Source of the DNA: Oscillospiraceae bacterium
Lineage (GTDB): Bacteria; Bacillota; Clostridia; Oscillospirales; QAMX01
DNA: 35,556 nt
Direction: 5' to 3'
NCBI GenBank assembly: GCA_015068345.1
Contig: SVKS01000011.1
Location: 1 to 35,556 of the forward strand
The number at the start of each line of letters is the position of its first letter. Position 1 is the stretch's first letter. Below, piece after piece: positions 1 to 35,556 of the stretch. The position numbers and the translations under genes were made by a program. Below the pieces are notes generated by a model. That model searched no databases. It had not been told where the DNA came from and worked only from the letters and a program-made list of their open reading frames with translations.

Positions 1-9
1 ACATAGATA

Positions 10-125
<116 letters not shown>

Positions 126-127
126 AC

Positions 128-158
128 AAGCCTGATACAGAAGTGCCAGGCTTTTTTC
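128..158 (+). terminator. Rho-independent terminator of the rRNA operon
   Basis: AGCCTG (129-134) pairs with CAGGCT (147-152) and is followed by a run of T. It lies three bases after the 5S gene. Confidence 0.8.
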
Positions 159-179
159 TTTGGGGTTATACGATAACTC

Positions 180-208
180 TTTTCAAATCCGAAAATATCT
201 GGTATACT
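180..208 (+). promoter_or_regulatory. Promoter of the Gfo/Idh/MocA gene
   Basis: TTTTCA at 180-185 and TATACT at 203-208 are 17 bp apart, a sigma-A-type arrangement. The gene starts 32 bp downstream. Confidence 0.6.
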
Positions 209-240
209 CATGCCATCAACAAGGAATGGGGAGAGTCAAA

Positions 241-1278
241 ATGAAAAATATCTTGAATTTTGCAGTGGTAGGTGTGGGCGGTATCGGCCAAGGACACGTA
301 AGCGGTGTACTAAAGGCTCCCAATGCCAACCTGGTGGCGGTATGCGACCCAAAAGGAAAAGAAATCTGGGAATATAGAAAGACATTTTTTCCTAAAGAAA
401 TCATACCAGATGTACCGTTGTTTACCGATTATGAAGAAATGTTGCAGTCGGTTAGTCTGGATGCCGTTATCCTCTCTACGCCGGACGTGACGCATTTACC
501 TATGGCGGTAAAAGCCTTCGAACTGGGTATTGATGTGCTTTGCGAAAAGCCATTGACATTGACTCGGGAAGAAGCTATGGAAATGATGAAAGCCTCGAAA
601 AAATATGGCAGACGGTTCTTTGTGGGACAGATCTGTCGTTTTTCTCCTGCCTTCCGAAAGGCAAAGGAATTACTGGATTCGGGTATCATCGGCGACGTGT
701 TCTGTGTGGAATCCCAATACGTGCATGGTTGCCATGAAGATCTGCCGGCGGACAACTGGCGTAAGAATCCGCCCCGACATGCCACCTCCTGTGGTGGTTG
801 TCATGCTATTGATCTGGTACGATATCTGGTTGGGGATCCGGAGGAGGTATTTGCCTATGGGAATCGGCTTTGCCGCACAGACTGGGAGGTGGAGGATTGC
901 AGTGAAACCTTGATGAAGTTCCCAGGCGGCGCGATTGGTCGGGTGATGACCTCCCTGGGCAACATCTATAAGTATTCCATGAAAACCGTGATCTTTGGCA
1001 CAAAAGGCACCATTGAAGCCAATAACGTGGAGGACACCGTTTTGGTTTACACCAGGGACGAAAATAGAGTGATCTCCGAAACAAAATACAAAGTGGATAT
1101 CAATTCACACAATGCTCTGGAGGAAATCCAGGACATGTGCGAAGCTATCCTTTTCGGAAAGAAGGTCTGTCACGAGGGTATTGAGGGCGTGAAAACGGTA
1201 TGTGTGTGCTCTGCCGCCATTTCCTCCATTGCCAGCGGAAAGCCTGAAAGACCCGATTATCCTGTCATGGAAGCATAA
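241..1278 (+). CDS. Gfo/Idh/MocA family oxidoreductase
   Basis: This is a 345-residue NAD(P)-dependent dehydrogenase of the Gfo/Idh/MocA superfamily, which oxidises or reduces hydroxyls of sugars, inositols or amino sugars in the cytoplasm. The N-terminal Rossmann motif GVGGIGQGHV is at about residues 10-19. The catalytic-lysine motif CEKPLT is near residue 103, and the substrate-domain motif GGCHAIDLVRYL follows around residue 185. Length is normal for the family. I chose the ATG at 241 because GGGGAGAG lies just upstream and the Rossmann strand begins right after it. The frame is open back to 160, but that extension would overlap the promoter. The gene stands alone between two terminators. 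The sugar-related neighbours suggest a carbohydrate substrate, but which one cannot be read from the sequence. Confidence 0.9.
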   Translation: MKNILNFAVVGVGGIGQGHVSGVLKAPNANLVAVCDPKGKEIWEYRKTFFPKEIIPDVPLFTDYEEMLQSVSLDAVILSTPDVTHLPMAVKAFELGIDVLCEKPLTLTREEAMEMMKASKKYGRRFFVGQICRFSPAFRKAKELLDSGIIGDVFCVESQYVHGCHEDLPADNWRKNPPRHATSCGGCHAIDLVRYLVGDPEEVFAYGNRLCRTDWEVEDCSETLMKFPGGAIGRVMTSLGNIYKYSMKTVIFGTKGTIEANNVEDTVLVYTRDENRVISETKYKVDINSHNALEEIQDMCEAILFGKKVCHEGIEGVKTVCVCSAAISSIASGKPERPDYPVMEA

Positions 1279-1283
1279 AATAT

Positions 1284-1311
1284 ACAGCCATCGTTTATGA
1301 TGGCTGTTCTT
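1284..1311. terminator. Bidirectional terminator between convergent genes
   Basis: ACAGCCATC (1284-1292) pairs perfectly with GATGGCTGT (1299-1307) around a six-base loop. Flanking T/A-rich tracts on both sides suit both the rightward oxidoreductase and the leftward HAD gene. Confidence 0.8.
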
Positions 1312-1943
1312 TATAGAAGCTTCAATAGTTCCGGTAAGGAATTTACGATCTCATCCGGTTGGTCGTTTTGATTTTGGATGATTTGCATTCCACCAAAACC
1401 TTGCCGGATCCAAATTGTATTCATCCCAACCGCTTTGGCAGGGACCATATCGTTATCCAACCGATCACCAATCATCAAGGCTTTATCAGGAGAGCATCCG
1501 GCTTCCTTCAGGGCGATTTCAAAGAGCTTCGGGTTCGGCTTCATGACTTGGTGATCCCAGGAGGACACTACGTGGGTGAAATAGGAGCGAATACCGTATG
1601 CTTCCAGACGGGATAAAAGACCGTCGGTCTGGTTGGCGATGATTCCCAGGGTATAGCGGGCGGAAAGGGCTTCCAAAACCTCTTTTGCGCCTTGATAGAG
1701 TTGTTCCAAATCATGTCGGTAGGGAGCTACCTCGGTCAGGTGGTAGTGTTCCACCAGGGTACGGTATTGGGGCTTATGAGCCAGGGAGGCTGCAACAATG
1801 GCATTATAGATATCCTGGGAGGAAAGACCCAATGCCCGGCACTCCGGTGTTTCGGCTTGCTCCCGGCAGCGGTATTCCCAGACCGCATCCTCGTTTACCA
1901 GGGTGTATCCCACATCGAAAAAGATATGCGTAACGTCAAACAT
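1311..1943 (-). CDS. HAD-superfamily hydrolase
   Basis: This is a 210-residue haloacid-dehalogenase-like hydrolase, probably a phosphatase of small metabolites. Motif I is FFDVGYTL with nucleophile Asp10. Motifs III and IV are visible as KPNPKLFEIAL and MIGDRLDND. The start at 1943 is fixed by GGGAGGTG seven bases upstream; an in-frame start farther out would include the promoter. One feature is unusual: motif I is D-V-G-Y-T, so the second Asp of the usual DxDxT, the general acid in phosphatases, is Gly. Haloacid dehalogenases and some poorly studied HADs also lack it, so phosphatase activity is not certain. An extended -10 element (TGATATAAT on the minus strand) lies at 1963-1971. Confidence 0.85.
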   Translation of the reverse strand: MFDVTHIFFDVGYTLVNEDAVWEYRCREQAETPECRALGLSSQDIYNAIVAASLAHKPQYRTLVEHYHLTEVAPYRHDLEQLYQGAKEVLEALSARYTLGIIANQTDGLLSRLEAYGIRSYFTHVVSSWDHQVMKPNPKLFEIALKEAGCSPDKALMIGDRLDNDMVPAKAVGMNTIWIRQGFGGMQIIQNQNDQPDEIVNSLPELLKLL

Positions 1944-1962
1944 GAAAACACCTCCCAGGGAG

Positions 1963-1971
1963 ATTATATCA
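1963..1971 (-). promoter_or_regulatory. Extended -10 promoter of the HAD gene
   Basis: The minus strand reads TGATATAAT, a TGn-extended -10 box, 20 bp before the start codon. No clear -35 is visible. Confidence 0.5.
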
Positions 1972-2002
1972 CAGGTAGAGGGGAAAAGAAAGCGGATGTA
2001 TC

Positions 2003-2031
2003 TTGACATTGCTTAAAATTCTCGCTATGAT
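2003..2031 (+). promoter_or_regulatory. Strong sigma-A promoter
   Basis: A perfect -35 TTGACA (2003-2008) lies 17 bp from TATGAT (2026-2031), in front of the six-hairpin glycosidase-like gene. Confidence 0.8.
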
Positions 2032-2055
2032 AGTGACACAAAGGGGGAAGGAAAT

Positions 2056-3936
2056 ATGAAATATATGGAATTGCTGCCGCTTCGTATCCTGGTGGGGGAA
2101 GCGGAATACATGCCGGAGGAGCTTTCTTTGCAAACCTGCAGGGAGGTACGAGATCTGGGGAACGGATTGTATGAAATCTGTGACAGTGTAAAAAACGTGG
2201 GAGAGAAAGCCTGCCGGTTCGCTACCATGGTGGAGGCAAAGACCAATTACTGTCCCACCCATACGGTGATTCCCTGCGTTTCCTACAACGGCAACGAATT
2301 TGGTAAGGGGTTGGAGCCAAAGGGATTGACCAGAGAAGGCAAGCCCTGGGTCTTTGCCTACGACCGGGAAGGAATTCCGGCTTGCACCCTGTGTGAAGAT
2401 GAAAAGAACGCTACGGCTATGTTCGCCGCCACTACGGACGAAACATCCCTGGTTTCTGCCTGTTCCCTGGTGAAAACCGAGATGGGCATGTGTCATCGGG
2501 TCATCCGGCCTGACAGGGAGACGCCGGTTTGCTACATCGGCCGGGATGAATACGATGAGGGGTACATCAAAAACTTTACTCTGGACCCCGGGGAAAGCCT
2601 GTGCCACACGACTCTGATTTGGGAAGGGGACCCCAAATGGAAAAACTTCGGCATGGCATCCTTGATGGATCGAATCGTCGACTATTATGGCATCCATCGG
2701 GAGACAGCCCCCGATTTCCACACCCTGTGGAAGGCTGGTATTGCCTATGCCAAACGGCTTCTGACAAACTGCGAAGGGAAGGGGCACCGGGCTTTTATTA
2801 TAGGATTGATTCCTGACGATAAAGACGGATTTGTTTACCGTGGAGATCGGCTCTACGAACTGGGCTGGTGCGGACAAAATGCCCTCTATGCCCGTATGTT
2901 CATCCGAAACGGCATAAAATATGGAGAAACAGCCGATCTGGAGGCCGGGCTTGAGGTGTTGGACGGCTTTGTGGATCGGTGCACCTTTGAAAACGGACTT
3001 TACACCGTGAATCTGCGGCTGGGGCGGGACAAGGATGCCACGTCCGATGTATGCAACCTGGGTTGGGGGGCCTATGAGCTCCTTCTGACCTACCGAATGC
3101 TGCGGGAGGCTGGGATAGAACGGGAAAGTTATAAAGACTGCGCTCTGAAGCTTTGCGATTTCTTTACGGAGCATTACTCCGACGAGTTTGGCTTCGGAAA
3201 GACCTGGACCATGGACGGTAAGTGCGTGGATCAAGGGGGCAGCATTGGTGGCTTTCTGCTTCCGGCCTTCCTGGAAGCCTATCGGGAGACCGGGGAGGAG
3301 GCCTATCTGCAAACTGCTGAAAAAGCCTTTTTCTTCTATGCCGAGCGGGATCTTGATAAGTTTGCCTGCTCTGCCGGGGCATTGGATACGGTATGCGTGG
3401 ACAAGGAAACCTCCATGCCCTTTATCCGGGCGGCCATTCAGCTTTATGATGTTACCGGTAAACAGGAGTATCTGACATATGCCCGGAAAGCGGCTTACTA
3501 TTTCCTGTCCTGGATGTATTTTTACGATGCTCTTTATGATCCGGAAACCGATTTTGCGGTCTATGGCTATCACACCAAAGGGGGAACCTCGGTTTCGGCA
3601 CAACACCATCACATCGATCCCTATGGGGCTATGATCGTGCCGGATCTTGTCAGGCTGTCCGATCTGACCGGGGAGGACTTCTGGCGCTGTGCATCAATTT
3701 GGATCCTAAAAAACGCATCCCAGCTCCTCAGCGATGGAAAAACTCCCATTCGGGGACGGGTACGTCCCTACGGAGGGCAAAACGAAGCCTTCCTACATTG
3801 CCGGTGGGGTCAACCGGATTACAAAAAGAGTGCCGACCAGATTCGCGGCACCATCAATGATTGGCTGGTGGCCTGGCCTTCGGCTTTCCGGCTGGGTGCG
3901 GTGGCAGATATGGAAGATCTGAATCTTTCTTTCTAA
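2056..3936 (+). CDS. Six-hairpin glycosidase-like protein, family not identified
   Basis: This is a 626-residue protein with no signal peptide or membrane segment, so it is probably cytoplasmic. Residues up to about 200 look beta-rich. The remainder repeats helix pairs rich in aromatic and acidic residues (for example LGWGAYELLLTYRML and GGSIGGFLLPAFLEAYRETG), the pattern of an (alpha/alpha)6 toroid as in GH88/GH105/GH127-type enzymes. I cannot assign a GH family or name catalytic residues. The start at 2056 is supported by GGGGGAAGG immediately upstream. It is a single-gene unit between a strong promoter and a terminator. Neighbouring oxidoreductases and a ThuA-like gene support a carbohydrate-processing role, possibly on an imported or intracellular glycan; this is inference. 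Confidence 0.7.
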   Translation: MKYMELLPLRILVGEAEYMPEELSLQTCREVRDLGNGLYEICDSVKNVGEKACRFATMVEAKTNYCPTHTVIPCVSYNGNEFGKGLEPKGLTREGKPWVFAYDREGIPACTLCEDEKNATAMFAATTDETSLVSACSLVKTEMGMCHRVIRPDRETPVCYIGRDEYDEGYIKNFTLDPGESLCHTTLIWEGDPKWKNFGMASLMDRIVDYYGIHRETAPDFHTLWKAGIAYAKRLLTNCEGKGHRAFIIGLIPDDKDGFVYRGDRLYELGWCGQNALYARMFIRNGIKYGETADLEAGLEVLDGFVDRCTFENGLYTVNLRLGRDKDATSDVCNLGWGAYELLLTYRMLREAGIERESYKDCALKLCDFFTEHYSDEFGFGKTWTMDGKCVDQGGSIGGFLLPAFLEAYRETGEEAYLQTAEKAFFFYAERDLDKFACSAGALDTVCVDKETSMPFIRAAIQLYDVTGKQEYLTYARKAAYYFLSWMYFYDALYDPETDFAVYGYHTKGGTSVSAQHHHIDPYGAMIVPDLVRLSDLTGEDFWRCASIWILKNASQLLSDGKTPIRGRVRPYGGQNEAFLHCRWGQPDYKKSADQIRGTINDWLVAWPSAFRLGAVADMEDLNLSF

Positions 3937-3939
3937 GTC

Positions 3940-3973
3940 AAAAAAGGATGCATCAAAAGATGCATCCTTTTTT
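3940..3973. terminator. Bidirectional terminator
   Basis: An almost perfect palindrome, GGATGCATC-aaaa-GATGCATCC, is flanked by A6 on the left and T6 on the right. It can serve both the gene ending at 3936 and the leftward operon ending at 3981. Confidence 0.92.
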
Positions 3974-3980
3974 GAATCAA

Positions 3981-4640
3981 TCAAAGGTTGCCTGCACACC
4001 AATCCATGGCATTACAGAGAAGCTTAGCAAATTCCGGATGTTCGATCACTGCACAATTGTGTCCCGGAGTCAGACAGCAGAAGCGGCCTTTTCCCATCAG
4101 GCGGGTGTAACCGGCTACCTGAGTACCGGCGGCGGTGTCGCTGGTACCGGTCAGGAAAACCTCGGCATCGGCGGCATGGAGGTCAATGCAGTAGTGCTCG
4201 TCCCGGACAGAAAAGGGTTCCACTCCCTGGGTAATGGGATGCTCGGCGGTGATTTTGAAATCGATGGTGCATTGGGGCGGGTGATGAATGAAATCGTTGC
4301 CGGTCAAAGCAGCCATGGCAGGCATACGGGTACGGGAATAGGTGTTGCCCGAATGCAGGGCAATAAAGCCGTGACCTTCTTCAATATATGCACGGAAGTC
4401 ATCCGGCATAACAGCGGTAACACCCGGCTCAAACCAGGGGGCGGAAGCGTTGCCGGGGCTGTGGCAATTGCCCTTGGCGTTGACGATTACATCATATTCC
4501 CGGATCATGTCATTGGTCAGGATATCCTTGCAGGCCATGACAAAATCCAGGTCATACTTGCTGCGGTCAATTTTCCGCATACCCCGCAAAATAACCTCTC
4601 CGGGATGCCACAGATCATCGCATAATACCAATACTTTCAT
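3981..4640 (-). CDS. ThuA-like domain protein
   Basis: This 219-residue protein resembles the ThuA family, a class I glutamine-amidotransferase-like fold found in trehalose and other sugar-utilisation loci; its exact reaction is poorly known. Visible family signs are the N-terminal strand MKVLVLCDD, the central GFIALHSGN segment, and FSVRDEHYCIDL, the usual ThuA DE-x-Y region. It is of normal length. The start at 4640 follows GGAGAT; an upstream in-frame ATG at 4691 would overlap the preceding gene and lacks a ribosome site. It is the last gene of a leftward three-gene operon with two SDR-type genes, with 22 bp separating it from the gene before. This context fits sugar or keto-sugar metabolism. 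Confidence 0.8.
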   Translation of the reverse strand: MKVLVLCDDLWHPGEVILRGMRKIDRSKYDLDFVMACKDILTNDMIREYDVIVNAKGNCHSPGNASAPWFEPGVTAVMPDDFRAYIEEGHGFIALHSGNTYSRTRMPAMAALTGNDFIHHPPQCTIDFKITAEHPITQGVEPFSVRDEHYCIDLHAADAEVFLTGTSDTAAGTQVAGYTRLMGKGRFCCLTPGHNCAVIEHPEFAKLLCNAMDWCAGNL

Positions 4641-4662
4641 GTTATATCTCCTTTGCTTTATT

Positions 4663-5241
4663 TTACCATGGAATTTCCCGACCCAGGGCATCCCGCACTA
4701 CAAGATTGCGTTCATCCTGACGGAATTTGTTGTCCGGTCCATCGTCGAACCGATCGTGAGTGAAGTACGCATAGGCGCTTCCTGCTGCTTGCTCGGCAGA
4801 GAGCGTTTGAAGCAAGGGATCAAACAGGCGGAAGGTGTAACCCTTTTCAATGAGTCCGTTTTTGGAAAGGACAAGAATCTGGTTCAGGGCTGCCTTGGCC
4901 ATGTTTCGGCCATATCCCCGGGTTTCGGCAGACCAGTTAACCGAGGCGCGAACATCGTTGGTGAAGCATATACGGCGAGGACTGGTCATATAGGGAAGCA
5001 CTGTTTCGAGTTTTGCAAGGGGTTCACATACAACTTTGCGGTAAGCGGCAGCGGCGGCTTCGGCGTTGATGCCCTCGCCGACCTGACGATCCTCTTCAGG
5101 AACCTCCGGAAAGTCGGTATCGATGAAAAAAGCAATATCGGGGCAGGATTCGGTAACAACTTGATATCCATGATTCTCAAACTGGGCGGCGAGACCACGG
5201 GCAAAATCGTTTTTCAAGGTTGTAAAGTATACGTTCTGCAT
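4663..5241 (-). CDS. SDR-like protein lacking catalytic residues
   Basis: This 192-residue protein is shorter than a typical short-chain dehydrogenase (about 245). Its segment GRNMAKAALNQI (from residue 111) and FRLFDPLLQTL align by eye with RYAMTKAALNLG and FRLYQPGWMKR of the SDR encoded just upstream. The nucleotide-binding TGxxxGxG is absent: the N-terminus runs MQNVYFTTLKNDFARG. At the Tyr of YxxxK there is Arg112, while Lys116 is kept. It therefore looks like a degenerate SDR paralogue that may act as a non-catalytic partner of its neighbour. The start follows GGGAGGGAG. The reading frame is intact, so it is not a simple pseudogene. Partner function is inferred. Confidence 0.7.
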   Translation of the reverse strand: MQNVYFTTLKNDFARGLAAQFENHGYQVVTESCPDIAFFIDTDFPEVPEEDRQVGEGINAEAAAAAYRKVVCEPLAKLETVLPYMTSPRRICFTNDVRASVNWSAETRGYGRNMAKAALNQILVLSKNGLIEKGYTFRLFDPLLQTLSAEQAAGSAYAYFTHDRFDDGPDNKFRQDERNLVVRDALGREIPW

Positions 5242-5252
5242 AATCTCCCTCC

Positions 5253-5990
5253 CTAAAAGGCCAATTCGTGGCCGAACCGGTCGATAAGAATTAACCGGTC
5301 CTCGTCGGGGCGCTCTTCCAATATCAGTGATAATGCTACCCTGGCTGAATCGTCGGGATCCACGTTGCCCGATTCACTGCGGGTGCCATCGGGTTGCACC
5401 CGTTTCATCCATCCCGGTTGATAAAGACGGAAGGTGTAACCCAAAGGCCGGAGGCTGTTATGAAGCATCCTGACACCTAAATTTAAGGCGGCTTTCGTCA
5501 TGGCATAACGCATATCCCCGGTTCGATGCATCAGTTTGATCGAACTGATTTCGCTGGAAGTGAAGAAAAGGCGTTTCATATTGCCCTTTTCAAGCAGGGG
5601 GAAGAGAATATCCACTAACAGAGGGGCAGCCAGGGAGTTGATACGGAAGGATAGCTCCATGGCATCAAAATCAATGGGATTCACGCCACCAAGTTCAGCA
5701 GCCCCATTACCGCCCATCAGGGCTGCGTTACTTACAAGCAAATCCAGATATCCTACATCCTGTGCAATTCGGTCCCGAATTAAGCAAATATCTGCCGGCT
5801 TGGAAACGTCCAACCAAACGGGAATCAGATTGAGATAGTCCTTGTGCAAGTCATCAAGCAGGGTGTATTCGGAGAGAATGCGTCCGGCATATACCTGCCA
5901 TCCGGCTTTTGCCAGATCTCGGGCGAGGGAAAGCCCAAGACCCCGGTCGGCACCGGTGACCAATGCACACTTTTTCGCTTGATTGTACAC
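5253..5990 (-). CDS. Short-chain dehydrogenase/reductase (SDR)
   Basis: This is a complete 245-residue classical SDR that oxidises an alcohol or reduces a ketone with NAD(P). The cofactor motif TGADRGLG is at residues 12-19 and SNAA at 87-90. The catalytic Ser lies in FFTSSEISS, and Tyr162 and Lys166 form YAMTK. The start is GTG at 5990, chosen because GGGAGG lies seven bases upstream and no ATG is closer to the Rossmann strand. It is the first gene of the operon with the SDR-like protein (11-bp gap) and the ThuA-like protein, and is transcribed from the promoter at 6026-6054. The substrate is unknown; a sugar alcohol or keto-sugar is plausible from context. Confidence 0.88.
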   Translation of the reverse strand: MYNQAKKCALVTGADRGLGLSLARDLAKAGWQVYAGRILSEYTLLDDLHKDYLNLIPVWLDVSKPADICLIRDRIAQDVGYLDLLVSNAALMGGNGAAELGGVNPIDFDAMELSFRINSLAAPLLVDILFPLLEKGNMKRLFFTSSEISSIKLMHRTGDMRYAMTKAALNLGVRMLHNSLRPLGYTFRLYQPGWMKRVQPDGTRSESGNVDPDDSARVALSLILEERPDEDRLILIDRFGHELAF

Positions 5991-6025
5991 GAAATAACCT
6001 CCCTATATCGTTTCTTATTGTCTGG

Positions 6026-6054
6026 ATTGTATCATATGGAGTTTCCTCTGTCAA
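6026..6054 (-). promoter_or_regulatory. Promoter of the SDR/SDR-like/ThuA operon
   Basis: The minus strand shows TTGACA (6049-6054) and TACAAT (6026-6031), 17 bp apart. Confidence 0.8.
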
Positions 6055-6061
6055 TATAGTC

Positions 6062-6091
6062 TTGACAAGAAAAGGAATGATGTCGTATAAT
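6062..6091 (+). promoter_or_regulatory. Promoter of feoAB
   Basis: TTGACA (6062-6067) and TATAAT (6086-6091) are both consensus, with an 18-bp spacer. It is back to back with the leftward promoter; the two -35 boxes form TGTCAA-N7-TTGACA. Confidence 0.85.
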
Positions 6092-6097
6092 GATGGC

Positions 6098-6115
6098 AGT
6101 TGGCCATGGCTAACT
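6098..6115. promoter_or_regulatory. Palindrome at the feoAB transcription start, candidate metalloregulator operator
   Basis: AGTTGGCCATGGCTAACT is an 18-bp inverted repeat with a single mismatched pair. It begins seven bases after the -10 box, so it covers the expected +1. The GTTAG/CTAAC-type arms resemble sites of DtxR/IdeR-family iron regulators. The match is by eye, and assignment to an iron repressor is inference from the downstream iron-transport gene. Confidence 0.5.
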
Positions 6116-6134
6116 CAAAAAAGGAAGTGGCAAT

Positions 6135-8495
6135 ATGACATTACGAGATTTGAAAATCAATCAAAGTGCGGTTATCAATCAAGTAGGGGGCGAAGGCTCT
6201 CTGCGTCAGCACTTTTTGGATATGGGGTTGATTCCGGGAGCGGAAGTCACTCTGATTAAGTATGCACCCATGGGGGATCCTATGGAGATCCACATCCATG
6301 GCTACTCTCTGACGCTTCGTCTGGAGGATGCGGAAAAAGTGACCTTGTTTGCCGAAACGGTGGTTCCGGCAGACTTTGATAAAGAAGTCGTATCCCGTAA
6401 AGATCCGGAACGGGAGCATCCCGGGCTTGGAGAAAATGGCAAGTATCACGTGAAGGCGGATGAAAGTCCCTTGCCAAAGGGAACTACCCTGACCTTTGCC
6501 CTAGCCGGGAACCAGAACTGCGGGAAAACCACCCTGTTTAACCAGCTGACCGGATCCAATCAGCACGTTGGGAACTTCCCGGGGGTCACGGTGGACCGCA
6601 AAAGTGGTGCCATCCGGGGACACAGCGATACCGAGGTGACCGATCTGCCCGGTATTTACTCTCTTTCTCCTTATAGCAGAGAGGAATTGGTGTCCCGGGA
6701 ATTTATTCTGAGTGAAAAACCCACCGGGATCATCAACATTGTGGATGCCACCAACATTGAGCGCAATCTTTACCTGACCATGCAGCTCATTGAGCTGGGG
6801 ATCCCCATGGTGTTGGCCCTGAATATGATGGACGAAGTCCGTGGAAACGGCGGCTCCATTGATATCAACGCCATGGAAGAAATGTTTGGCGTACCGGTGG
6901 TCCCCATTTCGGCCTCCCGCAACGAAGGCGTAGCGGAGTTGGTGGACCACGCCATCCACGTGGCGCAGTTCCAGGAGCATCCCGGAAGACAGGATTTTTG
7001 CGACAGCTCAGACCATGGCGGGGCGGTGCATCGCTGTTTGCATGGTATTGTGCATCTGATCGATGACCACGCCAAGGCGGCGGGAATCCCCACCAAATTT
7101 GCCGCCAGCAAGCTGGTGGAAGGGGATGAACGGGTACTGGAAGCCCTTCAATTGACCGAAAATGAGAAGGAAATGCTGGAGCATATTATTACCCAAATGG
7201 AGGAAGAGCGGGGCCTGGACCGGGCGGCAGCCATTGCGGACATGCGTTTTGCCTTCATCCGCAAGGTTTGCGAAAAAACGGTACATAAGCCCCGGGAAAG
7301 CAAGGAACAGATTCGTTCGGGTCGCTTGGATAAGCTTTTGACAGGAAAATATACCGCTATTCCGGTCTTTATTTTGATCATGGCGGCGGTGTTCTGGCTT
7401 ACCTTTAACGTGATCGGTGCCTGGCTTCAAGGGTTACTGGAGGGGGGTATAGAATGGCTCACCGGCCTGGTGGATAACCTGCTGACCAACTGGGGAATCA
7501 ATGAGGCCCTGCACTCGTTGGTGATCGATGGGATCTTCAACGGGGTGGGAAGCGTATTGAGTTTTATCCCGGTGATCGTGACCCTCTTTTTCTTCCTCTC
7601 CCTTCTGGAGGACAGCGGCTACATGGCCCGTATCGCCTTTGTGATGGATAAGCTTTTGCGGAAAATCGGCCTTTCGGGGCGAAGCATTGTGCCCATGCTG
7701 ATCGGCTTTGGCTGCACTGTACCGGGGGTTATGGCCAGCCGGACCTTGCCTTCCGAGCGGGACCGCAAAATGACCATCCTTTTGACTCCGTTTATGAGCT
7801 GTACGGCAAAGCTTCCCATTTATGGGTTCTTTACCTCGGTATTTTTTCCAAAGTACAGCGGACTCATTATGGTGGGACTCTATTTCCTGGGTATCGTTGT
7901 TGCGGTACTGATCGCCCTGCTTTCAAAAAACACCATGTTTAAGGGGGAAGCAGTCCCCTTTGTTATGGAGCTTCCCAATTACCGTATGCCTGGGGTGAAA
8001 AACGTGGCCTTCCTTCTGTGGGACAAGGCCAAGGACTTCCTGCAACGGGCTTTTACGGTGATCTTCCTGGCTACGGTGGTGGTTTGGTTCCTACAAAGCT
8101 TTGACTTCCGGCTGAATTTGGTAGTGGATTCCAAAGATAGCATCCTGGCGGTGGTGGCCGGTGTTCTGGCCCCGGTGTTTAAACCCCTGGGATTTGGGGA
8201 TTGGCGGGTGTCCACCGCACTGATCGCCGGATTCATGGCGAAAGAAAGCGTGGTATCCACCCTTACCGTTCTGGTAGGGAGTGAAGCGGCCTTTGCCGGC
8301 ATTTTAACACCCCTTTCGGCACTGGCACTCCTGGTCTTCTGCTTGCTTTATACGCCCTGTGTGGCGGCAGTGGCCTCTATCAAGCGGGAAATGGGCGGAA
8401 AATGGGCTTTCGGCGTGGTGGTATTCCAGTGCGCGGTGGCGTGGCTCTGTGCGCTGCTGATCCGACTGATTGGTATGGTTCTTGGCGCTTCCTGA
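6135..8495 (+). CDS. feoB: FeoA-FeoB fusion, ferrous iron transporter
   Basis: This 786-residue protein imports Fe(II) across the cytoplasmic membrane. Residues 1-75 form a FeoA SH3-like domain (HFLDMGLIPGAEV). The FeoB G domain follows: G1 GNQNCGKTT at 125-133, NFPGVTVD as switch region, G3 DLPG at 170-173, G4 NMMD at 230-233, and G5 within PISASRNEGV. The polytopic part starts near residue 410 and includes the paired gate segments SLLEDSGYMARIAF and GFGCTVPGV. FeoA and FeoB are usually separate genes, and fusions are known in some Clostridia. The start follows AAGGAAG. No FeoC gene is present. It is a single-gene unit with its own promoter, operator-like palindrome and terminator. Confidence 0.95.
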   Translation: MTLRDLKINQSAVINQVGGEGSLRQHFLDMGLIPGAEVTLIKYAPMGDPMEIHIHGYSLTLRLEDAEKVTLFAETVVPADFDKEVVSRKDPEREHPGLGENGKYHVKADESPLPKGTTLTFALAGNQNCGKTTLFNQLTGSNQHVGNFPGVTVDRKSGAIRGHSDTEVTDLPGIYSLSPYSREELVSREFILSEKPTGIINIVDATNIERNLYLTMQLIELGIPMVLALNMMDEVRGNGGSIDINAMEEMFGVPVVPISASRNEGVAELVDHAIHVAQFQEHPGRQDFCDSSDHGGAVHRCLHGIVHLIDDHAKAAGIPTKFAASKLVEGDERVLEALQLTENEKEMLEHIITQMEEERGLDRAAAIADMRFAFIRKVCEKTVHKPRESKEQIRSGRLDKLLTGKYTAIPVFILIMAAVFWLTFNVIGAWLQGLLEGGIEWLTGLVDNLLTNWGINEALHSLVIDGIFNGVGSVLSFIPVIVTLFFFLSLLEDSGYMARIAFVMDKLLRKIGLSGRSIVPMLIGFGCTVPGVMASRTLPSERDRKMTILLTPFMSCTAKLPIYGFFTSVFFPKYSGLIMVGLYFLGIVVAVLIALLSKNTMFKGEAVPFVMELPNYRMPGVKNVAFLLWDKAKDFLQRAFTVIFLATVVVWFLQSFDFRLNLVVDSKDSILAVVAGVLAPVFKPLGFGDWRVSTALIAGFMAKESVVSTLTVLVGSEAAFAGILTPLSALALLVFCLLYTPCVAAVASIKREMGGKWAFGVVVFQCAVAWLCALLIRLIGMVLGAS

Positions 8496-8509
8496 AAGGA
8501 GTAGAATTT

Positions 8510-8549
8510 CCCCTATGCGGATGTTGGCATCCGTGTAGGGGTATTTTTT
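8510..8549 (+). terminator. Terminator of feoAB
   Basis: A 14-bp stem runs CCCCTATGCGGATG / CATCCGTGTAGGGG (with two G-T pairs) around a TTGG loop. It is followed by TATTTTTT. Confidence 0.9.
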
Positions 8550-8559
8550 ACGGATCATA

Positions 8560-8588
8560 TTGACGGAAGAATGGCTTTGTGCTAAAAT
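8560..8588 (+). promoter_or_regulatory. Promoter of the G3E GTPase pair
   Basis: TTGACG (8560-8565) and TAAAAT (8583-8588) are separated by 17 bp. Confidence 0.7.
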
Positions 8589-8644
8589 AAAGAAAATACG
8601 AATGTGTTGGAATCTATGCTTTTTCATATTAAGGAGGATATAAA

Positions 8645-9856
8645 ATGACGAAAATCAATGTAATCTCCGGATTTTTGGGTGCGGGGAAGACTACCTTTAT
8701 CAAACGGTTGATCGGTGAAGTATTTCAGGGCGAAAAGCTGGTCCTGATTGAAAATGAGTTTGGCGAAATTGGCGTAGACGGCGGCTTTCTGCAGGATGCA
8801 GGGATCCAAATCACCGAAATGATTTCCGGTTGTATTTGCTGCAGCCTGGTGGGGGACTTCACCAAGGCGTTGGAGGAGACCATCAAAACCTACACTCCCG
8901 ACCGGATCCTGATCGAACCCTCGGGTGTGGGAAAGCTTTCCGACGTGATTGCGGCGGTGGAACGCATTGGCGATGGGGTCAGCGTGGATACCTGCATCAC
9001 CGTGGTGGATGGCACCAAGTGTAAGCTCTATCGCAGAAACTTTGCTGAGTTCTACGTGGATCAAATCCAGCACGCAAATTGTATTTTGATGACCCGCACC
9101 GATAAGGCCAGCGAAGCTAAAATCGAGGAAGCGGTTAAGATTATCCGGGAGATCAATGGGGAGGCAAACATCATTACCACCCATCTGTCCCTTCTGAGCA
9201 AGGAACAGATCGTGGAAGCCTTCCAGGAGAACACCATGGAAGCTACCCTTCTGGAAGAAACGAAAAAAGCCCATGCTCATCATCATGATCATGAGGAAGA
9301 GTGCGAATGCGGCTGCCATGAGCATCATCACGAGCACCACCATCATGACCATGAGGAAGAGTGCGAATGCGGTTGCCACGAGCATCATCACGAGCATCAC
9401 CATCATGACCACGATGAAGAATGCGAATGCGGTTGCCACAAGCATCATCACGAGCATCACCATCATGACCACGATGAAGAATGCGAATGCGGTTGCCATG
9501 AGCATCATCACCATCATCATGACCATGACGAGGAATGCACTTGCGGTTGTCATGACCACCATCACCACCATCACCATGCGGACGAAGCATTCACTTCCTG
9601 GGGTTTCGAAACCGCCAGAAAATATACCGAAGAAGAGATCAAGCAGATACTTACTGCCTTGGATGGGGAAGAATACGGTTCTGTTTTACGTGCCAAAGGT
9701 ATGGTGGACGGGGGGGATCATTGGATCTACTTCGACTACGTACCCGGTGAACCGGAAGTACGTACCGGTGCTGCCTGCATTATTGGCAAAATCTGCGTAA
9801 TCGGTGCCGAACTGCACGAGGAAAAGCTTGCAGAGCTGTTTGGCAAAGCAAACTGA
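8645..9856 (+). CDS. G3E-family (CobW-type) GTPase with Cys/His metal-binding repeats
   Basis: This 403-residue protein belongs to the G3E GTPases, which load metal into proteins or act as metallochaperones (CobW, YjiA, ZNG1). The Walker A motif GFLGAGKTT is at residues 9-17. The family metal motif GCICC gives Cys63, Cys65 and Cys66. Residues about 210-312 are an insert of five Cys/His units with cores at Cys220/222/224, 240/242/244, 260/262/264, 280/282/284 and 298/300/302, separated by His runs. The CobW C-terminal domain follows to the end. The start has a consensus AAGGAGG. It is first in an operon with another G3E protein and lies directly after feoAB, which suggests Zn, Fe, Ni or Co handling. 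The metal is not determinable here. Confidence 0.93.
   Translation: MTKINVISGFLGAGKTTFIKRLIGEVFQGEKLVLIENEFGEIGVDGGFLQDAGIQITEMISGCICCSLVGDFTKALEETIKTYTPDRILIEPSGVGKLSDVIAAVERIGDGVSVDTCITVVDGTKCKLYRRNFAEFYVDQIQHANCILMTRTDKASEAKIEEAVKIIREINGEANIITTHLSLLSKEQIVEAFQENTMEATLLEETKKAHAHHHDHEEECECGCHEHHHEHHHHDHEEECECGCHEHHHEHHHHDHDEECECGCHKHHHEHHHHDHDEECECGCHEHHHHHHDHDEECTCGCHDHHHHHHHADEAFTSWGFETARKYTEEEIKQILTALDGEEYGSVLRAKGMVDGGDHWIYFDYVPGEPEVRTGAACIIGKICVIGAELHEEKLAELFGKAN
9272..9582 (+). repeat. In-frame 60-bp tandem repeat encoding a Cys/His-rich metal-binding tract
   Basis: The segment GAGTGCGAATGCGG and its variants recur at 9299, 9359, 9419 and 9479, a period of exactly 60 bp (20 codons). A fifth, shorter unit follows after 54 bp. 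Each unit encodes a variant of EECECGCHEHHHEHHHHDH. Small synonymous differences between copies indicate older duplications under coding constraint. Confidence 0.95.
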
Positions 9857-9874
9857 GCGAAAGGCTGTGACAGA

Positions 9875-10819
9875 ATGCGAGAAGAAAGAAAAACTCCGGT
9901 ATTTGTAATCAACGGCTTTTTGGAGAGCGGAAAGACCACCTTTATTCGGGATGCCATCGTGCGGGACCCCGAGATGGAAGCCGAGCGAGTGGTAATTCTA
10001 TGCTGTGAGGAAGGCGAAGTCGAAATGGATTCCCTTCCGGATAACGTACACGTGCTGGTGGTGGAGGAAAAGGAAGACTTCACAAGTGAGCTGCTGGCCG
10101 ATATCGAGAGAAAATATCACCCCACTTATATGATCATCGAATACAACGGCGTGTGGGGGATGAAAACCCTTTATGATACGGAGATCCCCAATACATGGCG
10201 TTATTCGGCCCAATTTACCATCATCAATGCCGAGACCTTCGAAATGTATTTTGAGAATATGAAGGGTGTATTTGCCGATATGTTACGCATGTCGGCACGG
10301 GTCTTCATGAATCGTTGCAATCGGGGTGATAACTTCAAGTATTTCAAGGATAGCATCAAATCCTGCTGCCCCCATGCGGAAATCATCTACATGAATGACG
10401 AGGAAGGCTTCCTGGATATTATGTTGGAAGAGGACCTGCCCTATGATATCCACGCCGACGTCGTTGCAATCGAACCGGATGACTATATGACCTGGTATAT
10501 CGATATGCAGGATGAACCCGACCGTTACGAGGGAAAAGTGGTGGAATTTGAAGCCCAGGCGGCACATCCGGAATATTTCCGGGAGGATTTCTTCCTGGCA
10601 GGGAATATGGTTATGACCTGCTGCGAGGATGATATGCAGTTTTTGGGTTTTGTGTGCCAGTATGATAAGGCACTGCTTTTGAAAGAAGACAGGCGCATGA
10701 AGGTGCGGGCTAAGGTTCATTACGAGTTTGCACCGGAATACGAGATGGAAGGTCCGGTTTTGTATGTGGAGAAAACCACCACGGTGCAGGGCCTGGATAA
10801 AAAGAGAAAGAAGAAGTAA
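9875..10819 (+). CDS. G3E-type GTPase fused to a TIGR03943/DUF1980-like C-terminal domain
   Basis: This is a 314-residue protein. Walker A GFLESGKTT is at residues 14-22. The CxCC metal motif of CobW proteins is missing; Cys43-Cys44 (LCCEEGEVEM) sit at another place. After about residue 200 the segments DEPDRYEGKVVEFEAQ, NMVMTCCEDD (Cys249-Cys250) and GFVCQYDKA (Cys261) strongly recall the C-terminal half of TIGR03943/DUF1980 (YcgQ-type) proteins. Those are normally encoded beside a permease in Firmicutes. The tail is basic (KKRKKK). The gene begins 18 bp after the other G3E gene, with a modest AAAGG site, so they form one operon. A role in metal delivery is inferred; domain assignment is by memory. 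Confidence 0.8.
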   Translation: MREERKTPVFVINGFLESGKTTFIRDAIVRDPEMEAERVVILCCEEGEVEMDSLPDNVHVLVVEEKEDFTSELLADIERKYHPTYMIIEYNGVWGMKTLYDTEIPNTWRYSAQFTIINAETFEMYFENMKGVFADMLRMSARVFMNRCNRGDNFKYFKDSIKSCCPHAEIIYMNDEEGFLDIMLEEDLPYDIHADVVAIEPDDYMTWYIDMQDEPDRYEGKVVEFEAQAAHPEYFREDFFLAGNMVMTCCEDDMQFLGFVCQYDKALLLKEDRRMKVRAKVHYEFAPEYEMEGPVLYVEKTTTVQGLDKKRKKK

Positions 10820-10830
10820 ATATCAAGACA

Positions 10831-10870
10831 AACACCCAGCGAAGCGAGAAATAAGGCTTCGTTGGGTGTT
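10831..10870. terminator. Bidirectional terminator between the G3E operon and sigK
   Basis: AACACCCAGCGAAGC (10831-10845) pairs with GCTTCGTTGGGTGTT (10856-10870): 15 bp with one G-T pair, followed by T-rich sequence. Confidence 0.85.
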
Positions 10871-10875
10871 TTGTA

Positions 10876-11562
10876 TTATCCCTCGGAAAGAGAGTTCTTC
10901 AGTTTTTCCATGGCACTTTTTTCGATGCGGGAGATGTAACTCCTGGATATGCCGCAGAGGGCGGCTACCTCTCGTTGTGTCATGGCCTGGTGTCCCCGCA
11001 GACCATAGCGGCGGATCAGAATAAAACGTTCCCTGGCGGTGAGAACACGGTCAATTTCGTGCTCCAGAAGGCGGATTTCTTCCTTGAGTCCCACCAATTC
11101 TGGAAGGTCGTCATCATAGGAAAGGGTATCCAGAATTTCCAGGGTATTGCCGTCATCGTCGGTTTCGATGGCTTCCTGCATGCTCAATTCCACGCTACGG
11201 CGCTTTAATACCCGAAAATGCATGAAAATTTCGTTTTCGATGCATCGTGCGGCGAAGGTCGCCAGGCGAATGTTTTTCTCAGCTTTGAAGGAGTCTACCG
11301 CCTTGATCAATCCAATGGTACCAATGGAGATCAAGTCATCCGGCTCGTCGGTGGCGGTATAATACTTTTTTGCCACATGAGCCACCAGCCGAAGATTGTG
11401 CAGAATGAGTGTATTCCGAGCCTCCTGATCTCCCCGGGCCATGGCAGTCAGGTAACGTCGCTCTTCCTCGGCGGAAAGCGGTTTTGGGAAACCGGATTCT
11501 CGGGTAAGCGACAGCCGTGTGAAAAAGCTGTTGAGCAAAAGGGAAACAAATGCAGATATCAA
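10876..11562 (-). CDS. sigK: RNA polymerase sporulation sigma factor sigma-K
   Basis: This sigma-70-family factor directs late mother-cell transcription during sporulation. FPKPLSAEEERRYL, NLRLVAHVAKKY, DLISIGTIGLIKAVDSF, ATFAARCIENEIFMH and the region 4.2 helix ISRSYISRIEKSAMEKL match sigma-K in order. A hydrophobic N-terminal stretch (SAFVSLLLNSFF) precedes FPKPL, as in pro-sigma-K, where it is removed by SpoIVFB. I place the start at TTG 11562, about 11 bases below a sigma-E-like promoter and after GGTGGGG. GTG at 11571 and ATG at 11610 are alternatives in the same frame, the latter giving 244 residues. The gene is whole, with no skin-type interruption. Confidence 0.9.
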   Translation of the reverse strand: MISAFVSLLLNSFFTRLSLTRESGFPKPLSAEEERRYLTAMARGDQEARNTLILHNLRLVAHVAKKYYTATDEPDDLISIGTIGLIKAVDSFKAEKNIRLATFAARCIENEIFMHFRVLKRRSVELSMQEAIETDDDGNTLEILDTLSYDDDLPELVGLKEEIRLLEHEIDRVLTARERFILIRRYGLRGHQAMTQREVAALCGISRSYISRIEKSAMEKLKNSLSEG

Positions 11563-11579
11563 ATCAATCACCCCACCTA

Positions 11580-11608
11580 CTAGTATGCAGGAGGGGTGAG
11601 AAATAGAC
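11580..11608 (-). promoter_or_regulatory. Sigma-E-like promoter of sigK
   Basis: The minus strand reads GTCTATT (11602-11608), 14 bp, then CATACTAG (11580-11587). The Bacillus sigma-E consensus is close to GnATATT-N14-CATACAnT. This fits the known dependence of sigK on sigma-E. The match is partial. Confidence 0.45.
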
Positions 11609-11658
11609 ATATTTACCTGCTATTCGACAGAGTCTGTACCTTTGAATCGGCTGGCAAA

Positions 11659-11919
11659 TCAGTCCTTTTCAATGTAGAAGAGACAAAGGGTCAGGTCATC
11701 CAGGGCTATGGCGTCCAGGTGGAACGGATAGTAGGAATCTACCACCTTATTCTCCCCAACGGGAGTAAGGGTTTCCACCAGGGTGTAATCCTCGCATTGA
11801 TTTGCCAGGTTGCTGAGGGTGGTGGAGCGGTCGGTGACCAGATAGGGAGAAAATCCCGGGAAAATATTGAGTTCTGCTGTGAATATTGTTTGATGGCAGG
11901 GAAGGCAAAGGGGACTCAC
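11659..11919 (-). pseudogene. Coding-like remnant of unknown gene
   Basis: The 86-codon frame begins at a GTG without a ribosome site and ends before sigK. Codon choice is typical of neighbouring genes (GAC, CTG, ACC, GCC), and the protein text (YLVTDRSTTLSNLANQ, FHLDAIALDDLTLCLFYIEKD) looks like the C-terminal end of a real protein rather than noise. I do not recognise the family. The frame is the same as that of the activase gene, separated only by its TAG stop at 11950-11952 and ten sense codons. The simplest reading is the 3' remnant of a gene truncated when the adjacent GRE block arrived. A genuine small gene, or a readthrough extension, is also possible. Confidence 0.35.
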
Positions 11920-11949
11920 CCGGTGGGAGTGGATCCCCCAAAAACGAAG

Positions 11950-12807
11950 CTATTGGACAAAAAGCGTGCGAAAGGCGGTCATTTCCTCGTCTGTGGGAAC
12001 CCGATAAGTGGGAGCAGCTTGACCTAGGGCGGCGTATTTGTGTTCCCCGAGCCGGTGGTAGGGGAGAAGTTCCGTCCCGGAAAGACCCAGAGAAGCCAGA
12101 AAAGTGGCGATTCTTCCCATTTCAGCAGGATCAGCATTGAATCCGGGGATCACCGGAACGCGTATCAGAATATCTCCCGGAAAACCCTTTGAAAGCCTGG
12201 TCAGATTTTCCAGGATCTGATTGTTTTCCACCCCGGTCCCCGAGCGGTGCAATTCCCCCGAAAAGGCCTTGATGTCGTAGAGAAAGAGGTCGGTATAGGG
12301 CATGACCTGTTCGAAGTGGGAAAAAGGCACATTTCCTGCGGTATCCACAGCGGTGTGGATACCCGAAGATCGGCAGGCTGCCAAGATTTCCGCAAGGAAA
12401 TCGGGATATAACATACACTCTCCCCCGGAAAAGGTAACTCCGCCGCCGGAATTATCATAAAATGCTTTATCCTTGACGATTTCACGAAGCATCTCGTCCA
12501 TGGTATATTCCTTACCGCAGATCTCTCTTGCATCGTGTGGGCAATACATCGTGCATTTGCCGCAAAGATCGCATGTTTCAAGTGCGTTGGGGCACTTTTC
12601 TTTGCATTTACCGCAACCGGTACACTTGTTTTTGTAAAACAGCATTTGCGGAGCCGCACATTGACTTTCGGGATTGTGACACCACGCACAGTGCAGATTA
12701 CACCCCTTGAAAAACACCGTGGTGCGAATCCCGGGCCCGTCTACATAGGAATTTCGCTGAATATCAAAAACGGTTGCGGTCAGTATTTCAGAGTGTTGCA
12801 TTGTCAT
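11950..12807 (-). CDS. Glycyl-radical enzyme activating enzyme (radical SAM)
   Basis: This 285-residue enzyme uses S-adenosylmethionine and a 4Fe-4S cluster to install the glycyl radical on a partner enzyme. The radical-SAM motif CNLHCAWC gives Cys36, Cys40 and Cys43. Next come two ferredoxin-type clusters, CTGCGKCKEKCP (Cys62/65/68/72) and CDLCGKCTMYCP (Cys79/82/85/89). These are found in activators of dehydratase-type GREs but not in classical pyruvate formate-lyase activase. The start ATG overlaps the stop of the upstream GRE (ATGA) and follows GGAG, so the two are translationally coupled. It therefore activates the GRE at 12804-14924. Confidence 0.93.
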   Translation of the reverse strand: MTMQHSEILTATVFDIQRNSYVDGPGIRTTVFFKGCNLHCAWCHNPESQCAAPQMLFYKNKCTGCGKCKEKCPNALETCDLCGKCTMYCPHDAREICGKEYTMDEMLREIVKDKAFYDNSGGGVTFSGGECMLYPDFLAEILAACRSSGIHTAVDTAGNVPFSHFEQVMPYTDLFLYDIKAFSGELHRSGTGVENNQILENLTRLSKGFPGDILIRVPVIPGFNADPAEMGRIATFLASLGLSGTELLPYHRLGEHKYAALGQAAPTYRVPTDEEMTAFRTLFVQ

Positions 12808-14924
12808 TTTTGCTCCGTTCTTGCTATAATATCGTTCTGAATGGCGTCATTCAGTTTGACAAAATAGTCCGAAAATCCCGTAACACGCACACGAAGATGC
12901 TTGTAGTCATCGGGAGTTTCCTTAGCACACAGCAGATCCTTCTTTGAAACGTAGGTGAGTTGAAAATGTACACCGCCATTTTGGAAGTAGGTCAGAAGAA
13001 GATCAACCGTCTTCTCAAAATTGGCATCGTTTTTGATGAGCTGTTCATCAATGGTAATATTCGTAACCGTGGAGCCGCATCCGATCCCGTTGGGATCGAC
13101 CTTTGCGATCGCATTCAGCAGGGCAGATAATCCCTCGCGGTCGCGTCCCTCGCTCTGTCCCAGCCCGAATTTGAGCATATCTCCATTATATCTGCCGTCC
13201 GGCGTTGCCCTGGTATGATTCCCAAACCATTTATGATGAATGTTATATCCGAGCAGATCACCAATGAGCCAATGATAACCGTACAGATTGGTTTTATCCT
13301 TCAAAAACTCATACAATTCCCGATAGAGCCTCTGAGCTACACAGTTGGATGTGTCGTCATCGTTTCCAAAGAATTTTCCTCGCTTGAGGATCAGGGTATG
13401 CAGATCCTCGTAACCCCGCCAATCCGCATGCAATGCCGTGATAAGCTCGGACATTGTAAACATCTTTTCATCAAAAACAAATTGCTTGACGACGCAGAGG
13501 GAATCTATCACATTGGTGATTCCAAGACACATCGGAGATGCGATTGCCGTATTTCCTCCGCCCTGGGTCAAGGAGGTGGCGTTCTCTATACAATCGTTAA
13601 ACACCAGGCTGGAGACGTAATTGATATCCTGCGCTCTTTGCTTGTTGTAAAAGTTATCGTATTCGTACCCGCGTTCCAGATCGGAGAACAGCTCTTTTTT
13701 GAACACGTCGAAAAACGCATCAAAGCTTTCGGCTTTTTCAATTAAATTTGCCTTTTCGTGAAAGAGTCTTTCCGTGGAACGCAGGAAATTGATTTTGGAG
13801 TTGCTTCCGATAATAGCGCCAAGGAAGGCGGGCTCGTTGCATCCGACGGTGGTATAGCCAACCGCCCTCTCAAAGGGAATATGGCAGATCTCAGTATATG
13901 CCATGATGCGTTTTTCATCGTTTTGAAATGCAATTCGCTTGTGAGGGTCGTGTCGCTCGCAATCAAGCACAAAACGGAACACCTCGCGGGGCGTTTTCTT
14001 CGTCCATCGCAGGGTTACCTGAGGAATATAGGTGGGCAACTCGATCATACTTTCAACGATCAGGCGCGAAAGTTCGGTAAACCCGTCCTCGCCGCTTGGC
14101 AAGTAGCCGCCGATACAAAAATGGGATTCGCCTCCGCGTGTAAAATTGTTAGATTGGACAGGCGTTGCCGCTTGGAGCATCAGGAAAAGTTCCTGTAAAT
14201 ATTCGGCGGCTTCTTCCCTGGTCAGCGTGCCGTTTTCAATGTCTTTTTTGTAAAACGGATAGAGATATCTATCAAGCGTTCCCACGCTGTCGGGATCGGC
14301 AGAGAAGCAAAGGTAGATACACAAAACCGCCTCATAAAAACTCTCGGGCGCTTTTTCGGGAACACGGAGAAGCGTCTTGGAAAGCTTTTGGAGATTATTT
14401 CTATATTCCTCGTTTGAGACGGTCAGAGATAATGCCGCCGCGCGCCGGGAGCATTTGTGTGCCCATCCGATCAGGGCATCTGCCACACGCTTAAGCGCGA
14501 GCAAAAACTCTGTTTGCTCGGATTTGGTATGATTTCTTAAGGATTCATCAATATCTTCGATGATTCCGCAAATCCCCCGATTCAGTATCTTTGTATAGTC
14601 AGCGGTGGCGTGTTGCCACTCCATCGTAGAGAGGTTGTCGATCGGTTTGAGATAAAAAAGGTGGAAAGCCTCCTGTGTTGCTTTGTGCCCGCCGCGACGG
14701 AATGCATCACCCACAATACTTCCATCAAAATTGAAAAATCCGGTCAAAACCGAATATTCGGTCAGCTTGGGCTCTTGATTTAAAATATATTCGCAAATGC
14801 GCTTGGATTCCATTTGTTGTCTGGGTAATAGCAGATCCGCTTCATCGTATACCGTTTTCACGGTATCGGCATACATTTTCCCCTGCAGGGTCAGCTCGGT
14901 CAGTCTTTGAATACGTTCGGTCAT
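12804..14924 (-). CDS. Glycyl radical enzyme, substrate unknown (PFL-like/dehydratase type)
   Basis: This is a 706-residue GRE. The active-site cysteine is Cys362 in VGCNEP; the Cys-x-Glu arrangement is characteristic of GRE eliminases (diol dehydratase, CutC, HypD types), whereas pyruvate formate-lyase has adjacent cysteines. The radical site is Gly683 in RVTGFSDYF, followed by QNDIIART, the standard C-terminal signature. At 706 residues it is shorter than most characterised members (about 780-850). I cannot assign the substrate. The start follows GGAGGT. It is first in an operon with its activase and is divergent from an AraC-type regulator. Codon use seems less GCC/ACC-biased than the neighbours, possibly indicating transfer. 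Confidence 0.9.
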   Translation of the reverse strand: MTERIQRLTELTLQGKMYADTVKTVYDEADLLLPRQQMESKRICEYILNQEPKLTEYSVLTGFFNFDGSIVGDAFRRGGHKATQEAFHLFYLKPIDNLSTMEWQHATADYTKILNRGICGIIEDIDESLRNHTKSEQTEFLLALKRVADALIGWAHKCSRRAAALSLTVSNEEYRNNLQKLSKTLLRVPEKAPESFYEAVLCIYLCFSADPDSVGTLDRYLYPFYKKDIENGTLTREEAAEYLQELFLMLQAATPVQSNNFTRGGESHFCIGGYLPSGEDGFTELSRLIVESMIELPTYIPQVTLRWTKKTPREVFRFVLDCERHDPHKRIAFQNDEKRIMAYTEICHIPFERAVGYTTVGCNEPAFLGAIIGSNSKINFLRSTERLFHEKANLIEKAESFDAFFDVFKKELFSDLERGYEYDNFYNKQRAQDINYVSSLVFNDCIENATSLTQGGGNTAIASPMCLGITNVIDSLCVVKQFVFDEKMFTMSELITALHADWRGYEDLHTLILKRGKFFGNDDDTSNCVAQRLYRELYEFLKDKTNLYGYHWLIGDLLGYNIHHKWFGNHTRATPDGRYNGDMLKFGLGQSEGRDREGLSALLNAIAKVDPNGIGCGSTVTNITIDEQLIKNDANFEKTVDLLLTYFQNGGVHFQLTYVSKKDLLCAKETPDDYKHLRVRVTGFSDYFVKLNDAIQNDIIARTEQK

Positions 14925-14956
14925 ATTAACATACCTCCGTGGAGTGGTGTGGATTC

Positions 14957-14985
14957 ATTATGCCATGGTCCGGGAAAAAGGTAAA
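14957..14985 (-). promoter_or_regulatory. Promoter of the GRE-activase operon
   Basis: The minus strand has TTTACC (14980-14985) and CATAAT (14957-14962) with 17 bp between. The weak -35 suits activator dependence. Confidence 0.55.
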
Positions 14986-14993
14986 TGGAAACC

Positions 14994-15019
14994 ATAGCAC
15001 ATTTATAATTGATAGCACA
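14994..15019. promoter_or_regulatory. Direct repeats ATAGCACA, candidate AraC-regulator sites
   Basis: ATAGCACA occurs at 14994-15001 and again at 15012-15019, 18 bp apart, in the divergent intergenic region. The pair lies just upstream of the GRE -35 box and of the regulator's own -35. AraC-type proteins commonly bind direct repeats of this kind. Assignment is inferred from position. Confidence 0.5.
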
Positions 15020-15025
15020 AAATTC

Positions 15026-15054
15026 TTGACAACCGGAAGAAAGCGTGGTACCCT
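15026..15054 (+). promoter_or_regulatory. Promoter of the AraC-family gene
   Basis: A consensus TTGACA (15026-15031) is followed after 17 bp by a poor -10, TACCCT (15049-15054). Confidence 0.5.
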
Positions 15055-15075
15055 TGATAAAATGGGGGTGAGGCA

Positions 15076-15849
15076 ATGCAGGAAAGAATATACGTGGACG
15101 ATATCCGGTCGGTGGTATATGTGGTACCCTTGCAGGTTCACCGGAAAAAGATGATATATGGTCCTAAAATGCCTGCCTATGAATTGGTATATAAAATATC
15201 CGGGGAGAGCGTGACGCACTTTAACGGAAAGGTGATGCACAATCTGCCGGAGACGGTGGAATACTTACCTAAATGCGAAAAAGTCGATTATTATGTAGAA
15301 CGAAAGGTGTTGGGGGATTGCATTGACATCCATTTTAATACGTCGCGACCCATGCCCACCGAAGCATTCCGGGTGGATTGCCGGGGAAATAAACGCATCG
15401 GGGAACTGTTTTTGAAGCTTTATCGCCTGTGGGTTGGGAAACAGAGAGTGGATGACTATCGATGTATGGCATTGATGTATGAGATTCTGTCGGAGCTTTT
15501 TCAACAGGAAGAAAGCTATCTGTCCCGGGACCAGAACCGTAAGATCAGCCGGGGAGTCAGCTATCTGCAGGAGCACGCATTTGATTTTGATATTGACTAC
15601 TACGAACCCGCCAGACTTTGCAATATATGCTACACCTATTTCAAACGGCTATTTGCGCAAAAATATGGGTTGACTCCCAGTCGCTATGTTGCCAAACTGC
15701 GTTTGGAGCGAGGGGCAGAGCTTTTGGGAAGTGGGCAATACAATGTCACGGAAGTGGCGGCGCTTTGTGGGTACGATAATATATATTACTTTTCCCGCTG
15801 TTTCAAGGAAGCCTATGGAGTCCCCCCAAGCCGTTATCCCCCTAAATAA
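15076..15849 (+). CDS. AraC-family transcriptional regulator
   Basis: This 257-residue regulator has an N-terminal sensing part (residues 1-150) without a recognised fold from sequence. The C-terminal double helix-turn-helix starts near residue 160. The first HTH covers YEPARLCNICYTYFKRLFAQKYGLTP and the second ends in the family signature VAALCGYDNIYYFSRCFKEA-YGVPPSRYP. The start follows GGGGGTGAGG. It is divergent from the GRE and its activase with 151 bp between. It is thus the likely local regulator, responding to the GRE substrate or product. The effector is unknown. Confidence 0.88.
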   Translation: MQERIYVDDIRSVVYVVPLQVHRKKMIYGPKMPAYELVYKISGESVTHFNGKVMHNLPETVEYLPKCEKVDYYVERKVLGDCIDIHFNTSRPMPTEAFRVDCRGNKRIGELFLKLYRLWVGKQRVDDYRCMALMYEILSELFQQEESYLSRDQNRKISRGVSYLQEHAFDFDIDYYEPARLCNICYTYFKRLFAQKYGLTPSRYVAKLRLERGAELLGSGQYNVTEVAALCGYDNIYYFSRCFKEAYGVPPSRYPPK

Positions 15850-15854
15850 GAAAT

Positions 15855-15886
15855 ATGTGGCGCCTTCCGAAAGGAAGACGCCACAT
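15855..15886. terminator. Bidirectional terminator
   Basis: ATGTGGCG-CTTCC pairs with GGAAG-CGCCACAT around a GAAA tetraloop, with one internal mismatch (C/A). It lies between the convergent AraC and rubrerythrin genes. Confidence 0.85.
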
Positions 15887-15904
15887 AGCACTTTTGTTAT
15901 TTGC

Positions 15905-16555
15905 TTAATAATTTTCGGCGATGACTTCAAAGTAAGCCTGGGGATGGGCACAGGTGGGGCAAACCTCGGGGGCCTTGGTGCCAACCACGATGTGGCCACA
16001 GTTGCGGCATTCCCAAATCTTGACTTCGCTCTTTTCAAAGACCTGCATACTTTCCACATTTTGGAGAAGCTTGCGATAGCGTTCTTCATGGCGCTTTTCA
16101 ATGGCGGCAACCAGACGGAACTTGGCGGCCAGTTCGTGGAAGCCTTCCTTGTCGGCGGTTTCGGCGAAGCCGGCGTACATATCGGTCCATTCGTAGTTTT
16201 CGCCCTCGGCGGCGTGGAGCAGATTTTCGGCGGTATCGCCAATGCCATTCAGCTCCTTGAACCAGAGCTTGGCGTGTTCCTTTTCGTTTTCGGCGGTTTT
16301 CAGGAAGAGGGCGGCAATCTGTTCAAAACCTTCCTTTTTGGCCTTGGATGCGAAATAGGTATACTTGTTACGGGCCTGGGATTCGCCAGCAAAGGCGGCT
16401 TCCAGGTTCTTTTCGGTCTGGGTACCGGCGTAGGGGTTGGCGGCGACAATCTCTTCCAGCTTGTCACCGGTGGCCTTGCACTTGGGGCAGACCGGCTCAA
16501 CACCATCGGCAACTTCAAAGGTGGCTTTGCAGACTTTGCAGAAATACTTTTTCAT
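15905..16555 (-). CDS. rbr: Rubrerythrin with rubredoxin-like domains at both ends
   Basis: This 216-residue diiron peroxidase protects anaerobes from hydrogen peroxide by reducing it to water. The N-terminal zinc-ribbon/rubredoxin-like knuckles are Cys6/Cys9 and Cys23/Cys26. The ferritin-like four-helix domain has Glu58 (GES), the ExxH pair Glu91/His94, Glu132 and the ExxH pair Glu153/His156. The C-terminal rubredoxin has Cys183/Cys186 and Cys199/Cys202. Classical rubrerythrin has only the C-terminal rubredoxin and reverse rubrerythrin only the N-terminal one, so two are less common. The start follows GGAG. It lies 66 bp downstream of the ZIP transporter gene in the same direction, and the gap has only a weak CAGCC/GGCTG hairpin, so cotranscription is possible. 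Confidence 0.93.
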
Positions 16556-16621
16556 GGGAAAACTCCTTTACATAAATATTTAGGAAATCAGCCGGAGGCT
16601 GTTTTCTACAACAAATAAGAA

Positions 16622-17377
16622 TCAACCAAGATAATGACTCATGGCAAGCATCAGACAGAAACCGCCAAGCAAGGCGTAGGTGACACCGCTTGCCGAATCG
16701 TGGTGGGTTTCGGGAATCATTTCGTCGCTGATGACGTAAAGCATGGTGCCTCCCGCCAGCGCCAGGGCGAAGGGAAGAATGGCATTGGAAAGGCTGACGG
16801 CAAAATAGCCCAAAAGGGTTCCGAGGACTTCTACAACACCGGTCATCATGGCGGCGATGAAGGTACGTTTGTGGTTCATGCCGGCGGCAAGCATGGGGGC
16901 AATGATGACCATTCCTTCAGGGATGTTTTGGAGTGCAATGCCCAGGGCGATGGTCAGGGCTTCGCCGGTGTTTCCGGTGCCGAAGCCAACACCGGCGGCA
17001 ATGCCTTCCGGCAGGTTGTGCAGGGCAATGGCCATAACGAATAAAAGAACCTTGTTGAGCTTTTCTGTTTTGGCGGGATGAGCTTCCTGGTCTACCCCGG
17101 AAAGACGGTGGAGATGAGGTACCAATTTATCCAGAAGATGCAGCAGAAGGGCACCGCAAAAGATGCCGATGACGGTGACCGGCAAGCCGTTTTTACCACC
17201 ATATTCCAGGGAGGGGAGAATCAACCCCACCACTGCAGCGGCCAACATGACTCCAGCCGCAAAGGAAAGGACCATATCGCTGAAACGATGGGATATTTTT
17301 TTGAAAACAAAACCCAGGATGGCGCCGATGACGGTGGCACCGCCTACGCCAAGGGCAGTCAAGAAAACCAATTGCAT
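16622..17377 (-). CDS. ZIP-family divalent metal transporter
   Basis: This 251-residue membrane protein, with about eight hydrophobic segments, imports Zn(II), Fe(II) or Mn(II). The ZIP metal-site motifs are clear: HNLPEG at 120-125 in the fourth helix and QNIPEG at 150-155 in the fifth. A short His-containing cytoplasmic loop lies around residues 87-104 (PHLHRLSGVDQEAHP). Length is standard for bacterial ZupT/GufA-type ZIPs. The start follows CAGGAGG. The next gene encodes rubrerythrin, a diiron enzyme, which is consistent with, but does not prove, an iron role. Confidence 0.92.
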   Translation of the reverse strand: MQLVFLTALGVGGATVIGAILGFVFKKISHRFSDMVLSFAAGVMLAAAVVGLILPSLEYGGKNGLPVTVIGIFCGALLLHLLDKLVPHLHRLSGVDQEAHPAKTEKLNKVLLFVMAIALHNLPEGIAAGVGFGTGNTGEALTIALGIALQNIPEGMVIIAPMLAAGMNHKRTFIAAMMTGVVEVLGTLLGYFAVSLSNAILPFALALAGGTMLYVISDEMIPETHHDSASGVTYALLGGFCLMLAMSHYLG

Positions 17378-17421
17378 GGAGCAACCTCCTGAATCCGTTG
17401 GGGAAAACCCGAGTTAACTTT

Positions 17422-17430
17422 AGTATATCA
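17422..17430 (-). promoter_or_regulatory. Extended -10 promoter of the ZIP gene
   Basis: The minus strand reads TGATATACT, an extended -10, 45 bp before the start. No clear -35 is seen. Confidence 0.45.
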
Positions 17431-17459
17431 CAATTGGACAGAAAAAGGAAGAGGGAAAT

Positions 17460-17489
17460 AAAAGGCGACTTGTCACAAAATCGCCTTTT
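17460..17489 (-). terminator. Terminator of the FtsW-PBP operon
   Basis: On the minus strand AAAAGGCGA pairs with TCGCCTTTT around a 12-base loop and continues into ATTT. It begins four bases past the PBP stop. Confidence 0.75.
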
Positions 17490-17493
17490 GTCG

Positions 17494-18867
17494 TCACTTT
17501 TTCACCGATTCTACCGCTGCCTGCAGAACAGTACTTGCCACGTTCCCCGCCACGGTACTACCCCGGCCGCCGTTTTCCACGATGACGATGAAGGCCAGGG
17601 GGGCATCCTCATTGCGGAGGAAACCGGCAAAAAGGGCGTGGGGTTCCTTGCCGCCGCCGACTTCAGCGGTACCGGATTTGGCGCAGATGTCAAGTCCCGG
17701 GAACCGATCAGCGCCGTAAACCTCCTCCACGTTGTTCCGCATCATGTCAGTGAGCCGTTCGGCAGTATCTGCCGAAAGAAGCGTTTTGGTGTCGGCTTTG
17801 TAAATGCCGGTGGGAAGTCCCACCGAGGATCTCACCGTTTGAATCAGGCGAAGCTCGGCGCCGCTTCCCCCGCCGCCGATGGCTCCCATCAGCCGCAGCA
17901 TGGAGGCGGGATTGATCATGTTTTTGTACTGCCCTACCCCCGACCAGCCAAGGTCGTTGGTGGTTTCCGGCATGGTATATTTTCCCCGGGCGGTGGCGAT
18001 GCCGTCGATGGACAGGCTTTCGGAAAGCCCCAGCTCTTCGAAATATTCCGCCAGGGTATCTCCGCCAAGCTTCAAAGCGAGTTCGGCATAGGCACAGTTG
18101 CAGGAATAGGCCAAAGCTCCCGCAATATCCATGGTACCGTGGGCATTGGTGCAGGTGACTTTTCCCTCTCCAATTTCGGCACTGCCTTCGCAATGGAAGG
18201 TCATGTCTTCCAGGTTGGGAAGCTTTTCGATAGCGGCAATGGTGGTTACCAACTTGAAGGTGGAACCGGGGGAATAGGTGGAGGAAAGGAATCGATTGAT
18301 GTAGACCCCTTCGTATTTTTCGTTGGTGGCAAGATCGTCCGGGGGGGCTACCGGGTCGTAGGAAGGGGCGGTGACCATGACCAGCGTTTCGCCGGTTTTG
18401 TAATTGTAGACCCCCACACACCCCTTTTTTCCATCCAGTGCCTGGTAAGCAATGTCGTTCAGATCGGCATCCACCGTCAGGTAGAGATCGTTACCCCCGG
18501 AACGCAGGGAATAGGAGCCGTTGATCAGGTTGTAACCAATGAGCTCCGAGGCAAAATTTTTCACCGCACCGGTACCGATGTAGCCGTGCTGATCGCCTAA
18601 AAGGTGCAGGGTGGAAATGCGGGTGATTTTCTTATCCGGGAAGAGACGTCGGCCCTTCTCACTGCCATATTCCGAAAGCACCAGCCCGTCCCGGTCGAGA
18701 ATGCGGCCCACCGAAAGAACTCCCTTGGTGTAATAACCGTTATTGGCCGAGAAAGAAGCCCAATCGGCGCCATTACGGATGTATTTGACCAAATAGACCG
18801 TCATACCGGCACACAACAAAAGTACCAGAATGAAAAGGCTGATGGTACGGTTTTTCACTTTTTTCAT
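17494..18867 (-). CDS. Class B penicillin-binding protein (transpeptidase)
   Basis: This 457-residue protein is anchored by an N-terminal membrane helix (about residues 9-28) and cross-links peptidoglycan outside the cell. A dimerisation region precedes the transpeptidase domain. The active-site motifs are in order: SxxK as Ser202-Lys205 in SPGSTFKL, SxN as Ser255-Asn257 in YSCNCAY, and KSG at 397-399 in CAKSGTAEV. It is of the size of PbpA-like class B enzymes found next to FtsW/RodA in Clostridia and actinobacteria. The start codon overlaps the stop of the upstream FtsW-type gene (ATGA), so the glycosyltransferase and transpeptidase are made as a pair. Elongation, division or sporulation use cannot be told apart. 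Confidence 0.92.
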   Translation of the reverse strand: MKKVKNRTISLFILVLLLCAGMTVYLVKYIRNGADWASFSANNGYYTKGVLSVGRILDRDGLVLSEYGSEKGRRLFPDKKITRISTLHLLGDQHGYIGTGAVKNFASELIGYNLINGSYSLRSGGNDLYLTVDADLNDIAYQALDGKKGCVGVYNYKTGETLVMVTAPSYDPVAPPDDLATNEKYEGVYINRFLSSTYSPGSTFKLVTTIAAIEKLPNLEDMTFHCEGSAEIGEGKVTCTNAHGTMDIAGALAYSCNCAYAELALKLGGDTLAEYFEELGLSESLSIDGIATARGKYTMPETTNDLGWSGVGQYKNMINPASMLRLMGAIGGGGSGAELRLIQTVRSSVGLPTGIYKADTKTLLSADTAERLTDMMRNNVEEVYGADRFPGLDICAKSGTAEVGGGKEPHALFAGFLRNEDAPLAFIVIVENGGRGSTVAGNVASTVLQAAVESVKK

Positions 18868-20630
18868 TGATCATCCTCCTCACTCAGGTCGTAACGCATT
18901 TGCTTCACGGCTTTTCGATAGCGTTTTGGCAGGCGAACCGCAAAGCTGGCGTTTTGGCGGGTATCTGCCGCCTTGATAAAGGCCAGGAGGCAGAAGCAGG
19001 AAAGCAGGCTGGAGCCGCCCTTGGAAAGGAAGGGGAAGGTGACCCCGGTGAAGGGCAGAATGTCAAAAGCGCCCAGCACGTTCAGCATGATCTGGAAGAT
19101 CATCATAGCGAGTGCTCCGCAGGCGCCGATGACGTAAAAGGAGGATCGGGCGGTTTTTGCCGACCGGATCACAAACAGAGTCAGGATCACAAAGCAAGCT
19201 ATGGCGGAAAGCCCCACCAGAAGCCCCAATTCTTCGCAAACCATACCGAATACCATGTCGGTATCGGCGGCGAAAATTTTGTAAAGGCCGCCCGAGCCGG
19301 CACCCACACCGAAGAGTCCCCCATTGGCGGCGGCCATCATAGTGCGGGTCTGTTGATAACCCCCTTCGTTGGCGTAGTCCCAGGCGTGGAGCCAGGTGGA
19401 AAAACGACCGGCAATATAGGGCTTGATGGTGATGGCCATAAACCCCGCAAAGCCCGCCCCCGAAATGCTCAGGATGACAGTGGCAATATCCCCGGAGCGC
19501 AGGAAGGCCATGATCAGGTAGGCTACGAAAAACACCGACGCGGTGCCAAAGTCACTCATAAGCACCAGTGCAATCACGTTGACCCCCGAAAAAGCCACGA
19601 ACCAGAATAGATTTTTCCGGCTGAAAAGCTTGTCCAGGGTGGCGGCACCGGCAAACAGGAAACAGATCTTCACAAATTCCGAAGGTTGGAAGGAAAAACC
19701 GCCGATGGAAATCCAGTTCCGGGCTCCGAATACACGGGAAGCCAGCACCAGGTTGACCCCCAAAAGCAGAACCCCCATCACTGCCACCGGAAGCCGGAGG
19801 GTTTTGATGCGGCCCAGGTCCCGCAAAAACCATCCCAGAATCAAAAATGCCAGCAGGCCCACGATCAAAAAGGCGGCTTGTTCATATAGCTCATCGGGGG
19901 TGGAAGTGGCGCACACCGACATACCGATGGTCACCAGGAAGAAGGCCAAAATCTCGATTTCAAACCCCATGCGCCGCAGGGCCCGCATGAAGAAATAGTA
20001 GCACCAGCAAATGACAATCAGGGCGCCGAAGCAGATGGGGATGGCTAAGTTCAGCTCGTCCATGGCGGCGATCCAGTGGGCCGAGCACAGAAGCAACTGG
20101 AACTCCGTAAGAATGAACATGGAAATCCCCGGACTGATCAGACCGCCGGGCTTGGTGCGGGAAACCGCCTGACGCTGCTCATCTTCCTCGGAGGAAGGGG
20201 CAAATACAAGAGTCACCGCTCCGAAGGTCAGCCGGTCTCCGGCAAAAACCGGGAGCGGTTCGTCAAAGGGCTCTCCGTTGCACAGGATCTCCCGGCCGGG
20301 TTTCGCCGGATGTAAGAGCCATTCTCCGTGGCCATCCCGGATGAGAAAGGCATGGAGAGAATCAATGGTTTCATCCTCTAACACCACATCGCTGGATTTT
20401 GCGCTTCCGATGGTATTCTCGAAGTGCCGCAGGGGCAGCCGATTTCCTTCCGTATCCACCAAATACCCCCAAATTTCATCCTCCGGGTGGTCGGAAAGCA
20501 GAGACTTTCCGCACCGGAACAGGAGAAGCAGGGCTAAAATCGGCAGAAGGAAGCGAATAGCGAAGGAAATATACAGGAGGATACCTTCGGCATGGGCCAG
20601 AGAGGTATAAATGTCATATAGCTCGTTCAT
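18864..20630 (-). CDS. FHA domain fused to FtsW/RodA/SpoVE-family glycosyltransferase
   Basis: This is a 588-residue SEDS protein. A membrane helix (residues 18-39) is followed by a cytoplasmic FHA domain at about 55-145 (NTIGSAKSSDVVLED, SLHAFLIRDG, LCNGE), a phosphothreonine-binding module. From about residue 170 there are some ten membrane helices of the FtsW/RodA peptidoglycan polymerase, with FQPSEFVKICFLF, GSGGLYKIFAADTDMVF and FPFLSKGGSSLL as family landmarks. The start follows AAAGGAG; the frame is open farther up but without a ribosome site. Coupling to the downstream PBP by an ATGA overlap makes a SEDS-bPBP pair. The FHA domain suggests control by a Ser/Thr kinase, which is not encoded here. 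Confidence 0.93.
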   Translation of the reverse strand: MNELYDIYTSLAHAEGILLYISFAIRFLLPILALLLLFRCGKSLLSDHPEDEIWGYLVDTEGNRLPLRHFENTIGSAKSSDVVLEDETIDSLHAFLIRDGHGEWLLHPAKPGREILCNGEPFDEPLPVFAGDRLTFGAVTLVFAPSSEEDEQRQAVSRTKPGGLISPGISMFILTEFQLLLCSAHWIAAMDELNLAIPICFGALIVICWCYYFFMRALRRMGFEIEILAFFLVTIGMSVCATSTPDELYEQAAFLIVGLLAFLILGWFLRDLGRIKTLRLPVAVMGVLLLGVNLVLASRVFGARNWISIGGFSFQPSEFVKICFLFAGAATLDKLFSRKNLFWFVAFSGVNVIALVLMSDFGTASVFFVAYLIMAFLRSGDIATVILSISGAGFAGFMAITIKPYIAGRFSTWLHAWDYANEGGYQQTRTMMAAANGGLFGVGAGSGGLYKIFAADTDMVFGMVCEELGLLVGLSAIACFVILTLFVIRSAKTARSSFYVIGACGALAMMIFQIMLNVLGAFDILPFTGVTFPFLSKGGSSLLSCFCLLAFIKAADTRQNASFAVRLPKRYRKAVKQMRYDLSEEDDQ

Positions 20631-20719
20631 AAATTCTCCTTTCGTGGAGGGTTGGGTTGTACGCTCTTTTATCATATCATATTTCCCGGCGTTTGAAAAG
20701 AGAAAGCTTTTCGCCCCTC

Positions 20720-20748
20720 TTGCCAAATTGTGGTGCCTCGGGTATAAT
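20720..20748 (+). promoter_or_regulatory. Promoter of the sialidase-like operon
   Basis: TTGCCA (20720-20725) and a perfect TATAAT (20743-20748) are separated by 17 bp. Confidence 0.8.
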
Positions 20749-20787
20749 AGAGATATACAAATCCTGGATAAAGTGAGGTTTGGGCAG

Positions 20788-21906
20788 ATGAAATGTCAGC
20801 GATTGTTCCGTGGGGAGGGAGACGATTGTATTCGTATCCCCACCATTGTAGCAGCTCCCGACGGCACAGTGTACGCGTTTGCCAATGTTCGGGTTTCTAC
20901 ATCCCGGGATAATGCCGCCGAAACGCACCTGATGGTAGCGGTCAAGCGTCCCGGATGCGATTGGGAGGAAGCAAAGACAGTAGCCAGCCGGAAAGACTGG
21001 TCTTACATGATCGGCAGTGCCGTGTGCGACAGTGTCACCGGTAAGGTGATGTGCTTTTTCAAAAAGATCGCTGTGGTACTCCACGAGTTCAAAAAGGAAA
21101 TGGGACCCGAAGAGCGTAACCGCCTGGCCGCCATCAAGGAAGAGCGGGATGGGGACAAAGAAGGGGATTACGTGCTGGAAACCACCGACGGAATCACCTT
21201 CACCCAGAGAAAAATCGAAATCAAGCCCATGGCCGGAGGTGCTTCCGGATTCCTTTTGGGGAAAGGGGGATCTCCCCATGGCAGCGGCAGTGGTGTCACG
21301 CTGCAGTATGGTCCTCATAAGGGCCGCATTGTGGTGCCGGCCCGGGTTTCCCTGAAGGAATGTGTTACCTGGGAGGATCTGAAAACCGGCTCATCCAATA
21401 CCGTGATCTACAGCGACGACCGGGGAGAAAGCTTTGTTACCGGCGGCATTGTAGAACCCGGTACTGGGGAAGGTACCCTGGCGGAGCGAAGTGATGGCAG
21501 TATCTATTACAATTCCCGAGCTTATTTTAACGACGGTCTGCGCCGGGGGGCGGTCAGCTACGATGGGGGCGAAAGCTTCGTGGAGCAGAGCATTCATCAG
21601 GATTTGATTGAGCCCTGCTGCAACGCGGCGGTTTTGCGGGTGGAATGGCAAGGGAAGACCATCTTCTTCTTCTCCAACCCCCGGAGCACCACCGACCGGG
21701 TGGATATGTCGGTGTACTATAGCCTGGACGAAGGAGCCACCTGGACCTACGGGGTCACCATCGACCACCGGAAGGCCGCTTACTCGAGCATGTGTTATGA
21801 CGCAAAAAGTGAGAAAGTGTTCCTTTTATTTGAATGCGGTACCGAAACCAGCGTGGATCAGATCGACGTTGTGGAATTTACCCCGGATGAAATCCTGGGG
21901 CAGTAA
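20788..21906 (+). CDS. Intracellular sialidase-like (GH33/BNR) protein
   Basis: This 372-residue six-bladed beta-propeller resembles exo-sialidases, which release terminal sialic acid. The N-terminal RIP motif is Arg16-Pro18. Three Asp boxes are seen near 209 (SDDRGESF), 257 (SYDGGESF) and 312 (SLDEGATW). Other sialidase landmarks are LAERSDGSIYYNSR (candidate nucleophile-activating Glu), FSNPRS (triad Arg) and AYSSMCYD (candidate Tyr). There is no signal peptide, so it would act on an imported oligosaccharide or a different uronate-like substrate. The start at 20788 follows GTGAGG and a strong promoter. It is first in a four-gene operon with SDR, MDR and MBL-fold proteins. Sialic acid specificity is not proven, and no nan genes are visible. 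Confidence 0.8.
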   Translation: MKCQRLFRGEGDDCIRIPTIVAAPDGTVYAFANVRVSTSRDNAAETHLMVAVKRPGCDWEEAKTVASRKDWSYMIGSAVCDSVTGKVMCFFKKIAVVLHEFKKEMGPEERNRLAAIKEERDGDKEGDYVLETTDGITFTQRKIEIKPMAGGASGFLLGKGGSPHGSGSGVTLQYGPHKGRIVVPARVSLKECVTWEDLKTGSSNTVIYSDDRGESFVTGGIVEPGTGEGTLAERSDGSIYYNSRAYFNDGLRRGAVSYDGGESFVEQSIHQDLIEPCCNAAVLRVEWQGKTIFFFSNPRSTTDRVDMSVYYSLDEGATWTYGVTIDHRKAAYSSMCYDAKSEKVFLLFECGTETSVDQIDVVEFTPDEILGQ

Positions 21907-21924
21907 ACGAAAGGAAGAAAAGAA

Positions 21925-22698
21925 ATGCAGTTTGCCGGAAAAGCTGCCATCTCCACCGGTGCGGCATCGGGGATGGGCTTGTTATTTGCACAGAATTTTG
22001 CCAAAGAGGGAGGAAACGTCCTGCTTTGCGACGTGAACCTTCCTGTTTTGGAGGAAAAGGTTGCTGAAATCAATTCCTGGGGAGTAGGGCGCGCTGTGGG
22101 AATCTATTGCGACGTGCGGGATTACAACAAGGTTTGCACCGCCCGGGATAAGGCTGTGGCAGAATTTGGCCGTATCGACCTGATGGCTAACTTCGCCGGG
22201 GGTACCGCCGTGCGGATGTGCAAGGTACAAAACGACGGAACCATGGAATTCCCCGACGTACCCATCGACGTGTACGATTGGGGTTTGGATGTGAATTTGC
22301 GGGGTCCCTTCTACTTTGCCCATGCGGTTCTCAAACAGATGCGGGAACAAAAAAGCGGATTGATCATTAACATTGGTTCCATCACCGGCATGGAGGGGGA
22401 TGGCTACGGCATGGATTACCCCACCGCCAAAAGCGGGCTCATGTTCGGTCTCACCAAATCCATCGCCCAGTTTGGGGAAAAGTACGGCATCCGTTGTGTG
22501 TGCGTGTCTCCGGGGCCGGTTTTGACCCGAGCCAATATGGCCAATATGCGCACCATGCTGGGCCGTGCCGCTGACCCCCAGGAGATCATTGACCTGATTC
22601 TCTTCATTGCCTCCGACAAGGGGCAGTTCATCAATGGCGAAAACATCATGATCGACGGCGGCAGAAACGCCCTGCCCCGGGTCCCATACAGTAAATAA
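21925..22698 (+). CDS. Short-chain dehydrogenase/reductase (SDR)
   Basis: This is a 257-residue classical SDR. The cofactor motif TGAASGMG is at residues 11-18. The usual NNAG is NFAG at 89-92. The catalytic residues are Ser152, Tyr165 and Lys169 (YPTAK). The C-terminal ENIMIDGGRNALPRVP is the typical SDR end. The start follows GAAAGGAAG, 18 bp after the sialidase-like gene. It probably oxidises or reduces a product of the operon's hydrolase. The substrate is unknown. Confidence 0.9.
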   Translation: MQFAGKAAISTGAASGMGLLFAQNFAKEGGNVLLCDVNLPVLEEKVAEINSWGVGRAVGIYCDVRDYNKVCTARDKAVAEFGRIDLMANFAGGTAVRMCKVQNDGTMEFPDVPIDVYDWGLDVNLRGPFYFAHAVLKQMREQKSGLIINIGSITGMEGDGYGMDYPTAKSGLMFGLTKSIAQFGEKYGIRCVCVSPGPVLTRANMANMRTMLGRAADPQEIIDLILFIASDKGQFINGENIMIDGGRNALPRVPYSK

Positions 22699-22709
22699 GG
22701 AGAAAGAAT

Positions 22710-23693
22710 ATGAAAGCAATTCTGGTACAAGATGACAGAAGTTTGGTTTGGGCCGACGTACCCGATCCTGTGACCGGGGCCGAGGATTGTCTGGTAAAAA
22801 TTGAAGCCGCTGCCCTGAATCGGGCTGACCTGATGCAGCGGGAAGGGGACTATCCCCCGCCTCCGGGATGCCCCGAGTGGATGGGTCTGGAAATTGCGGG
22901 CACCATTGTGGAAGTAGGCCCCGAAGCAGCCGTTAAGTCGAATTGGAAGGTGGGGGACAAGGTCTGTGCCCTGCTGGGTGGCGGCGGATACGCCGAATAC
23001 GCCAACGTCAAGTACGACATGCTCATGCCGGTTCCCAAAAACTGCACCATGGTGGAAGCCGCCGCCATTCCCGAAGCATTTGCCACCGCCTACCTGAACC
23101 TCTTTATGGAAGGCGGATTGAAGCCGGGCAATACCCTTTTGATGAACGCCGGGGCCAGCGGTCTGGCAAGCGTGGTGATCCCCATGGCAAAGGCCTTTGG
23201 TGCCAGAGTTATCACCACTGTCCTTTCGGACGAAATTGCCGCCTCCATCGCCCACCTGAAGGCCGACGTGGTGGTGAATACCCGGAAGACCGACATTGTG
23301 GAGGTCCTGAAAAAGGAACTTGCCGATGGGCACGGGGTTGACGTGGCCATCGACTGCCTGGGAGGAGACGTCATGGGTAAATGCATCCATTTCCTCACCC
23401 ATGGAGCCCGCTGGATCATGATCGCCGCCCTGGCGGGGGTCAAAACCGAAATCGACCTGAAAAATATCTACGTCCGAAACGTCCGTATCATCGGCTCCAC
23501 CCTGCGCTCCCGTACCCCTGCGGTGAAAGCCCAGATTTTGGCGGAGCTGGTGGAGAAGGTATGGCCCAAGGTGGAATCGGGCGAGGTGAAGCCCACCATC
23601 TACAAGGTCCTGCCCATTACCGAGGCGGAAGCGGCCCACGATATCCTCTACCGGGGAGAAAACGTGGGGAAGGTAGTGCTGACGGTGGGTTAA
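22710..23693 (+). CDS. Zinc-independent medium-chain reductase (quinone oxidoreductase/PIG3 type)
   Basis: This is a 327-residue NADPH-dependent MDR-superfamily enzyme. The N-terminal GroES-like domain contains NRADLMQREGDYPPPPG, a hallmark of PIG3/QOR proteins. The nucleotide-binding site follows with NAGASGLASVVIPMAKAFGA. It lacks the catalytic zinc cysteines of alcohol dehydrogenases. Such enzymes reduce quinones or enones. The start has GGAG nine bases upstream and 11 bp separate it from the SDR gene. In this operon it may reduce an unsaturated intermediate; this is inference. Confidence 0.9.
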   Translation: MKAILVQDDRSLVWADVPDPVTGAEDCLVKIEAAALNRADLMQREGDYPPPPGCPEWMGLEIAGTIVEVGPEAAVKSNWKVGDKVCALLGGGGYAEYANVKYDMLMPVPKNCTMVEAAAIPEAFATAYLNLFMEGGLKPGNTLLMNAGASGLASVVIPMAKAFGARVITTVLSDEIAASIAHLKADVVVNTRKTDIVEVLKKELADGHGVDVAIDCLGGDVMGKCIHFLTHGARWIMIAALAGVKTEIDLKNIYVRNVRIIGSTLRSRTPAVKAQILAELVEKVWPKVESGEVKPTIYKVLPITEAEAAHDILYRGENVGKVVLTVG

Positions 23694-23696
23694 GCC

Positions 23697-24326
23697 ATGG
23701 TACAGGATATCATCCGCATTCGTTACGGGGATACCACCATCCCCGAAAGCTGGGTTTTTGCCGGGGGTGACCCGGAAAAGGCGGTTCCCATCTTCTTTTC
23801 CTGCTTCCTGGTACTCACCGACAGGAAGAAGATTCTGGTGGACGCCGGGTGTGAAACCATGCCGGGCTTTGTTATGGAAAATTTCCGCAAGCCTGTGGAA
23901 GTTTTGGATGAGTTGGGGTACAAGCCGGAGGAGATCACCGACGTGCTCCTGACCCATGCCCACCACGACCATGCCCAGGGGGTGTTCCGATTCCCCGGAG
24001 CCGCCATCCACATCCAAAGGGAAGCCTACCCGGAAGGACGGCAGTTCATTCCGGAGGGGGTCCCGGTGCACCTCTATGGAGCAACCTGCTCCCTGGATGA
24101 GGACGTCACGGCGGTGACCATCGGCGGTCACCACAAGGGCTCCTCAGTGGTGGAGGTCAACTGGCAGGGGCAGAAATACGTCCTCTGCGGGGACGAAGCC
24201 TATTCCACCTATAACCTTCAGGCGAAGGTTCCCACGGGAAGTACGGTATCTCCCGAAAAGAGCCAGGCATTTATCGATCGCTACACAGGTGGGGATTGGA
24301 TCTGCCTCCTGTGTCATCAGGAATAA
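23697..24326 (+). CDS. Metallo-beta-lactamase-fold hydrolase
   Basis: This is a 209-residue MBL-fold protein. The metal motif THAHHDH is at 86-92, with ILVDAGCE before it (LVDxG strand) and the later ligands in GGHHKGSS and LCGDEAYS. Family members include lactonases, glyoxalase II and other hydrolases. It begins three bases after the previous stop, so translation is probably coupled. A lactonase step after sugar oxidation would fit the operon, but sequence does not show the substrate. The frame closes normally and is followed by a terminator. Confidence 0.88.
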   Translation: MVQDIIRIRYGDTTIPESWVFAGGDPEKAVPIFFSCFLVLTDRKKILVDAGCETMPGFVMENFRKPVEVLDELGYKPEEITDVLLTHAHHDHAQGVFRFPGAAIHIQREAYPEGRQFIPEGVPVHLYGATCSLDEDVTAVTIGGHHKGSSVVEVNWQGQKYVLCGDEAYSTYNLQAKVPTGSTVSPEKSQAFIDRYTGGDWICLLCHQE

Positions 24327-24336
24327 AAAGAAGAAA

Positions 24337-24365
24337 GGCAGGAGCGATTGCTCCTGCCTCTTTTT
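24337..24365. terminator. Bidirectional terminator
   Basis: GGCAGGAGC-gatt-GCTCCTGCC is a perfect 9-bp stem followed by TCTTTTT to the right and, on the minus strand, by TTTCTTCTTTTT. It serves both convergent genes. Confidence 0.9.
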
Positions 24366-24379
24366 GTGTTGGGAGTAGT

Positions 24380-26683
24380 TTATGCCTTTGCTTTTTCCAG
24401 GTCTCTCTTGCGGATTTCCACACGTCTGACCTTGCCGCTGATGGTTTTGGGAAGCTCGTCCACAAATTCCACGATACGGGGATACTTGTAGGGGGCGGTG
24501 TGGGTCTTGACGTAATCCTGGATCTCCTTCTTGAGCTCCGGGGTACCGGTGGTACCACGGGTCAAGACGATGGTAGCCTTTACGATCTGACCGCGAACCT
24601 CGTCGGGAACCGGGGTGATGGCGCATTCCAGCACGTAGGGGAGTTCCATGATAACACTTTCGATCTCGAAAGGCCCGATGCGGTAGCCGGAGGACTTGAT
24701 CACGTCGTCGATACGGCCCACATACCACAGGTAGCCGTCTTCGTCCATGGTGGCCTGATCGCCGGTGTGGTAGAAACCATCGTGCCAGACCTCCTGGGTC
24801 TTTTCCTCATCCAGGTAGTAACCGATGAACAATCCGCAGGGGACACCATCCTTGGTGCGGATGCAGATTTCGCCGGTTTCGCCGGGCTGACATTCCCTGC
24901 CGTCCGGATCCAGAACAACCACGTCGTAGAGGGGGCTGGGACGACCCATGGAGCCGATCTTCGGGGTGGAGCCCACAAAGTTGGCGATGGAGAGGGTGGT
25001 TTCGGTCTGGCCGAAGCCTTCCATGATGGTCAGGCCGGTTGCTTTCTTGAACTGATTGAATACTTCGGGGTTGAGGGCTTCGCCGGCGGTGGTGGCGTAT
25101 TTGATGGAGGAAAGGTCATACTTGGACAGGTCTTCCTTGATGAAGAAGCGATACATGGTGGGAGGAGCGCAGAAGGTGGTGATGCCGTACTTCTGGAACA
25201 TGGGAAGGATATCTTCCGAATGGAAGCGGTCGAAGTCGTAGGTAAAGGTGGCCGCTTCGCAAAGCCACTGGCCGTAGAACTTGCCCCAAAGAGCCTTGCC
25301 CCAACCGGTGTCGGAGATGGTGAAGTGGAGCCCTTCGGGATCCACATTGTGCCAGAACTTGGCGGTGGGATAATGTCCCAGGGCATACTTGCAGGAATGG
25401 GTGGCGATGCGGGGGTAGCCGGTGGTGCCGGAGGTGAAGAGCATCAGCATGGGATCGTCGCCGCAGGGAGAGTTTTCGGTGCGGTAGTAATGGGTGCTGA
25501 AGCGTTCCATTTCCACGTTGAAGTCATTCCAGCCTTCTTTTTTGCCGCCTACAAGGACCTTAACCATGCCGGGGAATTCGGCGGCAGCCTTTTCGGCCTC
25601 GGTGGATACGTCACCGTCGGCGGTGCAGACGATGGCTTTGACCTTGGCGGCTCTATAGCGGTAGGTGAAGTCGTGCTCCACCAGCTGGTTGGTGGCGGGG
25701 ATGGCGATGGCGCCGATCTTGTGGAGAGCCAGCATGCAGAACCAGAATTGGTAGTGCCGCTTCAAAACCAGCATGACGGTATCGCCCTTCTGGATGCCCA
25801 ACGATTCGAAGTAATTGGCGGTTTTGGCGGAATATTTCTTCATGTCGCTGAAGGTGAAACGGCGGTCGGTCTTGTCGTTTGCCACCCACATCATGGCCAG
25901 CTTATCGGGATTCTTTTGGGCGATAGCATCCACGCAGTCGAAGGCAAAGTTGAACTTGTCGGCATTTTTGAAGGAAATGCCGTTGAACACTCCCTTTTCA
26001 TCCAGCGTGCAGTTGATGAAGTTATCTGCAACTGTCTGGTCGTGCACTTCGGTAACCGTGGCGGCTTTCGCGGCGATAATGGGCGCTTCGGGATAGTCTT
26101 CGTTGATCTGACCTTCCTGGGGATTCAGGACAATGGCGTGGAACTCACAGCCGCCCGGGCTGACGGCGATCATGCCGTGGGGAATCTGGCTGTTGTAGAA
26201 GATGGAATCCCCTTCGTTGAGCACGTCCACGTGGGTACCCACCTGGACCTTCAGGGAGCCCTTGACGATCACGTCAAATTCCTGACCGGTGTGGGAACTC
26301 AGGGAAATGGGAGCATCCTGCTCTTCCGGCAGATAGGGGAATTTAACAAGGAAGGGTTCAGCAAGCTTATCCTTGAAGTTTGGAGCAAGGTTATTGTATA
26401 CGAAGCCCTTCTTTTTCAAAATCTTCATACCGCCGCCCTTGCGGGTGATGGTGAAGGAGGTCAGGATGGAACTGCGGCCTTCCAAAAGGTCTACCACTTC
26501 CACGTCACAAGCCTTGGCACACTTGTAAATAAAGGTAAAGCTAAAATCGGTTTCGCCCTGTTCCAAAACCTTGTATTCCTCCACCGAAACACCGGTGAGC
26601 TTTGCCAGTTCTTCCGGGGTGTAGCCCTTTGCTTCCCGCAGGTCTTTGATTCTGCCGGCTACTTCCTTCAAGCTGTAATCCAT
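24380..26683 (-). CDS. XRE-HTH / cupin / acyl-CoA synthetase fusion
   Basis: This is a 767-residue three-part protein. Residues 8-69 form an XRE/Cro-type helix-turn-helix (YTPEELAKLTGVSVEEY). Residues about 105-190 form a cupin barrel (HTGQEFDVIVKGSLKV, IFYNSQIPHGMIAV), the layout of XRE-cupin sensors. From about 235 on is an AMP-forming acyl-CoA synthetase: TSGTTGYPR at 417-425, YGQTET-type motif as GFGQTET, YHTGDQA, GRIDDVIKSSGYRIGP and the catalytic Lys in KTISGKVRR. Motifs such as SDTGWGKALWGKFYG resemble medium-chain/aryl-acid ligases. The start follows CAGGAG. Expression passes through a T-box leader. It probably forms an acyl-CoA from an organic acid; whether the HTH binds DNA is unknown. 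Confidence 0.9.
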   Translation of the reverse strand: MDYSLKEVAGRIKDLREAKGYTPEELAKLTGVSVEEYKVLEQGETDFSFTFIYKCAKACDVEVVDLLEGRSSILTSFTITRKGGGMKILKKKGFVYNNLAPNFKDKLAEPFLVKFPYLPEEQDAPISLSSHTGQEFDVIVKGSLKVQVGTHVDVLNEGDSIFYNSQIPHGMIAVSPGGCEFHAIVLNPQEGQINEDYPEAPIIAAKAATVTEVHDQTVADNFINCTLDEKGVFNGISFKNADKFNFAFDCVDAIAQKNPDKLAMMWVANDKTDRRFTFSDMKKYSAKTANYFESLGIQKGDTVMLVLKRHYQFWFCMLALHKIGAIAIPATNQLVEHDFTYRYRAAKVKAIVCTADGDVSTEAEKAAAEFPGMVKVLVGGKKEGWNDFNVEMERFSTHYYRTENSPCGDDPMLMLFTSGTTGYPRIATHSCKYALGHYPTAKFWHNVDPEGLHFTISDTGWGKALWGKFYGQWLCEAATFTYDFDRFHSEDILPMFQKYGITTFCAPPTMYRFFIKEDLSKYDLSSIKYATTAGEALNPEVFNQFKKATGLTIMEGFGQTETTLSIANFVGSTPKIGSMGRPSPLYDVVVLDPDGRECQPGETGEICIRTKDGVPCGLFIGYYLDEEKTQEVWHDGFYHTGDQATMDEDGYLWYVGRIDDVIKSSGYRIGPFEIESVIMELPYVLECAITPVPDEVRGQIVKATIVLTRGTTGTPELKKEIQDYVKTHTAPYKYPRIVEFVDELPKTISGKVRRVEIRKRDLEKAKA

Positions 26684-26729
26684 TGTGTTTTCTCCTGTCT
26701 TTCCGTTTTTTACGGATTCGAATAAAACA

Positions 26730-27008
26730 AAAACCCGTCTCAAAGAGAACTTTGAGACGAGTTGATCAACCCGCGGTACCACTCAAATTGCGGAAATTTC
26801 TTCCGCCACTTACCAGGCTCTAACAAGCCTTTTGCCTTTACGCAGCAATACGGAAGGAGCCTACTTGACAATACCGTTCGGTCCTCCGACTCGGAAGTGA
26901 TAGGTCATTTGGAATGTTCCACCGTTGGCTCGCAGCTCCCGCCAACTCTCTGAAGATTTCCCACTCCGACCGTCTTCGTCACAGTCGTTGTTTGTGATAT
27001 TCAAATCT
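26730..27008 (-). ncRNA. T-box leader (tRNA-sensing riboswitch)
   Basis: On the minus strand, about 280 nt of leader contains the T-box core TGAGTGGTACCGCGGG (26770-26785). The opening GACGAAGACGG, the AGAGAG segment and a GTTGGC/GCCAAC hairpin match the usual Stem I. The T-box UGGU would pair with the acceptor end of a tRNA with discriminator A. The specifier loop lies in GAGTCGGAG, between TTCC and GACCG. GUC (valine) is the candidate that ends in C and fits discriminator A, while UUC (phenylalanine) just upstream is an alternative. The codon call is tentative. Uncharged tRNA would permit readthrough into the XRE-cupin-acyl-CoA synthetase gene. Confidence 0.9.
26736..26759 (-). terminator. 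T-box intrinsic terminator
   Basis: CGTCTCAAAG (26736-26745) pairs perfectly with CTTTGAGACG (26750-26759). On the minus strand it is followed by GGTTTTTG. It is the alternative structure to the antiterminator formed by the T-box sequence. Confidence 0.9.
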
Positions 27009-27015
27009 TGCGCAT

Positions 27016-27044
27016 ATTATACGCCCATGATTTTCATTTGTCAA
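27016..27044 (-). promoter_or_regulatory. Promoter of the T-box transcript
   Basis: The minus strand has TTGACA (27039-27044) and TATAAT (27016-27021), both consensus, with 17 bp between. Confidence 0.9.
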
Positions 27045-27075
27045 GAGGTCTTTTTCGACTTTTTCAAAAAAATTC

Positions 27076-27104
27076 TTGACAACTATATCGTGGTGCGATA
27101 TAAT
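27076..27104 (+). promoter_or_regulatory. Promoter of the PadR-DUF2812 operon
   Basis: TTGACA (27076-27081) and TATAAT (27099-27104) are consensus boxes 17 bp apart, divergent from the T-box promoter. Confidence 0.9.
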
Positions 27105-27132
27105 CTTATTGCGATATATCGGAAGACGATAT
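27085..27132. promoter_or_regulatory. Twin PadR operators ATATCG-N5-CGATAT
   Basis: The inverted repeat ATATCG-N5-CGATAT occurs at 27085-27101 and again at 27116-27132. Their centres are 31 bp apart, about three helical turns. The first covers the spacer and -10 of the promoter, the second lies after +1. This arrangement fits autorepression by the PadR protein encoded next. Confidence 0.75.
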
Positions 27133-27148
27133 AATAGGAGGGATCCAT

Positions 27149-27463
27149 ATGAATGAGATCACAGCCTTGACCGAATCCACCTACTATATTTTATTGGCAC
27201 TCCATACTCCCCGGCATGGCTACGGCATCATGCAGGAGGTGGAGCACCTTTCCGCCGGGCGGGTCCGGCTTGCGGCGGGAACCCTGTACGGGGCTTTGAC
27301 CTCCCTTTGCGACAAGGGATGGATCGTCCCCCTGCCCTCGGTGGAGGATAGTCGGAGGAAAGAATACAGATTAACCGAAATCGGTCTTTCGGTACTTCAA
27401 AACGAGCTTTCCCGCCTGCGTCAGCTGGTGGAAAACGGCATAAGCATTCTTGGGGAGGAATAA
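27149..27463 (+). CDS. PadR-family transcriptional regulator
   Basis: This 104-residue winged-helix repressor belongs to the short PadR subfamily. TESTYYILLALHTPRHGYGIMQEVEHLSAGRVRLAAGTLY is the typical PadR N-terminus, with the wing in VEDSRRKEYRLTEIG. PadR proteins usually repress a nearby membrane or efflux gene and respond to small hydrophobic compounds or stress. The start follows TAGGAGGG. It is cotranscribed with a DUF2812 gene two bases downstream, a common pairing. Twin inverted repeats in its promoter suggest autoregulation. Confidence 0.93.
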   Translation: MNEITALTESTYYILLALHTPRHGYGIMQEVEHLSAGRVRLAAGTLYGALTSLCDKGWIVPLPSVEDSRRKEYRLTEIGLSVLQNELSRLRQLVENGISILGEE

Positions 27464-27465
27464 GA

Positions 27466-27975
27466 ATGGAAAGAAAAACGATTCGCAAATGGTTCTGGGT
27501 ATGGGAATTTGAAAAGGAAGAGGCCTGGCTCAACGCCATGGCCCAATCCGGCTGGGTTTTGGATGGGGTCGGATTCTGCAAATATCACTTTGTCCCCTGC
27601 GAACCCGGGGAGTATACCGTTCGTCTGGAAATGCGGGACCATGACGAGGGCTACCTGGCTTTCATGCGGGAAACCGGGGCGGAATACGTGGGACGTATGG
27701 CAAAATGGATTTATTTCCGCAAAAAGGCGGCGGAAGGCCCCTTTGATATCTTCAGCGATATCGATTCCCGGATTACCCATCTGAATCAAATCGGTAAAAT
27801 GCTCACGGCGGCAGGGGTAGCAAACCTGGCGATCGGAGTTGGAAATTCCCTGAATCCCTCTGTGGCAGGTCTGGGTTCCATTAACCTTTTGCTCGGCACC
27901 CTCCTGATGTACGCGCTGGGACGCATCCACGGCAAAAAGGAAAAACTGGAACGGGATCGGGTGCTGATGGAATAA
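27466..27975 (+). CDS. DUF2812 membrane protein
   Basis: This is a 169-residue protein with a soluble N-terminal DUF2812 domain (KWFWVWEFEKEEAWLNAMAQ, GYLAFMRETGAEYVGRM) and two hydrophobic segments near residues 110-125 and 135-150. DUF2812 proteins typically accompany a PadR regulator in Firmicutes, and their function is unknown. The start is preceded by GGGGAGGAAT, two bases after the PadR stop. It may act as a membrane partner or target of the regulator; that is inference. Confidence 0.88.
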   Translation: MERKTIRKWFWVWEFEKEEAWLNAMAQSGWVLDGVGFCKYHFVPCEPGEYTVRLEMRDHDEGYLAFMRETGAEYVGRMAKWIYFRKKAAEGPFDIFSDIDSRITHLNQIGKMLTAAGVANLAIGVGNSLNPSVAGLGSINLLLGTLLMYALGRIHGKKEKLERDRVLME

Positions 27976-27990
27976 ATCCGTGAAAACGAT

Positions 27991-28040
27991 AACCCCCGCC
28001 AAAGGAGGTTCATGAAACATCCTTTGGCAGGGGTTGTTTT
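27991..28040. terminator. Terminator between convergent genes
   Basis: AACCCC-GCCAAAGGA (27991-28006) pairs with TCCTTTGGC-GGGGTT (28020-28035), with one mismatch, around a 13-base loop. A GTTTTTT tract follows. Confidence 0.88.
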
Positions 28041-29498
28041 TTATCTTCTGCCCTTTTCCTTGAGCAGGCTTTCCTTCATTTCCCAAAGCTTTTGGCTTAG
28101 GTCCACGTAGAACACGTGGGGGTTTTTCAACCGTTTCACTTCGTTCCACAGAAGAGAAAGCTCTTTTTCACAGTACTTCCGGATTTCCTGCACCGTGGGT
28201 CGGTCATATACCAGTCTGCCCTTTTCGTAAATGGGCACCAGCATTTCCCGGGCGGTGAAGTTTTCGATCTTCTTGCTCTTCCAGGTGTATTCCGGGTGGA
28301 AAATGGTGTAGGGACCCTTTGCGGGATCGATTACCTCATCCGCAAGGGTCAAAACATCGGCAAATGCCTCCCCATCCTCCCCGTAAAGGCGCCATACCTT
28401 TTTGAAACCGGGGTTGGTGATCTTGGTCACGTTTTCCGAAAGCTTGATCCGGGGATGAATGATGCCATTCTCGTCCTCCACCGCCACCAGCTTGTAGACT
28501 CCGCCGAAAACCGGTTCACTGCGGGAGGTGATCAGTCGTTCACCAACGCCAAAGGAATCGATTTCGGCACCTTGGTTGAGGATATCGTGGATCAGGAATT
28601 CATCCAGGGAGTTGGAAATGATGATCTTGCAATCGGGGAATCCGGCTTCGTCCAGCATGGCCCGGGCTTTTTTTGTCAGGTAGGCAATATCCCCCGAGTC
28701 GATGCGGATGCCAACCGGACGGTTACCGGTAGGCAGGATTACATCCTTGAAGCAACGGATGGCGTTGGGAAGACCACTTCCCAAAACGTCGTAGGTATCG
28801 ACCAGGAGCACACAGGATTCGGGATAGACCTTGGCATAGGCTTCAAAAGCCTCGTACTCGGTGGGGAACATCTGCACCCAGGAATGGGCCATGGTGCCCG
28901 ATGCGGGTACGCCAAACTGCTGGTCGGTCAGGGCGCAGGAGGTGGAGGAGACGCCCCCTATGTAGGCAGCCCGGGCGCCGTAAATGGCAGCAGAGTAGCT
29001 GTGGGCTCGGCGGGCACCAAATTCCGCCACCGGGCGCCCCATGGCGGCCCGGACGATGCGGTTGGCCTTGGTGGCAATCAGCGACTGGTGGTTAATGGTC
29101 AAAAGGATCATGGTTTCCAGAAGCTGGGCTTCCATCACCGGTCCCCGCACCACCAGAATGGGTTCATTCGGGAAGATCACACTGCCTTCCGGCATGGCCC
29201 ACACGTCGCAGGAGAACTTGAAAGTTTCCAGATACCGGAGAAAATCCTCCGAAAAGATCTTCTTTTCACGAAGATAGGCAATATCTTCCGGCAAAAAGGT
29301 TAGATTTTCAATGTAATCGATGACCTGTTCCAACCCGGCCATGATGGCAAAGCCACCGTCGTCGGGGACCCGGCGGAAAAACATATCGAAATAGCCGATG
29401 CGTTTTTCCAGGCCGTTTTCGAAATAGCCGTTCATCATGGTCATTTCGTAGTAGTCGAAAAGCATGGTCAGGTTCATACTGTTTTTCAGTTGTTCCAT
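28041..29498 (-). CDS. pncB: Nicotinate phosphoribosyltransferase
   Basis: This 485-residue enzyme makes nicotinate mononucleotide from nicotinate and PRPP, the first step of the NAD salvage (Preiss-Handler) pathway. LTMLFDYYEMTMMNGYF at the N-terminus, the FRRVPDDGGFAIMAGL segment, GVSSTSCALTDQQFGVPASGTMAHSWV and VGIRIDSGDIAYL are all typical of NAPRTase. Length is right. The start follows AAAGGAGG. It comes 33 bp after the DUF1648-like gene in the same direction and may be the last gene of an operon. Confidence 0.95.
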   Translation of the reverse strand: MEQLKNSMNLTMLFDYYEMTMMNGYFENGLEKRIGYFDMFFRRVPDDGGFAIMAGLEQVIDYIENLTFLPEDIAYLREKKIFSEDFLRYLETFKFSCDVWAMPEGSVIFPNEPILVVRGPVMEAQLLETMILLTINHQSLIATKANRIVRAAMGRPVAEFGARRAHSYSAAIYGARAAYIGGVSSTSCALTDQQFGVPASGTMAHSWVQMFPTEYEAFEAYAKVYPESCVLLVDTYDVLGSGLPNAIRCFKDVILPTGNRPVGIRIDSGDIAYLTKKARAMLDEAGFPDCKIIISNSLDEFLIHDILNQGAEIDSFGVGERLITSRSEPVFGGVYKLVAVEDENGIIHPRIKLSENVTKITNPGFKKVWRLYGEDGEAFADVLTLADEVIDPAKGPYTIFHPEYTWKSKKIENFTAREMLVPIYEKGRLVYDRPTVQEIRKYCEKELSLLWNEVKRLKNPHVFYVDLSQKLWEMKESLLKEKGRR

Positions 29499-29531
29499 AG
29501 GAAGATTCCTCCTTTGGGGATAAGCTTCCCC

Positions 29532-29936
29532 TTAAAGCAGCAGGGGAATAATGGTTAAAAACCAGGATACATTCAAGAGAAGCGATATGACCAAAGTAAT
29601 CAGGGCCAGGGTGTTGTCGGTGGCAGAAAGGTTCTCTTTGTTGCGGTAGGTACGCCGGGCAAAGCCCCGGGCGATTTTTTCCACAAAGATCATCGCGGCA
29701 AACCCGAAGACCCCTTCCAACGAGAACAGAATCATATCGATGCTGGTTTTGGATACGTTGATGCTGGGAATTCCCATATCATCATACTTCACCGGCAGGT
29801 TATCCGGCAATGCGGGCAGTAACAACAGATAAGCAACCAGTGGGATCAGAGAAAGGGCAAAGGAAATGACGAAAATAATGCGGCTGAACCCCTTTTTACG
29901 GCCTTCCGGCACGGCTGTATTCTTGTCATTTGCCAT
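29532..29936 (-). CDS. DUF1648-like small membrane protein
   Basis: This 134-residue protein has three hydrophobic helices (about 20-42, 66-85 and 108-132). The motif LLPALPDNLPVKYDDMGIP between the first two resembles the DUF1648 (SdpI-type immunity-protein-associated) pattern of P-x-x-P-x-H/K-x-x-x-x-G. Function is unknown. The gene begins 15 bases after the DUF5107 stop, so it is probably in the same operon. The ribosome site is GGAAGGG upstream. Confidence 0.7.
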   Translation of the reverse strand: MANDKNTAVPEGRKKGFSRIIFVISFALSLIPLVAYLLLLPALPDNLPVKYDDMGIPSINVSKTSIDMILFSLEGVFGFAAMIFVEKIARGFARRTYRNKENLSATDNTLALITLVISLLLNVSWFLTIIPLLL

Positions 29937-29951
29937 AGTTGTTTCCCTTCC

Positions 29952-31931
29952 TTATTTCATGCGGAAATCCAAATTCTTCGGCAGGGTATTGTTCTTCTTG
30001 ATCCAATCCAGGAACGAAGCCGTCACCTTCACACTGCGCTCCAGGGCAGCCTTCAGGGCAACGTAGTAGTACCAGAGTTCGGAAACCAACACTTCGCCCT
30101 CGCGAATGTTGGCAAAATTCCGGTCGAAGAAGCCACCTTCGCAGAGTGAAATGTCACCCAATGCCAGGTAAGAGGATACTGCGTTTATCATAACCCGTTC
30201 GTCATTCTGGTATTCTTCCGGCAGAGCCTGGAATACCTCCCGAACCTTTTCGTGCTTTTTCTGCTTCACAAGCAGGGCCAGGTATTCCTGGGCGAAGGCT
30301 ACGTCGGTGATACCCAGGGCAAAGGCCTGGTCGTAATATTCCTCCGACTTGTCGGGGTTAGCTTCCAATACTGCCAGGGCTCGCAGTGCCCAGATGTTGG
30401 GCTTGATTTCCACCGAGCGTTTGAAATAACCAATGGCAGCGGCCCGGTCGGGCTTTTCGGCGGCAATAACCCCCAGGTGATAGAACTTCTGGAAGCTGTC
30501 GGGAGATGCTTCCAACATGGCCCGGATGGGTTCGTCCACGTAGTAAGAGGCGGGATCTCTATCCGACAGAGCGCCCTTTTCAATCAGGTCCAGCCAATAC
30601 TTCTGTTCGTCGGTGATGGCTTCTTCCGGGAAGAAGAAACCCTTGGGCAGGGTTTCGCCCTTCTTCTTGCGAAGCATGGCTTCCAGGGTTCCCCAACCGG
30701 AACCCAGATGGAAGATTTCTTCGGGATAGCACTTACCCTGTGCGGCATATTTGCAATGGAGACCGTAGAGCTTGGCTGGGGAGACCCGGTCGTGGAGCTC
30801 CTTGTCCAGATATTCGCAGGCCTTGTTCCAATCCCGGTCGTGGAGCTTTTCGGCGTCTCCGGTAAGTCCGCCGAAGGCGGTGGTGAAATCCCACTCGGTG
30901 CCGGCGGGCATTTGGAGACCGTGGCGCTGGGAACGGGCAATGCCGGCCTGAATCTCAATGTAGGAACCGCCTCCCTCTTCCGAAAGGTATTCCTTCCATC
31001 TCCAACCGCCGGGACGGTCGCCCCAGCAGAAGATCTTCCGGTGGTGCAGGCGGGAGGTGGATTTTTCGAAGGTCACGTCCCCGTTTTCGTAGGCGGCGGC
31101 TTCCCAGGGGGTCTTCACGTCGTCGGGAATCTGTACAAAAAAGTCGTTGGATACCTTCATGTTCAGGGTGTAGGAATAGTCCTTAGGACCAAAGGCAGGC
31201 ACGTAGGGCAGGTTGCCCATGGTTTGTTTGCCGGTTTCGGGGTTGCTGTACATGGCCCGGCTGCCGTTGAGCAGGACACGGGTATTGGCGTCTTCGGGTA
31301 CGGCGGTGGTGCTCCACCAATACATGGGAGATTCGTGGGGGTTGTCGTTGACGATGCGCACGTAAACGTAAAGCTCCCGGCTGTCGTCGGGGAGGTGGAA
31401 GTCCACCTGCCAGAATAGCTTCTTCTGGCGCTCGAATTCATAAATACGGAAGAAGCTTTCGCCATTGTCGGCGGTCACCAAACCACAGAACATGGGACTG
31501 CAGGTGGTGAAGGTATGTCCCAGCTGGCTGATGTTCCATTCCACGCCTCCCGAAAGCCATGCATCCCGGATGGCCAGGTTGGCGGGCTGAATGACGGGAT
31601 TGCGGAATAAAAGCTCCTTCTCCCGGTCCTTGTCATAAAGGGAATAGAGTCTTCCGCCGTAATCGCACAGGATAATCGCTTTCAGGTGGTCATTTTCCAA
31701 AACGACCGCCCGGACGTTTTGTTTGGTGCGATTGCGGTCGTAGCGGTCCTGCATCAGATAGGGAAGAACCCGGGTGCCGCCGCTGTAGCCCAAAAGATGG
31801 GCTTCTTCAGGGGTGAAGGTTTCGTCGTAGGGAATATCCAGATCGGTTTTTTCCGAACGGAAGACGGGAAGGGGATTGACGCCGCCCAGGTTGGCCGAGG
31901 GAAGAAGAATATCGGTATAGCGAATCTGCAT
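29952..31931 (-). CDS. DUF5107 / TPR-repeat protein, putative carbohydrate-processing
   Basis: This is a 659-residue protein. The N-terminal two thirds are beta-rich and match my memory of DUF5107 (RDAWLSGGVEWNISQLGHTFTTCSP, RIVNDNPHESPMYWWSTTAVPE, FCWGDRPGGWRWKEYLS). That domain is related in fold to aldose-epimerase/galactose-mutarotase-like beta-sandwiches. TPR-like helices follow from about residue 480 (FYHLGVIAAEKPDRAAAIGYFKRSVEIKP). There is no signal peptide. The start at 31931 is preceded by GAGG; an upstream in-frame ATG would overlap the promoter. The function is unknown; sugar binding or modification is likely. Confidence 0.8.
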   Translation of the reverse strand: MQIRYTDILLPSANLGGVNPLPVFRSEKTDLDIPYDETFTPEEAHLLGYSGGTRVLPYLMQDRYDRNRTKQNVRAVVLENDHLKAIILCDYGGRLYSLYDKDREKELLFRNPVIQPANLAIRDAWLSGGVEWNISQLGHTFTTCSPMFCGLVTADNGESFFRIYEFERQKKLFWQVDFHLPDDSRELYVYVRIVNDNPHESPMYWWSTTAVPEDANTRVLLNGSRAMYSNPETGKQTMGNLPYVPAFGPKDYSYTLNMKVSNDFFVQIPDDVKTPWEAAAYENGDVTFEKSTSRLHHRKIFCWGDRPGGWRWKEYLSEEGGGSYIEIQAGIARSQRHGLQMPAGTEWDFTTAFGGLTGDAEKLHDRDWNKACEYLDKELHDRVSPAKLYGLHCKYAAQGKCYPEEIFHLGSGWGTLEAMLRKKKGETLPKGFFFPEEAITDEQKYWLDLIEKGALSDRDPASYYVDEPIRAMLEASPDSFQKFYHLGVIAAEKPDRAAAIGYFKRSVEIKPNIWALRALAVLEANPDKSEEYYDQAFALGITDVAFAQEYLALLVKQKKHEKVREVFQALPEEYQNDERVMINAVSSYLALGDISLCEGGFFDRNFANIREGEVLVSELWYYYVALKAALERSVKVTASFLDWIKKNNTLPKNLDFRMK

Positions 31932-31982
31932 GATATACGCCTCTTTTCCGTTAAGTATAGAGAAGATTTCTGTGTTACGTTC

Positions 31983-32011
31983 AGTATACACGATTTACAG
32001 GCAAAAGACAA
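31983..32011 (-). promoter_or_regulatory. Promoter of the DUF5107-DUF1648-pncB group
   Basis: The minus strand reads TTGTCT (32006-32011) and TATACT (31983-31988) with 17 bp between. Confidence 0.6.
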
Positions 32012-32097
32012 GAAGCGACGAAAAAATATTCATTTCTTTTGTTGAAAAAGTTCCGGGAATATTGCACGCGGCTTGGCTTGCGGAGTACACGGAGGGG

Positions 32098-32898
32098 CTA
32101 CAGGTGTTCCCGGTATTTGGATGGGGATACCCCCATATGTTTTTTGAAGCAATGGCTGAAGCTATAGAGATCTGAAAAACCGCATTGCACCGCAATATCC
32201 CCCAAGGATTTGGTGGTGTTGGTTAACAGGAGGCCTGCTTTTTCGATCCGAAGCTCCTGCAAAAAGGCATAGGGGGATTGGTGGTAGGCGGCCATGAATT
32301 GGCGACGGAAATTTCGCTCACTCATACCAAGCAGGCAAGCGCCCTGACCAATCTTCAGCTGGGCGTCTCCGCAATGCATTTTCATGTATTCCACAGCCTT
32401 TTCCAACTGCCGACGCTTGGCGAAATCCTGATTTTCGCGACTTCGTTCCTCAAAGATCGATCCGATAATCTGCATGACCAGCCCGCCGCAAATTAGTTCG
32501 TTTCCGGTGGTTTTGGATATAAAATTCTGAAGGGCATGGTTAAAAAGCTTCTCAAATCGGTTTTGGCGATCGGTGGCACACAGGGTGGAAAATGGTAATG
32601 TGGGGGATGGGGAGGGAGAACACCGGTCAAAGTGAAAATTGATGGCAATGTAGGAAACCTCCGGGCAGGAAAAGGCAGAGCTTTTGTCCACCGATCCCCG
32701 GGAAATATATCCCACCTGCCCGGTTTCCACCGTTTCCCGAACCCCTGCCTTTTCATAAAGCAGAGTTCCGTTTGTAACAAAAAAGAGACTCTCGTGATTA
32801 CGAGGAACTTCAAAAATGCAGGGTGCATGATCCTGGAGCGAATCCCGGAAAACAATGACATCGGTTGGATATTCGTAGTGTATTATCTTCTGTTCCAA
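32098..32898 (-). CDS. AraC-family transcriptional regulator
   Basis: This is a 266-residue regulator. An N-terminal cupin-like sensor (residues 1-125; NHESLFFVTNGTLLYEKAG) is followed by the AraC double HTH from about residue 165. Landmarks are LLGMSERNFRRQFMAAYHQSP and IAVQCGFSDLYSFSHCFKKHMGVSPSKYREHL. I set the start at TTG 32898 because AAGGAGG lies six to seven bases upstream. The frame is open to an ATG at 32964, but that would contain the promoter. It is divergent from the SDR-GRE operon, which it probably controls. Confidence 0.88.
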   Translation of the reverse strand: MEQKIIHYEYPTDVIVFRDSLQDHAPCIFEVPRNHESLFFVTNGTLLYEKAGVRETVETGQVGYISRGSVDKSSAFSCPEVSYIAINFHFDRCSPSPSPTLPFSTLCATDRQNRFEKLFNHALQNFISKTTGNELICGGLVMQIIGSIFEERSRENQDFAKRRQLEKAVEYMKMHCGDAQLKIGQGACLLGMSERNFRRQFMAAYHQSPYAFLQELRIEKAGLLLTNTTKSLGDIAVQCGFSDLYSFSHCFKKHMGVSPSKYREHL

Positions 32899-32921
32899 AG
32901 AAACACCTCCTTCTGAGGAGG

Positions 32922-32950
32922 AGTATAGCACGTTCTCTGCCGGAATGCAA
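32922..32950 (-). promoter_or_regulatory. Promoter of the second AraC-family gene
   Basis: The minus strand shows TTGCAT (32945-32950), 17 bp, then TATACT (32922-32927). Transcription would start only about 15 bases before the TTG codon. Confidence 0.5.
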
Positions 32951-32958
32951 GGATGTCC

Positions 32959-32988
32959 GTTCAAAACAAATTTATGCTGTTCAAAACA
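32959..32988. promoter_or_regulatory. Direct repeats GTTCAAAACA, candidate AraC activator sites
   Basis: GTTCAAAACA is repeated exactly at 32959-32968 and 32979-32988, 20 bp apart (two helical turns). The downstream copy overlaps the -35 position of the rightward promoter, whose -10 is TATGAT (33007-33012) and whose -35 is non-consensus. This is a typical AraC class II activator layout. Confidence 0.65.
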
Positions 32989-33045
32989 TTTTCATCAACC
33001 GCCAAGTATGATACCATGTAACAAACAGGATGGGAGGGGATTCGG

Positions 33046-33786
33046 ATGTTCTGTCATAAAAAAGCAATTGTCACCGGCGGTAGCCGCGGAATCGGGTACG
33101 CCATTGCAAAAGCCCTTGCAAACGAAGGATGCACGGTGGTAATCACCGGGCGAAATCTCAAGACATTGGAAAAAGCTGCCGCTGGAATCGGTGGAAAGGT
33201 ATTTCCTATGGTTTGGGATGCATCAGAGATTGGGGTGGCAAACGAAAAACTCCGGGAAGCGGCGGAGATTCTTGAGGGATTGGATATTGTGGTCAACAAC
33301 GCCGGCATTTTTGCCCAGAGGAGCGAGTGGGAAAAGGAATCCCTTCTTGCAACTACGGTGGAGGAATGGGAAAGCGTCATGCGCACCAATACCAGCGCCC
33401 TCTTTTTTACCATGCAGGCGGCGGTCAACTATATGCGCCTGCACGAAATTCGGGGAAACATTCTCAATGTTACCTCGGTTGCGGGGTATGAGCCGGTGTA
33501 TGGGGCTTATGGTGCGTCCAAGGCGGCGGCATCCGGATTAACAAGGGGATGGGGAAGGATGTTTGCAAACGAAGGCATCACCATTAACGGTATTGCCCCG
33601 GGCCCCGTCGCCACCGAAATGAATCATTGGCATGAAGGGGATCCCATGGAACACGCCCGTATTCCCTACGGTCGCTTTGCCACCATCGACGAAATTGCGA
33701 AGCTTGCCATGTATCTTTTGTCGGACGATGCCAAAATGATTTGCGGCGAAACGGTGGTTTTTGACGGTGGGTACGCCATTCGATAA
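33046..33786 (+). CDS. Short-chain dehydrogenase/reductase (SDR)
   Basis: This is a 246-residue classical SDR. The cofactor motif TGGSRGIG is at residues 10-17 and NNAG at 84-87. The catalytic residues are Ser144, Tyr155 and Lys159 (YGASK). PGPVATEM precedes the substrate loop and GETVVFDGGYAIR ends the protein. The start follows GGGAGGGG. It is first in an operon with a GRE starting 12 bp later. An SDR paired with an eliminase-type GRE could oxidise the substrate before, or reduce the carbonyl product after, the radical step. The compound is unknown. Confidence 0.92.
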   Translation: MFCHKKAIVTGGSRGIGYAIAKALANEGCTVVITGRNLKTLEKAAAGIGGKVFPMVWDASEIGVANEKLREAAEILEGLDIVVNNAGIFAQRSEWEKESLLATTVEEWESVMRTNTSALFFTMQAAVNYMRLHEIRGNILNVTSVAGYEPVYGAYGASKAAASGLTRGWGRMFANEGITINGIAPGPVATEMNHWHEGDPMEHARIPYGRFATIDEIAKLAMYLLSDDAKMICGETVVFDGGYAIR

Positions 33787-33798
33787 GGGAGGGATACT

Positions 33799-35556
33799 GT
33801 GTATCACGAATTACAGCAGGAATTACAGGCCTTCTATGCCATCCTGGACGAAAAAGCCTTTGTTTTTAACGAAAAATGCTCTCAAAGGTTGGAGGAAAGC
33901 TTTGACGAAAGAGCTTCCTCCTATCAACAGAAGGCTTTGCAGTACCAAACGATTGCTGAGCTTTGCCAGCCGGTTCTTTTCAAAAACTGCCGTTATTATT
34001 ACGAAACCGCCACGATGAATGCCTCTACCCAGGGGGAAGGGGAAAACAGCCGCTCTGAAAAAGCCCCCCTTCATCCCGGTGGGTGGCTATACCGGAAAAA
34101 CCGCCACCTGTTTGTGGACCAGGATCCGGAGCTTTTCCAAAACTCACGGATTCCCTTTTATAGCTGGTGTGGGGAATACGGGGATTTTCGGTGGCACTTT
34201 GCCTTCAATATTGAGCCGGTTTTTGCGTGCGGACTACGGGGACTTTATGAAAAGGCGGAGATGCAGCTGAAGGATGCCGTCGGGGAAGAACGGGATTACC
34301 TGGAAAGCACCCTTGTGGGATTGCTTGCCGCCAGGCATATGTGCGAAAAATTCTCCCTTCTGGCAAGGGAAAAATTAGAATCGGTCCGGGACGGGGCGGA
34401 ACGCCGCCAGTTGGAGATTATTGCCGAAGCTGCCGCCAGGACCCCCTGGGAAGCGCCCCAAAACATCTATGAAGCTCTCAACACCATCCTGCTTTTGACA
34501 AAGGTGATCGCGGGATTGGATGGGGTCAATCTAACCGCCATGGGGCGGTATGACCTGATTTTATACCCCTTTTATCGACGTGATCTGGAACAGGGGACCT
34601 TTACTGGGGAAGAAATATACGACTTGATTTGTGAATTCCTGATGGTGCTTCACAATCATGTGGACCACGACGAAAAGCACCAGGGAACCCACAATTACGA
34701 ATCTTACGTCTATACCCTTGGTGGGTGTGATGCTCAGGGGAACCCGGTGTATAATGAGCTTACACAAATGTTCCTGCGGGCTCACCGGGAGCATAAGCTG
34801 ATTTTCCCCAAAATCAAATGCCGCTATGGCAAAAACTCTCCCAAGGAATACCTGGATGCCATCAATGCCGACGTTCTTCGGGGGCGTACCTACATTCTGT
34901 ATCAAAACGACGACGCCATGATTCCGGCGCTGGTGAAGGCAGGAATTTCCCTGGAAGATGCCAGAAATTATTGCCTGCTGGGCTGTTGGGAACCGGTGAT
35001 CAACGAAGCCACCAACGAGCATTGTGGGTATGTCAACCTGCTTAAAATTTTGGAGTTTTCGCTCTATGGAGATTGGCATCACCCGGAGCTGGAGATTACT
35101 CCCCTGGGGGACGCGGCAGATTTTGGCGAGGCTTATCGCATTACCATAGAAAATTTTGCAAATACCCTCCGGCATAAATGTCACGCGGCATATCGGGGAC
35201 GGAGAATATGGAGCAGGGTAGATCCCTTAATGCTGATCTCCTCGGCCTACGACTCCTGCATAGAAAACCGAAAGGATTATACCGCCGGGGGTACCAGATA
35301 CCATCTGGACGAGGTGATTTGTTCCGGTATCGTCAACGTGGTGGATTCCCTACTGGTGATTCGGGAATTGTGTTTTGAAAAAAAGCTTTGTACCCTACCG
35401 GAATTGATTTTCGCCCTGGGGAAAAACTGGGAAGGGTACGAAGCCCTTCGGAATGCGGCGCTGGGTTGCCAGCATTGGGGGGATGAAAGTGAGGAAAGCG
35501 GAAGCCTCATGGCAAGGGTTTGCCACGACCTTTACGAAATTGCAAAAACCATTCCG
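33799..35556 (+). CDS. Second glycyl radical enzyme (partial, runs off the window)
   Basis: 586 codons are present with no stop. The active-site cysteine is Cys396 in LLGCWEP, again Cys-x-Glu as in GRE eliminases. Other GRE landmarks are AMGRYDLILYPFYRRDLEQG, YTLGGCDAQGNPVYNELT, KIKCRYGKNSPKEYLDAINAD and ICSGIVNVVDSL. The C-terminal glycyl radical loop lies beyond the window. The start is GTG at 33799 after AAGGGAGGG. It is distinct from the GRE at 12804-14924 (GCNEP). No activase is seen here, so one is expected just downstream. Substrate not recognised. Confidence 0.9.
   Translation, partial: MYHELQQELQAFYAILDEKAFVFNEKCSQRLEESFDERASSYQQKALQYQTIAELCQPVLFKNCRYYYETATMNASTQGEGENSRSEKAPLHPGGWLYRKNRHLFVDQDPELFQNSRIPFYSWCGEYGDFRWHFAFNIEPVFACGLRGLYEKAEMQLKDAVGEERDYLESTLVGLLAARHMCEKFSLLAREKLESVRDGAERRQLEIIAEAAARTPWEAPQNIYEALNTILLLTKVIAGLDGVNLTAMGRYDLILYPFYRRDLEQGTFTGEEIYDLICEFLMVLHNHVDHDEKHQGTHNYESYVYTLGGCDAQGNPVYNELTQMFLRAHREHKLIFPKIKCRYGKNSPKEYLDAINADVLRGRTYILYQNDDAMIPALVKAGISLEDARNYCLLGCWEPVINEATNEHCGYVNLLKILEFSLYGDWHHPELEITPLGDAADFGEAYRITIENFANTLRHKCHAAYRGRRIWSRVDPLMLISSAYDSCIENRKDYTAGGTRYHLDEVICSGIVNVVDSLLVIRELCFEKKLCTLPELIFALGKNWEGYEALRNAALGCQHWGDESEESGSLMARVCHDLYEIAKTIP

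Follow-up and report, generated by a model that had tools for sequence, protein, structure and literature searches.

In a 35,556-nucleotide stretch of DNA from an Oscillospiraceae bacterium (contig SVKS01000011.1; hereafter, the window), we find two adjoining genes, here called A and B (Table 1), that on balance probably encode a soluble two-protein module for zinc buffering and delivery, related to a membrane system with an ArsP_1 permease. In the mechanism that we propose, the disordered Cys/His/acidic tail of A would gather several Zn(II) ions into a local store open to exchange, from which zinc would pass to the GCICC site in the GTPase domain of A; nucleotide binding and hydrolysis would power its hand-over from A to B, in which the OB-like DUF1980_C domain that bears the CCxxD motif would be the acceptor or relay. 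The roles of the tail as a zinc reservoir for A and of B as acceptor or relay are proposed because of the COG0523 literature and the operon context of relatives. Of the roles originally suggested for the insert, a metal store that supplies the GTPase is the one we favor. The pair may be derived from a membrane system located in znuABC/Zur-type operons and composed of A, an ArsP_1 permease with a GTPase domain, and DUF1980, or the two may have a common ancestor; the large tail is present where the permease is missing.

Table 1. Features of the A-B locus (window coordinates)
Feature	Position	Strand	Description	Basis
Terminator-like hairpin between feoAB and A	8510..8541	+	14 bp stem plus T run	
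Promoter-like site upstream of A	8560..8588	+	TTGACG-17-TAAAAT; tentative, site number in region not clearly above chance	Consensus scan
ORF A	8645..9856	+	403 aa, COG0523/CobW-type G3E GTPase with Cys/His tail	Pfam cobW, CobW_C
CICC of GCICC (C63, C65, C66) in A	8831..8842	+	Where metal is expected to bind in this family (GTPase domain)	Role: PMC7895991
Disordered Cys/His/acidic insert, residues 210-311 of A	9272..9577	+		pLDDT, composition
CECGCH unit 1	9302..9319	+		
CECGCH unit 2	9362..9379	+		
CECGCH unit 3	9422..9439	+		
CECGCH unit 4	9482..9499	+		
CTCGCH unit 5	9536..9553	+	After 54-bp step	
ORF B	9875..10819	+	314 aa; fusion of a degenerate G3E domain with DUF1980_C	PF21537, PF02492, CCxxD

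Pfam profile searches bear out the original prediction of a G3E GTPase: PF02492 matches A at 2.5e-39 (135.2 bits; curated cut-off, 20.7), and CobW_C is found at 5e-5 (23.5 bits; cut-off, 22). Among 84 A proteins compared, the core motifs GFLGAGKT, GCICC, and EPSGVGKLSD are conserved, and within GCICC (residues 62–66) G62, C63, C65, and C66 are invariant; in COG0523 proteins, GCxCC is where metal binds, and the binding depends on nucleotide (PMC7895991). The guanine specificity of A is not certain because the position of the specificity motif (NKxD or [ST]KxD) reads TRTD, and is LSRT-like in the consensus of relatives. A belongs to a separate COG0523 subfamily, since it scores far under the NCBIfam cut-offs for the CobW equivalog (TIGR02475; 86 bits, cut-off 332), PRK11537, and ZigA; it is also far under that for the HypB equivalog (TIGR00073; 23.6 bits, 3e-5, cut-off 121). 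The sole solved relative found by a PDB sequence search with A was YjiA.

Between its GTPase and CobW_C domains, A carries a 102-residue insert in which 15 positions are Cys, 48 are His, and 31 are Asp/Glu, in agreement with the 15 cysteines and many histidines originally predicted, and AlphaFold gives a pLDDT below 50 over residues 210–314. The five predicted Cys-rich units are real: five CxCGCH units lie in frame, with their first Cys at residues 220, 240, 260, 280, and 298, and CxCGC occurs on average 0.013 times (maximum, 2) in 20,000 shuffles of the insert. The exact 60-bp period ascribed to them holds for the first three steps of 20 residues, with 18 residues in the last, and the suggested ending in either Cys or His is incorrect, as all five units read CxCGC followed by His, with no CxCGH. 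The idea that the array grew by tandem duplication is upheld by unit comparison and by TRF (period 60, 5.1 copies, 86% matches, a count that may be off because MAG assemblies can miscount repeats). Third codon positions hold 31 of the 43 base differences among units 1–4, and the codon differences are 23 synonymous versus 13 nonsynonymous, a pattern as expected if the encoded peptide were kept by selection, with the limited power that young duplicates provide. A 317-aa ORF that runs antisense through the repeat (8624–9577, minus strand) seems to be a mere consequence of the way His and Cys codons are arranged.

A scan with one genome per species yielded 80 loci and, once same-genus loci were added, 84 A proteins; two of the six search peptides of the 80-locus scan were taken from the tail, and the set is therefore biased toward tails. 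Tandem arrays are detected by TRF at the tail in 80 of the 84 genes, with periods from 6 to 141 bp, every one divisible by 3, and the repeat unit and copy number differ by lineage while the core of A is strongly conserved. Mean unit identity is 0.76 within a protein versus 0.49 between proteins (33 proteins with at least three Cys units), which implies that the arrays were re-made or homogenised in each lineage. Repeat variation without regard to Cys position is seen between lineages, where the Cys motif changes (CxCH, CxCG, and CC occur beside the Cys triplet), whereas the units of any one protein are homogeneous. The Cys triplet, originally taken to define the tail, is present here but is too narrow a description, since relatives with B carry 0–18 Cys but at least 20 His. 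Judged from these alignments, His is constant in the tail and Cys is not, the triplet is one of several solutions, and the tail as a whole is a rapidly evolving segment. Even within the window clade (the window and loci L004, L025, L089, and L090; tree support 100/100), unit forms include CxCGCH, CDCH, and CGCH. The repeat count is uncertain in the genome of the closest relative, where an assembly break (L004 and L007) falls within the Cys/His array. Separately, the A proteins of same-genus loci L005 and L006 are 56–57% identical to that of the window, have a low-Cys tail, and branch far from it in the tree, a pattern suggestive of replacement or transfer of the gene within the genus. The prevalence and fast turnover of the arrays could be read as a sign that the tail merely results from replication slippage in a linker that tolerates it and is for the most part neutral, but this is very improbable given the in-frame periods, the concentration of unit differences at third codon positions, and a composition that is always His/acidic, with at least 20 His in 32 of 32 permease-less proteins.

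The original prediction dealt with the repeat in A and did not mention gene B, which begins after a gap of 18 bp and proves to be an invariant partner. Its DUF1980_C domain is well supported (PF21537, 6.4e-15, 55.5 bits; cut-off, 25.9), and its match to PF02492 is weak (2.2e-9, 37.6 bits), with the P-loop kept and GCxCC absent; the CCxxD motif (C249, C250, D253) is 99% conserved among relatives. In a fold search with the predicted model of B (pLDDT 91.7), residues 4–186 match HypB and YjiA with Z of 13–14.6, and the C-terminal domain gives weak OB-type matches only, so that we tentatively describe the latter as OB-like. Of the 83 related loci, 81 have A and B adjoining in the same orientation, whichever gene comes first; both loci without B beside A (L004 and L029) are cut by contig ends, and the B gene of the L004 genome is found in L007. 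No other conserved neighbor of the pair was noticed among the related loci: pyrBI, pth, SpoU, and ABC_trans_CmpB, for example, were rejected as being present in few loci only, and one apparent neighbor cluster was rejected as an antisense artefact of ORF B. No report of DUF1980 together with a GTPase was found in the open-access literature.

More distant A proteins were collected from 196 genomes of the class, with a query lacking the tail, and from 398 genomes of the phylum, with a tail-less relative as query. In both samples, distant A proteins of Bacillota adjoin a GTPase-like domain that either forms one protein with an ArsP_1 permease (PF03773) or is encoded beside it, together with a DUF1980 protein with about three predicted transmembrane segments; CCxxD is present in 14 of the 14 membrane-type DUF1980_C domains examined, and A itself has a short tail or none. 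Near these loci we find znuA/znuC/znuB as a full set or in part (L126, L128, L132, L147, and L153), ZnuA (L156), and, directly beside them, a Fur-family gene (L122, L123, and L144). The Zur protein of B. anthracis binds ahead of the BAS1632 operon, which encodes an ArsP_1 permease (PMC6336718). In one permease-type A of 451 aa (L139:4601-5953), the linker is long, rich in Ala and Ser, and free of His and Cys, and the GTPase domain contains an extra insert.

No permease is found near A-B at any of the 84 loci, and the window genome, which holds one ZnuA and two Fur-family genes, has no match to ArsP_1 (PF03773). In the soluble pair, B seems to have taken the place of the membrane transporter encoded in the relatives. 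In a comparison of 32 permease-less with 14 permease-type A proteins, all retrieved by queries without the insert, the tail holds 20–69 versus 1–19 His (Mann-Whitney p = 9e-8, kinship ignored) and 0–18 versus 0–5 Cys (p = 1e-5, kinship likewise ignored). Within this comparison, long tails are confined to the permease-less pair; a few permease-type proteins carry a modest His/Cys tail at the upper end of their range, and solo COG0523 proteins mostly have few tail His or Cys. On the tree, the permease-less grouping takes two changes versus 22 with shuffled labels, the intruders (L152/L156 and L155) all being on long branches, and permease loss and tail gain may reflect a shared single ancestry rather than a causal link. 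With its many Cys and His in a disordered segment and its free unit turnover between lineages, as expected of low specificity, the tail might instead be a detoxifying or general metallothionein-like sink for several soft metals that makes no specific delivery to B. It would work like bacterial metallothioneins as a multi-metal Cys/His-rich disordered segment, but it is not a separate small protein, and we claim no homology. We consider a sink unlikely, as the tail is tethered to a highly conserved GTPase invariably paired with B, and as the permease-type relatives occur in zinc-uptake, not efflux, operons.

It is this operon context of the relatives that points to zinc as the probable metal of the soluble pair. 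No znuABC is found near the 84 permease-less loci, only one of which (L013) has a Fur-family gene, and no enrichment of Zur or Fur boxes is seen in the 84 regions upstream of A, where the boxes used were Bacillus-type and may not be the operator of Clostridia. Zinc is not the sole metal bound by thiol-rich sites, which take Cu(I), Cd, Ni, and Co as well; the His-rich G3E GTPases HypB and UreG insert nickel for hydrogenase and urease, and CobW handles cobalt. The nearest metal gene in the window is feoAB, an Fe(II) importer in which FeoA and FeoB are fused as one 786-aa protein (6135–8495) that ends 150 bp upstream of A; FeoB is also upstream in same-genus L004 and, distantly, in Hungatella L077. 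A module that serves iron, nickel, or cobalt is nonetheless quite unlikely in our estimate: FeoB is absent from the other related loci examined, among them sister locus L025, for which 5 kb of upstream sequence was covered; znuABC/Fur is found clustered with the permease-type relatives; and no metal riboswitch lies near A in the window or in 13 loci scanned (L144 has cobalamin riboswitches further away). The terminator-like hairpin that parts feoAB from A suggests that A-B does not merely belong to the feoAB transcript, and from this and the narrow distribution of upstream FeoB we rejected membership of A in the feoAB operon. Further along the window (11950–14924, minus strand), two genes recognized from their translations only lie together; one encodes a 706-aa protein that resembles glycyl radical enzymes, the other a probable radical SAM activase of 285 aa.

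The proposed zinc module has several counterparts among known systems. About 40% of COG0523 proteins contain His stretches, which have been linked to metallochaperone activity (PMC2770081), and calculations assign a preference for Zn to the Mg-GTP forms of YeiR and YjiA (PMC7895991). YjiA (E. coli; PDB 1nij/4ixm), ZigA, YciC/ZagA, and CobW share with A a GTPase domain with GCxCC as well as CobW_C, and A differs from all of them in its separate subfamily, its long Cys/His tandem tail, and its obligate partner B. HypB and UreG with His-rich extensions are likewise G3E GTPases with metal-buffering His stretches, but they act in nickel insertion. The ArsP_1 plus DUF1980 systems (YcgR/YcgQ-type, TIGR03943) have a COG0523 GTPase, a second G3E-like domain, and DUF1980_C with CCxxD in common with A-B, whereas the window pair has no permease and no transmembrane segments (lost or lacking), and in it DUF1980_C and the GTPase-like domain are joined directly in one protein. 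According to the accessible part of its description, CobW2 of Cupriavidus metallidurans, which belongs to a different phylum, is a zinc-storage COG0523 GTPase with about 6–7 Zn bound and, like A, a large internal His-rich region predicted to be disordered; tandem CxCGCH units and a fused DUF1980_C partner go unmentioned for it there (PMC11340326). Metal-induced ordering, suggested for C. metallidurans CobW2 and CobW3 (PMC11340326), would also suit a tail that is mainly a sensor or regulatory arm, in which metal loading folds the tail and alters GTPase activity or A-B contact and storage is secondary, as would the position of the tail between the GTPase and CobW_C domains and its predicted disorder in the apo state; a defined site would be expected of such an arm, yet motif, count, and period vary widely, and we think it improbable.

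His-rich zinc-storing COG0523 proteins are already known; a zinc-allocation module formed by a COG0523 GTPase and a dedicated pseudo-GTPase/DUF1980_C acceptor is possibly, although we say so with some doubt, undescribed so far. Only tentatively do we extend the reading to a widespread soluble zinc-allocation module of gut Clostridia, in which a GTPase with a rapidly evolving tandem Cys/His reservoir would work with a pseudo-GTPase/DUF1980_C acceptor and the reservoir would have replaced the supply from a lost ArsP_1 permease. The presumed role of COG0523 GTPases is the allocation of scarce zinc, and few of their partners are known; the invariant partner B in gut Lachnospiraceae and Oscillospiraceae would offer a handle on the destination of the metal and on the function of DUF1980_C, and the swap between permease and storage tail, combined with fast unit turnover in one clade, would provide a natural series from which to learn how many ligands, and which, such a store needs.
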